From contig JAQBTG010000009.1 of NCBI GenBank assembly GCA_027624955.1, positions 1-64,000 on the forward strand: a DNA stretch of 64,000 nt, written 5' to 3'. Under the pieces are notes generated by a model. The model saw nothing but the letters and a program-made list of their open reading frames with translations. It searched no databases and had not been told where the DNA came from. This document shows positions 1 to 64,000 of the stretch, in pieces. Position 1 is the first letter of the stretch. Each line of letters begins with the position of its first letter. Made by a program: the position numbers and the translations under genes. Source of the DNA: Pseudomonadota bacterium (GTDB taxonomy: Bacteria; Pseudomonadota; Alphaproteobacteria; UBA828).

Positions 1-602
1 TTCGCATCTTCGGCGAGGATTTTGCGCGCAACCGTTATCGTTTGTTGGCGCGCATGAATTTCTCCTCGCCCTATGTCGACCTGCCGCACCGCCTGACGGT
101 GAGAGAGAATTTGACTGTCTATGCCCGTATATACGGTGTTGTTGGTGTGCGCGCGCGCATTCAGCAATTGGCCGAGGATTTGGACATTGTCGATTTTCTG
201 AAGCGTCCGGTCGGCAAGCTTTCGGCCGGACAGCGTACCCGAGTCGCCTTGGCCAAGGCGCTGATCAATGATCCTGAATTGCTGTTGCTGGACGAGCCCA
301 CCGCATCGCTCGATCCGGACAGCGCCGATTGGGTGCGCAGCTATCTCGAGCGATGGCGGGCAAAGAGCGGTGCTACCATCTTGTTGGCATCGCACAATAT
401 GGCCGAGGTCGAACGTCTGTGCGGTCACGTCTTGATGCTGCGCCGGGGCAGCTTGGTGGACAGCGGCAGCCCGAATGATTTGATCGCGCGCTATGGCCGT
501 GAAAGCCTGGAAGAAGTCTTTCTCGACATCGCCCGTGAGCGCCCGGACGCTGGGGCGCAGCCGAAGAACGCGGCGTCGCATAATAAGGACGCGGTATCGT
601 GA
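1..602 (+). CDS. ABC-2 type transporter ATP-binding protein (5' end cut by window)
   Basis: This is the nucleotide-binding subunit of an ABC exporter that would power the permease encoded next. The reading frame is open from base 3, so the gene starts outside the window; the Walker A loop is missing, and the visible part begins just before the Q-loop region. Seen in the sequence: the ABC signature LSAGQ, a Walker B stretch LLLLDEP, a D-loop SLDPDS and the switch histidine in LLASHNMAE. The C-terminal tail after about residue 165 is low in complexity. The stop overlaps the next start (TGATG), which suggests translational coupling. The substrate cannot be told from sequence; exporters of this class move drugs, lipids or polysaccharides. 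Confidence 0.9.
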
Positions 603-1429
603 TGAGCACGCTCCCGCGACGGCCCGGAGCCGTACGCGCTTCAGCCGGTAGAATCGGCGCCATGGCACTGCGCCATCTTTATCTCCTGAGAACCTCCTGG
701 CCGCGGCTTTTGGAGCTGATGTACTGGCCGACCGTGCAAATGATCCTGTGGGGGCTGGTCTCGCAATTCCTGCTCACCAACAGCTCGTGGGTTGCTCAGG
801 CAAGCGGCGTCCTGCTAGCCGGTGTCATATTGTGGGATGTCCTGTTCCGCGGCCAGCTCGGTCTCTCGCTGGTGTTCATCGAAGAAATGTGGTCGCGCAA
901 TCTCGGCCACCTATTCTCCAGCCCGCTTCGACCATGGGAATTGATCGTGGCGCTGATGATGATCAGTTTGCTGCGCACGCTGATCGGTATGGGAAGCGCG
1001 GTGGGTTTCGCCATTTTGCTCTATCATTTTTCGATCTTCGACCTCGGTCTGCCGCTCATCGCGTTCTTTTTTAATCTCATCTTCATGGGCTGGGCGGTTG
1101 GGCTCGTTGTATGTGGACTGGTACTGCGCTTTGGCCTCGGCGCCGAAAGCCTCGCCTGGTTCATGATCTTCGCCTTCGCGCCGGTGAGCTGCATTTACTA
1201 TCCCCTGGAGATTCTGCCCGACTGGCTCAAACCTGTTGCCGAGGCGCTGCCTTCGGCGCTGGTGTTCGAGGGCATGCGCTCAGTGTTGTTTGACGGCGTG
1301 TTCCGTTACGATTTGTTGTGGCGTGCTATGGCCCTGAACGCGCTCTACATGGCGCTCGGTGTGGCCGCTTTCATGGCTTTTCTCCATTCGGCGCGAAAGC
1401 GCGGACTGTTGCACCAGATCGGTGAGTAG
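602..1429 (+). CDS. ABC-2 type transporter permease
   Basis: This is the membrane subunit partner of the preceding ATPase, 275 residues, with about six hydrophobic segments typical of the ABC-2 family. I start it at the ATG at 602, which overlaps the ATPase stop; a GTG at 599 is in the same frame and would add one residue. Segments near VQMILWGLVSQFLL, ILLYHFSIFDLGLPLIAFFF and MALGVAAFMAFL are the clearest spans. The gene ends directly against the convergent cobT stop, with no room for a separate terminator. The substrate is unknown. It sits beside the B12 genes, but nothing in the sequence links it to cobalamin. Confidence 0.88.
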   Translation: MSTLPRRPGAVRASAGRIGAMALRHLYLLRTSWPRLLELMYWPTVQMILWGLVSQFLLTNSSWVAQASGVLLAGVILWDVLFRGQLGLSLVFIEEMWSRNLGHLFSSPLRPWELIVALMMISLLRTLIGMGSAVGFAILLYHFSIFDLGLPLIAFFFNLIFMGWAVGLVVCGLVLRFGLGAESLAWFMIFAFAPVSCIYYPLEILPDWLKPVAEALPSALVFEGMRSVLFDGVFRYDLLWRAMALNALYMALGVAAFMAFLHSARKRGLLHQIGE

Positions 1430-2452
1430 CTAGTCCGCCGGGCCGCTCACACCGGCGCTAGCGAAGGTCGCCATGCCGGTATGGATCGCCGCTGCCGCGC
1501 GTACCATCCCTGCCGCAAGGGCGGCCCCCGAACCTTCTCCCAGGCGCAAGGAAAAATCGAGCAGCGGCTGTTGGTCAATTTTTTTGAGCAAACGAGCGTG
1601 GCCGGGCTCGACCGAATTATGGGCGACCAGGCAATGATCGAGCGCGCTCGGGTTAACAGCATAGAGCGTGGCGGCGGCGGCGCTGCAGGCAAAGCCATCG
1701 AGCAGCACCGGAACCCGGGCGTGGCGGGCGGCAAGAGTGGCACCGGCGATGGCTGCGAATTCGCGTCCGCCAAGCCGCCGCAGCGCTTCTAGCGGATCGG
1801 CCAAGGCGGCGCCGTGATGGCTCAGCGCATCATCAATAGCAGCGATCTTGCGGGCCAAACTGGCGTCGTCGATTCCAGTTCCTCGGCCGGCCCAATCGCC
1901 GCCATCACCGCCGAAGAGAGCCGCCGACAGGGCCGCGGCAATGGTCGTATTGCCTATCCCCATTTCGCCGAGGCAGACCAGATCAGCCTCCCCGTCGAGC
2001 GCCGTCATGCCGGCGCACCACGCCGCCAGACATGCGTCTTCGTCCATTGCGGCCTCTCGCGTGATGTCGCCAGTCGGTGTGTCAAGGGCCAGGGGTATTA
2101 CTTGAAGAGAGGCGCCAAGCCAGCCGCTGAGCTGATTGATCGCGGCGCCGCCGGCGGCGAAATTAGCCACCATCTGCGCCGTCACGGTGCTCGGATAGGC
2201 TGAGACACCGCGCGCGGCAATACCGTGGTTAGCGGCGAAGACGATGATTTGAACGCGTGCGGCGCGAGGCGGGTGGCGGCCCTGCCAGGCAGCAAGCCAT
2301 TCGGCGATTTCCTCCAATCGGCCGAGCGCGCCGGCAGGCTTGGTTAGCACTGCCTGGTGCGCCCTTGCCGCTCGCAACGCCTCTTGGTCGGCAGGTGGCG
2401 CATTTTCTATGAGCCGGCGCAGCTCCGATCCGGATTTGACAGCGTCATTCAC
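1430..2452 (-). CDS. cobT: Nicotinate-nucleotide--dimethylbenzimidazole phosphoribosyltransferase
   Basis: This enzyme activates the lower ligand of cobalamin: it moves phosphoribose from nicotinate mononucleotide to dimethylbenzimidazole, giving alpha-ribazole phosphate for CobS. The 340-residue length is normal. Family motifs visible are GEMGIGNTT in the middle and SVEPGH towards the C-terminus, the latter carrying the expected catalytic-base glutamate. It is divergent from cobS across a gap of about 110 bases that must hold both promoters. The name should not be confused with the CobT subunit of the CobNST cobalt chelatase, which is a different protein and is not in this window. Confidence 0.95.
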   Translation of the reverse strand: MNDAVKSGSELRRLIENAPPADQEALRAARAHQAVLTKPAGALGRLEEIAEWLAAWQGRHPPRAARVQIIVFAANHGIAARGVSAYPSTVTAQMVANFAAGGAAINQLSGWLGASLQVIPLALDTPTGDITREAAMDEDACLAAWCAGMTALDGEADLVCLGEMGIGNTTIAAALSAALFGGDGGDWAGRGTGIDDASLARKIAAIDDALSHHGAALADPLEALRRLGGREFAAIAGATLAARHARVPVLLDGFACSAAAATLYAVNPSALDHCLVAHNSVEPGHARLLKKIDQQPLLDFSLRLGEGSGAALAAGMVRAAAAIHTGMATFASAGVSGPAD

Positions 2453-2562
2453 CTGGTTTGCCTTTTACTTGTGCGCCGTGCGAGCGTGCTTGGCGCACCG
2501 CCCCGGCTGTCCTATAACCGGTGGCGAGCACTCCCATACAACTAAGCCGGAGGCAAGCGGGA

Positions 2563-3417
2563 ATGCCTTTCGATTCGGAGCCCGAAGGAAAATTTGAGCG
2601 CCGGGTATTTTTTTCCGCGCGCGCCTGGTGGCAGGATATTCAGAGCGCGCTGCGTTTCCTGACTCGCCTGCCGTTGCCGCGCGCGCCCGAGCCGGCCGAG
2701 CCGGATTTTTTCGACGAGGCCGAAGATGAAGATCAGGAGGCATCCGCGCCCAAGCCCTTGGGCCGCGCGGTTCGCGCCTTCCCGCTGATCGGCGCTCTGT
2801 TGGGCATCGCCGCCGGCTTTGCCTTTGCCATCGCCACCGGCGTTGGCCTGCCGGCCCTGGTCGCAGGTGTCATCGCTGTCGCGTTGTTGGCGCTGATGAC
2901 CGGTGCCCTGCATGAAGATGGCCTCGCCGATATGGCGGACGGTTTCGGCGGCGGGCAGACGGTTGAAAAGAAACTTGCCATCATGCGCGACAGCCGTATC
3001 GGCGCGTATGGTGTGATCGCGCTGGTCATGGTGCTGGCGGCGAAGGTTGGCGCTGTTGCGGATTTGCGTGATATCGGCGTCGTCATGTCGGGGCTTATAT
3101 GTGCCGCCGCCGCGTCGCGCGCGGCGATGCCGGCAATGATGCGCTGGCTGCCAGCGGCGCGTTCAGATGGCCTCGGCGCCGACGCCGGGCGTCCGTCCAG
3201 CGAACATGTGTGGACCGGCATCACCATCGCTGCCATTCTTTCGGTCCTCCTGCTCACCTGGTCGGGATTGGTGGCGCTTCTCATTGCGGCCCTCGGCGTC
3301 GTCGCCGTTGGGCTGTTGGCGCGCCGGCAGATCGGCGGGCATTCCGGCGATGTCCTCGGCGGCACGCAGCAAATTTCCGAACTCCTTTTTCTTCTCGCAT
3401 TGGCGGCAATCAGATGA
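2563..3417 (+). CDS. cobS: Adenosylcobinamide-GDP ribazoletransferase (cobalamin synthase)
   Basis: This integral membrane enzyme joins adenosylcobinamide-GDP to alpha-ribazole (phosphate), the step that closes the nucleotide loop. The start at 2563 is chosen because a GGAGG lies about ten bases upstream; a GTG at 2521 would add 14 unconvincing residues. Seen: an acidic soluble N-terminus with ALRFLTRLPLP, the family metal-binding stretch HEDGLADMADGFGGG, the RDSRIGAYG motif, and several hydrophobic spans after that. The TGA overlaps the ATG of the following phosphatase, so the two are coupled. With cobT, cobC and cobU it forms the nucleotide-loop assembly set. Confidence 0.95.
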   Translation: MPFDSEPEGKFERRVFFSARAWWQDIQSALRFLTRLPLPRAPEPAEPDFFDEAEDEDQEASAPKPLGRAVRAFPLIGALLGIAAGFAFAIATGVGLPALVAGVIAVALLALMTGALHEDGLADMADGFGGGQTVEKKLAIMRDSRIGAYGVIALVMVLAAKVGAVADLRDIGVVMSGLICAAAASRAAMPAMMRWLPAARSDGLGADAGRPSSEHVWTGITIAAILSVLLLTWSGLVALLIAALGVVAVGLLARRQIGGHSGDVLGGTQQISELLFLLALAAIR

Positions 3418-4088
3418 ATGCATTGAGCGATCTTCCAGTCACAAGTTGGTGGTGGGTGCGCCACGCGCCGGTCACCACCCATCATGGCCGGCTCTACGGC
3501 TCGTCCGATGTGCCGGCTAACACCGAAGACGGCGAAGCCTTCAAAGGCTTGGCCGAGCAATTACCAGAAGGCGCGCTTTGGATAGCTAGCCATTTACAGC
3601 GCACCCACCAGACCGCGAACGCCATTGTTGAAGCCGGCCATGTGGCGGATAAGCCACTGATCGAGGAAGACCTGGCGGAGCAGAGTTTCGGCGATTGGCA
3701 GGGCTTGAGTTACGCTGAGGTCGAGGCTGAGCGGGCGGGGGCGGATCATCCCTTTTGGATCGCGCCGGCGGATTTCGCCGCGCCCAACGGCGAAAGTTTT
3801 GCCGGCGTCATGACGCGTGTGTCAAAAACGATCTCGCGCCTGAGCACACACCATGTCGGGCGTGATATCGTCGCCGTCGCGCATGGCGGCTCGATCCGGG
3901 CGGCGCTCGGCCACGCGCTCGGCATCGCACCGAATCAAGCGCTTTCCTTCACCATCGATAATCTTTCGATCACTCGAATCGACTGTTTCCACGGCGCTGA
4001 CGGGCGTCAGGATTGGTGTGTGATCGGCGTCAATCTGCCGCCTAGTAAAAGCGCCCCGCATGGAGTAGTTTTCCCTCCAAGACGCTGA
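3414..4088 (+). CDS. cobC: Histidine phosphatase family protein, probable alpha-ribazole phosphatase
   Basis: This is a phosphoglycerate-mutase-fold phosphatase of 224 residues. The phosphohistidine motif appears as VRHAPVTT near residue 16, and the second conserved histidine lies in AVAHGGSIR. The open frame extends upstream to 3099, but that part lies antiparallel to nothing and overlaps cobS in another frame; the ATG at 3414 overlapping the cobS stop (ATGA) is the natural start. The position directly after cobS supports the role of removing the phosphate from alpha-ribazole 5'-phosphate or adenosylcobalamin phosphate. Substrate assignment is by context, since this superfamily is broad. The cobalamin riboswitch begins at or just inside its 3' end. 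Confidence 0.85.
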   Translation: MNALSDLPVTSWWWVRHAPVTTHHGRLYGSSDVPANTEDGEAFKGLAEQLPEGALWIASHLQRTHQTANAIVEAGHVADKPLIEEDLAEQSFGDWQGLSYAEVEAERAGADHPFWIAPADFAAPNGESFAGVMTRVSKTISRLSTHHVGRDIVAVAHGGSIRAALGHALGIAPNQALSFTIDNLSITRIDCFHGADGRQDWCVIGVNLPPSKSAPHGVVFPPRR

Positions 4089-4263
4089 GTCAGGGAAGCC
4101 GGTGACCCGCTCCAGTTTGGAGCGTCAGGCCGGCGCTGCCCCCGCAACTGTATACGGCGAGGTAGTCCCCTTTTGTGCGGGAGCGATCCTGTGCGCGCCA
4201 CTGGCAGCAAACGCTGCTGGGAAGGCGGGGGGCCAACCTTTGACCCAAAGCCAGGAGACCTCC
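4060..4263 (+). promoter_or_regulatory. Cobalamin (AdoCbl) riboswitch aptamer
   Basis: The conserved elements of the family occur in the right order: GGGAAGCCGGTGA at 4093-4105, the B12 box GCTGCCCCCGCAACTGT at 4135-4151, GCCACTG at 4197-4203, GGGAAGGC at 4219-4226 and GCCAGGAGACC at 4250-4260. A GGAG at 4062-4065 can close a terminal stem with CTCC at 4260-4263, which places the 5' edge inside the end of cobC. It faces cobU 35 bases downstream and would sense adenosylcobalamin to repress the operon cobU through cobQ. The outer edges are approximate. Confidence 0.93.
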
Positions 4264-4297
4264 TCGGCGTCGCCCCGGAACGGTCCTCGGAGGGAGG

Positions 4298-4831
4298 ATG
4301 ATGCCGCTTTCGACGGACACGGCACGTACAACCTTGGTGATCGGCGGCGCGCGCTCAGGCAAGAGCCGCTATGCCGAAGAGCTGTTGGCTGCGCATGGCG
4401 GAACCCGCATATACATCGCTACGGCCGAGGTCGGTGACGCGGAAATGGCGGCGCGCATCGCTGAGCATCAGGCGCGCCGCGGCGCCGCCTGGCAAACCAT
4501 CGAGCAACCGCTCGATCTGGTAGCCGCGCTGGAGCTTCATTGCCGCCCGGCCGGTGCTGTGCTGGTCGATTGCCTGACCCTGTGGCTGAGCAATTTAATG
4601 GCAGCGTCGCGCGATATCGCGGCGGAAACCAGCCGGCTTGTCCGCGCCTTGCCGCGCCTGGAGGGGCGCGCGGTACTGGTGTCGAATGAGGTCGGCCTTG
4701 GCATCGTTCCCGAATATCCCCTCGGCCGCGAATTTCGCGACCATGCCGGGCGCCTCAATCAGGCGGTGGCCGCCGCCGTCGACGAAGCGGTGTTCATCGC
4801 TGCCGGCCTGCCGCTTAGGCTAAAACCGTGA
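4298..4831 (+). CDS. cobU: Adenosylcobinamide kinase / adenosylcobinamide-phosphate guanylyltransferase
   Basis: This bifunctional enzyme (also called CobP) phosphorylates adenosylcobinamide and then attaches GMP to give adenosylcobinamide-GDP, the substrate of CobS. At 177 residues the length is normal. The P-loop is VIGGARSGKS near the N-terminus; DCLTLWLSNL and SNEVGLGIVP are family landmarks. Two ATG codons stand in tandem at 4298 and 4301, and GGAGG at 4289-4293 suits 4301 slightly better. It is the first gene after the cobalamin riboswitch, so B12 should repress it. The stop overlaps the next gene's GTG. Confidence 0.95.
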   Translation: MMPLSTDTARTTLVIGGARSGKSRYAEELLAAHGGTRIYIATAEVGDAEMAARIAEHQARRGAAWQTIEQPLDLVAALELHCRPAGAVLVDCLTLWLSNLMAASRDIAAETSRLVRALPRLEGRAVLVSNEVGLGIVPEYPLGREFRDHAGRLNQAVAAAVDEAVFIAAGLPLRLKP

Positions 4832-5781
4832 GCCCAGCCGAACTTCGCATCGTCACTCTGTTGCCGAGCGCGACAGAAATCGTCGCGGCCCTCGGCCTCG
4901 GCGCGCAACTGGTCGGGCGGTCGCACGAATGTGATTGGCCGCCCGATGTGGAGGAGCTGCCCGTCTGCACCCGACCGCGTCTGGCGTTGGACGGAAGTAG
5001 CGCTGAAATCGACCGCCAAGTTTCTGAATTTCTCGGCCGTGCGGCCAGCATTTACGAACTCGATAGAGACATGCTGCGCGCGCTGCGGCCAACCCATATC
5101 GTGACCCAGGATCAATGCGAAGTCTGCGCGGTTAGTCTTAAAGATGTCGAAGCGGCGCTTGCCGAGGATATCGGCAGCTCTGTCGAGATCGTCTCGGTCA
5201 ATCCTCTCCGCCTTGGCGAGGTGTGGGCTAGCATCCGCCAAACCGGCCGCGCCTTTGGCGTGGATGCCGATGCGTTTTGCCGCACGCTAACCGGTCGCAT
5301 CGCACGCATCGCGGCTGTGGGCATGGGCGTATCCGCCACGCCGCCATCTGTCGCCACCATCGAATGGTGCGATCCTCTTATGGCAGCGGGAAACTGGCTG
5401 CCCGAACTTGTCGCCATCGCCGGCGGTAACAATTTGTTCGGCGACGCCGGCAAACATTCGCCGCGGCTTGAATTCGACGATTTGCGCGCCGTCGAGCCCG
5501 ATATCCTGATTTTCATGCCGTGCGGCTATGACTTGGCGAAAACCGCCGAAGAGGCCGAGCAGCTGTTGCAGGGACCCGCCTGGGCGGCGCTGCCCGCCGT
5601 TCGCAACGGTCGGGCCTATGCCGTCGACGGCAATGCCTATTTCAACCGCCCGGGACCAAGGCTCGTGGAATCGGCGGAAATACTGGCCGAGATATTTCAT
5701 CCGGAAAGCCATGAGTTTGGCCATGAAGGCACGGGTTGGCGCCGCCTCGGCGCCGGCCCCCAAACCGACAACCGTGAATAG
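4828..5781 (+). CDS. BtuF-like cobalamin-binding protein without signal peptide
   Basis: This protein of 317 residues has the fold signature of the periplasmic cobalamin and iron binding family (IVTLLPSATEIVAALG at the N-terminus, GRSHECDWP after it). It has no signal peptide and no lipobox, so as written it should stay in the cytoplasm. A cysteine-containing motif TQDQCEVCAVS near residue 95 is typical of this cytosolic subgroup. It starts with GTG overlapping the cobU stop (GTGA) and lies in the riboswitch-controlled operon before cobW. Binding of a corrinoid or an intermediate is likely from the family, but its biochemical role in the pathway is not settled. A role as the soluble part of a B12 importer is less likely, because no BtuC/BtuD genes accompany it. 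Confidence 0.82.
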   Translation: MSPAELRIVTLLPSATEIVAALGLGAQLVGRSHECDWPPDVEELPVCTRPRLALDGSSAEIDRQVSEFLGRAASIYELDRDMLRALRPTHIVTQDQCEVCAVSLKDVEAALAEDIGSSVEIVSVNPLRLGEVWASIRQTGRAFGVDADAFCRTLTGRIARIAAVGMGVSATPPSVATIEWCDPLMAAGNWLPELVAIAGGNNLFGDAGKHSPRLEFDDLRAVEPDILIFMPCGYDLAKTAEEAEQLLQGPAWAALPAVRNGRAYAVDGNAYFNRPGPRLVESAEILAEIFHPESHEFGHEGTGWRRLGAGPQTDNRE

Positions 5782-5788
5782 GACAAAC

Positions 5789-6841
5789 ATGACCAACCCC
5801 CACATGGCTAACCGTAAGATTCCGACCACTGTTATTTCCGGGTTTTTGGGCGCCGGAAAAACCAGCCTGATCCGCCATGTGCTGGAGACGGCGAACGGCC
5901 GGCGCATTGCGCTGATCATCAATGAATTCGGTGATCTCGGCATTGACGAATCGTTATTGCGCGGCTGCGGCGACGACGCCTGTGCGGAAGGCGAAATTAT
6001 CGAGCTCGCCAATGGCTGCATTTGCTGCACTGTGGCAGACGATTTCGTGCCCACTATCGAGGCCTTGCTGGCGCGCGACCCCGCCCCGGAGCATATCGTC
6101 ATCGAGACCTCAGGCCTGGCTTTGCCCAAGCCGCTCGTCGCTGCCTTCAATTGGCCGGAAATCCGCAACCGGGTGACCGTCGATGGCGTGATCGCTGTGG
6201 TCGATGGCCCGGCCGTTTTGGCTGGCCGCTTTGCGTCCGATCCGGCGGCACTGCAAGCACAGCGCGAGGCAGATGATGCGCTCGACCACGAAAGCCCTCT
6301 TGAAGAAGTCTTCGAGGATCAGTTGGCCTGCGCCGATCTGGTGGTGCTCAACAAGGTGGACCAACTTGATGAGGATGAACGCACTCGCACCCGCGCGCTG
6401 CTGGCCGGAGAATTGCGCCCCGGCGTAAAAATGGTCGAAGCCGAGCAGGCCCGCATCGACGCTGATATCCTGTTGGGATTGGCTGCGGCGGCCGAAGACG
6501 ATTTGGCGGCGCGCCCCTCGCACCATGATGAATTTGACGGCGAGCATGACCATGACGAGTTCGACAGCTTCATTCTTGACCTCGGTCCCGTGGCCGACCC
6601 AGATGCGCTGGAAATCCGCTTGGTGGCTGCTATCGAGACGCATGATATTTTGCGCATCAAGGGCTTTGTCGATGTGCCGGGCAAGCGCCGGCGCCATGTG
6701 ATTCAGGCGGTGGGCAGCCGTGTCGGGCGCTATTTCGACCGCGATTGGCAGCCCGACGAAGTACGCGAAAGCCGTCTTGTGGTGATCGGCCTAAGCCCGC
6801 TTGACCGCACTGCTATCAGCGCCGCGCTCGGCAGCGTCTAA
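5789..6841 (+). CDS. cobW: CobW family GTPase, cobalt chaperone
   Basis: This is a G3E-family GTPase of 350 residues. Seen: the P-loop GFLGAGKT at 18-25, the metal-binding CxCC motif (CICC at 77-80), a switch region ETSGLALP, the guanine-specificity motif NKVD, and a histidine/aspartate-rich segment (HHDEFDGEHDHDEFD) before the C-terminal CobW domain. Family knowledge places CobW as a metallochaperone that supplies Co(II), and its pairing with cobN is common. I start at the ATG at 5789, because the longer frame overlaps the preceding gene in another frame; an alternative ATG is at 5804. An AAGGA at its very end serves as the ribosome site of cobN. Confidence 0.93.
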   Translation: MTNPHMANRKIPTTVISGFLGAGKTSLIRHVLETANGRRIALIINEFGDLGIDESLLRGCGDDACAEGEIIELANGCICCTVADDFVPTIEALLARDPAPEHIVIETSGLALPKPLVAAFNWPEIRNRVTVDGVIAVVDGPAVLAGRFASDPAALQAQREADDALDHESPLEEVFEDQLACADLVVLNKVDQLDEDERTRTRALLAGELRPGVKMVEAEQARIDADILLGLAAAAEDDLAARPSHHDEFDGEHDHDEFDSFILDLGPVADPDALEIRLVAAIETHDILRIKGFVDVPGKRRRHVIQAVGSRVGRYFDRDWQPDEVRESRLVVIGLSPLDRTAISAALGSV

Positions 6842-6851
6842 GGATCGGCGT

Positions 6852-9800
6852 ATGCATCTGCTGGCGGCGCAACCGGGCGGCATTGCCGATGGCAACGAGG
6901 CGGTCGATCTCGGCCAGAGCCCGGCCGACATCGTTTTTGCTTCCGCCGCCGATACGGAACTCGCCTGCCTGGCGCGTGCCCACGCCTCTCTCGGCGACGG
7001 TGCGCCCAGCTTGCGTCTCGCCAATTTGATGAATCTCGGCCACAATTTGTCAGTCGATAATTGGTTGGACGCTACGGTCTCGGGCGCGCGTCTTGTCATT
7101 GTCCGGGTGCTCGGCGGAGAGAGCTATTGGCCCTATGGCGTCGAGCGACTGGCGCAGCTGTGCCACGACAAGAATATCGCCCTGGCGCTCCTGCCTGGCG
7201 ACGACAAGCCGGATAGCGAGTTGACCCGACGCGCGACTCTGTCGCCGGAATCCTGCGAGCGGCTGTGGCGCTATTGCGTCCATGGCGGCCTCGAGAACGC
7301 GGCCGAATGTCTGCGCTATGGCGCTGATCTAATCGGTGATGCCACGGTCTGGCGCGAGCCGGCGCCATTGGCCCGCGCTGGGCTGTATCGGCCGGGTGCG
7401 TTGCAAGTCGATCTCGACGAGATCACAGCGGCGCAAAGGCGCGAAGATCGTCCGCTCGCACTGGTGCTGTTTTACCGTGCCCTGGTTCAGGCGGCGGACA
7501 CCGCGCCAGTCGACGATCTGATTGTGGCGCTAGAGAAAGAAGGGCTGGCCGCTGTCGGGTTGTTTGTCTCCAGCCTGAAGGATCCGCCGTCTGCACGCTT
7601 TGCCGAAAGTGTGCTCGACGCATCGCGGCCCGACATCATCCTCAACGCCACCGGCTTTTCCGTGTCACGCCCCGGCGCCGTCGAAGCGAGCCCGCTTGAC
7701 CGTTCGGGCGCACCCGTGCTGCAAGTGGTGTTGGCCGGTGGAACGGAAGCCGCCTGGGCGGCGGGCACGCGCGGGCTCTCGGCACGCGATATCGCGATGA
7801 ATGTCGCTCTTCCCGAAGTCGATGGCCGCATCCTGACCCGTGCCGTTTCGTTCAAGAGCGAACGCAGCTTCGATGCCGCGACTCAATGCGGTATTGTCGC
7901 CCACACGCCGCGCGCCGACCGCATCGATTTTGTTGCTCAACTGGCGAAGAATTGGGCGCGCTTGGCCAGGACCGCCACAAGCGAGCGCCGCGTCTGCGTG
8001 GTGCTGGCCAACTATCCCAATAAAGATGGCCGCATCGGCAACGGCGTCGGTCTCGACACGCCGGCAAGCGCAGTGCGTTTGCTCATCGCCTTGCAGGCCG
8101 AAGGTTATAGTTTGGAAGGGCTCCCGGCCGACGGCGCGGCGCTCATGGCGGCGCTACAAGCCGGCCCGACCAATGCCATATCAGCTTCCGCCAAACCATC
8201 GGGCGGCGCGCTGCTCAGCCTGGACGCGTACCGCGGTTTTTTCTCAGATTTAGATAGCCATGCGCAGACCCGTGTCTCCGAGCGTTGGGGCGCAGCGGAA
8301 TCCGATCCTTTCTTTCGCCCGGAGGAAGATTCCTTCGTCCTACCGGTGCTGTCGTTCGGTAATGTGAGCGTGGCGATCCAGCCGGCGCGCGGCTACAACA
8401 TCGATCCCGCCGCGAGCTATCATGATCCCGACCTGCCGCCGCCGCACGGCTATCTTGCGTTCTATGCCTGGCTGCGCCGTTCGGTCGATGTTCATGCGGT
8501 GCTCCATCTTGGCAAACATGGAAATCTCGAATGGCTGCCGGGCAAAGCCTTGGCGCTTTCCGCCGGCTGCTTCCCAGAGGCCGCGCTCGGACCGTTGCCT
8601 CATATCTATCCATTCATCGTCAACGATCCGGGTGAGGGCAGCCAGGCTAAGCGGCGCAGCGCCGCAGTGATCGTCGATCATCTGACACCGCCCCTCAGCC
8701 GGGCCGAAAGCTATGGGCCGTTGCGTGAATTGGAAGCGCTGGTCGATGAATTTTATGAAGCCAGCCAACTCGACCCGCGCCGCTGCACCCCGCTGGCCGA
8801 ACGTATCCTGGAGCTGGCGCGGAGCGAAGGCATTGACCTGGATTGCGGCATCGTACCCGACGATGGCCGCGCCCAAGCCTTGACCAAGCTCGATGGCTAC
8901 ATGTGCGAACTAAAAGAAATGCAGATTCGCAACGGCTTGCATATTTTCGGCGCGTCGCCGGAAGGCGAATTGCGCAGCGATCTGCTGTTGGCTATTGCGC
9001 GGAGCCCGCGTGGAACCGGCGCCAGCGAAGCGTCGTTGACGCGCGCGCTGGCCGCTGATCTCGGTCTTGATTTCGATCCGCTCGATTGCGACATGGCGGC
9101 GCCGTGGGAAGGCGCGCGCCCGGATGTGTTGGATGGCCCCGATGCGTGGCGCAGCCATGGCGATAGCGTCGAGCGGTTGGAAGCTCTGGCGCTTGCGTTA
9201 ATTTCCGGTGAGCGCGCTGCGGCGGCGGGTTGGCGGCGTACCCGGGCTGTGTTGCAGGAGGTGCACGAGCGCATCGCGCCGGCCCTCGATGCCAGCGGGA
9301 CGGGCGAAATGGCCGGCGTGGCACGCGGCCTTGCCGGGCGCTTCGTGATGCCAGGGCCGTCCGGCGCGCCGAGCCGCGGCCGGCCCGAGGTCCTTCCCAC
9401 CGGGCGCAATTTCTATTCGCTCGATACCCGCGCCGTGCCGACGCCGGCGGCCTGGCAATTGGGCTGGAAATCGGCTCAGCGCCTGGTCGAGTATCATGCT
9501 CAGCGCCATGGCGATTGGCCGCGCCGCATGGCGCTCAGCGCTTGGGGCACGTCCAACATGCGCACTGGCGGCGATGATATCGCGCAAGCTCTGGCCCTCC
9601 TCGGCGTGCGGCCACAATGGGATACGGCGAGCGGGCGTGTGATTGGTTTTGAAATCCTGCCGCTATCGCTCATTGATCGCCCGCGCGTCGACGTGACCCT
9701 GCGCATTTCCGGATTTTTCCGCGATGCCTTTCCCGCTCTAATCGATCTTTTCGATTCGGCGGTGCGCGCGGTGGCGGCACTGGACGAAAGCGCTGAAGAC

Positions 9801-10604
9801 AATCCACTCGCCGCCGATGTGGCGCGCGAAACATCGGCCTTAATGGCGGCCGGTGAATCCGCGGAAGACGCGGCGCGGCGCGCCGGTTGGCGGGTGTTCG
9901 GCTCCAAGCCAGGCGCCTATGGCGCCGGCCTGCAGGCTTTGATTGACGAAGGCGGTTGGCAGGGGCCGGAGGATTTGGCCGATGCCTATCTCGCCTGGGG
10001 CGGCTGGGCTTATGGTGCCGGCCGCGAAGGCGAGGCCGGGCGCGCCGATTTTGAGCGTCGCCTGAGCGTCGTCGAAGCGGTGGTGCAAAACCAGGACAAC
10101 CGCGAGCATGACCTCCTGGACAGCGACGATTATTATCAGTTCGAAGGCGGCCTCGCGGCGGCAGTGACGGCACTGTCGGGCCGGGCACCGGTGAGCTATC
10201 ACAACGACCATTCGCTGCCCGAGAACCCGAAAATCCGCACCCTCGAAGATGAAATCGGCCGCGTCGTGCGTGCCCGTGCGGTCAATCCTAAATGGCTCGC
10301 GGGCGTTATGCGGCACGGCTATAAAGGCGCCTTCGAAATCGCCGCCACGGTGGATTATCTGTTCGCCTTTGCGGCCACCACTGGTGCGGTCAAGGATCAC
10401 CATTTCGACGCCGTGTTTGACGCCTATATCGCCGACGACGACGTGCGCGAATTTATGGCCGAGGCCAATCCGGCGGCGCTGGCGGAGACGGCGGCACGGT
10501 TGGGTGAAGCGCTTCGCCGCGGCCTGTGGAAGCCGCGCTCTAATCGGGCGCATGATCTCTTGGGTAGTCTGAGCCAAGCGACATATGGAGAGGCGGCGCA
10601 ATGA
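6852..10604 (+). CDS. cobN: Cobaltochelatase subunit CobN
   Basis: This is the large catalytic subunit of the ATP-dependent CobN-CobS-CobT chelatase, which inserts Co(II) into hydrogenobyrinic acid a,c-diamide in the aerobic pathway. The product is about 1250 residues, the normal family length, with the characteristic stretch LHLGKHGNLEWLPGKALALS in the middle. The start at 6852 has AAGGA seven bases upstream; the frame runs further 5' to 6801, but that part lies inside cobW. The gene is intact. The ATPase partners CobS and CobT are not in the window. Finding it in the same locus as CbiX, an early cobalt chelatase, is unexpected. Confidence 0.95.
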   Translation: MHLLAAQPGGIADGNEAVDLGQSPADIVFASAADTELACLARAHASLGDGAPSLRLANLMNLGHNLSVDNWLDATVSGARLVIVRVLGGESYWPYGVERLAQLCHDKNIALALLPGDDKPDSELTRRATLSPESCERLWRYCVHGGLENAAECLRYGADLIGDATVWREPAPLARAGLYRPGALQVDLDEITAAQRREDRPLALVLFYRALVQAADTAPVDDLIVALEKEGLAAVGLFVSSLKDPPSARFAESVLDASRPDIILNATGFSVSRPGAVEASPLDRSGAPVLQVVLAGGTEAAWAAGTRGLSARDIAMNVALPEVDGRILTRAVSFKSERSFDAATQCGIVAHTPRADRIDFVAQLAKNWARLARTATSERRVCVVLANYPNKDGRIGNGVGLDTPASAVRLLIALQAEGYSLEGLPADGAALMAALQAGPTNAISASAKPSGGALLSLDAYRGFFSDLDSHAQTRVSERWGAAESDPFFRPEEDSFVLPVLSFGNVSVAIQPARGYNIDPAASYHDPDLPPPHGYLAFYAWLRRSVDVHAVLHLGKHGNLEWLPGKALALSAGCFPEAALGPLPHIYPFIVNDPGEGSQAKRRSAAVIVDHLTPPLSRAESYGPLRELEALVDEFYEASQLDPRRCTPLAERILELARSEGIDLDCGIVPDDGRAQALTKLDGYMCELKEMQIRNGLHIFGASPEGELRSDLLLAIARSPRGTGASEASLTRALAADLGLDFDPLDCDMAAPWEGARPDVLDGPDAWRSHGDSVERLEALALALISGERAAAAGWRRTRAVLQEVHERIAPALDASGTGEMAGVARGLAGRFVMPGPSGAPSRGRPEVLPTGRNFYSLDTRAVPTPAAWQLGWKSAQRLVEYHAQRHGDWPRRMALSAWGTSNMRTGGDDIAQALALLGVRPQWDTASGRVIGFEILPLSLIDRPRVDVTLRISGFFRDAFPALIDLFDSAVRAVAALDESAEDNPLAADVARETSALMAAGESAEDAARRAGWRVFGSKPGAYGAGLQALIDEGGWQGPEDLADAYLAWGGWAYGAGREGEAGRADFERRLSVVEAVVQNQDNREHDLLDSDDYYQFEGGLAAAVTALSGRAPVSYHNDHSLPENPKIRTLEDEIGRVVRARAVNPKWLAGVMRHGYKGAFEIAATVDYLFAFAATTGAVKDHHFDAVFDAYIADDDVREFMAEANPAALAETAARLGEALRRGLWKPRSNRAHDLLGSLSQATYGEAAQ

Positions 10605-11227
10605 GCACGAAAAAGCAAATGACCGAAGCCGAGCGCGACAGCCATCACGCCGATCGTATGGCCAAGCGCAAGGCCGCGCGCGATCGCATGTTGGCCACCA
10701 AGACCAAAGAAAAAGGCCTGCTGATGGTCCACACCGGTAAAGGCAAAGGCAAATCGACGGCGGCGTTCGGCCTTGCCATACGCGCCATGGGTAATGGCAT
10801 GCGAGTCGGCGTGGTGCAATTCGTCAAAGGCAAATGGCAAACCGGCGAGCGCGATATTCTCGAGCATTTTCCCGAACGCGTAACGATCCGCACGATGGGC
10901 GAGGGCTTTACTTGGGATACCCAGGACCGCCAGCGCGATATCGCCGCCGCCAAGGCGGCGTGGCAGGTGGCGCAGGAGATGATGGCCGATGAAAGCTACG
11001 ATCTTATCTTGCTCGATGAGCTCAATATTGTGCTGCGCTACGATTATTTGCCGCTGGCGGAGATCGTGCCGGCGCTGGCAGCGCGGCGCGACGGCCTCCA
11101 TATTGTCGTCACCGGGCGCAACGCCAAGGATGAATTGATCGAGGCCGCCGATCTGGTGACCGAAATGCTGGAGGTCAAACATCATTTCAAGGCCGGCGTG
11201 AAAGCGCAGACCGGTATCGAGTTTTGA
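10601..11227 (+). CDS. cobO: Cob(I)yrinic acid a,c-diamide adenosyltransferase
   Basis: CobO (BtuR/CobA type) transfers the 5'-deoxyadenosyl group from ATP to the Co(I) corrinoid. The protein has 208 residues with the family's P-loop [16 protein letters not shown] preceded by a basic N-terminal arm that is usual in alphaproteobacterial homologues. The Walker B-like stretch [11 protein letters not shown] is also present. It starts with ATG overlapping the cobN stop (ATGA). In the operon it stands between the chelatase and cobyric acid synthase, matching the order of reactions. Confidence 0.96.
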
Positions 11228-11234
11228 AAATTTG

Positions 11235-12719
11235 ATGTCAGTGCGCACCCCCTCGCTCATGCTGCAAGGCACTGGCTCCCATGTCGGTAAATCGCTATTG
11301 GTGGCCGGCCTCTGTCGCGCTTTTGCGGCGCGCGGCCTCGCCGTGCGTCCGTTTAAAGCGCAGAACATGTCGAACAATGCGGCGGTGACGGAATCGGGCG
11401 CCGAGATTGGCCGTGCTCAGGCGTTGCAGGCGCGCGCAGCCGGCGTTCCGCCGACCAGCGATATGAACCCGGTGCTGCTCAAGCCGGAAAGCGAAACCGG
11501 CGCCCAGGTAATTGTCCAGGGTAAGGTCAGCGGCAGGGCCGATGCGCGCGCCTACCATGCGCTGAAACCGCGCCTCATGCCGGCCGTGCTGGAAAGCTTT
11601 GAGCGCCTTTCGCGTGAGGCCGATATCGTGTTGGTAGAAGGCGCCGGCAGCCCGGCGGAGGTTAATCTCCGCCAGGGGGATATCGCCAATATGGGCTTCG
11701 CTCTAGCGGCCAATGTGCCGGTGGCGCTGATCGGAGATATCGAACGCGGCGGCGTCATCGCCAGCCTGATAGGCACCGCTGCGCTGCTCGAAGCGGACGA
11801 GCGCGCCTTGGTGAAAGGATTTGCGATCAACAAATTCCGCGGCGATCCCAGTCTTTTCGACGACGCCGTGCCGGTGATCGAAGCAGGCCTAGGCGCGCCA
11901 TGCCTCGGCATCGTACCCTATTTTGAAGCGGCCAATATGCTGCCGGCGGAAGATGCCGTCAGCCTCGACGGCGCCGGCACGCGGCTTGTGCCGGACGGCG
12001 TGCGCGCGATCCGCATTGTCGTGCCGCGCTTCGCGCGCATCGCCAATTTCGACGATCTCGATCCCTTGCGCGCCGAGCCCGATGTCGATTTGGTGATCGT
12101 TGAGCCGGGCCGAGCGCTGCCGGGCGATGCCGACCTGGTGCTGCTGCCGGGCTCCAAATCGACGCGCGCCGATCTGGCGCAGCTCCGCGCCCAGGGCTGG
12201 GATATCGACATCCAGGCGCATCTTCGGCGCGGCGGCAGCGTGTTGGGCCTTTGTGGTGGCTATCAAATGCTCGGCCACAGCATCGACGATCCAGACGGGG
12301 TCGACGGCGTGGCAGGATCGTCCGAAGGGCTCGGTCATTTGGATGTGACAACCAAACTGGCGGGAGAAAAGCGACTTGAAGCCGTGACCGGCCGCGAGCT
12401 TGAAAGTGGCGAAACGGTGCGCGGCTATGAAATGCATATGGGCACAACCGCAGGGCCGGACCGCGCGCGCCCAATGCTCGAACTGGCGCACGGCCAGGAG
12501 GGTGCGTGCTCCCGCGGCGGCAAAGTTTCGGGCAGCTACGTCCATGGCCTGTTCGCCGCCGATGGCTTCCGTCATGCTTTCTTGAGTCGCCTCGCGCAGC
12601 GTCAGTGCAGTGGCATCGATTGGGATTCAAGCGTCGAAGAAACGCTCGATACGCTGGCTCGCCATCTCGAAGACGCGCTCGACCTTGATCGACTGTTGGA
12701 GATCGCTCGTGCCAGGTGA
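11235..12719 (+). CDS. cobQ: Cobyric acid synthase (glutamine-hydrolysing)
   Basis: CobQ amidates the b, d, e and g carboxylates of adenosylcobyrinic acid diamide using glutamine and ATP. The 494-residue protein shows an N-terminal dethiobiotin-synthetase-like ATPase domain ([18 protein letters not shown], then [10 protein letters not shown]) and a C-terminal class I glutamine amidotransferase domain. The nucleophile cysteine lies in [12 protein letters not shown], and a histidine follows in SYVHGLF. The ATG at 11235 follows cobO by seven bases; a TTG one codon earlier is possible. It is the last gene of the riboswitch-led run, and the next gene is convergent. Confidence 0.96.
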
Positions 12720-12726
12720 CATCAAC

Positions 12727-13782
12727 TCAGCGGGCCTGGATCAGCAGCGCGATCAGCGCCACCAGCCCGGCCGCCAAAAAACACGCCACACCAAAGAGCG
12801 CCAGCATGCGGCGGATATCGGCCAGCGTGGCGCGGGCGCGCCCGTCGCCCAGCCAATCGGCCTTGGCATCGCCGCCGGCATAGCGCCGCGGCCCCAGGAG
12901 CGCCAGGTCGAGCGCGCCGGCGCTCGCCGCTTCCGGCCAGCCGGCATTGGGCGAGACATGCTTGCGCGCATCGCGCAGCATGATGCGCAGCGCTTTGCCC
13001 GGTGCGGCGCCCGGTACGAACAGCGCGGCACACACAATCAGCGCGCCGGAAATTCGCGCCGGCAGCCAGTTCAGCGCATCGTCGAGGCGCGCGGCGACCA
13101 TGCCGAACGCCGCATAGCGCTCGCTCCTATGGCCGATCATGCTGTCCATGGTGTTGATAGCCTTATAGGCCATCAGGCCCGGCAGGCCGAGCAGGAGATA
13201 CCAGAATATCGGCGCAATGACGCCGTCGGAATAGCTTTCGGCGCAGCTCTCAATAGCCGCGCGGGCAACTCCAGGTTCGTCCAATTCAGCGGTTTCGCGG
13301 CCGACGATCTTGGCAACCGCTTTGCGCCCGCCTACCACGCCGTCGCGCTTAAGGGCGCGGATAACGCGAAGGGTGTGGCTCACCATGCCGCGCTGGGCGA
13401 CCAGCAGGGTCACCAGTGCCAACTCGGCAATCCAGCCAAACTGCAGCGCGCCGATGAAATTGGCCACTGCCCATCCCGTCAGCGCGCTCAAGGTCAGGAC
13501 AACAAGCACCGCCAACAGGCCGCGTATGATGCGCTCTCTGGCGCCTCGTTTGGCGCGGTTGAGGCGGGCGTCGAGAAACGCGGTGGCGGCACCCATCAGG
13601 CGCACCGGATGGGGAAACCAGCGTGGGTCGCCGATCAGCCAATCAAGGGCGAGCGCGATCAACAGCAAGATGGCGCCGCCCGGCCCCGCCGCCCAATCGA
13701 GGCCGGCGAGCGAGGGCAGGTGCCAGATACCCCAAATATCCGCCGCGAATTGCATGGCGCGAGCATGGGTGCGCGATACCAA
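12727..13782 (-). CDS. cbiB: Adenosylcobinamide-phosphate synthase
   Basis: CbiB (CobD in the Pseudomonas naming) is a membrane enzyme that attaches aminopropanol phosphate to adenosylcobyric acid. The protein has 351 residues with several hydrophobic spans; family landmarks are LDWLIGDPRWFPHPVRLMG near the N-terminus, SDGVIAPIFWYLLLGLPG and YKAINTMDSMIGHRSERY. An internal ATG at 13755 (MQFAADIWG) could be the real start. It is convergent with cobQ across seven bases and divergent from cbiX across about 30 bases, so its promoter must overlap the cbiX 5' region. Confidence 0.93.
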   Translation of the reverse strand: MVSRTHARAMQFAADIWGIWHLPSLAGLDWAAGPGGAILLLIALALDWLIGDPRWFPHPVRLMGAATAFLDARLNRAKRGARERIIRGLLAVLVVLTLSALTGWAVANFIGALQFGWIAELALVTLLVAQRGMVSHTLRVIRALKRDGVVGGRKAVAKIVGRETAELDEPGVARAAIESCAESYSDGVIAPIFWYLLLGLPGLMAYKAINTMDSMIGHRSERYAAFGMVAARLDDALNWLPARISGALIVCAALFVPGAAPGKALRIMLRDARKHVSPNAGWPEAASAGALDLALLGPRRYAGGDAKADWLGDGRARATLADIRRMLALFGVACFLAAGLVALIALLIQAR

Positions 13783-13814
13783 CCCGTCAACGTAACAAAG
13801 AAAAGAGCAGCGTA

Positions 13815-14759
13815 ATGAATCAACCCGCCATTCTTTTGTGTGGCCATGGCAGCCGTGACGTACAGGCGATTTCGGAATTTGAGGCGCTGGCCGGGCATAT
13901 TTCCCGCCATCTGCCTGGGCGCCAGGTGGCGCATGGTTTTCTCGAGTTCGCGCGGCCGACGATCAGCGAGCGGCTCGATGATTTGCGCGCTGCCGGCGCT
14001 ACTGACGTGCTTGCCGTGCCCGGCATGCTGTTCGCCGCCGGCCATGCCAAAAACGATATACCATCCGTGCTCAATGACTATGCCGCCCGCCATGACGGTT
14101 TCTCGATTCGCTATGGCCGCGAACTGGCGATCGATCTCAAGCTGTTGAGTGCCGCGGGCGAACGCATCGCAGCCGCCGAAGCCGCAGCCGGCGATGAGAT
14201 CTCGCGCGCCGATACCCTGCTGATGGTGGTCGGGCGCGGCACCAACGATCCCGACGCCAATTCCAACGTCTCCAAGGTCGCCCGCATGCTGTGGGAAGGC
14301 ATGGGGTTCGGCTGGGCCGAGACCTGCTATTCCGGCGTCACCCACCCGCTGGTGGCAGACGCGCTCAGCCGCGTCGTCGGCCTGGGCTTTAAGCGCATCA
14401 TCGTCTTTCCCTATTTTCTCTTCACAGGCGTTTTGGTGAAGCGCATCTACGCCACCGCCGACATGCTGGCCGAACAACATCCCGATATCGAGATCATAAA
14501 ATCGAGCTATCTCAACGACCACCCGTTGGTCATCGATACCTTTCTCGAGCGCCTCGATGAAATTCCGCGTGGTGACAATCTGATGAATTGCCAATTGTGC
14601 AAATACCGTGAGCAGATCATCGGTTATGAGCAGGACCAAGGCGCGGCGCAGGTCGGCCACCACCATCATGTCGAAGGCATCGGCATCGACGGTGACCAGG
14701 CCGATCACGCGCATGGCCAACAGCATCACCACAGCCATGGCCCGGACAAACATGAATGA
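13815..14759 (+). CDS. cbiX: Sirohydrochlorin cobaltochelatase CbiX with His-rich tail and MxCxxC motif
   Basis: CbiX inserts Co(II) into sirohydrochlorin at the start of the oxygen-independent B12 route. The 314-residue protein has two chelatase half-domains (LLCGHGSRD at the N-terminus; VVGRGTNDPDAN opening the second). Then come MNCQLC, a match to the MxCxxC motif reported to hold an Fe-S centre in long CbiX proteins, and a C-terminal tail rich in histidine (GHHHH, HAHGQQHHHSHG). The start at 13815 is the first ATG after the divergent cbiB; the longer open frame overlaps cbiB antisense. The gene leads the run cbiX-cobH-cobL-cobI-cbiG/cobJ-cobM, whose members mostly overlap end to start. 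Confidence 0.93.
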   Translation: MNQPAILLCGHGSRDVQAISEFEALAGHISRHLPGRQVAHGFLEFARPTISERLDDLRAAGATDVLAVPGMLFAAGHAKNDIPSVLNDYAARHDGFSIRYGRELAIDLKLLSAAGERIAAAEAAAGDEISRADTLLMVVGRGTNDPDANSNVSKVARMLWEGMGFGWAETCYSGVTHPLVADALSRVVGLGFKRIIVFPYFLFTGVLVKRIYATADMLAEQHPDIEIIKSSYLNDHPLVIDTFLERLDEIPRGDNLMNCQLCKYREQIIGYEQDQGAAQVGHHHHVEGIGIDGDQADHAHGQQHHHSHGPDKHE

Positions 14760-15384
14760 CTATGTCCGCGACCCGGCGGAGATTACGCGGCTGTCCTTCG
14801 CCGCTATCCGGCGCGAAGCTGACCTCTCAGCTTTGCCGGCAGACATCATGCCGATGGCGCTCAGAATGATTCACGCCTGTGGCATGGTCGACCTCCCCGC
14901 TGATCTGGCGTTCTCAAAGGGTGCGGGAGCTGCTGGCCGGGCGGCGTTGGCAGCCGGTGCACCGATTCTGACCGATGTGAGTATGGTGGCGCACGGCATC
15001 GCTGAACGGCGTCTTCCGGTCAAAAATAAAGTGATCTGCATGCTGAATGATGCCGGTGTCCCAGAGCGTGCGCGCGTTTCCGGCACGACACGCTCGGCGG
15101 CAGCAGTCGAATTATGGCGCCCGATATTGGCCGGCGCGATAGTTGCCATCGGTAACGCGCCGACGGCGCTATTCCGCTTGCTGGAATTATTGGCTGAGCA
15201 AACGGCGCGGCCGGCCTTGGTGATCGCCACGCCACCTGGCTTCATCGGCGCCGAAGAATCGAAAGAAGCATTGATCGCGAATGCATATGGCGTGCCTTAT
15301 CTCGCCCTGCGTGGTCGCCGCGGTGGCAGCGCACTCGCCGCCGCAGCCGTCAATGCGCTAGCAATCGAGGAGGACATGGCATGA
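14752..15384 (+). CDS. cobH: Precorrin-8X methylmutase
   Basis: CobH/CbiC moves the methyl group from C11 to C12 to make (cobalt-)hydrogenobyrinate. The protein has 210 residues, starting at MNDYVRDPAEI; the ATG at 14752 overlaps the end of cbiX by eight bases. Family features visible are MIHACGMVDL with its histidine, TDVSMVAHGI and a glycine-rich segment PPGFIGAEESKEAL. The long upstream open frame is the cbiX gene read in another phase and is not part of this protein. The stop overlaps cobL. Confidence 0.95.
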   Translation: MNDYVRDPAEITRLSFAAIRREADLSALPADIMPMALRMIHACGMVDLPADLAFSKGAGAAGRAALAAGAPILTDVSMVAHGIAERRLPVKNKVICMLNDAGVPERARVSGTTRSAAAVELWRPILAGAIVAIGNAPTALFRLLELLAEQTARPALVIATPPGFIGAEESKEALIANAYGVPYLALRGRRGGSALAAAAVNALAIEEDMA

Positions 15385-16595
15385 CCGTATCCACACTCTG
15401 GTTGACAGTCATCGGGCTCGGCGAAGGCGGCCTCGACGCTTTGCCGGCGGCGCTCCGCGCTTTGATAGATAGCGCCGAAGTGCTGCTCGGCGGTGACCGC
15501 CATCTCGCCATGATCCCGGACACCGGCGCCGAACGCCTGACCTGGCGCACGCCGCTGATCGACAGTATGGCCGATATCGCAGCCCATCGTGGCAAACGCG
15601 TGGTCGTGCTGGCGACAGGTGATCCCATGCATTACGGCATCGGTGTGACGCTGGCGCGTCATTTCGCGCCCGAAGAGATGCTGATCCTGCCCACCGCTGG
15701 CGCGCTCAGCCTGGCCTGTGCCCGCCTCCGGTGGCCAGTGGCAGAGGTCGAATGCTTGACGTTACATGGCCGGCCGCTCGAGACCTTGCGCGCCTACCTC
15801 GCACCCGGCCACCGCCTGGTGATTCTCTCGCATGACGGCACCACTCCGGCGGCCGTTGCCGCTGAGCTTGTCGCCGCCGGCTATGGCGCCAGCGAGATCA
15901 CCGTCTTCGAGCATATGGCCGGCGCCAAGGAACGACGCCTCGACGGGCGCGCTGATGCGTGGCCGGCGCAGAAAATCGCCGATCTCAACAGCATCGCCGT
16001 CACCTGCCAGGGCGGCAGCCGGGCCAAGCGTTATTTTGGCGCGCCGGGCCTTCGCGACCGCGCTTTCGAAAATGATGGCCAGCTCACCAAGCGCGAGGTG
16101 CGGACGCTTACCCTTAGTGCTCTCGCGCCCTCACCTGGCGCGATGCTGTGGGATGTTGGCGCCGGAGCGGGGTCGGTCGCCATCGAGTGGATGCTCGGCG
16201 CGCGCGGCGCCGAAGCCATCGCCATCGAACGCCATGCCGAGCGCGTGGCGCGCATCGCCCGCAATGCGGCGGCGCTCGGCGTGCCTGGCCTCAAGCCCGT
16301 GCATGGCGCCGCCCCCGACGTGACGGAATTGCTGCCGCCGCCCGACGCGATATTCATCGGCGGCGGCTTGACCGTCCTGGGAATGGTCGAGACATGCTGG
16401 GCGCGGCTTAAGCCGGGCGGGCGGTTGGTGGCCAATGCCGTCACTCTTGAAAGCGAAGCATTGTTGTCACGCTGGTACGAAGAGCTCGGCGGCAACATGG
16501 TGCGTATCAACATCTCGCGCGCAAAGGGCGTCGGTACGCGCACTCTGTGGCGTCCGCTGACACCGGTGACGCAATGGGCCGCGACTAAGGATTGA
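15381..16595 (+). CDS. cobL: Precorrin-6Y C5,15-methyltransferase (decarboxylating), CbiE-CbiT fusion
   Basis: This two-domain enzyme methylates C5 and C15 and decarboxylates the C12 acetate. The N-terminal half (CbiE) has the tetrapyrrole methylase fold, with IGLGEGGLDAL and VLATGDPMHYGIG; the C-terminal half (CbiT) has a class I methyltransferase core with LWDVGAGAGSVAIEWM. The 404-residue length fits the fused form typical of Proteobacteria. The ATG overlaps the cobH stop. It acts after CobK and before CobH in the pathway. Confidence 0.95.
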   Translation: MTVSTLWLTVIGLGEGGLDALPAALRALIDSAEVLLGGDRHLAMIPDTGAERLTWRTPLIDSMADIAAHRGKRVVVLATGDPMHYGIGVTLARHFAPEEMLILPTAGALSLACARLRWPVAEVECLTLHGRPLETLRAYLAPGHRLVILSHDGTTPAAVAAELVAAGYGASEITVFEHMAGAKERRLDGRADAWPAQKIADLNSIAVTCQGGSRAKRYFGAPGLRDRAFENDGQLTKREVRTLTLSALAPSPGAMLWDVGAGAGSVAIEWMLGARGAEAIAIERHAERVARIARNAAALGVPGLKPVHGAAPDVTELLPPPDAIFIGGGLTVLGMVETCWARLKPGGRLVANAVTLESEALLSRWYEELGGNMVRINISRAKGVGTRTLWRPLTPVTQWAATKD

Positions 16596-16615
16596 GATAT
16601 GGAAAGACGGCTGAC

Positions 16616-17335
16616 ATGAGTGACGGCACCGCGCGGCGCGGCACGCTATACGGCCTTGGCGTCGGGCCGGGCGATCCGGAATTGCTGACCCTGAAGGCGC
16701 TCCGCATCTTGCGCGCGGCGCCGGTGCTGGCCTATCCGGCGCCGATCGAGGGTGACAGCATGGCGCGCGCCATCGCCGCGCCGCACCTGCCGGGTGGTCA
16801 AATTGAAATTGCTATCCGTATGCCGCTCGATGCGGCTCGTTTTCCGGCGGAAGAAGTTTACGCCGCCGCGGCGCAGGAAATCGCTACTCATCTTGAGGCT
16901 GGGCGTGATGTCGCGACACTCTGTGAAGGCGATCCGTTTTTCTATGGTTCCTTCATGTATCTATTTGCGCGCTTGGCCGATGCGCACTGCATCGAGGTGG
17001 TGCCGGGTGTTTCTTCGCCAATGGCCTGCGCGGCGGCGTTGGGCATGCCGCTCGCCGCGCGCAACGACGTACTCAGCATTTTGCCCGCGCCGCTCGCCGA
17101 GGATCTTTTGAAAGCGCGGCTTGAAGCTTGCGATGCCGCGGCTATCGTTAAGGTCGGACGGCATATCGCCAAGGTGCGCCGCGTGCTGCAGGAGCTCGGC
17201 CTTGAATCGCATGCGCGCTATATCGAGCGCGCTAGCCTGGCCGCCGAGCGCATCCTGCCACTCTCCGAAGCCGCGGATCCGGCGCCTTATTTTTCCATGA
17301 TTTTAGTTCATCGGCGCGGTGCGGCGTGGACATGA
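16616..17335 (+). CDS. cobI: Precorrin-2 C20-methyltransferase
   Basis: CobI/CbiL adds the C20 methyl group to (cobalt-)precorrin-2. The protein has 239 residues from the ATG at 16616; the frame also opens at a TTG at 16592, which I judge less likely. The tetrapyrrole methylase motif appears as LYGLGVGPGDPELLTLKA at the N-terminus, with CEGDPFFYGSFMYL further on. The sequence alone cannot show whether it prefers the metal-free (CobI) or cobalt-bound (CbiL) substrate, and this matters here because the locus carries chelatases of both routes. The stop overlaps the next ATG. Confidence 0.93.
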   Translation: MSDGTARRGTLYGLGVGPGDPELLTLKALRILRAAPVLAYPAPIEGDSMARAIAAPHLPGGQIEIAIRMPLDAARFPAEEVYAAAAQEIATHLEAGRDVATLCEGDPFFYGSFMYLFARLADAHCIEVVPGVSSPMACAAALGMPLAARNDVLSILPAPLAEDLLKARLEACDAAAIVKVGRHIAKVRRVLQELGLESHARYIERASLAAERILPLSEAADPAPYFSMILVHRRGAAWT

Positions 17336-19182
17336 GTGCTGAGCGCCTAGCGCCCGCAATTATCGTGCTCGGGCCATCTGGGCTGGCAGCGGCGCGCCGC
17401 GCCGTGGCAGTGTTCCCCGGGGCGGAGCTGCATGGCTTTGCCAAGCGGGTGGCGCAAGCGGATGTGCATTTCGACGATACCGCGCAGCATCTCGGCGCGC
17501 TTTTTCTCGCCGGGCGACCGATCATCGCGCTCACCGCCGCCGGCATCGTCATTCGCTGCTTGGCGCCACATCTTGGCGATAAAAAAAGCGAGCCGCCGGT
17601 TATCGCTCTGGCCGAAGACGGCAGCCATGCGGTGCCGCTACTTGGCGGCCACAGGGGCGCCAACCGCATGGCCGCGCAATTGGCCAAGGCGCTTGGTGGC
17701 ACGGCGGCGATCACCACGGCGGGTGAACTCAACTTAGGGTTTGCCCTCGACGATCCGCCTGAAGGCTGGCGCGTCGAGCCCGGTGCGGGCGTAAAAAAAG
17801 TAACGGCGGCATTGCTGGCGGGCGAAGCTGTGGCGCTCGACGACCCGCACGAGTTGGGCGATTGGCTGCATGACGGGCCGGCACGATTCACAGCTGGTGC
17901 GGCGCTCACGCTGGCAGTCTCCGATATGGCCGACACAGAGGCCGATATTATCCTCCGTCCGCAAATATTGGCTGTCGGCATCGGCTGTGAGCGCGGCGCG
18001 GAAGCCGAGGAAGTGGCGATGCTCCTGAATCAAGTGCTCAGCAGCGCCGGCCTCAGCCCGCTTTCCCTTGCCTGCTTGGCATCGATTGATGTCAAAATGG
18101 ATGAGCCCGCCTTACGTGCACTGGCTGGGCGTTTCGGTTTGCCGCTTCGGTTTTTCGATGCTGCCCGGTTGGAGCGCGAAACGCCGCGCCTCGCCAATCC
18201 GTCCGATACCGTGTTTCGCGCCGTCGGCTGTCATGGCGTGGCCGAAGCAGCTGCATTGGCTTGCGCTGGTCCTGGCGCCAAGTTGATCGTCGCCAAGACC
18301 AAATCCGCGCGCGCCACCTGCGCCGTCGCACGGGCAGATGCCATCATCCACCCGCAAGGACTCGGCCGCGGCCTCGGGCGGCTCACAATTGTCGGTCTTG
18401 GACCCGGTGCCGCAGCGTGGCGCACGCCGGCAGCCAGCGCAGCCTTGGCACGGGCCAGCGACTTGGTCGGCTTTAGCGATTATCTCGACCTCGCCGGGCC
18501 GCTAGCAAAAGACAAGCGACGGCATGAATTCGCCATCGGCGAAGAAGAAATACGTGTGCGCGCCGCGCTCGATCTGGCGGCTGAGGGGCGCGAGGTAGCG
18601 CTGGTATCCTCCGGCGATGCGGGCATCTATGGCATGGCGGCGCTTGCCTTTGAGCTGTTGGAGCGCGTCGCGGCGCCGGCTTGGCGCGGCGTTGAGATCA
18701 CCGTCGAGCCCGGCATTTCCGCTTTGCAGGCGGCGGCGGCGCGGGCCGGTGCGCCGCTCGGTCATGATTTTTGCACCATATCACTGTCTGACTTGATGAC
18801 GCCCTGGGCGGTTATTGAGGAACGCTTGCGCGCCGCGGCGACGGCGGATTTCGTCGTTGCGCTGTACAATCCGGCGTCCAAGCGCCGGCGCGAGGGATTG
18901 GCGCGTGCGCTGGAGATTTTCGCGGCCGCCCGGCCGCCCGATTGCCCGGTCATCGTGGCGCGCAATCTCGGCCGTGCGGAAGAGACCGTGCGCATGGTGG
19001 CGCTCAGCGATTTCGACCCCGATGTGGTCGATATGCTGACCCTGGTTATGGTCGGCGGCAGGGAAACGCGCTTGATCGAGACCGGCGACGGCCCGCGCAT
19101 CTATACGCCGCGCGGCTATGCCGGGCGCGATCAACACAAACCAAAGCGATACGCGCACAAGCCGAGGCGAAACGCTCCATGA
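17332..19182 (+). CDS. cobJ: CbiG-CobJ fusion: cobalt-precorrin-5A hydrolase / precorrin-3B C17-methyltransferase
   Basis: This is a 616-residue fusion. Residues about 1-125 match the CbiG N-terminal domain ([17 protein letters not shown], then [12 protein letters not shown]). Residues about 205-335 match the CbiG C-terminal/CobE domain ([15 protein letters not shown]). The rest is a tetrapyrrole methylase of CobJ/CbiH type ([40 protein letters not shown]). CbiG opens the delta-lactone of cobalt-precorrin-5A and belongs to the oxygen-independent route; CobJ/CbiH performs C17 methylation and ring contraction. Both parts look complete. The start is the ATG overlapping the cobI stop. The last residues are basic ([13 protein letters not shown]). 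Confidence 0.93.
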
Positions 19183-19955
19183 CGGTGCATTTCATTGGCG
19201 CCGGCCCCGGCGCGCCCGACCTCATGACGCTGCGCGGCATGGCGCTGTTGCGCGCCGCCCCTGTGGTGCTCTATGCCGGCTCGCTAATCCCAGAGGCGGT
19301 GATCGCCGAGGCAGATAAATCGGCGCGCGTGGTCGATACTGCGCCGCTGACGCTCGATGAAATTATCGCGATGATCGAGACGGCGCATGCCGCTGGCCAG
19401 GACGTGGCGCGCCTCCATTCCGGCGATCCCTCGCTCTACGGTGCCATCGCCGAGCAGATTCGCCGGCTCGATACGCTCGGCATCGCCTATGACATCACGC
19501 CGGGCGTTCCGGCCTATGCCGCGGCCGCGGCGGCGTTGGGCTGCGAGCTCACGCTGCCGGGTATTGTGCAAAGCGTTATCTTGACGCGCACCTCCGTTCG
19601 CGCCTCGGCGATGCCGCCCGGCGAGGAGTTAGCAACGCTTGCCGCGACCGGCGCCACGCTGGCAGTGCATCTGTCGATCAATAATCTGGCCAAAGTGGTC
19701 CGCGAGCTAACCCCGCACTACGGAGCCGAGTGTCCCGTTGCCATTGCTTACCGGGTAAGCTGGCCGGACGAAAAATTGATACGCGGCACGCTCGGCGATA
19801 TCCGCGCCAAGACTAAACCGCTGCGCTTGACGCGCACCGCGCTTATTCTCGTCGGCCGGGCGCTCGGCGCGGCGGCTTTCGACGACAGCAAGCTCTACGA
19901 TCCCGCCCATCACCATGTGCTCCGCCCCAAATCGGCGGATCGCGATTCGTCTTAG
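19179..19955 (+). CDS. cobM: Precorrin-4 C11-methyltransferase
   Basis: CobM/CbiF methylates C11 of (cobalt-)precorrin-4. The protein has 258 residues with the N-terminal motif [31 protein letters not shown] and [15 protein letters not shown]. The ATG overlaps the cbiG-cobJ stop (ATGA); the longer open frame lies inside the previous gene. It is the last gene of this run; its TAG stop lies at the edge of a palindromic intergenic element shared with the convergent cobK. Confidence 0.95.
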
Positions 19956-20017
19956 AGAAAATCCCGAGCAGGTGGAATCACCTGCGACGACGCATTTGCT
20001 GGAATTAAAATGCTCTA
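19953..20017. repeat. Palindromic intergenic element between cobM and cobK
   Basis: The ends are inverted (TAGAG at 19953-19957, CTCTA at 20013-20017) and supply the TAG stops of both flanking convergent genes. Inside is a perfect hairpin, GCAGGTG-GAAT-CACCTGC, at 19968-19985, followed by AT-rich sequence with AATTAAAATG. The shape is that of a short palindromic interspersed repeat and could act as a bidirectional transcript end. I see no second copy in this window. Confidence 0.55.
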
Positions 20018-20797
20018 GTGGCTGAGACCGCGCGCCAGCCAATCCAACGCGGCCGCGATAGTCTCAACCGTCTCGCCTGGCGGCGGAGCGGGGCGGCGCA
20101 CCAAAATAACCGGTACTCCCAGAGTGCGCGCCGCGTCGATCTTGCCTTCGGTCGCCGCGCCGCCGCTGGCCCGCGTGACGAGCAGATCAATGCGGTGTTG
20201 TGTGAAAAGTTGGTGCTCACTGGCAGCATCGAACGGCCCGCGTCCCGTGATCAACATGGCTTGAGGCAAGGCCAGCGGTTCGTCCGGCGCGTCGATCAAG
20301 CGCACCAGAAACCAAGTGTCACGCAAGTCGGCGAAATGTTCGAGCGAACGCGCGCCGACGCTCAAAAAGACGCGCCTCCCTATGCTGGGAATCAGTGCCG
20401 CCGCCGCCGCCATGTCCGCCGCCTCATGCCAATGATCGCTTGCTTGGATTTTCCAGGGCGGGCGCGCGAGCACGCAACGCGGCGTGGCAGTGGCAGCAGC
20501 AGCAAGGCAGGCATGTTGTGAGATTTGCGCCGAAAAGGGATGCGTGGCGTCGATCAGAAAATCGACGCCAGTGTCTCTGAGGTAACCGGCCAGCCCCTCG
20601 ACGCCGCCGAAGCCGCCGACACGCACCTCGCCACCCACTTTGGCGGGGTTGCGGGTGCGCCCTGCGAGGGAGGAAATGACCCGCAGTCGAGCACCCAGTT
20701 CAGCCTCGGCGGCGCGCGCCAGGCGTAGCGCCTCGCCGGTGCCGCCGAGAATCAGGAGCGTTGCTTTACGGTTCGCCATATCGGCCTGCCCGGCCAA
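20015..20797 (-). CDS. cobK: Precorrin-6A reductase
   Basis: CobK/CbiJ reduces the macrocycle of (cobalt-)precorrin-6A with NADPH. The protein has 260 residues; the N-terminal LLILGGTGEALRLARA is the nucleotide-binding loop, and DATHPFSAQIS is the family's signature histidine motif. It starts inside the 3' end of cbiD. Two ATG codons are possible (20797 and 20779); the second leaves a 14-base overlap. It is co-transcribed with cbiD on the minus strand, opposite to the neighbouring B12 genes. Confidence 0.94.
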   Translation of the reverse strand: MAGQADMANRKATLLILGGTGEALRLARAAEAELGARLRVISSLAGRTRNPAKVGGEVRVGGFGGVEGLAGYLRDTGVDFLIDATHPFSAQISQHACLAAAATATPRCVLARPPWKIQASDHWHEAADMAAAAALIPSIGRRVFLSVGARSLEHFADLRDTWFLVRLIDAPDEPLALPQAMLITGRGPFDAASEHQLFTQHRIDLLVTRASGGAATEGKIDAARTLGVPVILVRRPAPPPGETVETIAAALDWLARGLSH

Positions 20798-21878
20798 TTA
20801 GGGCGCCAGCGCGGTCGAAAATCGCCACATCGACCGCGATATCCGCGCCGGCTAGTGTCTCCTTTACCTTGCCGAGGGCTTCAATCGCCACCCGGTCGCC
20901 AAGCGGTAGATCGCCGGCAAGAGCCAGAAGGGCACCGGCCGAATGGGCGGCGCGGGCCTGGGTAAGAATTTCGGCCGGCGCGCCAAGCGCTGAGAGATGC
21001 CCGGCGAGCACCTCGATATCCACTTCGCTGCGCCCGGAATGGAGGTCCATATGGCCTTGTGCGAGCTTGGATATTTTACCGAATCCGCCGGCCACTGTGA
21101 GGCGCGCAACAGGATGGCGACGGATATATTTTAACAGCGCACCGGCGAAATCGCCCATCTCCAGCAGCGCCTGTTCTTCCAGCCCGTAAAGGGCGCGCAC
21201 CGCGCTTTCCGAGGTTTTCCCCGTTGCCCCAGCGACGTGGCCGATGCCGGCGGCACGCGCGACATCCACGCCTTGATGAATAGACGCGATCCAGGCAGCG
21301 CAGGAATAGGGTGTGACGATGCCGGTGGTGCCCAATATGGAAAGGCCGCCAAGAATACCGAGCCGGGCATTCATTGTATGGGCGGCGAGCGCCTCGCCGT
21401 CATCAACTGAGATCGTGATTTCCACGTCGCCCGGCGCGCCGTGGCGCGCTGCCAGCTCTCCCACCACTTCCGCCATCATGCGGCGTGGAGCGGGATTTAT
21501 GGCCGGCTCGCCGACGCCGATTGGCAACCCCGGCAGGGTTACCGTGCCGACGCCGTCGCCGGCGCGGAACGTCACACCCGTACCGCTTTCGCCGATTCGC
21601 ACGCTGGCGCGGATCAGTGCGCGATGGGTGACATCGGGGTCGTCGCCGGCATCCTTGACGATGGCTGCCATGGCGGAGCGGTCGCCACGTTCCGTCTCGT
21701 GCAATGTGAACGACGGGGTTTGCCCGCGTGGCAGCACAATCGTGACCGGGTCGTCAAAGCTGCCGGTCAACAGCGCACCATAGGCGGCGCGTGTGGCAGC
21801 CGTGGCGCATGCGCCGGTGGTCCAGCCCTTGCGTAACGGGCCGCGTTCATCGGGTTTACGAGGATTTGTGCCAGACAT
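20766..21878 (-). CDS. cbiD: Cobalt-precorrin-5B C1-methyltransferase
   Basis: CbiD methylates C1 in the oxygen-independent pathway, a step done by the unrelated CobF in the classical aerobic route. The protein has 370 residues; family landmarks are LRKGWTTGACATAATRAAY at the N-terminus, GVGTVTLPGLPIGVGEPAINP and SILGTTGIVTPYS. No CobF is present in the window. It is divergent from cobA with a 49-base gap that contains a TAAAAT near 21915 suitable as a -10 element for cobA. The downstream gene cobK overlaps its end. Confidence 0.95.
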   Translation of the reverse strand: MSGTNPRKPDERGPLRKGWTTGACATAATRAAYGALLTGSFDDPVTIVLPRGQTPSFTLHETERGDRSAMAAIVKDAGDDPDVTHRALIRASVRIGESGTGVTFRAGDGVGTVTLPGLPIGVGEPAINPAPRRMMAEVVGELAARHGAPGDVEITISVDDGEALAAHTMNARLGILGGLSILGTTGIVTPYSCAAWIASIHQGVDVARAAGIGHVAGATGKTSESAVRALYGLEEQALLEMGDFAGALLKYIRRHPVARLTVAGGFGKISKLAQGHMDLHSGRSEVDIEVLAGHLSALGAPAEILTQARAAHSAGALLALAGDLPLGDRVAIEALGKVKETLAGADIAVDVAIFDRAGALIGRAGRYGEP

Positions 21879-21927
21879 AGCACCAGTTTAGCTCGCCGCC
21901 CTGGTGGCGCGGGTGTAAAATCGCATC

Positions 21928-22806
21928 ATGTCCAAAAGCAATAAAACATCCCTCGAGATCGCCGCTCGCGCCCTGCCAGCGATGCCGCCTTTCGAGCCTG
22001 GCTGCGTGTGGCTGGTGGGCGCTGGGCCGGGCGATCCCGGTCTCCTGTCGCTGCTCGCCTTTCACGCCCTCGGCGCGGCGGACGATATCGTTTATGACGC
22101 CCTGGTCGGGGAAGACATTCTCGCCCTCGCCGGTGCGGGAGCCGAACTGCATTATGCCGGTAAACGCGGCGGCAAGCCCTCGGCCAAGCAAGGCGATATC
22201 AGCGATAAATTGATCGATCTAGCGCGTGCCGGGCGCAAGGTGCTGCGCCTCAAAGGCGGTGATCCCTTCATTTTTGGGCGCGGCGGTGAGGAAGCGCTGG
22301 CGCTGGCGGCGGCTGGCGTGCCGTTCCGCTTGGTGCCGGGAATCACCGCGGCAGTAGCGGGCCTCGCCTATGCCGGCATTCCGATTACCGACCGGCGCGT
22401 GAATTCCGCGGTGACCTTTATTACCGGCCATGAATCAGGCGGCGGCCCGCCGGCCGGGCTCGATTGGCCGGCCCTCGCTTCGGGTGCGCCGGTATTGATC
22501 CTCTATATGGCGCTCAAGCATCTGGCGTGGATGGCCGAGCGCTTGGTAGCGGCAGGGCGCGCCGCAGATACAGCGGTAATTTTGATCAGTAAGGCGACGC
22601 TCGCAGGTCAGAAGATCGTCGAAACCAACCTGGCACGCGCTGCCGAAGATGCCGCAGCAGCCAATCTCGAAGCACCGGCGATCATCGCGATCGGCGATGT
22701 GGTCGGTCTCCGCGCCGCGCTCGATCCCGCCGCCACACCCGAGGCCCGCGCCCGCGCCGCGCTCGAATTTCTCGCCGTGCGCGCCAAAGAAGATACTGTA
22801 CCTTAG
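21928..22806 (+). CDS. cobA: Uroporphyrinogen-III C-methyltransferase
   Basis: CobA methylates uroporphyrinogen III at C2 and C7 to give precorrin-2, the entry point of corrinoid and siroheme synthesis. The protein has 292 residues: VWLVGAGPGDPGLLSLLA at the N-terminus, YAGKRGGKPSAKQGDIS, LKGGDPFIFGRGGEE and GIPITDRRVNS are all standard. It is a stand-alone methylase without the CysG dehydrogenase/ferrochelatase part, so oxidation of precorrin-2 to sirohydrochlorin, needed if CbiX acts in vivo, must come from another gene. It is followed by the SCO1-like gene. Confidence 0.95.
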   Translation: MSKSNKTSLEIAARALPAMPPFEPGCVWLVGAGPGDPGLLSLLAFHALGAADDIVYDALVGEDILALAGAGAELHYAGKRGGKPSAKQGDISDKLIDLARAGRKVLRLKGGDPFIFGRGGEEALALAAAGVPFRLVPGITAAVAGLAYAGIPITDRRVNSAVTFITGHESGGGPPAGLDWPALASGAPVLILYMALKHLAWMAERLVAAGRAADTAVILISKATLAGQKIVETNLARAAEDAAAANLEAPAIIAIGDVVGLRAALDPAATPEARARAALEFLAVRAKEDTVP

Positions 22807-22859
22807 CCCGTCCGCGCTGCTTGATGCGCCCGCCCGGGGCGCCTATCTTCACCGCTCAA

Positions 22860-23528
22860 ATGAATTTCCTTCGCCCCAAAACACCGCGCCACGATAATGA
22901 CCCGGGTAATTCTCGTGATCCACGTGGTTTGCGCCGCAATCCTCTGGTCTGGATCGCTGTGCTCGGCGCCATTGTTCTCTATACCCAGATGGACGGCTCG
23001 CTGTTGGGCAATCTCGATGAAGCGCAGCGCGCAGACGTTCATTTAACCAATGTCGGCGGGCCGTTCACGTTGACAGATCACAATGGCCGCACAGTGACGG
23101 AACAGGATTATCGCGGCCGCAATATGCTGATCTATTTCGGCTACGCTTGGTGCCCGGATGTGTGCCCCACCAAATTGCTGGTCATGGGCCAGGCGATGGA
23201 CCTGTTGGGTGACGTCGGCCAGCAAGTCCAGCCGATTTTTATCACAGTCGATCCGGCGCGCGACACGGTCGAAACGCTGGCCAAATATGTCGAGAACTTT
23301 CACCCGCGCCTGACCGGGCTGACTGGCAGCGACGCGCAAATCGCGACCGTGGCGGACGCCTACAAGGTATATTTCAGCAAGGGCGACGAACTTGATGGAG
23401 CCGACGATTATGTCGTCGATCATACCGACATCATGTATTTCATGGGCCCCGATGGTGCGCTTTTGGAATATTTTCAAACTGGCCAGCGGCCCGTCGATAT
23501 CGCCCAGGCGATCGGACAGCATTTGTGA
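22860..23528 (+). CDS. SCO1/SenC family copper-binding thioredoxin-like protein
   Basis: SCO proteins deliver copper to cytochrome c oxidase CuA or act as thiol-disulfide reductases outside the cytoplasmic membrane. The 222-residue product has one membrane anchor (about residues 28-42), then the thioredoxin-like domain with the metal-binding pair CPDVC (Cys98, Cys102) and the distal histidine in VDHTD (His188), so the copper site is complete. The frame opens earlier (ATG at 22824), but that codon lies in a GC-rich hairpin after cobA, so I prefer 22860. It is embedded between cobA and cobB, and its stop overlaps the cobB GTG. A link to B12 is suggested only by this placement. Confidence 0.88.
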   Translation: MNFLRPKTPRHDNDPGNSRDPRGLRRNPLVWIAVLGAIVLYTQMDGSLLGNLDEAQRADVHLTNVGGPFTLTDHNGRTVTEQDYRGRNMLIYFGYAWCPDVCPTKLLVMGQAMDLLGDVGQQVQPIFITVDPARDTVETLAKYVENFHPRLTGLTGSDAQIATVADAYKVYFSKGDELDGADDYVVDHTDIMYFMGPDGALLEYFQTGQRPVDIAQAIGQHL

Positions 23529-24838
23529 GTGCGGCGCGGGGGCTCATTATCGCAGCCCCCAAGTCGGGCTCCGGCAAGACCATTCTCACGCTCGGCTTGT
23601 TGCGCCAGTGGACGCGTTCAGGAATCGCCGCAGCGCCGTTTAAGGTCGGGCCCGACTATATCGATGCCGCTTATCACGCTGCCGCGGCCGGGCGCGCGTG
23701 CGCCAATCTTGATAGCTGGGCGATGCGCGGCGAAAGTCTCGACGTTAGCGCTGCGGCGTTGGCGCAAGACGCCGAATTCATTCTTGGTGAGGGTGTGATG
23801 GGGCTGTTCGATGGGGCTGCCGGTGGTGGTGGCGCGACCGCCGATCTTGCCGCCCATTTCTGTCTTCCGGTGGTCCTGGTCATCGATGTGCGCGGCCAGG
23901 GCGCTTCGGTCGCGGCGTTGGCGCAAGGGTTTGCCAGTCATCGCGCCGATGTTGAGGTCGCTGCGGTAATCTTCAACCATGTCGCCAGCCCCCGCCATGA
24001 AGACATCTTGCGGAGTGCCATGGCGCTGACCGGCATTGCCGTTCTGGGGGCGTTGCCGCGCGACGCGGCGTTGGCCTTGCCGGCGCGCCATCTTGGGCTG
24101 GTTCAGGCCGGCGAATCAGAGGATTTAGAGGCGTTCCTCAACGCCGCCGCCGATCACGTCGCGCGCCATGTCGATAGCGAGGGATTGCGCGCGCTCGGCC
24201 GGCCGCTCCACACATCGCAAGGCGCCGCGCCACCTTGCCTGCTCCAGCCGCTTGGCCGGAAAATCGCCGTCGCCCGCGATGTCGCTTTTGCCTTCAGCTA
24301 TGAGGCGGTATTGGCGGGCTGGCGCCAGGCCGGAGCGGCGCTCAGCTTTTTCTCGCCGCTCGCCGACGAAGCCCCAGACGCTGGTGCGGATGCCATTTAT
24401 CTGCCCGGCGGCTATCCGGAATTGCATGCCGGACGGCTCGCCGCCAACAGTAATTTTATGGGCGGGTTACGCCGCGCTGCGCAAAACGATGTTTTTATTT
24501 ATGGCGAATGCGGCGGCTACATGGTGTTGGGCGATGGTCTGATCGATGCGGCGGGCCAGCGCCACGCCATGGCCGGGCTGTTGCCGCTCGAGACGAGCTT
24601 TGCGGCACCCCGTCTCCATCTCGGCTACCGCGAAACAGAGATGCTGCGCGATACGCCGCTTGCCGCAAGGGGCGCGCAGTTTCGCGGTCATGAATTCCAT
24701 TATGCCGCGGTGACGCAGGAAGACGGCGCGCACTCGCTCTTTCGCTGTTCCGATTCCGGCGGCAAGGATCTCGGTAATATGGGCTTAGCGGCAGGCGCGG
24801 TGATGGGTTCGTTCATCCACCTTATCGATCGCCGTTAA
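23525..24838 (+). CDS. cobB: Cobyrinic acid a,c-diamide synthase
   Basis: CobB/CbiA amidates the a and c side chains using glutamine and ATP. The protein has 437 residues: an N-terminal ATPase domain (IAAPKSGSGKTILTLGLLR, KVGPDYIDAAYH) and a C-terminal glutamine amidotransferase domain with the nucleophile in IYGECGGYMVLG. The start is GTG overlapping the SCO1-like stop (GTGA), so translation of the two is probably coupled. The 3' end overlaps the convergent penicillin-binding protein gene by four bases. It is the last B12 gene of the cluster. Confidence 0.95.
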   Translation: MSAARGLIIAAPKSGSGKTILTLGLLRQWTRSGIAAAPFKVGPDYIDAAYHAAAAGRACANLDSWAMRGESLDVSAAALAQDAEFILGEGVMGLFDGAAGGGGATADLAAHFCLPVVLVIDVRGQGASVAALAQGFASHRADVEVAAVIFNHVASPRHEDILRSAMALTGIAVLGALPRDAALALPARHLGLVQAGESEDLEAFLNAAADHVARHVDSEGLRALGRPLHTSQGAAPPCLLQPLGRKIAVARDVAFAFSYEAVLAGWRQAGAALSFFSPLADEAPDAGADAIYLPGGYPELHAGRLAANSNFMGGLRRAAQNDVFIYGECGGYMVLGDGLIDAAGQRHAMAGLLPLETSFAAPRLHLGYRETEMLRDTPLAARGAQFRGHEFHYAAVTQEDGAHSLFRCSDSGGKDLGNMGLAAGAVMGSFIHLIDRR

Positions 24839-26811
24839 CGCAAGGCCTGCGTCATGAAATCGCGCCAGATGGCGGCCGGCGCGCCGCCGCCGGTAACGCC
24901 TTGCATCGGTTTGCCATCGTCATTGCCAAGCCAAACGCCGACCACGACATTGCCGGCAAAACCGACGAACCAAGCATCGCGGAAATTCTGGCTGGTGCCG
25001 GTCTTGCCATAGGCTGGGCCGAGCTCGGGTGGCAACGCCGCGCCGCGCCCAGTGCCGCCGGTGATGACCGCGGCGAGGAGATCGCGCATCGCGGCGGCGG
25101 GTTGTGGCGCGATCACCTGTCCGGCGCCGGATCCGGAGCGGGCATAGAGGATTTCGCCGCCCCGGTTGCGCACTTCGCGGATGCCGTGCGGCAGAGCGAG
25201 CGTGCCGTCTCCGGCGAGCGGCGCATAGGCGGCGGTCAGCTCGATCAGAGTAAGATCGCCGCTGCCGAGGCTGAGGCTAGCATCGCGCGGCAGCTCGCTT
25301 CGGATGCCGAGCCGGCGCGCCAGCTTGGCGACGCTGTTGATGCCGGCCTTCTGACCGACACGTACGGCGACACTGTTGACCGAGGCGGCAAACGCATCGC
25401 GGAGGGAAACCGGCCCGCGATATGTGCCGCTATAGTTGCGCGGCGCCCAGCCGGCGATCTCGATCGGCGCGTCCTCGAATATGTCGTCGGGCGCTAGTCC
25501 GGCTTCCATGCCGGCAAGATAGACGATGGTTTTGAACGCTGATCCGGGCTGCCGCAGCGCCTGGCTCGCCCGGTTAAACTGACTAACGCCGTAATCCCGG
25601 CCGCCGACCATTGCGAGCACCGCGCCATCTGGCGCAAGCGCCACCAGGGCGCCTTCGCCGACGGCGCGGCCAGACGCATCTTCGAGTCCACGCGCCAGTG
25701 CTGCCTCCGCTGCCTGCTGCATTGCCGGATCGAGCGTGGTGTGGACGGTCAGCGCCGGCGCCTCGCGCCCGGCATAGGCAGGCACTTGCGCCCTGACCCA
25801 ATCATTGAAATAGCGTGCCGCGCCGGATCGGTTTCTCTGCCTGATCAGGCTGGCCGGTGCAGCTTTGGCGCGCGCGGCATCCGCTGCCGCGATGAAACCG
25901 GCTGCCACCATGCTGTCGAGCACCAGCGCGGCGCGGCGGCGTGCTGCGGCAAGATCGCGCGCCGGCGAGAGCCGCGACGGCGCCTTTAACAGGCCGGCAA
26001 GCACAGCCGCCTCGGCGAGATTTACGTGCCGCGCAGATTTGCCGAAATAACGCTTTGCCGCCGCATCGACGCCATAGCTTCCGGCGCCGAGATAAACCCG
26101 GTTGAGATAGAGCGTGAGGATTTCGTCCTTGCTAAAGTCGCGCTCCAGGCGAAAGGCCAGGAACAGTTCTTGAACTTTGCGCTCAAGCGATTTTGCCGGC
26201 GTGAGAAAGGCGATTTTGGCCAATTGCTGGGTGATGGTGCTGCCGCCTTCGCGCAGACGCCCGGACACGATATTGCGCCACAGCGCCCGCAGCACGCCCA
26301 TCGCGTCCATGCCGCCATGCTCGTAGAATCGCCGGTCTTCAATGGCGACGACGGCTTGCGGCAGCAGCGGTGACATCTCGCGCACGGCGACGAATTCGCC
26401 CCAATGGGCGCCGAAGCTGGCCAGCGTCGAACCGTCCGCGGCCAATAGGGTGACGGCGGGCGCGCTTTTGGGTCCGGTGAGACTATCGCTGTCGGGCAGG
26501 TCATGGGCGACATAGGCTATGAAGCCGGCGGCCAGGAGAGTCAGCCAAATCAGAGCAATCAGCGCTATCCTGATTTCTCGCCAAGGAGATTTACGCCGCT
26601 TTCTAGGGGTTTTCTTTTGGTCGACGGTTCTCGGCAGCGTGTCGGCGGGCTTTGGCTTTGCGCTGGCCGCCTTGAGCTTGGCGCTCGCGGCCTTGGGCTT
26701 CGCGCTCGCGGCCTTGGGCTTCGCAGTTGCGGCCTTAGGCTTTGCACTAGCGTCGCTGGATTTCGCCTTTTTCCCTCGGGACGCGCTCTTAGATTTTGGC
26801 GATTTGGCCAT
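24835..26811 (-). CDS. Class A penicillin-binding protein (PBP1A family)
   Basis: This bifunctional peptidoglycan synthase has 658 residues. The first 75 residues are cytoplasmic, basic and repetitive (see the repeat entry). A membrane segment follows at about 82-101. Next is the glycosyltransferase domain with EDRRFYEHGG and EGGSTITQQLAK, and then the transpeptidase domain with the serine motif PGSAFKT, SVNS and GKTGTSQNFRDAWFVGF. All catalytic motifs are intact. It follows gyrB on the same strand with an 18-base gap and is convergent with cobB. Which PBP1 paralogue it is (mrcA, pbpC-like or another) cannot be settled from this sequence. Confidence 0.93.
   Translation of the reverse strand: MAKSPKSKSASRGKKAKSSDASAKPKAATAKPKAASAKPKAASAKLKAASAKPKPADTLPRTVDQKKTPRKRRKSPWREIRIALIALIWLTLLAAGFIAYVAHDLPDSDSLTGPKSAPAVTLLAADGSTLASFGAHWGEFVAVREMSPLLPQAVVAIEDRRFYEHGGMDAMGVLRALWRNIVSGRLREGGSTITQQLAKIAFLTPAKSLERKVQELFLAFRLERDFSKDEILTLYLNRVYLGAGSYGVDAAAKRYFGKSARHVNLAEAAVLAGLLKAPSRLSPARDLAAARRRAALVLDSMVAAGFIAAADAARAKAAPASLIRQRNRSGAARYFNDWVRAQVPAYAGREAPALTVHTTLDPAMQQAAEAALARGLEDASGRAVGEGALVALAPDGAVLAMVGGRDYGVSQFNRASQALRQPGSAFKTIVYLAGMEAGLAPDDIFEDAPIEIAGWAPRNYSGTYRGPVSLRDAFAASVNSVAVRVGQKAGINSVAKLARRLGIRSELPRDASLSLGSGDLTLIELTAAYAPLAGDGTLALPHGIREVRNRGGEILYARSGSGAGQVIAPQPAAAMRDLLAAVITGGTGRGAALPPELGPAYGKTGTSQNFRDAWFVGFAGNVVVGVWLGNDDGKPMQGVTGGGAPAAIWRDFMTQALR
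26650..26745 (-). repeat. 21-bp tandem repeats coding AKPKAAS units in the PBP N-terminus
   Basis: About four and a half copies of a 21-base unit encode AKPKAAT/AKPKAAS/AKLKAAS at residues 23-54 of the penicillin-binding protein. Copies differ by single bases (for example one Pro to Leu), so the array is old enough to have diverged. The Lys/Ala/Pro composition resembles histone-H1-like tails. Confidence 0.85.
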
Positions 26812-26828
26812 GGCCGGCGCTCGAGGTC

Positions 26829-30519
<3,691 letters not shown>

Positions 30520-31641
30520 CTAAACACGCATGGGCATGATGACGTAAACGACGTTTTCATCTTCTGAATCACGCACCAAAGTGGGTGACGCCGAATCCGC
30601 AAGGCGAAATTCGATGGTTTCGCCGACGATCTGCTTGGCCATATCGAGTACATATCGGGAGTTGAAGCCAATTTCCATTTTTTCCAGATTGTACTGCGCA
30701 TCAAGTTCTTCCGAGGCCGCACCCGCATCCGGACTGGTCGCCGACAGCGTCATCTGCGAATCTTCGAGGCTGATCTTGATGGCCCTCGATTTCTCGGTGG
30801 AAATCGTCGATACGCGATCAACCGCCTGTATGAAGGCATGCTTGTCGACCGTCATGATTTTATCGTTCGCTGACGGTATAACGCGCTCATAATCGGGAAA
30901 AGAGCCGTCGATCAATTTAGAAGTCAGGATCGCGCCGTCGAACGCGAAGCGGACCTTGCTGCTAGAAAGCGCAATCATCACGTCGCCGTCGCTTTCATCG
31001 ATCAGCTTGCGCAATTCGGCCACGGTCTTGCGGGGAACGATGACGCCGGGAATGTTTTCTGCGCCCGCCGGCAATGCGGTGTCGACTCGCGCCAGGCGGT
31101 GTCCGTCGGTCGCCACGGCGCGCAAACATTTGGCACCCTCGTCGCCCGCTGCATGCAAATAGATGCCGTTCAAATAATACCGCGTTTCCTCGGTCGAGAT
31201 AGCGAAGGCGGTCTTATCGATCAGACGCTTAAGATCGCCGGCGGAAACCGCAAATCGATGGTCCAGTTCTCCATCCGCCATGACCGGAAAATCCTCGACC
31301 GGCAGGCACGACAAAGTAAATCGCGAACGGCCGGAGCGAATTTCGAGCTTGCCGCCATCCTGGATCAATGAAATCTCGACTTGGGCGCCTTCAGCCAACT
31401 TGCGTACGATATCGTACAGCATATGGGCGGATGTCGTCGTGGCGCCGGATTGCGCCACATTCGCCGGCGCCGCTTCGATCACCGCGAGGTCCATGTCCGT
31501 CGCTGTCAGGTGCAATTTCTCATCATCACCCGCGTCGAGCCGGACATTGGAGAGAATAGGGATCGTGTTGCGTCTCTCAACGACGCTCTGAACATGCGCG
31601 AGGGACTTCAGCAGCGCACTCCGTTCAATCGTCAATTTCAT
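30520..31641 (-). CDS. dnaN: DNA polymerase III beta sliding clamp
   Basis: The clamp tethers polymerase III to DNA as a ring dimer. The 373-residue protein begins MKLTIERSALLKSLAHVQSV and ends with the conserved VYVIMPMRV hydrophobic tail. Three clamp domains fit the length. It is separated from dnaA by about 200 bases of AT-richer sequence that can hold its own promoter (TATAAA and TATAAC hexamers lie within 35 bases of the start on the minus strand). Confidence 0.97.
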   Translation of the reverse strand: MKLTIERSALLKSLAHVQSVVERRNTIPILSNVRLDAGDDEKLHLTATDMDLAVIEAAPANVAQSGATTTSAHMLYDIVRKLAEGAQVEISLIQDGGKLEIRSGRSRFTLSCLPVEDFPVMADGELDHRFAVSAGDLKRLIDKTAFAISTEETRYYLNGIYLHAAGDEGAKCLRAVATDGHRLARVDTALPAGAENIPGVIVPRKTVAELRKLIDESDGDVMIALSSSKVRFAFDGAILTSKLIDGSFPDYERVIPSANDKIMTVDKHAFIQAVDRVSTISTEKSRAIKISLEDSQMTLSATSPDAGAASEELDAQYNLEKMEIGFNSRYVLDMAKQIVGETIEFRLADSASPTLVRDSEDENVVYVIMPMRV

Positions 31642-31846
31642 GGCAATACAATACGAGTTATAGATTTATAAAAAAACGTGGTTTTGGTCCCGAAACGAGC
31701 CGTTCCAGCGTCATTCGAGACGCGCCGAATCGGAACTCTCCAACCATTCTTAAATATAACAGATAGGGGGCGAATTCGGCACTAAAAACACGCGTCGAAG
31801 GGGCACCGGGTTGACCTCGGCAACAGCGCCTCAGCGAGACGATCCG
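31642..31846. other. dnaA-dnaN intergenic region
   Basis: These 205 bases hold no gene. The part near dnaN is AT-rich, with a run of T and TATA-like hexamers on the minus strand that suit a dnaN promoter. I see no TTATCCACA-type DnaA box on either strand and no hairpin with a T-tract convincing enough to call a dnaA terminator. Confidence 0.5.
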
Positions 31847-33283
31847 CTAGCTTTCCAGGGTGCGTTTGAGAAGTTCCACATCTTCCGCAATCGCTGCGTC
31901 GCTGAGACGCAATTCCTCGATCTTTCGGACCGCGTGCATGACGGTCGTATGATCGCGTCCGCCGAACTTGCGGCCGATTTCAGGCAGCGAGCGGGAGGTC
32001 AATTGCTTGCTCAGGAACATCGCCACTTGGCGCGGACGGGCAACCGCGCGGGCACGGCGCTCGGACGACATTTCCGATAATTTGATGTTGTAATGCTCCG
32101 CGACCCGGCGTTGGATTTCTTCGATCGTAATACGACGCTCGCTGGCCCGTAAAACGTCGCGCAGGACTTCCTTTGCCACTTCCAGGTCAATTTTGCGCCC
32201 CACCAGTGTGGAATGGGCAGTCACCCGGTTGAGGGCCATTTCCAATTCGCGGACATTGCTGGTGATTCGCCGCGCCAAAAATTCAACCACATCGCGTGGC
32301 ACATCGACAACGCCGATCGTCTCAATCTTCGCAAGCAGGATGCCAAGCCGGAGTTCGTAGGTGGTGGCGTGAATATCCGCTACCAGTCCCCAGCCGAGGC
32401 GCGAGCGCAACCGCTCCTCCATGGCGTCGAGATCGGACGGCGATCTGTCGCCGGATATCACCACCTGCCGGTTATGATCGATCAACACATTGAAAGTATG
32501 GAAGAATTCTTCCTGAGTGCTGTCCTTGCCGCAGATGAATTGGACGTCATCGATCATCAACACATCGGCGGAGCGAAACTGCTCCTTGAACTCCATGGTG
32601 TCCTTGTAGCGAACCGCTCGGACGAAGTGATACATGAACTTCTCGGCCGACAAATAGAGCACCCGACGGCTCGGATCGCGCTCGCGGATATGGCGCGCCA
32701 TCGCGTGCATGAGATGGGTCTTGCCGAGGCCTACGCCGCCATACAAATAGAGCGGATTGAACGGCACTTTGTCCGCTTCGGCCACTCGGCGCGCCGCAGC
32801 ATGCGCGAATTCATTGGGTTTGCCGACGACGAACTCCGAAAATCCGAAGCGCGGGTTGAGCGGCGAAGAGAGCGCGTCGACATCCTCCTCGACCGCCCGC
32901 AGGCGTAAGAAAGAGCCACGTGTCGGTGTCGGGTTAGGCACCGCAGTCGTCGCGGCCAGCCGCTGCGGATTACTATCCTTCAGCATGCCTGGCGCCGGCG
33001 CGGGGGCACTGAAGGCGAACACCTCAACCGTCACGAGGCGGACATCGGGGTTCATCTCATGCCACAATTCAGCTATGCGGTCGGCATAGCGTGCGCTCAC
33101 CCAGTCACGCAGAAAGCGCGTCGGCGCTGCCACCAGTGCTTCGCCATTCTCGATGCGGCGCAACACCAAGGGCTTCAACCAGCTGCGAAAAGCTGCGTCG
33201 CCTAACTCTTCCTGGAGGCGCGAGCGGATGGTGGACCACTGATCCTCATGAAGCGGATGCGTGGATTTATCTGTGTCAGGCAT
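31847..33283 (-). CDS. dnaA: Chromosomal replication initiator protein DnaA
   Basis: DnaA binds oriC and opens it for replication. The 478-residue protein has an N-terminal domain (WSTIRSRLQEELGDAAFRSW), a linker of about 60 residues, the AAA+ core with LYGGVGLGKTHLMHA and VLMIDDVQFI, and the C-terminal box-binding helix-turn-helix with GGRDHTTVMHAVRKIEEL. It lies three bases after the rhodanese stop, so the two genes probably share a promoter above the rhodanese gene. The AAA+ and DNA-binding motifs are complete. Confidence 0.97.
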   Translation of the reverse strand: MPDTDKSTHPLHEDQWSTIRSRLQEELGDAAFRSWLKPLVLRRIENGEALVAAPTRFLRDWVSARYADRIAELWHEMNPDVRLVTVEVFAFSAPAPAPGMLKDSNPQRLAATTAVPNPTPTRGSFLRLRAVEEDVDALSSPLNPRFGFSEFVVGKPNEFAHAAARRVAEADKVPFNPLYLYGGVGLGKTHLMHAMARHIRERDPSRRVLYLSAEKFMYHFVRAVRYKDTMEFKEQFRSADVLMIDDVQFICGKDSTQEEFFHTFNVLIDHNRQVVISGDRSPSDLDAMEERLRSRLGWGLVADIHATTYELRLGILLAKIETIGVVDVPRDVVEFLARRITSNVRELEMALNRVTAHSTLVGRKIDLEVAKEVLRDVLRASERRITIEEIQRRVAEHYNIKLSEMSSERRARAVARPRQVAMFLSKQLTSRSLPEIGRKFGGRDHTTVMHAVRKIEELRLSDAAIAEDVELLKRTLES

Positions 33284-33286
33284 CTA

Positions 33287-33802
33287 TCAGCCCTGAACCC
33301 ACGGGAGCGCGCGCATTTTCCAGCCAGATATCTTGCCGCGGTGCTTGTCCGCGTCCGGCACGCCTTCAAACCCTTCAATGATATTGTAACAATTCGTGAA
33401 ACCTTCAGCCGCGCAGTGTTCGGCCGCCGACGCGGAGCGTACACCACTGCGGCAGAGAAAGAGGACAGCAGCCGATGACGCCACGCCGGCGCGCGCGAGC
33501 TCAGACGCGAATTCCTGGTTTTGCGACATGTCTGGAAAGCGCTGCCAGGAAATTAGCAGCGGCTTTTTATCCAGAGAGCCGAGCTCGGGCACGCCGACAA
33601 AGTTCCATTCCGCGTCGGTGCGCACGTCGACAAGAACGGCGTCGGCATCGTCCGCGAGAACTTGCCAAGCTTCGCCCGGCGTGACGTCGCCGGCATAAGA
33701 AACCCCGGACGCGAGCCGTTCCCTGGCCGCGCGGCGCACACTGTCCCGATCGACTCCCACCGTTTCTCCCGGCGCAATATTATTGTTGGTGATAATGCTC
33801 AT
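33287..33802 (-). CDS. Rhodanese-like domain protein upstream of dnaA
   Basis: This is a single rhodanese domain protein of 171 residues. The active-site loop reads LFLCRSGVRSASAA, so the cysteine persulfide site is intact, and DVRTDAEWNFVGVP is the preceding conserved strand. There is no signal peptide. It starts about 30 bases downstream of a strong inverted repeat and ends three bases before dnaA, which makes it the likely first gene of the dnaA transcript. The sulfur acceptor is unknown. Confidence 0.88.
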   Translation of the reverse strand: MSIITNNNIAPGETVGVDRDSVRRAARERLASGVSYAGDVTPGEAWQVLADDADAVLVDVRTDAEWNFVGVPELGSLDKKPLLISWQRFPDMSQNQEFASELARAGVASSAAVLFLCRSGVRSASAAEHCAAEGFTNCYNIIEGFEGVPDADKHRGKISGWKMRALPWVQG

Positions 33803-34166
33803 GACTGCTGAAAATTAACCAAATCTCACCGTTTGCGGCGCTTATTTTTAATTGCGCGCCGCAAAGATGTCCCTAGTAATTTTTGTTGCCCCGCCGAGTT
33901 GTTCCAGCGAGTGAGCCTAGAGTAATGGCGTGGTGAGGGACTGGCAACAGGTCCGAAATAGGAACGTCTATATTAATTTGCGCATTTTTATTTCACCCGT
34001 CTGAGCCGCAAACTGAGGGGTGAAAGCTAAGCGGTTGGACTCTCAGCACAAGCCGCAATCGGCGCGCAAATCAAAGCGCCCGCCGAACCTGCAGGAAATT
34101 TGTCACAAGAAAAATATTATTTTTCGCCCGGCGATATTATCGGCGCGAGCGGCAGCGGTGGCGCGA
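33803..34166. other. Gene-free region with four inverted repeats (candidate control or origin region)
   Basis: These 364 bases between rpsT and the rhodanese-dnaA pair contain no supported gene. Inverted repeats: TTTGCGGCGC/GCGCCGCAAA at 33832-33865 around an AT-rich loop; TTTCACCC/GGGTGAAA at 33991-34025; the 17-base palindrome GAAAAATA-T-TATTTTTC at 34109-34125; and CGATA-T-TATCG at 34132-34142. AT-rich tracts lie near 33970-34000. Its position next to dnaA suits an origin or the dnaA control region, but I find no consensus DnaA boxes. Confidence 0.45.
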
Positions 34167-34430
34167 CTAGCCGAGCGCCTTGATCCGTTTGTTGAGACGC
34201 GAGATACGCCGCGCCGCCATGTTCAGGCGTAACACGCCCTTGGTGACGCCACGCATGATTTCCGGCTGAAACGCCTTCAAGGCTTCTTGCGCCGCCGGCT
34301 TGTCACCGCTCTCGATCGCCTGTTCAACCGTGCGCATATATGTCCGAATCCGGCTCATCCGCATGCGGTTGATATCCGTATTCTTTAACAGTTGCCGAAT
34401 TCGTTTTTTCGCCTGCACGGTGTGCGCCAT
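34167..34430 (-). CDS. rpsT: 30S ribosomal protein S20
   Basis: S20 binds 16S rRNA early in small-subunit assembly. The 87-residue basic protein begins [13 protein letters not shown] and ends [14 protein letters not shown], with the usual long helices. The frame opens 63 bases upstream, but MAHT is the family N-terminus (the extension lacks conservation). It lies between echA and the dnaA control region, the usual alphaproteobacterial arrangement. Confidence 0.96.
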
Positions 34431-34519
34431 GGCGTACCTATGAAATTCTGTTTCGGGAAGCGCGGTTATATCGGCACGCCAAGCCGGCGTCAACCGCGCT
34501 CAGTGCTTTGATCGCGCGG

Positions 34520-35293
34520 CTATTTGTTGCTGAATGAAGGTTCGCGTTTGTCGACAAAGGCGGCCATGCCCTCTTTCTGGTCTTCGGTGGCGAAAGTCGA
34601 ATAAAATATCGACCGTTCATAGCGAACGCCCTCTGCGAGGACCGTCTCATATGCGGTATTTACGGCGGATTTCGCCATCGCAACAATGGGTTGCGAAAGA
34701 TGAGCGATGCGCTCTGCGACCTTCATGGTCTCTTCCATCAGTTCCGCCGCCGGCACCACCCGGCTGACCAAATTGGCGCGTTCCGCTTCTTCGGCGCCGA
34801 TCATGCGCCCGGAGAGAATCATTTCCATCGCCTTGGCCTTGCCGATTACGCGGGTCAGGCGCTGCGTGCCACCGGCGCCGGGAATGACCCCCAGAGTGAT
34901 TTCCGGCTGGCCGAATTTGGCGGTATCGGCGGCGATGATGAAATCGCACATCATGGCGAGTTCGCAGCCGCCGCCAAGCGCGTACCCCGCGACTGCGGCA
35001 ATCACCGGCTTGCGGCATCTGGTCACGCGCTCCCACGGGCCGATAAAGTCTCCCGAATAAGCTTCGGCAAAGCTCTTGTTCTGCATTTCCTTGATGTCCG
35101 CGCCGGCGGCGAAGGCCTTTTCGCTCCCGGTGATGACAATCACGCCGATGGCCTCGTCTGCTTCGAGGTCATCGAGCGCCGCGTTTAACTCAGCGATCAA
35201 TTCGGCATTGAGGGCGTTGAGCGCCTTCGGCCGATTGAGGGTAATTTTCGCGACCCGTTCCGTCCGGTCGAGGATGATGTTTTGATATGACAT
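34520..35293 (-). CDS. Enoyl-CoA hydratase
   Basis: This is a crotonase-fold enzyme that hydrates short-chain 2-enoyl-CoA in beta-oxidation. The 257-residue protein shows the CoA-binding [10 protein letters not shown], the oxyanion-hole stretch [16 protein letters not shown], and [20 protein letters not shown], which holds the second catalytic glutamate. The family is large, so a crotonyl- or methylglutaconyl-type substrate is possible. Its place between mutM and rpsT is conserved in relatives and says little about its pathway. Confidence 0.93.
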
Positions 35294-35335
35294 GGCCGTT
35301 ACTCCGTCTTCTGCGCCTGCCTGTCGAGGCGGCGC

Positions 35336-35752
35336 TTATTGTGATGAATTGGGGGATAGCACAAACCGCACCACCAGCGAGCGCTCTTCTGGGATGAAAT
35401 CTATGCGTAACATCTCGCCTTCGCGCGAAAAAACAAGCCCATCGATATTTTGCCAGCCGAATTCCGGCATTACGGCGCGGTAAAACGCGCCGGCTTCTTC
35501 CGCCGTGACCTCGCCGTAAGCGTAAGTTTCGACCAGACGTCCGTCCGGCTTGTCGAAGTCGAGCGCTGGCGTCTGTTCTTCCGTCAGGCCAGCCATCAGA
35601 GGGACTTCGTCGATGGCGGTGAGAAACGCCGCAGTGTCGTCCGCGGCAAACGCGCCAGATGGTGCACCTATTGGCGAGACCACAAGGAAACCGCCGAACA
35701 GCATCGTCCAACCCAATAGAGCCCAACAATATACCCGCATGCGTCCGGGCAT
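35336..35752 (-). CDS. Small secreted protein of unknown function
   Basis: The 138-residue product begins [15 protein letters not shown] and has a hydrophobic signal region followed by a cleavage-like site GAFA|ADD. The mature part of about 100 residues contains ETYAYGEVTAEEAGAFYRAVMPEFGW and ends in a hydrophobic strand LVVRFVLSP. I do not recognise the family with certainty; it looks like a small periplasmic alpha/beta domain. The ATG overlaps the mutM stop by one base (TAATG), so it is translated with mutM. An open frame further upstream (to 35839) lies inside mutM and is not used. Confidence 0.7.
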   Translation of the reverse strand: MPGRMRVYCWALLGWTMLFGGFLVVSPIGAPSGAFAADDTAAFLTAIDEVPLMAGLTEEQTPALDFDKPDGRLVETYAYGEVTAEEAGAFYRAVMPEFGWQNIDGLVFSREGEMLRIDFIPEERSLVVRFVLSPNSSQ

Positions 35753-36582
35753 TAGTGCTGGCGCCTGGCGCAATAAAAGGTCGAACGCCCGCTCTGCACG
35801 ATGCGCTTTACCGATTGTTCGCAATCGCATTCCGGGCACGGCTCTCCTTCGCGGCCATAGACTGAAAACTGAAGCTGAAAATAGCCCAGTTCGCCGCTCG
35901 CCTGAACATAATCGCGCAATGACGATCCGCCGGCCTGAAGGGCCCGGTCAAGAACTTGACGTATCGTTGTCACCAAGCGTTCTGCGCGTGCGCCCTGCAC
36001 GGTATGGGCCGAACGTCGCGGGCTGATGCCGGCGCCAAAGAGTGCCTCGCAAACATAAATGTTGCCGAGCCCGGCGACGATTTTCTGGTCCAACAACGCC
36101 GCCTTGATCGGCGAGTGCTTGCCAGCCAGCCGCGCCGCCAAACTTGGGCCGCTGAACGCATTGCCGAGCGGATCTGGCCCCATTTTGGCGAGCAAGCGAT
36201 GATCATCGATTTCGGATTCAGGGCATAGCGTCATCAGGCCGAAGCGGCGCGGATCGGTATAGGTCGCGATAGTGCCGTCGGCCATGCGAAAAACCACGTG
36301 GTCATGCGGCCCTTCGGGCAATGCACCGGCCTCGCCGAGAGTAAAGCGGCCCGACATGCCCAAATGGACGATCAGCACCTGTCCGTCGTCGAGATAGGCG
36401 AGGATGTATTTACCGCGCCGCTCCAGCCGTTCGAAGCGCCGGCCCGTCACACGCGCGGCAAAGTTTTCCGGCAAGGGAATACGCAGAGTCTGTCGGCGCG
36501 TCTCGGCATAGGCGATGCGCTGGCCGAGAAGGCGCTTCTCCAGGCCACGCCGGACCGTTTCCACTTCGGGCAATTCTGGCAT
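35752..36582 (-). CDS. mutM: Formamidopyrimidine-DNA glycosylase
   Basis: MutM (Fpg) removes 8-oxoguanine and cleaves the abasic site. The 276-residue protein has the catalytic N-terminus [14 protein letters not shown], the lysine region HLGMSGRF, the helix-two-turn-helix stretch [12 protein letters not shown] and a C-terminal zinc finger. The finger reads CPECDC, then 16 residues, then YCARRQH and the stop: the last canonical cysteine is Arg (codon CGC, one base from TGC). The protein otherwise looks intact. It is divergent from ubiE across 46 bases. Confidence 0.94.
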
Positions 36583-36628
36583 AGCGCGTAACGTAGCGCC
36601 TCCGGGAGTGCTAGGCTATCCTCCGCAC

Positions 36629-37399
36629 ATGTCGGATACGGAAAATCACAGCGGCGCCAACGAACAGGTGGATTTCGGCTATCAACGCATCGAGGCCGAG
36701 GAAAAACCGCGACTTGTGCGCGGCCTGTTCGACCGCGTGGCCAAACGCTACGACCTCATGAACGACCTCATGAGCGCCGGCGCGCATCGCGTGTGGAAGC
36801 GCCAAATGATAGATTGGCTGGCGCCCAAGCCGGGATTGCGTCTTCTGGACGTCGCCGGCGGCACTGGCGATATCGCCTTTCGGGTAAGCGCGCGCCTCGC
36901 CGGCGATGCCGAGATCACGGTCTGCGATTTGAGTGAAAACATGGTTTCGGAAGGGCGCATGCGCGGCTGGGACCGCGGCATTGTCGCCGGTATCGACTGG
37001 CTGGTCGGCGATGCCGAGGCCCTGCCCCTGGCCGCCAGCAGTGCCGATGCCTACACCATCGCCTTCGGCATTCGCAACATGACCCATATTGATAAGGCCC
37101 TGGCGGAAGCGGCGCGGGTGCTAAAGCCAGGCGGGCGCTTTCTCTGTCTGGAATTCAGCCCCGAACAGGCGCCGGGCTTGGATCGCCTCTATGAGATTTA
37201 TTCCTTTTCCGTCATTCCGGCACTCGGCAGGATCGTTGCCGGGGACCGCGACTCATACCGCTATTTGGTGGAAAGCATCCGGCGCTTTCCGGCGCCTGGG
37301 CATTTTGCCGAGATGATCCGCGAAGCCGGCTTCGGCGGCGTTAACTGGCGCCCGTTAAGCGGTGGCATCGCGGCGCTGCATTCCGCCTGGCGGGTCTAA
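36629..37399 (+). CDS. ubiE: Ubiquinone/menaquinone C-methyltransferase
   Basis: UbiE methylates the benzoquinol ring in ubiquinone synthesis using S-adenosylmethionine. The 256-residue product has LLDVAGGTGDIAFRVSA as the SAM-binding motif I, YTIAFGIRNMTH and the late motif LCLEFSPEQAPGLDRLY. The ATG at 36629 starts MSDTENHSG; the longer frame overlaps mutM on the other strand. It is followed by ubiB 15 bases later. Confidence 0.96.
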   Translation: MSDTENHSGANEQVDFGYQRIEAEEKPRLVRGLFDRVAKRYDLMNDLMSAGAHRVWKRQMIDWLAPKPGLRLLDVAGGTGDIAFRVSARLAGDAEITVCDLSENMVSEGRMRGWDRGIVAGIDWLVGDAEALPLAASSADAYTIAFGIRNMTHIDKALAEAARVLKPGGRFLCLEFSPEQAPGLDRLYEIYSFSVIPALGRIVAGDRDSYRYLVESIRRFPAPGHFAEMIREAGFGGVNWRPLSGGIAALHSAWRV

Positions 37400-37414
37400 A
37401 CGCGGCACCGGAAG

Positions 37415-38950
37415 ATGCGGCGGACGGCAAAAAATATTTGGCGCCTGGTGCGAGTCACCTGGATTCTCGGGCGCTATGACGCGCTCTTTCTGTTGAAAGA
37501 TGCCAAGATCGCCCCTTCCGTCACCTGGATCGCCGGTCTCGCCCCACGGCGCCGGGGATTGGGCGGCAAAGGCGAGCGCCTGGCCGACGCACTCCAGGTT
37601 CTGGGTCCGAGTTTTATCAAGTTTGGCCAGGCACTTTCCACTCGCCCCGATTTGATCGGCGAGGAAGTGGCGAGCGAATTGTCCGAATTGCAGGATCGTT
37701 TGCCGCCGTTCAGTGGCAAGGCGGCGCAGGAGATCGTCGAGCGCGAGCTCAACCAGCCGCTCGACGCGTTATTCTCGGAATTCGATATCGAGCCGGTCGC
37801 CGCCGCCTCCATCGCTCAGGTGCATCTCGCGCGCACGACCGAGGGTGACGCTGTCGCGGTGAAAATCTTGCGCCCCGACATCGAAGACGCGTTCGCTCGT
37901 GATCTCGAGCTGTTTTACTGGCTGGCGGCGCTCTCCGAACGCGCGCTACCGGCATGGCGGCGTCTCAAGCCGGTCGAAGTGATCCGCACGTTCGCCGACA
38001 GCGTGGCGATGGAAATGGATTTGCGCATCGAGGCCGCGGCAGCATCGGAAATCCGCGAGAATTTTTCCGACGATCCTATGTATTGCGTGCCGAAAGTGGA
38101 TTGGCAGCGCACCAGCCAGCGCGTCCTGACGCTGGAGCGGGTCGAAGGCGTGTCGATCGACGAACGCGAAAAGCTCGAAGAGTCGGGGTTTGAACCGCGT
38201 GAAATTCTGAAAGTCACCGCCGGCGCCTTCTTCCGACAGGTCTTCCGCGATGGATTTTTCCATGCCGATCTTCATGCCGGCAATCTTCTGATCGACGTTC
38301 AGGGTCGAGTGAATGCGGTTGATTTCGGCATCATGGGCCGGCTTGACCGCGATACACGGCGGTATTTGGCGGAAATGTTGCTGGGTTTTCTGCTTCGCAA
38401 TTACGAACGCGTTGCCGAGGTGCATTTTGAGGCAGGCTATGTGCCTAGGCATAAGTCGAAAGCCGCTTTCACCCAAGCGATACGCTCGATCGGCGAGCCG
38501 ATCCTCGGCAAACCGCTGCATGAAATCTCCCTCGGGCAATTACTCGGGCATCTTTTTAAAGTCACCAAAACTTTTGAAATGGAAACTCAGCCACAGCTTC
38601 TGTTGCTGCAGAAAACACTGCTGATGGCCGAGGGCCTGTGCCGCCGCCTCAGCCCGGAAGAAAATATGTGGGCTCTAGCGCAGCCGCAGATTGAGCGCTG
38701 GGCGCGCGAAAATCTTGGTCCCGAGGCGCGCCTGCGCGATGCCGCAGTGGAATCCGTGGCGGCGCTCCGGCGCGTGCCGCGGATGCTGGAGCGGGCCGAA
38801 AGCGCGCTCGAAAAATTTGAAAACGGAAACGCTCAGGAGAACGGCGCGCACCGCGGCGCCTGGCGCAGGGGCCGCTTCGACGGCGTGCATGTGACGCTTG
38901 GCCTAATCGCCGCCCTCTTGGCGGCGCTGTTGATCCTGCAACTGACTTAA
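37415..38950 (+). CDS. ubiB: Ubiquinone biosynthesis regulatory kinase-like protein UbiB
   Basis: UbiB is an atypical (ADCK-type) kinase-like ATPase needed for ubiquinone synthesis. The 511-residue protein has the KxGQ motif IKFGQALSTRPDLI, the alanine-rich loop PVAAASIAQVHLA, the catalytic-like stretch GFFHADLHAGNLLI and the metal motif AVDFGIMGRLD. A C-terminal membrane anchor (VTLGLIAALLAALLILQL) is present, as is typical. It is cotranscribed with ubiE. Confidence 0.96.
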   Translation: MRRTAKNIWRLVRVTWILGRYDALFLLKDAKIAPSVTWIAGLAPRRRGLGGKGERLADALQVLGPSFIKFGQALSTRPDLIGEEVASELSELQDRLPPFSGKAAQEIVERELNQPLDALFSEFDIEPVAAASIAQVHLARTTEGDAVAVKILRPDIEDAFARDLELFYWLAALSERALPAWRRLKPVEVIRTFADSVAMEMDLRIEAAAASEIRENFSDDPMYCVPKVDWQRTSQRVLTLERVEGVSIDEREKLEESGFEPREILKVTAGAFFRQVFRDGFFHADLHAGNLLIDVQGRVNAVDFGIMGRLDRDTRRYLAEMLLGFLLRNYERVAEVHFEAGYVPRHKSKAAFTQAIRSIGEPILGKPLHEISLGQLLGHLFKVTKTFEMETQPQLLLLQKTLLMAEGLCRRLSPEENMWALAQPQIERWARENLGPEARLRDAAVESVAALRRVPRMLERAESALEKFENGNAQENGAHRGAWRRGRFDGVHVTLGLIAALLAALLILQLT

Positions 38951-38973
38951 ACGAAAGCCAGCCCCGGAACCGA

Positions 38974-39987
38974 TCATGCTGCGATGCTGGATTCGGAAAT
39001 CAGACTTTCCTGGTGCCGCAATGCCGCCACTGCATCTTCAAGTGACGTTCGCACAAAGACTGCCGATTGCAGCGGCTGCAATTGACCGACCGCCGACATG
39101 TCACCCGACATCACCACGCCAATTCTGGCGTAGCCGCCGACACTCGGCGAATCCACGCCCAGGACGATGGGCTCGACCCCAGACGGCACCTGAATCGTGC
39201 CGACCGGCGCACCCGGATCGATCACCAGGTTTGACGGGTCCGCACCGGCTTCTTCCACCAGATAGCGCGGCCGGCCCGGGCGAAAGCTCAGTTTGGGGCC
39301 GATAAACCGCATTCCGGTGCGGTCCGATCTCGGGTTGAGCTTCCACGTGCTGGCATAGAATTCCGCCTCGCTTTCGGCGCTGAAGTGATGCGACTCGGGG
39401 CCACGCACCACCCGCACCTGGCGCCGGCCGCTATAGGACGGCACAAGCTCCGGCCGCAGTCGGCGCCCAGCAAGGGTGTGCAAATCGGCGTCGGCCGGAC
39501 CCACGGGTACATCGTCGCCGGGCTTGAGCGTACGTCCCTCGAAGCCGCCGAATTGCCCGCGCGTATGGGTGGCGCGGCTGCCGAGATAGAGCGGCACGTC
39601 AATGCCGCCATGCACGGCCAAATAAGCGCGTGCTCCGGATGTTGCCATGCCGAAGGCCAACACCTGGCCGGCGCGGAGGACGAACGCTTGCCATAGCGGC
39701 GCCGGCGCGCCATCGCAGGTCGCGCCCATATCGGCGCCGGTAGCTGCGACCAACAGGTCCGATCGGGCGCGGATTTCGAGCCCGGCCATGGTGATTTCAA
39801 GCCCGGCGGCGCCGGGATCGTCGCGGATGATGAGCGGCCCGCCAGGCGGATTGCCAACCAGCAGGTTGGCGATGCGCAAAGCGAAACCGTCCTGCGCACC
39901 CGAGGGCGGGATGCCGAGCGATTGACCGCCTCGGCGGCCCATGTCCTGCACCGTCGTATGAAGTCCGCCCCGCAGGATTTCGAGCAT
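38974..39987 (-). CDS. Biotin-dependent carboxyltransferase family protein (KipA/PxpC-like)
   Basis: The 337-residue product belongs to the KipA / urea-amidolyase carboxyltransferase 2 family: VQDMGRRGGQSLGIPPSGAQD at the N-terminus, AYLAVHGGIDVPLYLGSRAT and IVLGVDSPSVGGYARIG. In Escherichia coli the homologue PxpC works with PxpA and PxpB as 5-oxoprolinase; in Bacillus the pair modulates a sensor kinase. The ATG at 39987 overlaps the stop of its partner. No pxpA (LamB/YcsF family) gene is in the window, so the substrate is open. Confidence 0.88.
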   Translation of the reverse strand: MLEILRGGLHTTVQDMGRRGGQSLGIPPSGAQDGFALRIANLLVGNPPGGPLIIRDDPGAAGLEITMAGLEIRARSDLLVAATGADMGATCDGAPAPLWQAFVLRAGQVLAFGMATSGARAYLAVHGGIDVPLYLGSRATHTRGQFGGFEGRTLKPGDDVPVGPADADLHTLAGRRLRPELVPSYSGRRQVRVVRGPESHHFSAESEAEFYASTWKLNPRSDRTGMRFIGPKLSFRPGRPRYLVEEAGADPSNLVIDPGAPVGTIQVPSGVEPIVLGVDSPSVGGYARIGVVMSGDMSAVGQLQPLQSAVFVRTSLEDAVAALRHQESLISESSIAA

Positions 39988-40859
39988 CACGCTAGGCTCC
40001 ACGAGCTTTCCGGGTCGGTTTTCTCCGCCGCCTCGCCCAGGCTTTCGAGCCAAGTGATGTATTGGGCGCAATCGAAGCTATCTTCCTCGACTTGATATTC
40101 GTAGATTCCGGCTTCCACCAATTCGCGAATATGATCGTATTCGTCGCGCGCGATGGCGCGGTAGCGGTGCCGGTCGCCGGCTCTGGCGAGGACCGGGCCG
40201 TCAGCAAACACCGCATTTTTCTGCTGCGGTTCGAAGATATCTATCGGCGTGCGGCCGAACAGTTGGCCACCGCCGGGAACCTGGATCGGATAAATCGTCG
40301 ACGTGGTGCCGCCGAAATTCAGCAGCCGCGCTGGTGTCCAGCTGCGCGGCGTGCGGTAGAGTGGCGCACCGATGCGCTGGCGCGGATCCATCGCGTAGGA
40401 CATGAAAGCACCGGGTACAAAGCCAACCCCGGTGACCCAATAATCGCTGGCGGTGTGCGCCTCGATCACATGTTCCGGCGTCATGTTGTTGAACTCGGCG
40501 ATATATTCCATGTTGTTGCGGACGCCGAAGGCTTCAGCGCATTCGCGCGACCACGGATCGTCATACAAGGCCGGAATGGTCATCTTACGGCTCGGAAGTT
40601 TCGCGACCTCGCTGGCCGATTTTATTAACTCCTGCAACGCGGCGATCATTTTGTCGCGCGTCGTCACCAACGGGTTGTAAACGATGCCGAGCGTGCGGAC
40701 TTGCGGATTTGTCTCTACCAGGCCGTTCGGCGGATGGGCACGCAGGCTGATATCGAGGGCCAGGATACGAAAATTCAAGGCGATGCTGGTCTCGTCGCCG
40801 AACTCGATATTGAGCGCGGTATCGCCCAAAGTCCTGAATATGGGCTGGTGATAAATCAT
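39987..40859 (-). CDS. Carboxyltransferase domain protein (KipI/PxpB-like), long form
   Basis: This is the partner of the KipA-like protein. The 290-residue product matches the KipI (carboxyltransferase 1) family: LGDTALNIEFGDE near the start, VGFVPGAFMSY, and PGGGQLFGRTPIDIF near the end. It is longer than PxpB of E. coli (a little over 200 residues), with an extra segment around ECAEAFGVRNNMEYIAEF and a C-terminal helical part. The start at 40859 (MIYHQPIFRTLG) is chosen over the earlier GTG-type extension because homology-like sequence begins there. It is divergent from coaBC. Confidence 0.85.
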   Translation of the reverse strand: MIYHQPIFRTLGDTALNIEFGDETSIALNFRILALDISLRAHPPNGLVETNPQVRTLGIVYNPLVTTRDKMIAALQELIKSASEVAKLPSRKMTIPALYDDPWSRECAEAFGVRNNMEYIAEFNNMTPEHVIEAHTASDYWVTGVGFVPGAFMSYAMDPRQRIGAPLYRTPRSWTPARLLNFGGTTSTIYPIQVPGGGQLFGRTPIDIFEPQQKNAVFADGPVLARAGDRHRYRAIARDEYDHIRELVEAGIYEYQVEEDSFDCAQYITWLESLGEAAEKTDPESSWSLA

Positions 40860-40921
40860 GGTTTGCTTCGATTTAAATTTGCCGGGGCGTTTTCCGCCAC
40901 GCCTCAAGGGTACTGACACAG

Positions 40922-42241
40922 ATGGCGGCCCGCAACGATCTCGGCTTGCCCTTTAAACCCGAGCGAATTAGTTTATCTACAGATTCAAATTGGGAATTAA
41001 ATGGAATTACGTTTGTGCTAACCAATCTGCGTGTCCTGCTGATTATTTCTGGCGGTATAGCGGCCTATAAGAGCCTGGAGCTCATACGCGGCCTGCGTGC
41101 CAGCGGCGCGCTGGTGCGCCCGATTCTGACCAAGGGCGGCGCCCAGTTCGTGACGCCGCTCTCCGTCGCTTCGCTGGCGCGTGAAAAGGTCCATACCGAT
41201 CTATTCTCGCTCACCGATGAAAGCGAAATTGGCCATATCCGCCTGGCGCGCGAGACCGATATCGTCGTCGTCGCGCCGGCGACGGCGGATATTCTCGCCA
41301 AAATGGCAAACGGCATCGCTGACGATCTGGCGACCACCGTGCTGCTCGCTACCGACCGGCCGATATTGGTCGCGCCGGCGATGAATAGCCGCATGTGGGA
41401 CAATGCCGCGACCCAGCGCAATTTGGCGCGCTTGCAGGACGACGGAGTGATGACAGTCGGGCCGGCGCATGGCGCGCTTGCCGAGGGCGAAATTGGACTC
41501 GGGCGCATGGCTGAGCCGGCGCAGATTCTCGCCGCCATCGAGAATGCGCTGGGCGGCCCGCTGCGCGGCCTGCGCGCGATTGTGACCAGTGGCCCCACCC
41601 ATGAGCCGATCGATCCAGTGCGCTATATCGCCAACCGTTCTTCCGGCAAGCAGGGCCACGCCATCGCTGGCGCCTGTGCCCGCCTCGGCGCGTCTGTCAC
41701 CCTGGTTTCAGGGCCGAGCGCCGAAGCTGACCCGCCGGGCGTGGCGGTTGTGCATGTCGAAACCGCGCGCGAGATGTTGGCGGCGTGCCTTGACGCGTTG
41801 CCGGCCGATGTTGCCATCTGCGCCGCAGCGGTATCGGATTGGCGCCCAGCTGAGATGCGCGGGCACAAAATAAAGAAGGACAAAACTGGCGCGGCTGCGG
41901 CACCCGCCGATCTGAAATTGGTGGAAAACCCCGATATCCTGGCCACCCTGGCGGCGCGCGAGAATGACCGGCCACGGCTGGTCATCGGATTTGCCGCCGA
42001 GACCGACGATGTCGTCGCCTACGCGCAGTCGAAGCTTGTGTCCAAAGGCTGTGATTGGATATTGGCCAACGACGTTTCGCCGGAGACCGGTACCTTCGGC
42101 GGCGATCATAACAAAGTGCATCTCATCCGCGCCGCTGCGGGCGGCGAAACCGGCGTTGAAGAATGGCCCTACGCCAGCAAGTTGGACGTGGCCGCCCGCC
42201 TGGCGGAGCGCATCGCCCATGCCTTGGGCAGCGCGACATGA
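40922..42241 (+). CDS. coaBC: Phosphopantothenoylcysteine decarboxylase / phosphopantothenate--cysteine ligase
   Basis: This bifunctional coenzyme A enzyme makes 4'-phosphopantetheine from phosphopantothenate and cysteine. The N-terminal flavoprotein decarboxylase shows [17 protein letters not shown] and [11 protein letters not shown]; the C-terminal ligase shows [25 protein letters not shown]. The frame opens with ATG at 40922, giving a 31-residue N-terminal extension over an AT-rich stretch. A GTG at 41015 (then [13 protein letters not shown]) gives the usual short N-terminus and may be the real start. The stop overlaps dut. Confidence 0.94.
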
Positions 42242-42705
42242 GCGAACAGATCGAAGTGGCGGTGCGGCGATTGCCGCATGGCAGTGATTTGGCGCTGCCT
42301 GCCTACGCCAGTGCTGGCAGCGCCGGGCTCGATCTTATGGCGGCAATAGAGGGCGAGATTGCTTTGGCTCCCGGCGAGCGCTGCCTTGTGCCGTGCGGGA
42401 TTTCTCTGGCGCTACCTGGCGGCTATGAGGCGCAGGTGCGGCCGCGGTCCGGATTGGCGTTAAAACATGGCCTCACGCTTCTCAACAGCCCGGGCACCAT
42501 CGATTCAGACTATCGCGGCGAAATCGGCGTGCTGTTGGTAAATCACGGCGACGCGCCGTTTACCGTTGCGCGCGGCATGCGCATTGCACAACTGGTTGTC
42601 GCGCCTGTGGTGCGCGCGGTGCTGACGGAGGTGCAGGCCTTGCCGGTCACTGTGCGCGGCGCCAATGGTTTCGGCTCTACCGGCCTCGGCGCCGAGGATA
42701 ATTAA
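42238..42705 (+). CDS. dut: Deoxyuridine 5'-triphosphate nucleotidohydrolase (dUTPase)
   Basis: Dut hydrolyses dUTP to dUMP and keeps uracil out of DNA. All five trimeric dUTPase motifs are visible in 155 residues: [39 protein letters not shown] and [10 protein letters not shown]. The ATG overlaps the coaBC stop (ATGA); the longer frame lies within coaBC. Next to coaBC, as in many Proteobacteria. Confidence 0.97.
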
Positions 42706-42715
42706 TCCACTCATC

Positions 42716-43171
42716 ATGCTTGAACCTTCCAAAAAGCTCGTCTATGCGGTCGAATCGGTGGTCGATATCGCCTATAACGGTGGCACCCAACCGGTGCGAA
42801 GCCGTGAAATTGCCAAGCGCCAGGGCGTGCCGCACCGCTATCTTGAGCAGGTAATGCAAAGCCTCGTCCATGCCGGTGTGTTGCGTGGCGTGCGCGGGCC
42901 ACGCGGCGGATATCTCTTGGCGCGTGAGCGCCGGCGCATCACACTTGGCCATATCGCGCGGGTCGTGCGCGAGCTAGAAAACATGGACCAAAAAGAAGCC
43001 AAAGAAGCCGCTTCCGATTTGGCGGATCACGTGCTTCAACCCATATGGAATGAGATGCAGGAAGACATGATGACCCGTCTCGACAAGATTACGATCGAAG
43101 ATCTTTGCCGGCGTGCGACGGACTTCGGCATCACCCGTGTCCCTGACACGAAACTCGATTACACTATTTAA
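42716..43171 (+). CDS. Rrf2 family transcriptional regulator next to cysteine synthase
   Basis: This 151-residue winged-helix regulator has the Rrf2 DNA-binding part ([22 protein letters not shown], then [14 protein letters not shown]). It lacks the three-cysteine cluster region of IscR/NsrR: the only cysteine is in DLCRRA near the C-terminus, and the corresponding loop is [13 protein letters not shown]. It therefore resembles cluster-free Rrf2 proteins such as CymR, which responds to cysteine synthase and its substrate. The cysK gene starts 14 bases downstream, which supports local control of sulfur assimilation. Effector and operator are unknown. Confidence 0.85.
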
Positions 43172-43185
43172 GGACGGGGAATATT

Positions 43186-44154
43186 GTGACTGACCAAGAC
43201 CAGAAAACATTCTCGCGCGGCCGCATTTACGAAAATGTCATCGAAACGGTCGGCGGCACGCCACTGGTACGGTTCAACCGGCTGCCGCAGCATGTCGGCT
43301 GTAAGGCCGAAATCGTCGCCAAGCTCGAATTCTTCAATCCCTTGGCTTCGGTCAAAGATCGTATCGGCTTCGCCATGATCGACGCCGCCGAAGAGGTGGG
43401 ACAGGCGGTGCCGGGAAAGACCATATTGGTCGAGCCGACCTCGGGAAATACCGGGATCGCTCTGGCCTTCGTCGCCGCCGCGAAAGGCTACCGCCTGATT
43501 CTGACTATGCCGGAGAGCATGTCTCAGGAACGGCGTAAAATTCTCAAGCTGCTCGGCGCCGAACTCGAGCTGACGCCGCCCGAATTGGGCATGAAAGGCG
43601 CCATGGCGCGGGCTGAGGAAATCGTCGCGGAGAATGACGGCGCGCTGATGCTTCAACAGTTTGCCAATCTCGCCAATCCAGCAATTCACCGCCGCACGAC
43701 CGCTGAGGAAATCTGGAACGACTGCGACGGCAAGTTGGATGTATTTGTGGCCGGCGTCGGCACCGGCGGCACCATTACCGGCTGCGCCCAAGTACTGAAG
43801 CCCCGCCTGCCTAATTTGCGTGTGGTCGGGGTTGAGCCCGAGGACAGTTCCGTGCTGTCCGGCGGCGCGCCGGGTCCGCATAAGATTCAAGGAATTGGGG
43901 CAGGTTTCGTGCCGGACATTCTGGACAGGTCGTTGATCGATGAATATCTCTCCATCGGCAACGAGACCGCCTTCGAAACGGCGCGCCAGGTCGCCCGGAT
44001 GGAGGGCATCCCGGTTGGGATTTCCTCGGGCGCGGCAGTGGCGGCGGCGCTCGAGGTCGGCACCCGCGCGGACATGGCGGGTAAGCGCATCGTCGTCATC
44101 ATCCCATCCTTCGCCGAGCGCTATCTTTCGACCGATCTCTTCAGTGGCGTGTAA
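43186..44154 (+). CDS. cysK: Cysteine synthase (O-acetylserine sulfhydrylase)
   Basis: This PLP enzyme makes cysteine from O-acetylserine and sulfide. In 322 residues: the PLP lysine in [14 protein letters not shown], the substrate loop [10 protein letters not shown], the phosphate-binding [10 protein letters not shown] and the late [10 protein letters not shown]. The start is GTG at 43186 with a GGGGA upstream. It follows the Rrf2 regulator and precedes moeB by 20 bases, so the set reads as one operon. Confidence 0.95.
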
Positions 44155-44174
44155 GGCGGAGTAGGGGTTTTCAC

Positions 44175-44996
44175 ATGAGCTTCGATGAATCCCAAATCGA
44201 GCGCTATGCGCGCCACATCATTCTTCAGGAAGTCGGCGGGCGCGGGCAGGCCAAGCTGCTCGATTCGAACGTACTCGTAGTCGGTGCCGGCGGCTTGGGC
44301 TCGCCGCTGCTGCTTTATCTCGCGGCAGCTGGGGTCGGCACGCTGGGAATTGTCGATGATGACCGGGTAAGCCTGTCCAATTTGCAACGCCAGGTTATTC
44401 ACACCAGCGATGGGTTAGGTGACCTCAAGGTCGAAAGTGCCGAGCGCGCTATTCATGCGATTAATCCCGGCGTCACCGTCGTCACGCATAACGAGCGGCT
44501 GACCGCGGCAAACGCCATGGAGTTAATTTCCGCCTATGACTTGGTGGCCGATGGCAGTGATAATTTCGAAACCCGGTTTCTAATCAACGATGCCAGTTAC
44601 TTGGCTAAAAGGACTCTTGTGTCGGCTGCGATTCTGCGGTTTGACGGCCAGCTCTCCACTTTCAAGGCGCATTTAGGTGAGGGCCATCCTTGTTACCGCT
44701 GCATTTTTCGCGAACCGCCGCCGCCTGGCCTCATTCCCTCCTGCGCCGAAGGCGGCATCCTCGGCGCCGTGGCTGGCACGATGGGTTCGCTGCAATCGAC
44801 TGAGGTGCTGAAGGAATTGCTCGGCATCGGGGAAAGCCTCTCGGGCACGCTTGTGATCTATGATGCGTTGAGCGCCACCTTCCGCAATGTGCGCGTCAAA
44901 CCCGACCCAACCTGTCCGCTATGCGGCGAGACTCCGACGATTACCGATCTCACATCGCACCAGGCGAGCGCCGGCGAAATCAGCGCGTCATCCTGA
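44175..44996 (+). CDS. moeB: MoeB/ThiF family adenylyltransferase
   Basis: This E1-like enzyme adenylates the C-terminal glycine of a ubiquitin-like sulfur carrier (MoaD or ThiS). The 273-residue protein has VVGAGGLGSPLLLYLAAAG as the ATP loop, VDDDRVSLSNLQRQVIH, a zinc pair CYRC with CPLC, and the catalytic-cysteine region SCAEGGILG. It lacks the C-terminal rhodanese domain found in MoeZ/MOCS3-type proteins. Being next to cysK, it could serve molybdopterin, thiamine or a cysteine-forming carrier; no carrier gene with a terminal Gly-Gly is visible in the window. Confidence 0.88.
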   Translation: MSFDESQIERYARHIILQEVGGRGQAKLLDSNVLVVGAGGLGSPLLLYLAAAGVGTLGIVDDDRVSLSNLQRQVIHTSDGLGDLKVESAERAIHAINPGVTVVTHNERLTAANAMELISAYDLVADGSDNFETRFLINDASYLAKRTLVSAAILRFDGQLSTFKAHLGEGHPCYRCIFREPPPPGLIPSCAEGGILGAVAGTMGSLQSTEVLKELLGIGESLSGTLVIYDALSATFRNVRVKPDPTCPLCGETPTITDLTSHQASAGEISASS

Positions 44997-45071
44997 TTCT
45001 TAGCATGTTGCACGCGCCGCGCTTGCTTGCCACACTCTTCAGATCATCATCCTGAAGCGGAGACACGCGCG

Positions 45072-45320
45072 GTGCTCAAAGACGTATTCGTGGATATCCC
45101 AAATATCTATGTTCCCTTGAAACGGCGAGATACGCTGAATCAGGAGACTGTGGACGCGCTCGCCGAAAACATATTGGAAGAAGGCATGAAAGTGCCGATA
45201 CAGCTGCGCGAGGACGGTGGTCGCTTTGTCCTGGTTGCGGGCTTGCACCGGTTGGAGGCGTGCCGCGCGCTCGGCGACGAGAAAATCACCTGCATCATCG
45301 TCGACGCGCGCAAATCATGA
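45072..45320 (+). CDS. Small stand-alone ParB/sulfiredoxin-fold domain protein
   Basis: The 82-residue product reads as a ParB N-terminal-like domain: VPLKRRDTLNQETVDALAEN, then MKVPIQLRE and VAGLHRLEACRALG, the last being the ParB/Srx phosphate-binding motif (Srx has GGCHR). I start at GTG 45072 because GGAGA lies eight bases upstream; a TTG at 45027 would add 15 polar residues. It has no helix-turn-helix or dimerisation domain, so it is not a chromosome-partition ParB. Its setting after cysK and moeB is the only clue to function. Confidence 0.72.
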   Translation: MLKDVFVDIPNIYVPLKRRDTLNQETVDALAENILEEGMKVPIQLREDGGRFVLVAGLHRLEACRALGDEKITCIIVDARKS

Positions 45321-45323
45321 GGC

Positions 45324-45677
45324 ATGGCTGAAAAAAAATTCAAACCTCCCAAACAGGGAGTTCTCAAAAAATTTGGTTATCAGGTTGGCGTCCGCGGCCC
45401 GATGCGGCCCGCGCGCGAGAATATTTTACGCCGGGTGTTCGCTTACGCGGGGCCGCTTGAAATCGAGGGCGTCGATTGGGCGGAATGGGGTGCCGGCGAA
45501 TCGCCCGAGCGCCTGCAAAAAATGAGCAACACGCTTTATGCCCTGAAAGTAAATCTCGAGAAAAAGAAAGAGCGCGACAAAAACCAGGCGGCAATAACGG
45601 ATTATGAGCGCGACCTTGAATTCCTGAAATCCGCCTTTTACGACGGGCAGTTCATTTTTAAATGGCCTGATTGGTAG
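45324..45677 (+). CDS. Conserved-looking hypothetical protein
   Basis: This is a 117-residue soluble, charged protein with no signal peptide or membrane segment. The N-terminus is basic (EKKFKPPKQGVLKKFGYQVG), the middle has ILRRVFAYAGPLEIEGVDWAEWG, and a helical, lysine/glutamate-rich part with coiled-coil character (KVNLEKKKERDKNQ) leads to the aromatic end FIFKWPDW. I do not recognise a family. It lies four bases after the ParB-like gene, probably translated with it, and is convergent with the dehydrogenase gene. Confidence 0.65.
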   Translation: MAEKKFKPPKQGVLKKFGYQVGVRGPMRPARENILRRVFAYAGPLEIEGVDWAEWGAGESPERLQKMSNTLYALKVNLEKKKERDKNQAAITDYERDLEFLKSAFYDGQFIFKWPDW

Positions 45678-45715
45678 GGCCGAGCGGGAGCATCAGCGGC
45701 CCAACTCTCAAACTC

Positions 45716-46708
45716 TCAGACCGAATTTTCGATCACTCGATCGGGCGGCATGTGGCCATCAGCCCAAGTTTGAATATTGATCAGCACCTTCGCGCCCATG
45801 TCGAGGCGGCCTTCCACGGTCGCCGAGCTCATATGCGGCAGCAGAACGACATTGTCGAGCTTCAGGAGTTTCGCGTTGATTGCCGGTTCGTTTTCGTAAA
45901 CGTCGAGGCCGGCGCCGGCGATGCTTCCTTGCTCCAACAGCGCGGCGAGCGCGGCCTCATCAATGGCATGGCCGCGCGACGTGTTGACGACATAGCTGGT
46001 TGAGCGAATGAGTTTAAGCCGGCGCGCCGACAGAAGATGGAAGGTTGCCGGCGTGCTCGGGCAATGGATGGTAATAAGGTCCATATGGGCCAACATCTGG
46101 TCGAGACTTTCCCACCAGGTGGCATCAAGCTCTTCTTCGATCTCGGCATGTACACGCTTGCGGTTGTGATAATGGATGGTCAGCCCAAAGCCGAGAGCGC
46201 GCCGTGCTACCGCTTGGCCGATCCGGCCCATGCCAATGATCCCGAGGCGTTTGCCCCAAATGCGCTGGCCCAGCATCGAGGTCGGCGCCCAACCTTGCCA
46301 GGTTCCGCCGCGTACCAGCCTGTCGCCTTCGGTCAAACGCCGGGGCGCGGCAAGGAGCAATGCCATCGCCATATCGGCGGTGTCTTCTGTCAAGACGCCG
46401 GGAGTGTTGGTGACCAGGATATCGCGCTCCTTGGCGGCGGCCACATCGACATGATCGACACCCGTGCCAAAACTGGCGATCAGTTTGAGCTGCGGGCCGG
46501 CGGCGGCAATGACCTCGCCGTTGATCGAATCGGTGACCGTCGGCACGATGACATGGGCGCTTTGCACGGCCTCAATCAACTCGCCTTGGCTGAGCGGCGT
46601 GTCTGATTCGTTGAGACGCGTATCGAACAGCTCCATCATGCGCGCCTGAATTTGATCCGGCAGACGGCGGGTGACGAACACCAGCGGTTTCTTGCTCGAC
46701 GACGGCAT
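45716..46708 (-). CDS. D-2-hydroxyacid dehydrogenase (glyoxylate/hydroxypyruvate reductase-like)
   Basis: This is an NAD(P)-dependent oxidoreductase of 330 residues. The Rossmann motif is GIIGMGRIGQAVARRA; catalytic residues lie in NTSRGHAIDEAAL (Arg), ENEPAIN (Glu) and LLPHMSSAT (His). FGTGVDHVDV is the substrate loop. The family includes glyoxylate, hydroxypyruvate and D-glycerate enzymes; I cannot choose among them. The start at 46708 (MPSSSKKPLVF) is preferred over the ORF start at 46765. Confidence 0.9.
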   Translation of the reverse strand: MPSSSKKPLVFVTRRLPDQIQARMMELFDTRLNESDTPLSQGELIEAVQSAHVIVPTVTDSINGEVIAAAGPQLKLIASFGTGVDHVDVAAAKERDILVTNTPGVLTEDTADMAMALLLAAPRRLTEGDRLVRGGTWQGWAPTSMLGQRIWGKRLGIIGMGRIGQAVARRALGFGLTIHYHNRKRVHAEIEEELDATWWESLDQMLAHMDLITIHCPSTPATFHLLSARRLKLIRSTSYVVNTSRGHAIDEAALAALLEQGSIAGAGLDVYENEPAINAKLLKLDNVVLLPHMSSATVEGRLDMGAKVLINIQTWADGHMPPDRVIENSV

Positions 46709-46876
46709 GATTTTCCTTGTTCTACTCTTCGGCTCGCATTCCACCGCTAATTTCGGCGAAACCACCTCTCTTGTCTAGCAAAGCTGGCTCAGCGAGACAA
46801 TCGAGCGCAGCGCCGATGATTTGATGTAAAATGAGCGCTCAAATAATTAATCGGACCCTGAAACATCAATACTCGA

Positions 46877-47383
46877 ATGCACCTCTTGCGCTTGTTCATG
46901 TCAAATCTTAGCGCTGTTGGCCTGGTCGCCTGTTTGTGGCTGTGGTCCCCGCAGGCGGCAGACGCCGCCGATTCTTTGCCGTTGCCACGCTTCGTTTCGC
47001 TGAAGTCAGGGGAGGTCAATCTGCGCACGGGTCCGGGCACGCGATATCCCATAGACTGGACCTACCTGCGGCGCGGGCTGCCGGTCGAGATTATCGCCGA
47101 ATTCGACAATTGGCGCCGGGTGCGCGATTCCGAAGGCGCCGTGGGATGGGTTCATCGGGCGCTTTTGTCGGGCCGCCGCAGCGCTCTGGTGGCGCCGCCG
47201 GAGCGCATCTTTCGGCGCGCGCCGGAGGCCAGTGCGCCGGCTTTATTCCGCGCCGAGTCCGGCGTCTTAGTAGAAATTATTTCTTGCGACGGCGCGTGGT
47301 GCCGAGTGGCGCACGGTGATACCAAAGCCTGGACAAAACAGGGCGGGCTGTGGGGTGTTTATCCCGGTGAGGTGATCGAATAA
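46877..47383 (+). CDS. Exported protein with two SH3-like domains
   Basis: The 168-residue product has a signal peptide ending near PQAADA|ADSLP. The first SH3-like domain carries the typical VNLRTGPGTRYP and GWVHRALLSG; a second shorter one follows, with two cysteines in ISCDGAWCRV that could form a disulfide in the periplasm. Bacterial SH3 domains of this kind often bind cell-wall material. It is divergent from the dehydrogenase across about 170 bases and convergent with the DUF3501 gene. Confidence 0.82.
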   Translation: MHLLRLFMSNLSAVGLVACLWLWSPQAADAADSLPLPRFVSLKSGEVNLRTGPGTRYPIDWTYLRRGLPVEIIAEFDNWRRVRDSEGAVGWVHRALLSGRRSALVAPPERIFRRAPEASAPALFRAESGVLVEIISCDGAWCRVAHGDTKAWTKQGGLWGVYPGEVIE

Positions 47384-47394
47384 TGCCCGGTGAT

Positions 47395-47988
47395 CTAGTC
47401 GAAATCGGCGCCGAGCGCGCGCCGCGCAGCGTCCGGAATGACCGCCATATGGCCGTAGTTGGAATGGTTTACGGATATCACCGCACGCACCGCGTTATCG
47501 CGAAATTTCTTAATCTCGGCGGCGCTGAAGTCAAAGCGCAGAAAATGCACCGCCGACGTCTTGCCTTCGTCAGTGGTGCGTTCCACGCCGTCGGCAATCG
47601 GCTGTGCGGCAATAGCGCTATCGCCTAGCTCGATGCGAATGGTTTTCTCGACGCCACCGAGGCGGGCCAATTCACGCGCTCGCACGGTACCGTCTGCTAT
47701 TTCGAACATGAGCGTCGCGACAAGGTTATTTCCGTTAGGAATCAAAGGGTTGTAGGCCTCCAATTCGCCTAAAATCTGTTCTTCCCCACCGCGCTCGACG
47801 AATAGCATCTCGTGAATCTGCATCCACATGGTGTCGTAACTCTCGAAATAAAATGTGGCGAACGGGCCGACAGCAATACGCCGGTCGCGTTTAACGCCGC
47901 TGATTTGCGCGCGCCGCGCCGCACGCTCGTCGCTGTAAGCTGCCATATCCATAATATCGGAAGGCAATATTTTGCGTTTCGCCGTCAT
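47395..47988 (-). CDS. DUF3501 family protein
   Basis: This is a 197-residue soluble protein starting MTAKRKILPSDIM. Family-typical pieces are SGVKRDRRIAVGPFATFYFE and YDTMWMQIHEMLFVERGG, and it ends VNHSNYGHMAVIPDAARRALG. The biochemical function of the family is not known to me. It is the last gene of a three-gene minus-strand run behind rubrerythrin and an Fe-S protein, an arrangement that points to redox or iron homeostasis. There are no cysteines that would suggest its own Fe-S centre. Confidence 0.85.
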   Translation of the reverse strand: MTAKRKILPSDIMDMAAYSDERAARRAQISGVKRDRRIAVGPFATFYFESYDTMWMQIHEMLFVERGGEEQILGELEAYNPLIPNGNNLVATLMFEIADGTVRARELARLGGVEKTIRIELGDSAIAAQPIADGVERTTDEGKTSAVHFLRFDFSAAEIKKFRDNAVRAVISVNHSNYGHMAVIPDAARRALGADFD

Positions 47989-47997
47989 GCGGAATTC

Positions 47998-49380
47998 CTA
48001 TTTGCTAAGGCCGTAGGCTTTGGCGAAGAGCTCGATGGGATGGAAGGCGCGCGTCGCTTTCGGTAATACCGGGGCGCCGTCTTTTTGGTCTTTGTTTTCT
48101 GTGCTTTCCGCCGCGAGCCGTTCCATGCCGGCCATGATGTGGCTGGCGGCGAGCGGGCATTCAGATGCGACGAAGCGGTTGTTGTTTTCCAGGGCGCGGC
48201 GCGCCGTCGGCTTGCCGATCTTGAGCGCGGTCTCGTGAAAATCCCGGGTCACGCCGATCGAGCCACCATGGCCTGAGCAGCGCTCGATTACCTCAATTTC
48301 GGCGCCGGGCACGAGCTTCAGCATGTCCGCCGCCTTGTTGCCGATATTCTGGGCACGGGCGTGGCACGCCATATGCAGAGTTACGCCACCTTCGAGCTTG
48401 CCCATGCCCTCTGCCAATCCTTCGTCACGGGCAATGGCGACGATGTATTCGGTAATGTCAAAGCTATGGGCCGCCAACCGCGCCACCGCGGCATCCTCGG
48501 GCAGTAGCAGCGGCCATTCGAGCTTCAGCATCAACGCGCAGCTCGGCACCAAGGCAACGACGTCATAGCCCTTGTCGATCCACTGTCCGAGCTCGGCGGC
48601 TGTTTTTTTTGCGCTTTCGGCTACCCGGGCAATATCACCCTGCTCAAGCTGCGGCATGCCGCAGCAGCGCGGATACACCACCTCGCAGGTCACGCCGTTA
48701 TGGGCGAGAACCGCCAGCGCCGCCTCGCCGATGGCGGGGGAATTGTAATTGGCGAAGCAGGTGGCATAGAGCGCGACCTTGCGTCCTTCTGCCGGTGCGG
48801 CGTGGTTCACTGTCGGTGGATTTTTGCGGGCGCGGCGCAGAAGAGTTGGATTGCGATATTTAGGCAGGCGCGCCTCGCGGTGAATACCGGCGAGCTTTTC
48901 CATCAGCAACCGGCTGAGGCGATTGCTTTTTTGTGCACCCCAATTCATCAACGGCGCCAGAAAGCGCGCCAGGCGGCCGTTCTTATCGGTTTCGGCGAGG
49001 CGCGGGCTGGCCGAGGTCGGCGCCCGCCCGTCGCGATGCTGGTTTGCGCGGTAGCGCAGCATGAGATGCGGAAAGTCGATATTCCATTCATGCGGCGGGG
49101 TGTAGGGGCATTTGGACATGAAGCACATGTCACACAGCGTGCAGGCATCCACGACGCTGGCGAAATCGTTCGATGCAACGCCATCAACTTCACCGGTCTT
49201 GGAATCGTCGACTAGATCGAACAGGCGGGGGAAGGAATCGCACAAGCTGAAACAGCGCCGGCAGCCATGGCAGATGTCGAATACTCGGCGCATTTCCGCA
49301 TCGAGCGCTTGCGCGTCGAAAAATTCAGGATCGCGCCAGGCGACAGGATGGCGCGTCGGTGCGCCGGGATCTACGGCCAT
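47998..49380 (-). CDS. GlpC/HdrD-like (Fe-S)-binding oxidoreductase subunit
   Basis: This is a 460-residue protein with two [4Fe-4S] motifs near the N-terminus: CHGCRRCFSLC (37, 40, 43, 47) and CTLCDMCFMSKCP (80, 83, 86, 91; the last spacing is four instead of three). The C-terminal half has two CCG-like domains: VVYPRCCGMPQLEQGD and HMACHARAQN with CSGHGG. Such domains occur in heterodisulfide reductase D, GlpC and LutA-type proteins. It has no flavin domain and no signal peptide. It lies between rubrerythrin and DUF3501; an electron-transfer role in peroxide or iron handling is inferred from context. The start at 49380 (MAVDPGAPT) is preferred. Confidence 0.88.
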   Translation of the reverse strand: MAVDPGAPTRHPVAWRDPEFFDAQALDAEMRRVFDICHGCRRCFSLCDSFPRLFDLVDDSKTGEVDGVASNDFASVVDACTLCDMCFMSKCPYTPPHEWNIDFPHLMLRYRANQHRDGRAPTSASPRLAETDKNGRLARFLAPLMNWGAQKSNRLSRLLMEKLAGIHREARLPKYRNPTLLRRARKNPPTVNHAAPAEGRKVALYATCFANYNSPAIGEAALAVLAHNGVTCEVVYPRCCGMPQLEQGDIARVAESAKKTAAELGQWIDKGYDVVALVPSCALMLKLEWPLLLPEDAAVARLAAHSFDITEYIVAIARDEGLAEGMGKLEGGVTLHMACHARAQNIGNKAADMLKLVPGAEIEVIERCSGHGGSIGVTRDFHETALKIGKPTARRALENNNRFVASECPLAASHIMAGMERLAAESTENKDQKDGAPVLPKATRAFHPIELFAKAYGLSK

Positions 49381-49423
49381 CTCTCTTGCCTGTTTAGTTG
49401 TGCGCGGCGGCAAACAGCGCAAC

Positions 49424-49454
49424 GGGGCTCCCGACCGAAATCGTCGACAGCCCC
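49424..49454 (-). terminator. Hairpin between rubrerythrin and the Fe-S gene
   Basis: GGGGCT at 49424-49429 pairs with AGCCCC at 49449-49454, and the interior has a further CGAC/GTCG pairing. No T-run follows on the minus strand, so it is more likely a partial terminator or an mRNA-stability element that sets rubrerythrin above the downstream genes. Confidence 0.35.
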
Positions 49455-49476
49455 GGCGCCTTATGCATCGGCTCGA

Positions 49477-49893
49477 TTAAAGTGAATCGAGAGCTTGTTG
49501 GAAGCGGCCGGCATGAGATTTCTCCGCTTTGGCGAGAGTCTCGAACCAGTCGGCGATTTCGTCAAAGCCTTCATCGCGCGCCGTGCGCGCCATGCCGGGA
49601 TACATATCGGTATATTCGTGCGTCTCGCCGGCGACCGAGGCGACAAGATTCTTTGCGGTATCACCGATCGGCAGTCCGGTCGCCGGATCGCCGGTTTCTA
49701 CCAGGTAGTCGAGATGGCCGTGCGCATGGCCGGTTTCGCCCTCAGCGGTGGAGCGAAATACGGTCGATACATCGTTGAAACCTTCGACATCCGCCCGGCG
49801 CGCGAAATAGAGATAGCGCCTGTTCGCCTGGCTCTCGCCCGCGAAAGCGTCCTTCAAATTTTGTTCGGTCTTTGAACCCTTCAATGCCGGCAT
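49477..49893 (-). CDS. Rubrerythrin (erythrin domain only)
   Basis: This is a diiron ferritin-like protein of 138 residues. The iron ligands are visible as Glu20 in [10 protein letters not shown], Glu53/His56 in [11 protein letters not shown], Glu90 and Glu93 in [13 protein letters not shown], and Glu124/His127 in [10 protein letters not shown]. The C-terminal rubredoxin domain of classical rubrerythrins is missing, so electrons must come from another protein; the adjacent Fe-S protein is a candidate. Likely role: removal of hydrogen peroxide, linked to iron. I start at the ATG at 49893. An Irr operator lies about 115 bases upstream. Confidence 0.92.
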
Positions 49894-50007
49894 CGGCTTC
49901 TCTCCCAATTTGTTGTGTTCACTAAGCGACGTCCGCGACGGTTATCCGCTGCGGCTACATGCTAGACAGCCTTATATGCCGGAGGCAACCGGCGTCGTCA
50001 AGCCATA

Positions 50008-50022
50008 TTAGAATTATTCTAA
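50008..50022. promoter_or_regulatory. ICE box: predicted Irr operator upstream of rubrerythrin
   Basis: TTAGAA-TTA-TTCTAA is a perfect inverted repeat matching the iron control element bound by Irr in alphaproteobacteria. It lies in the 210-base gap between rubrerythrin and irr, in an AT-rich patch otherwise unusual for this region. The remaining gap sequence shows no gene. Confidence 0.82.
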
Positions 50023-50103
50023 ATACTATTAATGATGCCGCCCTGCGGCAATATTCAAAGACACGGAGAAGAGTTGCGGCCAGCTGCTTGCCGGCCGCCG
50101 TCG

Positions 50104-50532
50104 CTACGCGGTGGGCGCGCTATTTTTGACGCGGATGATGATGTCGATGCGCGAAATTTCAGCTCCTTCGGGGAGCGCGGGCAATTCACCGATGGTGACA
50201 TTGTCGCCGGAAACGTCGCGTAATTTTCCGCTATCCTCGAAATACAGGTGGTGGTGAGCGGTGATATTGGTATCGAAATAAGACCGACCGGCATCGACGA
50301 CCAATTCCCGCAACAGTCCCGCGGCGGTGAATTGATGCAATGTGTTGTAGACGGTGGCGAGGGAGACACTGACTCCCTGGCTGAGCGATTCGGAATGGAG
50401 TTGTTCGGCGGTAACGTGCCGGTCGCCGCCCGAAAAGAGTTGGCGCGCCAGTGACTGGCGTTGGCGCGTCGGGCGCAGGCCGGCATCGCGGACCAACTCG
50501 ATGATATCGTTCGATGTTACGGCCTGGCGCAT
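50104..50532 (-). CDS. irr: Irr-type Fur family iron response regulator
   Basis: This is a 142-residue Fur superfamily regulator. The winged-helix part has GLRPTRQRQSLARQLF and VSVSLATVYNTLHQFTAAGLL. The histidine-rich HHH (93-95, in NITAHHHLYFED) is the Irr signature for heme/iron-dependent control, and the cysteine-type structural zinc site of classical Fur is absent. In alphaproteobacteria Irr acts under iron limitation, repressing iron-using or iron-storing functions and activating others. An ICE box lies just beyond its 3' end, in front of the rubrerythrin gene. Confidence 0.9.
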   Translation of the reverse strand: MRQAVTSNDIIELVRDAGLRPTRQRQSLARQLFSGGDRHVTAEQLHSESLSQGVSVSLATVYNTLHQFTAAGLLRELVVDAGRSYFDTNITAHHHLYFEDSGKLRDVSGDNVTIGELPALPEGAEISRIDIIIRVKNSAPTA

Positions 50533-50658
50533 ATCTTGTCTCGGCTTATGGAAATTTGTCGCGCGTTCCGCCGCACAACATAGAGCAGAACAACCCTAAA
50601 TCAAGAATGGATTATAATTTACTGCCTGAGAGATGTTTCGCGCTGTCTGACGCAGGTA

Positions 50659-52059
50659 TTAATCGCCCGTCACCATGCGGTTGACGAGTTCCTTCACCGA
50701 CGGAATGAAGCCATTGGAGTAAAACGGATCCGTCGCAAATTGGTAAGCCCCATGGCCGGAGAACATCAGTTGATCCTCGACATTGTCTTCGTCGTGGATG
50801 ATCACCTGTAGGGTTTTTTGAATACAGAAGCTCCGCGGGTCGGCCTTCTTGCCGGTGGTGAAGTCGGGGTTTGTTGACCAATTGCTAAACCGGCAGGATG
50901 ACAGGCACCCCATGCAGGCCGCCTGATCGTTGCGGATTTCCCGGGCCTTGTCGTCAGTTACGAATATCAGGGTCGAATCCGGCGTTTTCATGACCCGTTC
51001 GAAGCCGCTGCTCAGCCATTCCTGGGCGCGTTTAAAATCGCCTTTGGTAAGATAAAATGATCGACCGCGCGGGCCCGGGGTGAGCTTCTGGTTGTGGTCG
51101 CCGAGCGGTTCCGAGGTAAACGCCACTTGATGTTGTTCGCGCTCTTCCAGGTCGTTGATAAATTTATTTCTCACGGCGGAGGAGTAGAACCCCGTCGGGC
51201 TGAATTTGTTGAGGCCGACATCGCCTTTTTTCAAGGTCAACAAGCGCCGCTTCCAGCTTTCGGATATTGGGCTTTCTTTGGTCACCAACGGGCGGGTGCC
51301 GAATTGGAACGCGATCGGACCGATTTCCGGATTGTCGATCCAATCCTGCCATTCGCGCAGATACCAAACGCCACCGGCCATGATAATAGGTACTTTGTGC
51401 AGGCCGATGCTGTTCATGAGGGTGCGCAAGTCGCGCACCCGCGGATAGGGGTCTTCCGGTATATTGGGATCTTCACCGTTGGAGAGTCCGTTATGGCCAC
51501 CGGCCCGCCACGGGTCTTCATAGACCACACCGCCAAGCAAATCCGAGAACTTGTGATAGGCGCGCTTCCATAGCGCCCGGAACGCCCGGCCGGAGGAAAC
51601 GATCGGGTAATAATGTACCTGATAATGATTGGCGATCTCAGCGATTCGATACGGCATGCCAGCGCCGCATGTGACGCCGTGTATGAGGCCCTTGCCGCGC
51701 TCGAGGATGGCGCGCAGGATTCTTTCGCTGGCCCCCATCTCCCACAGGATGTTCATGTGCAGGCGGCCTTCGCCGCCGGACGCTTCATGCGCGATGCGGG
51801 CTTGGGCCAAGCCGCCTTCAACCGCGTATTCCACCAGCTCTTCGTGGCGTTCGCGGCGTGTCCGGCCGTGATAGATTTGCGGTATCGCCCGGCCGTCCGC
51901 GTCGTAGGAATCGGCGTTCACGCCCGAGAACGTCCCGACCGCGCCGGCCGCCGCCCACGCACCCGAAGACAGCCCATTGGTCACGCCAATGCCCTTGCCA
52001 CCCTCGATCAATGGCAACACTTCTTTGCCCGAAACAATCAGTGGATGAAGCGCCTTCAA
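50659..52059 (-). CDS. Nitronate monooxygenase-like flavin oxidoreductase with C-terminal Cys cluster
   Basis: This is a 466-residue TIM-barrel flavoprotein of the 2-nitropropane dioxygenase family: LPLIEGGKGIGVTNG at the N-terminus, HGVTCGAGMPYRIAEIA, and PIIMAGGVWYLREWQDW followed by FQFGTRPLVTKES. The C-terminal part has four cysteines, CMGCLSSC (382, 385, 389) and Cys412, that could hold a metal or Fe-S centre. I start at TTG 52059, with GAGAGG five bases upstream; the frame reaches 52218, but that part runs through the pnp terminator hairpin. Substrate unknown. It lies upstream of irr on the same strand with a 126-base gap. Confidence 0.8.
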   Translation of the reverse strand: MKALHPLIVSGKEVLPLIEGGKGIGVTNGLSSGAWAAAGAVGTFSGVNADSYDADGRAIPQIYHGRTRRERHEELVEYAVEGGLAQARIAHEASGGEGRLHMNILWEMGASERILRAILERGKGLIHGVTCGAGMPYRIAEIANHYQVHYYPIVSSGRAFRALWKRAYHKFSDLLGGVVYEDPWRAGGHNGLSNGEDPNIPEDPYPRVRDLRTLMNSIGLHKVPIIMAGGVWYLREWQDWIDNPEIGPIAFQFGTRPLVTKESPISESWKRRLLTLKKGDVGLNKFSPTGFYSSAVRNKFINDLEEREQHQVAFTSEPLGDHNQKLTPGPRGRSFYLTKGDFKRAQEWLSSGFERVMKTPDSTLIFVTDDKAREIRNDQAACMGCLSSCRFSNWSTNPDFTTGKKADPRSFCIQKTLQVIIHDEDNVEDQLMFSGHGAYQFATDPFYSNGFIPSVKELVNRMVTGD

Positions 52060-52206
52060 TTCATCCTCTCTGTTTAGCTTGGCAACCGGGCGGACAATAT
52101 TTTGCCGATATTGGTCAAATGCCGCTCGTCTGCGCTTAAAGGTTAATTTGGACCTTTCACCGCCCGCGTCAAGTCCGACTAGAGCGTAAATCAAGCACTC
52201 GTCAGG

Positions 52207-52240
52207 CCCGCAGCACAATCATAACGGATTATGCTGCGGG
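52207..52240 (-). terminator. Hairpin after pnp, likely end of the rimP-pnp operon
   Basis: CCCGCAGCA at 52207-52215 pairs perfectly with TGCTGCGGG at 52232-52240; the interior adds AATC/GATT pairing. It begins 24 bases after the pnp stop. There is no T-run after it on the minus strand, so it may be an exonuclease-blocking 3' end instead of a simple intrinsic terminator. Confidence 0.6.
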
Positions 52241-52263
52241 GCCGCGAGCTTTGATTGTCCGAG

Positions 52264-54384
52264 TTAACTCGCTTCAGCTTGCTGGCTGATGTCTTCGCCG
52301 GTCTCCTGGTTGACAGCCTTCATGCTCAGTTTGATCTTGCCACGGTCGTCGACGCCCAACACCTTAACTTTGACCATGTCGCCTTCCTTCAGCACTTCGT
52401 TCACCGAGCCGATCCGACCGGCTGCGACTTCGCTGATATGGACGAGGCCGTCGCGCTTGCCGATGAAATTCACGAACGCGCCGAAATCCATGATCTTCAC
52501 GACCTTGCCGTCATAGATTTCACCGACTTCAGGCTCCGCGATAATATCGCGAATCATGTTAATCGCGGCTTCGCCGGCGGCGGCCTCCACTGCGGCGACC
52601 TTGATCGTGCCGTCATCCTCGATGTCGATCTTGGTGCCCGTAAGCTCGCAGATTTCACGCACTACTTTGCCGCCCGGGCCGATGATTTCGCGGATGCGGT
52701 CCTTCGGCACGGTGATCGACGTAATGCGGGGCGCGGTGTCGCTCACGGTGTCGCGCGCCGATCCGATCGCTTTGACCATTTCACCCAAAATGTGAAGACG
52801 GCCCTCATTCGCCTGTTCGAGCGCCTCCCGCATGATTGCCTCGGTGATGCTGGTGATCTTGATATCCATCTGCAGCGACGTGATACCGTTCACCGTACCA
52901 GCCACCTTGAAATCCATGTCGCCGAGGTGATCCTCGTCGCCGAGAATATCGCTCAACACGGCATAGTCATCACCCTCTTTGATCAGACCCATGGCGATGC
53001 CCGCTACCGGACGGGTCAGCGGAACGCCGGCGTCCATCAACGACAAAGAGGCGCCGCAGACGGTCGCCATCGAAGACGAGCCGTTTGATTCGGTAATCTC
53101 CGAAACCACGCGGATGGTGTAGGGAAATTCTTCGGGTGTCGGTAGCAGAGGATGAATGGCGCGCCAAGCAAGCTTGCCATGACCGATTTCACGCCGCCCC
53201 GGGCCGCGTAGAAAACGTGCCTCGCCCACCGAATAGGGCGGAAAATTATAGTGCAGCATGAAGCGTTCACGGTATTCGCCCTCGAGCACATCCATGATCT
53301 GCTCGTCTTGGCCGGTGCCAAGCGTGGCGACGACCAGTGCCTGGGTTTCGCCGCGGGTAAAGAGCGCCGAGCCGTGGCTACGCGGCAGGATGCCGACCTC
53401 GCTTACGATCTGGCGCACATCCCGCGTGCCGCGCCCGTCGATGCGGGAGCCGGTTTTTATGATTTCGGAGCGCACGATGTCGCGTTCGATATCTTTGAGG
53501 ATCGAGTACGTATCTCCTGGTGTCTGGCCATCGCCATCGGCCATGCTATCCGTGACAGATTTTTTTACGCTGCTAATGCGGTCCTGACGCTCGGATTTGG
53601 ACTTGATGGCGTAGGCATCGCGCAAGCCCTCGGAGGCCAAGCCGCCGATCTTGGCGACTAGGTCCGCGTCCTTCTCGATGCTCGGGACGTTCCACGGCTC
53701 TTTCGCGCAGGCTTCGGCAAGTTCGATAATCACATCGAATACCGGACGCATTCCTGTATGGCCGAAGGTGACGGCGCCGAGCATGATGTCTTCGTTCAGC
53801 TCTTTGGCTTCGGATTCGACCATCAGCACGCCGTCTTGGGTTCCGGCAACCACCAGGTCAAGCGTCGATTCGAGGCGTTCCTCTGCTGTCGGATTAAGAA
53901 CATATTCGCCGTTGATATAACCTACCCGGGCGCCGGCAATCGGGCCCATGAAGGGAATGCCAGAAATGGTCAGGGCGGCGGAAGCGCCGACCATTGCGAC
54001 CATATCGGGATCGTTTTCCATATCGTGCGAGACAACCGTACAAATAACTTGTGTTTCATTGCGGAAGCCAGCGGCAAACAGTGGCCGGATCGGCCGGTCA
54101 ATCAGGCGGCAGACCAGCGTTTCTTTTTCGCCGGGCCGGCCTTCACGCTTAAAAAATCCGCCGGGAATTTTCCCAGCAGCAAATGCTTTTTCTTCGTAAT
54201 TGACGGTGAGGGGGAAAAAATCCACTCCCTCCCGCGGGGTCTTTTGCGCGACTACGGTGCACAGCACGGCCGTCTGGCCGTAGGTCACCATCACAGCGCC
54301 ATCGGCCTGGCGCGCCAATTTGCCGGATTCGATGACCAGCGGGCGCCCGCCCCAAACCGTTTCTTTTCTCGTAACATTAAACAT
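52264..54384 (-). CDS. pnp: Polyribonucleotide nucleotidyltransferase (PNPase)
   Basis: PNPase degrades RNA 3' to 5' by phosphorolysis in the degradosome. The 706-residue protein has two RNase PH domains ([20 protein letters not shown] in the first; [14 protein letters not shown] and [16 protein letters not shown] in the second), a KH domain ([15 protein letters not shown]) and a C-terminal S1 domain ([20 protein letters not shown]). An AGGGA ribosome site precedes the ATG. The leader carries two hairpins, reminiscent of the RNase III-processed leader through which E. coli PNPase limits its own synthesis. Confidence 0.97.
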
Positions 54385-54442
54385 TGTCTATTTCCCTTTT
54401 CCTGCGGCCGATGCGCCCAATGCGCTCCGCCCCGCTCGAGCA

Positions 54443-54526
54443 GACCAAAATGGTCCCCTCGTCTATTTCATTGACTGCGACATTCCGTGGCCGCGACATT
54501 TCGTCCTGAGTCAATGAACCAAATAG
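54443..54526 (-). promoter_or_regulatory. Structured leader of pnp mRNA (two hairpins)
   Basis: In the 246-base rpsO-pnp gap, CTATTTCATTGACT (54463-54476) pairs with AGTCAATG-aacc-AAATAG (54509-54526, four-base bulge). A second perfect hairpin, GACCA-AAA-TGGTC, occurs at 54443-54455. The long stem is 79-142 bases before the pnp start. It could end the rpsO transcript, serve as an RNase III site for PNPase autocontrol, or both. The rest of the gap shows no gene. Confidence 0.5.
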
Positions 54527-54630
54527 CTATCGCCCGCGCTTTGTACGTCGCGGCTCGGCCTGAGACGTTCATCTGTCGTCAGCAACTTTAGTCGTACCAG
54601 TGAGAATGGTCTGCGAAGCCAGTCAAAGAT

Positions 54631-54900
54631 TTACTTACGCAGACCCAAGCGCTGGATCACGTCGGCATAACGATCTGTGTCTTCGCGCTTGAGATAGTCC
54701 AGCAAACTGCGGCGGCGGCTCACCATCTTCAGGAGGCCACGGCGCGAATGCCGGTCTTTCTTATGGGTCTTAAAATGCCCCGTTAAATTGTTGATGCGCT
54801 CGGTCAAGATTGCGACCTGCACTTCCGGGGAGCCGGTGTCACCGGTTGTTTTTCCGAACTCGCCCATGAGTACGGATTTCCGCTCAGCGGTAATCGACAT
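54631..54900 (-). CDS. rpsO: 30S ribosomal protein S15
   Basis: S15 binds the three-way junction of 16S rRNA and helps form a bridge to the large subunit. The 89-residue protein has the expected [39 protein letters not shown] and [12 protein letters not shown] motifs. It follows truB by three bases and is upstream of pnp, the same order as in E. coli. Confidence 0.98.
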
Positions 54901-54903
54901 CTC

Positions 54904-55812
54904 TTACTCCAATTCCAAAAGGTTGAAGACGCGAAGCGGCCTGAGGTGACCCATCTCGATTGTGGCCAAAGCAACAAGACGCCCGCCGTATAAGGCGCGG
55001 ACGGTTTTGATATCCACGCCTTTTACTGCTATTACCTGGCCACATCGCAGCCGGTGCGCGTCACTTTCGGTCAATTCCAATGCCGGGATGTCGGCCAGCG
55101 GGGCTTCGACCGGAAGAACGTGCGCAGCAAGGCCGGCACTATGCACGAGCGACTCCAGGATATCCAGCGAAATCGCCGCATTTTCCTTAAAGGGACCGAC
55201 CGCAGTGCGGCGCAACGCCGAAACATAGCCAAAAGTGCCAAGGCAATGCGCGATATCGCGTGCCAAGGCGCGAATATAGGTGCCCTTGCCGCAGATCACG
55301 TCGAAACTGGCGGTTTCTTCGTCATTTTCAAGCAGCAATAGGCTGTCTACACGTATTTTCCGGGGTTCCAGCGTGACCGGCTTGTTGGCCCGCGCCAAGG
55401 CATAGGCGCGTTGACCATTAACCTTCAGGGCCGAATATTTGGGCGGCATTTGACTGATTTCGCCGATGAATTTCGGTAAAATGTTCTCTATATCCTGCCG
55501 CGAAGGGCGAATATCGCTGGTCTCCGTAATCTCACCTTCGCCGTCGTCGGTATCGCGCGCTTCGCCCCATTTCAATGTGAAACGGTAACCTTTGGTTCCC
55601 AGCATGACGTAGGCCACCGTTTTGGTGGCTTCACCGATGGCAATCGGCAGAACACCGGTGGCGAGCGGGTCAAGCGTGCCGCCATGGCCAACTTTCAGAC
55701 CGCCGGTGAGGCGTTTTATCCGGCCAACAATATGCGCTGAACTGCGGCCCGGCGGTTTATCGATGATCAGCCAGCCGTCGAGGCGCGCCGTCGCGCCGGC
55801 TGGCTCATTCAT
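54904..55812 (-). CDS. truB: tRNA pseudouridine(55) synthase
   Basis: TruB makes pseudouridine 55 in the T arm of tRNAs. The 302-residue protein has WLIIDKPPGRSSAHIVGRIK and KVGHGGTLDPLATGVLPIAIG with the catalytic aspartate, then KGTYIRALARDIAHCLGT and a C-terminal PUA-like part. The start overlaps rbfA by eight bases. Confidence 0.97.
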   Translation of the reverse strand: MNEPAGATARLDGWLIIDKPPGRSSAHIVGRIKRLTGGLKVGHGGTLDPLATGVLPIAIGEATKTVAYVMLGTKGYRFTLKWGEARDTDDGEGEITETSDIRPSRQDIENILPKFIGEISQMPPKYSALKVNGQRAYALARANKPVTLEPRKIRVDSLLLLENDEETASFDVICGKGTYIRALARDIAHCLGTFGYVSALRRTAVGPFKENAAISLDILESLVHSAGLAAHVLPVEAPLADIPALELTESDAHRLRCGQVIAVKGVDIKTVRALYGGRLVALATIEMGHLRPLRVFNLLELE

Positions 55813-56191
55813 TGGGCGGCTTTACCCCTTTCAGGAGTTCGTCGATGAAATTCGATTCATCGAACGAACGGTCGAACACGAATTCGAGCGCCGGCGTGTG
55901 CCGCAGTTTCACCCGCCGCGCGACTTCGGAGCGCAGATAAGGCGCCGCGCGTGACAGCGCCTCGACAATCGGCTCGCCGTCGCCACCACCTAACGGCATG
56001 ACAAAAACTCTGGCTTTCTTGAGATCAGGTGAAGCGCGAACTTCGGTGACCGTGATCGGTGTGCTGCTCAAAATTGGATCGCGAATCGGAGCGCGCGCGA
56101 ACGTGTCGGTCAACGCCTCACGGAGAAGCTCACCGACACGCAATTGGCGCTGACTGGGAGCGCGCGATTTTGGTTCGTTGCCGCGTGCCAT
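55805..56191 (-). CDS. rbfA: Ribosome-binding factor A
   Basis: RbfA helps mature the 30S subunit and is important in the cold. The 128-residue product shows RQLRVGELLREALTDTFAR, the KH-like core VRASPDLKKARVFVMPLGG and LRSEVARRVKLRHTPALEF, followed by FDRSFDES. It lies 49 bases after infB on the same strand. Confidence 0.96.
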   Translation of the reverse strand: MARGNEPKSRAPSQRQLRVGELLREALTDTFARAPIRDPILSSTPITVTEVRASPDLKKARVFVMPLGGGDGEPIVEALSRAAPYLRSEVARRVKLRHTPALEFVFDRSFDESNFIDELLKGVKPPNE

Positions 56192-56240
56192 GCTTCAAGC
56201 TTCCACTGCGTGGAACGACATATCTTAAATTGTTACAGGA

Positions 56241-58883
56241 TTAGGAATCGAGCGTGCGCGCGACTTCCTCGACTTCATAAAATTCCATAACATCGTCTTG
56301 CCGCAGATCCGAATAATTCTCGAACGACATGCCGCATTCGAATCCTTCTTTGACCTCGCGCACATCATTTTTGAAGCTCCGCAATGTCTTCAGCGTGCCG
56401 TCATGAATTACAATATCGTCGCGCAGCAGCCGCACCCTGGCGCCGCGCCGCACCAAGCCATTGCTGACCCGGCAGCCGGCGACTTTGCCGATTTTGCCGA
56501 CGTCGAATATTTCCAGAATTCTCGCATTGCCAAGCTTGTGTTCGTGCAACGCCGGTTTGAGCATGCCCTCGAGCATCGCCTTGGTGTCATCGACAACGTT
56601 GTAAATAATGGCGTAGTCGCGAATTTCGACGCCTTCGCGCTGCGCCATTTCGCGAGCTTGCGGATTGGGGCGCACATTGAAGCCGACGATGAATGCCTTT
56701 GACGCGCTCGCCAGAACTACGTCCGATTCAGTAATGCCACCAACACCGGCGTGGAGGATTTGAACGGCGACCTCGTCGGTGGACAAATTCTCAAGCGCGC
56801 TCGTCACCGCCTCCACAGAACCATGCACATCGCCTTTGATAACCATCGGCAGCCGTTGCAGTCCGTCGTCGCCGGCTTGCAAGAACATTTGATCCAAATT
56901 AACCAGCGAGGCGCTGCGGGCGACAGCGTCATCGCGCGAACGCATGCTGCGAAATTCAGTGATTTCGCGGGCGCGCCGCTCGCTGTCCACGACGACAAAT
57001 TCGTCGCCAGCGCTCGGCGGGCCGTTGAAGCCGAGCACTTCCACTGGAGTCGAGGGCAACGCCTCAACGCGGTTTTTCCCGCGCTCATCCGACATCGCGC
57101 GAACCCGGCCCCATTCCGAGCCGGCGACGACGATATCGCCAACACGAAGCGTGCCACGCTGCACCAAACAGGTACAAACGACGCCGCGTCCGCGATCGAC
57201 TCGCGATTCAATCACCACGCCATCGGCGTCACGATTCGGGTTGGCGGCAAGTTCGAGAATTTCCGATTGCAGGATGATCGCTTCTTCAAGTTTGTCGAGA
57301 TTAGTTTTTTGAATTGCGGAAACTTCGACGGACAATATATCACCGCCCATTTCCTCGGTGACGATTTCGTGCTGTAGCAGCTCTTGACGCACGCGGTCTG
57401 CCTTGGCGTCGGGCCGATCCATCTTGTTGATGGCGATGATGATGGGCGCGCCGGCTGCGCGCGCATGGTTGATTGCCTCGACCGTCTGCGGCATGACGCC
57501 ATCATCGGCAGCGACAACCAAAACAACGATATCGGTGAGCTTTGCGCCGCGCGAGCGCATCTGCGTAAACGCGGCATGGCCTGGCGTATCGATAAAAGTA
57601 ATGCGCACATCATTGGCAATCTGCACCTGATAGGCACCAATATGCTGTGTGATTCCGCCAGCCTCGCCCGATGCGATATCGGTCGCACGCAGCGCGTCGA
57701 GCAGCGATGTCTTGCCGTGATCGACATGGCCCATCACAGTTACCACTGGCGGACGGGGAACCAGACTACCGGCCTCATCCGAATCACCTTGCAGGCCAAT
57801 TTCGACGTCCGAAGCGCTCACCCGTTTGATCTTGTGGCCGAACTCATGCACCACCAGTTCCGCGGTATCGCCTTCAATGGTTTGGGAAATCGAGGCGGCG
57901 ATGCCCATTTGCATGAGCTTCTTCACAACCTCGAAGCCGCGTACCGCCATCCGGTTGGCAAGTTCTTGCACGGCGATGGTTTCGGGCACCACCACCTCGC
58001 GCACAACTGGTCCGGCCTCGTCACCGCCGCCGGCTTCCGCCGCCATGCGGCGCTCGCGCTCGCGTTGGCGTTTCAGCGAAGCGAGGCTGCGGCTGCGTTC
58101 ATCCTCACCACCGGTTTCGAGCGCTCGTGAAACTGTAAGTTTGGCACTGCTGCGGCGATTTGCGTCGCGATCCCGTTTGCCGGCTGACGGCGGGCGGCGA
58201 ACTTCAATGCGCCGGCGGCCGCGTCTCGGCGAGTCATCTTCTTCAGCTGTCGCTTCGCGTTTGACGCCGGCCCGCTCGCTGACTGCTGCGCCCGAGACCT
58301 CACCCGCTGTCTCTCCTGGCACGGCGAGCCGGCGGGCAGCTTCTTCCTCCGCCTGGCGGCGTTTTGCCTCTTCCGCCGTGCGCCGGGCTTCTTCGTCAGC
58401 GGAACGGCGTTCGGCCTCTTCACGCTCGACCGCCCGACTCTGGTCCTCTTCCGCACGAAGCGCGGCTTCGACTTCCGCTTCCTGGCGCTTGCGCCCCTCT
58501 TCTTTGACGGCGGATTCTACTGCACGGGCACGGGTGGCTTTTTCCTCATTCGTCAGGGTTCTCAAGACAACGCGGGATTTGGGGGTGTCGCGCTCGGTTT
58601 CGGTTTTCGCGAGCGGCGCCTCGGCGGTTTTTTTGACGGCGGGTTCAGCCGCTTTCAACGTTCCGACGGCGCGCGCCTGCGTCGGCGCTGCGCTGACGCC
58701 GCCACCTTGGGTGATGTTACGCTTTTTGCGAACCTCGACGGCAACAGACCGGCTGCGGCCATGCGAAAAACTTTGCCGCACTTGACCTGCATCCGCGGAC
58801 TGATTTCCCTCTGGCCGCCCCTGGCGCTTTAACGACAGAGGCTTCTTCTCCAGGCCGCTTTCGATCGTACCGTCGTCACTCAT
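56241..58883 (-). CDS. infB: Translation initiation factor IF-2
   Basis: IF-2 is the GTPase that brings initiator tRNA to the 30S subunit. The 880-residue protein has a long, charged, low-complexity N-terminal half with runs of [20 protein letters not shown]. The G domain starts near residue 380: [31 protein letters not shown] and NKMDRP. The C-terminal domains II-IV follow. The conserved IF2_N-like segment [20 protein letters not shown] is present. The start overlaps the YlxR-type gene stop (ATGA). Confidence 0.97.
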
Positions 58884-59620
58884 TCGCTTCCTACTCGATC
58901 CGCAATTTCGTTTTGCTGTTTAGCTGATGGGGACCCGACGTCGACATCCCATTTCTCCGCCGGCAGGCGCGATTCTCCAACGGCGCGAAAGCCGGCGAGA
59001 CGGCCGCATTCGCGCAAAAACATGTCGCACAAGCGTGACGGACGGAGCGCCACATGCACCGCATCGGCGCGTCCCAAAGCGTGCGATAATTCACCGCGCG
59101 TAAACATCTCCACCGCGGGCAGACCATTGGCAAGTGCCCGCAACCGGGCGCGGGCGGACGCCGCACCGTCAGCAGCCTGCACCAATACCGCTGCCCGCTT
59201 GCTGCTCAAATCGGCCCGAACCTGATCATGCCCGATCGCAATGGCGCCGGCGCGCGCACTGAGGCCGAGATAATTGAGGGCGCGCGCGGCAAGCTGTTCA
59301 CCGACCTGCTCAGCCAGTTCCTCTTCCAAAGTGACGGCAGCGCGCGCTGCCCGGGAGAAACTGCCACTGGATCGGGCTTGATCTAGCGTCGCACGATTCG
59401 CACTTAGCCACAAGCCCCGACCGGGCAGGCGTTCAGCCAGATCGGGAACGATTCTATTGTCCGGGCCGGCGACGAAGCGGATGAGATGTGCAGTCGAGCA
59501 TTCGCGCCGTGACACAATGCAGCGCCGATGCTTGACGGGCGAACGCAGCGCAGCGCCCGGCGCTTCGGCCGCGCTGCTAGCGCGCGGTTTCCGCACGCTG
59601 TTTGTCTTCGTTCTGCTCAC
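58880..59620 (-). CDS. YlxR (DUF448) - L7Ae fusion RNA-binding protein
   Basis: This 246-residue protein carries a YlxR domain ([21 protein letters not shown] and [12 protein letters not shown]) followed by an L7Ae/ribosomal L30e-like domain ([21 protein letters not shown], then [11 protein letters not shown]). The fusion is common in alphaproteobacteria between nusA and infB. YlxR-type proteins are RNA-binding or nucleoid-associated regulators; the precise role is not known. Both ends overlap neighbours by four bases. Confidence 0.9.
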
Positions 59621-61224
59621 GGCGTTCCCGTTTCCTCGCCGCGCACCGCACTATCGTCCTCCGCCATCGAATCCGCCACCGAATCCGTTGCCGAATCTGC
59701 ATCTGATTCAGCCGGTTCGTCGTCGAACCAATGCGCGCGTGCGGACATAATGATGGCGTTCGCATTATCGGGATTGGGAGCGATGGCGCCCAAAATTTCG
59801 ATCAATTCATCGCCGGCGAGGTCGCCGAGATCGTCCAATGTTTTGATCCCAGCTTCGCCGAGAATGACGAGCGCAACCGGGCTCAGAGCCTCAAGTTCGG
59901 CCAATTCATCCTGCACGCCCAACGCGATGCGTTTTTCAGACATTTCGTTATTGAGATTTTCCACATACTCCGCCGCGCGGCGCTGCAGTTCCTGGGCGAT
60001 CTCCTCGTCAAAACTCTCCACCGATGCCAATTCTTCGGTCGGGACGAACGCCACTTCCTCAACACTGGCGAACCCTTCGCTGACCAGCAGATGGGCGATC
60101 ACATCGTCCACGTCGAGGGCTTCCATGAACAGTTCGGTGCGGCTGCGGACTTCTTCTTGGCGGCGATCCGATTCTTCCGCCTCGGTTAATATGTCGATGT
60201 CCCACCCCGACAGCTGGGAGGCCAGCCGGACATTTTGGCCGCGCCGGCCGATTGCCAAGCTGAGTTGATCATCGGGCACCACGACTTCAATGCGTTTGGC
60301 CTCTTCGTCGAGGACGACTTTGGATACTTCCGCCGGCGCCAAAGCGTTGACGATCGAAGCGGCCGGATCGGGCGACCACTGGATAATGTCGATTTTTTCG
60401 CCTTGCAACTCGCTGACCACAGCCTGTACGCGCGAGCCCCGCATGCCGACACAGGCGCCGACCGGGTCGATGCTTGCGTCGTTCGAAAAGACTGCGATTT
60501 TTGCTCGGCTGCCGGGATCCCGCGCGACCGATTTGATTTCGATGATGCCATCGTAAATTTCAGGCACCTCTTGGGCGAATAATTTGGCCATGAAATTAGG
60601 ATGGGTGCGCGAGATGAAAATTTGCGGCCCGCGCTGTTCGCGTCGGACATCGTAAATATAACCGCGCACGCGGTCGCCATTGCGGAACGATTCGCGGGGC
60701 AGCAAATCCTCGCGCCGGATCACGCCTTCGCCGCGGCCGAGATCGACGGTCACGCCGCCAAATTCGGCGCGCTTAACCAAGCCGCTGGCAATTTCGCCGA
60801 GACGATCCTTGTATTCTTCATACTGACGCGCGCGCTCCGCCTCGCGCACTTTTTGTACGATCACTTGTTTGGCGGTTTGCGCGGCAATGCGCCCGAAATC
60901 GATGGGCGGCAAGGCGTCTGCCAGGTAGTCACCGATTTGCGCGGCCGGATTGCGCTCCTGCGCGGTCGGAATGCTGATCTGTGTGGCCTCGTTTTCCACT
61001 GGATCGGCCACCTCGAGATAGCGCATCAAGCGAATTTCGCCGGTTTCCCGGTCGATCTCGGTGCGGATATCATGTTCCTGGCCATATTTCCGCTTGCCGG
61101 CGTGGGTAATCGCTTGTTCCATCGCCTCGAGCACGAGATCGCGCTCAATTCCTTTTTCTCGCGCTACTGCGTCAGCAACCTGCAGCAGCTCATGGCGTGC
61201 CAGACCAACTGTTTCCGTTTCCAT
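59617..61224 (-). CDS. nusA: Transcription termination/antitermination protein NusA
   Basis: NusA binds RNA polymerase and modulates pausing, termination and antitermination. The 535-residue protein has the N-terminal polymerase-binding domain (LEAMEQAITHAGKRKYGQEH), S1 (VDLGRGEGVIRREDLLP), KH1 (GACVGMRGSRVQAVV), KH2 (LAIGRRGQNVRLASQL) and two helix-hairpin-helix-like repeats. The last 36 or so residues are an acidic Ser/Asp/Ala tail with repeated SADSATDSVADSM-like units. It overlaps the YlxR-L7Ae start and is preceded by rimP. Confidence 0.97.
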   Translation of the reverse strand: METETVGLARHELLQVADAVAREKGIERDLVLEAMEQAITHAGKRKYGQEHDIRTEIDRETGEIRLMRYLEVADPVENEATQISIPTAQERNPAAQIGDYLADALPPIDFGRIAAQTAKQVIVQKVREAERARQYEEYKDRLGEIASGLVKRAEFGGVTVDLGRGEGVIRREDLLPRESFRNGDRVRGYIYDVRREQRGPQIFISRTHPNFMAKLFAQEVPEIYDGIIEIKSVARDPGSRAKIAVFSNDASIDPVGACVGMRGSRVQAVVSELQGEKIDIIQWSPDPAASIVNALAPAEVSKVVLDEEAKRIEVVVPDDQLSLAIGRRGQNVRLASQLSGWDIDILTEAEESDRRQEEVRSRTELFMEALDVDDVIAHLLVSEGFASVEEVAFVPTEELASVESFDEEIAQELQRRAAEYVENLNNEMSEKRIALGVQDELAELEALSPVALVILGEAGIKTLDDLGDLAGDELIEILGAIAPNPDNANAIIMSARAHWFDDEPAESDADSATDSVADSMAEDDSAVRGEETGTP

Positions 61225-61229
61225 TTGCT

Positions 61230-61721
61230 CTACATCCGTTTTTGCGACTGGGCGGCCGAAATCAGTTCGTCCGTCAGTATCAATTTTGCTTTCTTGATGG
61301 TCTCGAACGGCACCACCGCACTGCCATCGTCGGCGGAAATCCGCACCTTGCCGTTTTCTACGCCGAGTACTTGCCCACGCAAGCGCGTGCGGCCATCAAT
61401 CGGCGCCGTCATTTCGATCTTTGCGTGGAAGCCGACGAAGCGTTCAAAATCGCTGATCCGCGTCAATGGGCGGTCCAGGCCGGGCGAGCTAACTTCAAGA
61501 TTATAGGCGCCGCCGATAGGGTCTTCGACATCGAGCAAGGCCGAAATCGATTTGCTGGCCTTTGCGCAATCATCGACAGTCAGTGGCTCGTGGTCTCGTC
61601 GTTCAATCATGATCTGAAGGGTCGGGCGTCCGGGGCCGTCGTAGCGCACACGGACCAACTCAAAGCCAAGGGCTTCAAGAGACGGTGCGATCAACTCCTC
61701 GACACGGTGCGTCTGTTCCAT
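61230..61721 (-). CDS. rimP: Ribosome maturation factor RimP
   Basis: RimP acts early in 30S assembly. The 163-residue protein has the N-terminal domain with IAPSLEALGFELVRVRY, the central AYNLEVSSPGLDRPLTRISDFERFVG motif, and the C-terminal SH3-like part (VRISADDGSAVVPFETIKKA). It is the first gene of the long operon ending with pnp. Its leader contains a terminator-like hairpin 38 bases before the ATG. Confidence 0.95.
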   Translation of the reverse strand: MEQTHRVEELIAPSLEALGFELVRVRYDGPGRPTLQIMIERRDHEPLTVDDCAKASKSISALLDVEDPIGGAYNLEVSSPGLDRPLTRISDFERFVGFHAKIEMTAPIDGRTRLRGQVLGVENGKVRISADDGSAVVPFETIKKAKLILTDELISAAQSQKRM

Positions 61722-61759
61722 GGTTGCACCACATCGCTAACGTGCCGACAGCACAAATG

Positions 61760-61781
61760 AAAAAGCGGGCCCGCAGCCCAC
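61760..61781 (-). terminator. Intrinsic terminator / attenuator in the rimP-nusA leader
   Basis: Read on the minus strand, GTGGGC-TGCGG-GCCCGC is followed directly by TTTTT, the shape of an intrinsic terminator, and ends 38 bases before the rimP start. It may terminate trmB transcripts or act as an attenuator for the nusA operon. Confidence 0.65.
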
Positions 61782-61827
61782 CTCAAACTTCATCACAAAG
61801 ACCAACCTCGTTAATAATTGCGCCTAA

Positions 61828-61855
61828 CCTATATCTGTTTTGGCCGATGCTTCAA
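61828..61855 (-). promoter_or_regulatory. Possible promoter for the rimP-nusA operon
   Basis: On the minus strand a -35-like TTGAAG and a -10-like TATAGG are 16 bases apart, about 107 bases before rimP. Transcription from here would run through the terminator-like hairpin. Assigned from pattern only. Confidence 0.35.
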
Positions 61856-61896
61856 GCGCTTTGTGGTGTGTTGCGTGATCTCGCCGCCGCGGCGGC

Positions 61897-62610
61897 CTAT
61901 GGTTGGCGCAAATAACGCAGAAAAATCGCTGCTCGCCCGGCTTCGCGCGCCTTCTGTTCGTAGCGTGTTTCGGGCCAATCTTCAGGCCGCTCGCGCCAGT
62001 CCTGCGGGCGCTCCGCCAGCCAGTTAAAACGCCTTTCTCGGTTCATGTGCAGCAGCGTCCAACGGGCGAGTTCGGCATGGTCGGTGGCAAATCTGAACTC
62101 GCCGCCCGCAGCGAGAACATCGGCGCAGCGGGCGATTATCTCCGGGCTGACGATTCGCCTTTTGTGATGCCGTTTTTTCGGCCAAGGATCGGGAAAAAGC
62201 ATAGCTATCCGGGACACCTGGCCGGCGCCGAGGCGAGCTAGCAGGAGACGCGCATCCTCGGGGAATATTCTAACATTGGCTAAGTTTTCCTCTGCGACCC
62301 GGCTGAGCAGCGCGGCGACACCGTTCAAAAACGGTTCGCATCCGATGAACCCGACATCCGGACGGTGCGCCGCCTGCCAAGCCAAATGCTCTCCCGCGCC
62401 AAAACCGATTTCGAGCCAAACTTCATCTATGGCGGCGCCAAAATAGCTGCGCGGGTCGATGACATCCGCGCTCTGCTCTAAGTCGATTTCGATTTCCGGG
62501 AGAAGGTCGCGCATGAGCGCCTGGCGTTTGGGGCGCAATTTGTGGCCCCGGCGGCGGCTGAAAACAAGACTGCGGCGGACTTCCAAGTCATTTGTCCCGT
62601 CGCCGGTCAT
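61897..62610 (-). CDS. trmB: tRNA (guanine-N7-)-methyltransferase
   Basis: TrmB makes 7-methylguanosine at position 46 of tRNAs. The 237-residue protein has the SAM motif LEIGFGAGEHLAWQA, the family signature LFPDPWPKKRHHKRR and the C-terminal TRYEQKAREAGRAAIFL. It follows metK by 31 bases, and the pair likely shares a transcript, which fits: MetK makes the methyl donor. Confidence 0.96.
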   Translation of the reverse strand: MTGDGTNDLEVRRSLVFSRRRGHKLRPKRQALMRDLLPEIEIDLEQSADVIDPRSYFGAAIDEVWLEIGFGAGEHLAWQAAHRPDVGFIGCEPFLNGVAALLSRVAEENLANVRIFPEDARLLLARLGAGQVSRIAMLFPDPWPKKRHHKRRIVSPEIIARCADVLAAGGEFRFATDHAELARWTLLHMNRERRFNWLAERPQDWRERPEDWPETRYEQKAREAGRAAIFLRYLRQP

Positions 62611-62641
62611 GCCCCGTTGCCAGTCATGTCGTGCGGCACGC

Positions 62642-63811
62642 TTAGGCGAGGGCGCGCTTCAACTCCGCGGCCAAATCGGTCCGTTCCCATGAAAAGCCAC
62701 CGTCAGGCTCCGGTTCACGACCGAAATGGCCATACGCCGAAGTGCGCGCATAGATCGGCCGATTAAGTTTCAAATGTTGACGGATGCCACGCGGCGTGAG
62801 GTCCATGGCGTCGCCAATAGTCGCAGCGAGTTTGGCATCGTCAACCTGGCCGGTGTTGTGGGTATTGACATAGATCGACAGCGGTTTTGCCACGCCGATA
62901 GCGTAGCTGAGCTGGATGGTGCAGCGCTCAGCTAGTCCGGCGGAGACGATATTCTTGGCCAAATAGCGCGCTGCATAGGCCGCCGAGCGGTCGACCTTTG
63001 ACGGGTCTTTGCCTGAAAAAGCGCCCCCACCATGCGGCGCCGAGCCGCCGTAAGTGTCGACAATGATTTTGCGCCCCGTCAGCCCGCAATCGCCGTCCGG
63101 CCCGCCGATCACAAACCGCCCGGTCGGATTGACGTAAAACTCTTCCTCCGGGCACATCCAGCCGTCCGGCAGCACATTGACCACATGGGGGCGCACGATT
63201 TCACGCACCTGCTCCTGGCTGAGGCTTGCCGAATGTTGGCTGGATACAACGATCGACGTTGCGGCGACGGGCATTCCATTTTCGTAACGCAGCGTCACCT
63301 GGCTCTTCGAATCCGGTAGCAAGCCTGGCTCAGCTCCAGAATGGCGCGCTTCGGCGAGAGAGCGCAGAATCGCGTGTGAGTAATGAATGGCGGCGGGCAT
63401 GAGCACATCCGTTTCGCGGCAGGCATAGCCGAACATGATGCCCTGGTCGCCGGCGCCTTCGTCCTTATTGCCGGTGCTATCCACACCCATCGCAATATCG
63501 CCTGACTGCGAATGGATATGAACCTCGACATGAGCGCGTGCCCAATGAAAGCCGTCCTGCTCGTAGCCAATCTGACGCACAGCTTCGCGCGCCACATCTT
63601 CCATCACGTCATGCGTAACGGTTTCAGGGCCACGCACCTCGCCGCCCAAGACAATACGATTGGTCGTCACCAGGGTTTCGCATGCCACGCGCGCTTCTGG
63701 GTCGCGCGCCAGGAACGTATCGACAATGGCATCGGAAATTCGGTCGCACACCTTGTCGGGATGGCCTTCCGAAACAGATTCACTGGTAAATAAGTAATTG
63801 GATAATGTCAA
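62642..63811 (-). CDS. metK: S-adenosylmethionine synthase
   Basis: MetK makes S-adenosylmethionine from methionine and ATP. The 389-residue protein starts at TTG 63811 ([20 protein letters not shown]), with AGAGGAG eight bases upstream; the frame opens at 63904, but the added part is not family-like and covers a leader hairpin. Motifs seen: [45 protein letters not shown] and [16 protein letters not shown]. These include the substrate- and metal-binding loops, so the enzyme looks complete. Confidence 0.96.
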
Positions 63812-64000
63812 AATACCGACTCCTCTTTTTTCGGCCTGAATTTTTTCCTGATAATGCCAAGCTTCGACCAGGCGCGACGATTCTGTCGCACCGGTTTGTG
63901 GCAATCTTTAGCGAGACGGTCAAGCGCTTTGCCCGGCCGCGGAAGGGCTAAATGGGAACGCAGAGCCGGTTAGGCGCCGTCGCCGCTTTTATCGCCCGAG
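63812..64000 (-). promoter_or_regulatory. metK upstream region with a leader hairpin
   Basis: No gene is supported here. Read on the minus strand, GGTGCGAC-AGAATC-GTCGCGCC (63871-63892) is an 8-bp stem about 60 bases before metK, and a CCTG next to it can pair with either of two CAGG sequences downstream. A TTGACC at 63918-63923 could be a -35 element, but no good -10 follows. I could not match it to a known SAM riboswitch class. Confidence 0.4.

Follow-up and report, generated by a model that had tools for sequence, protein, structure and literature searches.

The window, meaning the whole 64,000-nucleotide stretch of DNA that was analysed, carries on its minus strand, in this order, irr, a predicted operator, a rubrerythrin gene, a gene for a CCG-domain Fe-S oxidoreductase and one for a DUF3501 protein. 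In the direction of transcription, the features are:

50584..50600, minus strand, weak sequence resembling the Irr operator (ICE) upstream of irr; 9/14, at equal distance in 3/5 genus members
50104..50532, minus strand, irr, Fur-family regulator by NCBIfam models; HHH motif, no Cys-Pro motif
50007..50023, minus strand, predicted Irr operator (ICE), the 17-mer TTTAGAATAATTCTAAT; core 50008-50022
49996..50001, minus strand, predicted -35 box TTGACG, separated from the upstream ICE by 5 bp; TTGAC conserved across loci
49973..49978, minus strand, predicted -10 box CATATA with a 17-nt spacer, from comparison of aligned loci
49971-49976, minus strand, alternative -10 box TATAAG with a 19-nt spacer
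49477..49893, minus strand, rubrerythrin of the aerobic type, no rubredoxin domain; Pfam PF02915
47998..49422, minus strand, Fe-S oxidoreductase (CCG domain, GlpC-like; start codon uncertain), matching RFO of PMC5114695
47395..47988, minus strand, DUF3501 protein (PF12007), the third gene of the module

The ATG at 49893 is preferred to the TTG at 49908 as the rubrerythrin start because the MPxLKG motif is conserved. The resulting protein of 143 aa lacks a rubredoxin domain and is followed by RFO (CCG domain) and DUF3501 (PF12007), and the three genes are thus identical in kind to the aerobic-type rubrerythrin module, RBR-RFO-DUF3501 (PMC5114695). The window module differs in having an Irr-linked control region; the accessible parts of PMC5114695 mention neither irr nor a regulator or promoter.

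The irr product lies above both NCBIfam Irr cut-offs (IrrA, 195.8 bits against 150; Irr, 179.8 bits against 170), in agreement with the first-pass annotation, which had named Irr as the regulator. Against the PerRB model it reaches 72.7 bits, below the cut-off of 250, and it is not a PerR by this measure. The His-cluster (HxH) heme motif is present as HHH, and H93 and H95 are invariant in an alignment of 22 sequences. The degradation-linked Cys-Pro heme motif of the B. japonicum type is absent from the window Irr protein; this motif is reported to be optional, not universal, among Irr proteins (PMC7762939). A second Fur-family homologue lies on the same contig (C9:74297-74575). Upstream of irr stands a nitronate monooxygenase-like gene (window 50659-52218), which is found beside irr also in L162, L169 and L172.

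In the gap that separates the two minus-strand genes irr and rubrerythrin, the 15-mer TTAGAA-TTA-TTCTAA occupies exactly positions 50008-50022, as previously annotated. It lies 80 nt past the irr stop codon, and 115 bases separate position 50008 from the conserved rubrerythrin ATG (49893), the distance that had been given as approximate. The description of the element as fully symmetric holds for the arms TTAGAA and TTCTAA, which pair perfectly over 6+6 positions, but not for the central TTA, which is asymmetric, nor for the 7th pair, which is broken (A at 50007 and A at 50023). The ICE consensus is the palindrome TTTAGAA-N3-TTCTAAA. Because the 7th pair is broken, the 17-mer TTTAGAATAATTCTAAT matches the consensus TTTAGAANNNTTCTAAA at 13/14 positions, a figure that bears out the proposed fit to the known Irr element. 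The further claim that irr itself is not the target is likely correct here, the best site upstream of irr matching at only 9/14; autoregulation of the window irr was rejected on this ground, and the weak sequence at 50584..50600 is probably non-functional. The claim does not extend to all relatives, since 7/107 of their loci have a good ICE (at least 12/14) upstream of irr.

With up to 2 mismatches, the window is expected to contain 0.02 sites, and the sole one found is that at 50008-50022. The perfect 6-3-6 match to TTAGAANNNTTCTAA occurs as a single copy in the 3,579,816-base genome, against an expectation of about 0.025 given the base composition. The first-pass annotation had proposed a genome-wide motif scan for other sites; the scan for TTAGAANNNTTCTAA gave 1 perfect site, 1 with 1 mismatch and otherwise sites with 2 mismatches, 23 per strand against 87 for the reversed control, and therefore weak ICE-like sites are not in excess across the genome. 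Of the remaining sites, two of those with better scores lie in or beside genes without an evident iron role. A global Irr regulon in the window genome, considered as a candidate, was not visible by motif scans (at up to 3 mismatches the motif has 29 sites, its reversed control 107).

The comparison covered 110 irr loci (30 from relatives and 80 named), of which 1 ran off its contig, leaving 109. Rubrerythrin lies downstream of irr within 470 bases in 81/109 loci, and the pairing of regulator and operator that had been called rare is not so: the irr-operator-rubrerythrin arrangement is common in this group. Cultured relatives that have the locus include Parvibaculum and Sneathiella. For the gap analysis, 82/109 loci had rubrerythrin downstream and 79 of them a gap of 60-300; L111 and L128 (each 11/14) were lost to the orientation test, and the 77 gaps used were reduced to 70 by removal of near-duplicates. 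An ICE of at least 12/14 is present in 47/70 of these non-redundant gaps (dinucleotide shuffles, 0.1%), and one of at least 11/14 in 55/70 (shuffles, 0.95%). Among the 15/70 gaps below 11/14, four, from one genus, keep the symmetric variant CCTGGAATGATTCCAAT, L038 has a similar one, several others have one half-site, and L032, L131, L137 and L149 have no convincing site. In one genus (L026, L027, L028, L036, L041-L043), the operator is changed symmetrically to CCTGGAATGATTCCAAT and overlaps the irr stop codon; HQH replaces HHH in two aligned Irr proteins of this genus (L026, L028). On the other side of the comparison are 28 loci without rubrerythrin in the 470-base range, four of which end within 250 bases of irr, with a strong ICE in two of those four, and one of which (L024) has a peroxiredoxin. 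None of the 23 irr loci without rubrerythrin or another recognised peroxidase neighbour has an ICE above 9/14. The linkage between the ICE and a peroxidase neighbour has a Fisher p of ~4e-12, the genomes being related and not fully independent.

When the gaps were aligned on the ICE, the sole other strong conservation was TTGAC 3-5 bp downstream, together with a block resembling TATA some 17 nt beyond it. Counted from the first base of the ICE, TTGAC has an offset of 20-22 in 49/55 loci with an ICE of at least 11/14; its general frequency in irr-rubrerythrin gaps is 0.6% per position, a value inflated by these copies themselves. A plain sigma-70 consensus scan missed the promoter at this locus, which became visible only through the comparison. 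The comparison thus places the ICE at a predicted promoter, with TTGAC 3-5 bp away in those 49/55 loci. Rubrerythrin transcription is predicted to start near 49965, and the ICE would consequently extend from about -58 to -42, upstream of the promoter. What is new is that the ICE forms one half of a composite, joined to a near-invariant TTGAC (-35). A blind search with the pattern TTAGAANNNTTCTAAN{4,6}TTGAC matched in 41/385 alphaproteobacterial genomes, and the reversed-pattern control in 0. From these 41 genomes, 30 composite loci were inspected: irr lies upstream in 24, and in 22 rubrerythrin lies downstream as well. The composite motif alone locates such loci without annotation. In the L217 gap (about 1501-1560) two ICEs flank the -35 box, the second of them on the side of the gene.

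The ICE is assigned to the rubrerythrin promoter because it co-occurs with rubrerythrin across genomes and directly adjoins a -35 box that is itself conserved. The palindrome is probably an Irr operator acting on that promoter, whichever its sign, and the earlier choice of rubrerythrin as target agrees with the presence of an ICE in 55/70 linked gaps, against 0/23 loci lacking a recognised peroxidase neighbour, and with the adjoining -35 box. The 15/70 gaps below 11/14, some of them devoid of an ICE, speak against this reading. From the observed sequence, gene order, conserved geometry and peroxidase-gene linkage, we infer Irr binding, start site, signal and sign as follows. The operator would form part of the promoter that drives the operon of rubrerythrin, Fe-S oxidoreductase and DUF3501. 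The product of the adjacent irr gene would bind, as a dimer, to the ICE, whose edge stands 3-5 bp ahead of the -35 box, and most likely the active, heme-free form would hinder RNA polymerase at the -35 region and keep the operon low. Heme or peroxide would inactivate Irr, whereupon the operon would be expressed and H2O2 removed. Heme is the reported Irr signal (PMC7762939).

The claim of a clear direction of control is upheld for the target only; it gave no sign, and the -35-adjacent position does not settle one. Repression appears the better supported sign, for three reasons: the -35 box comes close to consensus and a dimer at the ICE would crowd it; the second ICE of L217 stands past the -35 box, ahead of the gene; and R. 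sphaeroides irr mutants show peroxide resistance together with over-expression of mbfA and, to a modest extent, of ccpA. In that organism the irr mutant is reported to be peroxide resistant with mbfA up ~8-fold, and ccpA, whose ICE lies ~40 nt before the start, is up ~1.8-fold under iron limitation (PMC3413700). Activation is the somewhat less probable sign. In its specific form, in which active Irr at about -50 would recruit RNA polymerase to the same operator and rubrerythrin would rise under iron limitation, it is a possible reading that deserves weight without being preferred. Irr is described as binding the ICE when heme-free and as activating or repressing according to ICE location (PMC7762939), and at hmuT/hmuR of B. 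japonicum control through an ICE upstream of the promoter is positive (PMC3836376). For R. sphaeroides, Irr is inferred by the authors to act as an activator at most genes (PMC3413700). Rubrerythrin mRNA of Pelagibacter, compared by expression alone, is up 1.57-fold under iron limitation (PMC2864753), which by analogy would be opposite to iron-dependent repression by Irr. Together with the nearly fixed spacing of 3-5 bp between ICE and -35 box across loci, the hmuT/hmuR and Pelagibacter analogies would count against repression. Against activation, a -35 box so near consensus should not need help, and R. sphaeroides ccpA, whose geometry is similar, goes up and not down when Irr is missing (PMC3413700). 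Moreover, no member of the hemP/HmuP family (a reported Irr coactivator) matched in the window genome, which is not decisive.

The remaining explanations dispense with Irr. The palindrome might be bound by another Fur-family protein, either the C9:74297-74575 homologue or a PerR-like one; such a gene exists on the contig and there is a likeness between the ICE and the PerR box, given as TTATAATNATTATAA in PMC545781, but the 13/14 ICE match, the way site occurrence tracks irr adjacency and the presence of the site beside irr even where KatG or a peroxiredoxin is the target make this improbable. Still less probable is that the dyad acts as an RNA hairpin, at the end of the irr transcript or in the rubrerythrin leader. 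Its position 80 nt past the irr stop and the symmetry kept by variants such as TGGAA...TTCCA would suit a hairpin; however, the stem is short, A+T-rich and not followed by a T run, a terminator scan reported none at the site, and the exact letters and the distance to TTGAC are conserved. Although one A+T-rich palindrome in one genome could arise by chance and lack function, this can hardly be credited for an element expected ~0.025 times per genome and conserved across genera with fixed geometry, and the gap and composite searches contradict it.

The reading as an Irr operator at the rubrerythrin promoter can be set beside known systems. The Irr/ICE systems of Bradyrhizobium and Rhodobacter (mbfA, bfr, hmuT/hmuR, ccpA) share with it the regulator family, the 17-bp palindrome and rubrerythrin-like or peroxidase targets. 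Unlike in those systems, the window ICE is local to irr and built into a TTGAC promoter, and good sites elsewhere in the genome are almost absent. The predicted operator fits the ICE family, with the fixed promoter fusion, irr adjacency and interchange of peroxidase genes as its variant features. PerR senses peroxide via its bound metal. The window regulator is Irr, not PerR, by model; its mode of action may therefore be that of a local PerR although the protein itself is none. In deltaproteobacteria, perR-rbr and perR-katG adjacency and mainly local regulation have been described (PMC545781); the likeness lies in a Fur-superfamily gene beside a peroxide-scavenging gene with mostly local regulation, and the difference in a regulator that is Irr by a curated model and has an ICE, not those PerR boxes. 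In addition, the window target is a soluble, aerobic-type rubrerythrin module, whereas MbfA is membrane-bound and has its start inside the ICE (PMC3413700).

In this setting Irr has the look of a regulator of peroxide defence that acts locally, comparable to PerR beside rubrerythrin elsewhere. Irr sites have reportedly been predicted in alphaproteobacteria (Rodionov 2006). The literature searched, which did not cover Rodionov 2006 and Rudolph 2006, where irr-rbr sites may stand, contained no report of the irr-ICE-rubrerythrin arrangement, and its novelty is provisional. The aerobic-type rubrerythrin module gains a predicted regulator and promoter, and the locus is a compact and conserved one in which to study whether the original role of Irr was in the response to peroxide or to iron. 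Since regulator, site and one operon lie within ~3 kb, sign, signal and geometry are testable in a single reporter construct. Tentatively, and with rather less confidence than the operator assignment itself, it may be proposed that in a large alphaproteobacterial group Irr is foremost a switch for local defence against peroxide and corresponds to PerR, with an ICE-TTGAC cassette beside irr joined to the rubrerythrin module, KatG or peroxiredoxin, and that in the window genus Irr also controls RpoH2. If the local-switch reading were true, the global iron role of rhizobial Irr would be a later expansion.

Other genes preceded by the element are as follows. In L220 and L222 (about 1501), irr and ICE-TTGAC are followed by KatG catalase-peroxidase in place of rubrerythrin, and in L024 (ICE 13/14) by a peroxiredoxin. 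In four reduced genomes of 0.8-1.1 Mb (L204-L207), the composite (about 1501) precedes sufB, an assignment for which the translations were read for L204 and L206 and L206 was scanned. L215 and L227 are composite loci outside the irr-linked and sufB groups among the 30 inspected. In G002, G003 and G008 (L163 and L165, about 1501; L177) an ICE or near-ICE, matching at 12-13/14, precedes a peroxiredoxin gene; as a target in the window genome it was rejected, no orthologue being found but only a 55% relative without the site. In L163 and L165 the ICE-preceded peroxiredoxin adjoins rpsD.

The second-best genome site, with 1 mismatch (G000:C1:83269-83285; L002 1500-1516, L047), lies ~69 bp upstream of rpoH2, which encodes sigma-32 (NF005693, 385 bits; cut-off 315). 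The left half-site is degenerate and resembles half a PerR box, and therefore Irr binding is less sure at rpoH2. An ICE-like site of 11-12/14 is found in a similar place at 8/8 rpoH2 orthologues of at least 65% identity in the relatives searched, the window genome included, these genomes being related and not independent; it usually stands directly after a TATAGT-like -10. An exact search for TTNNNAATNATTCTAAY in 6 genomes of the genus gave five matches: one is the window site, and the other four lie upstream of rpoH2.
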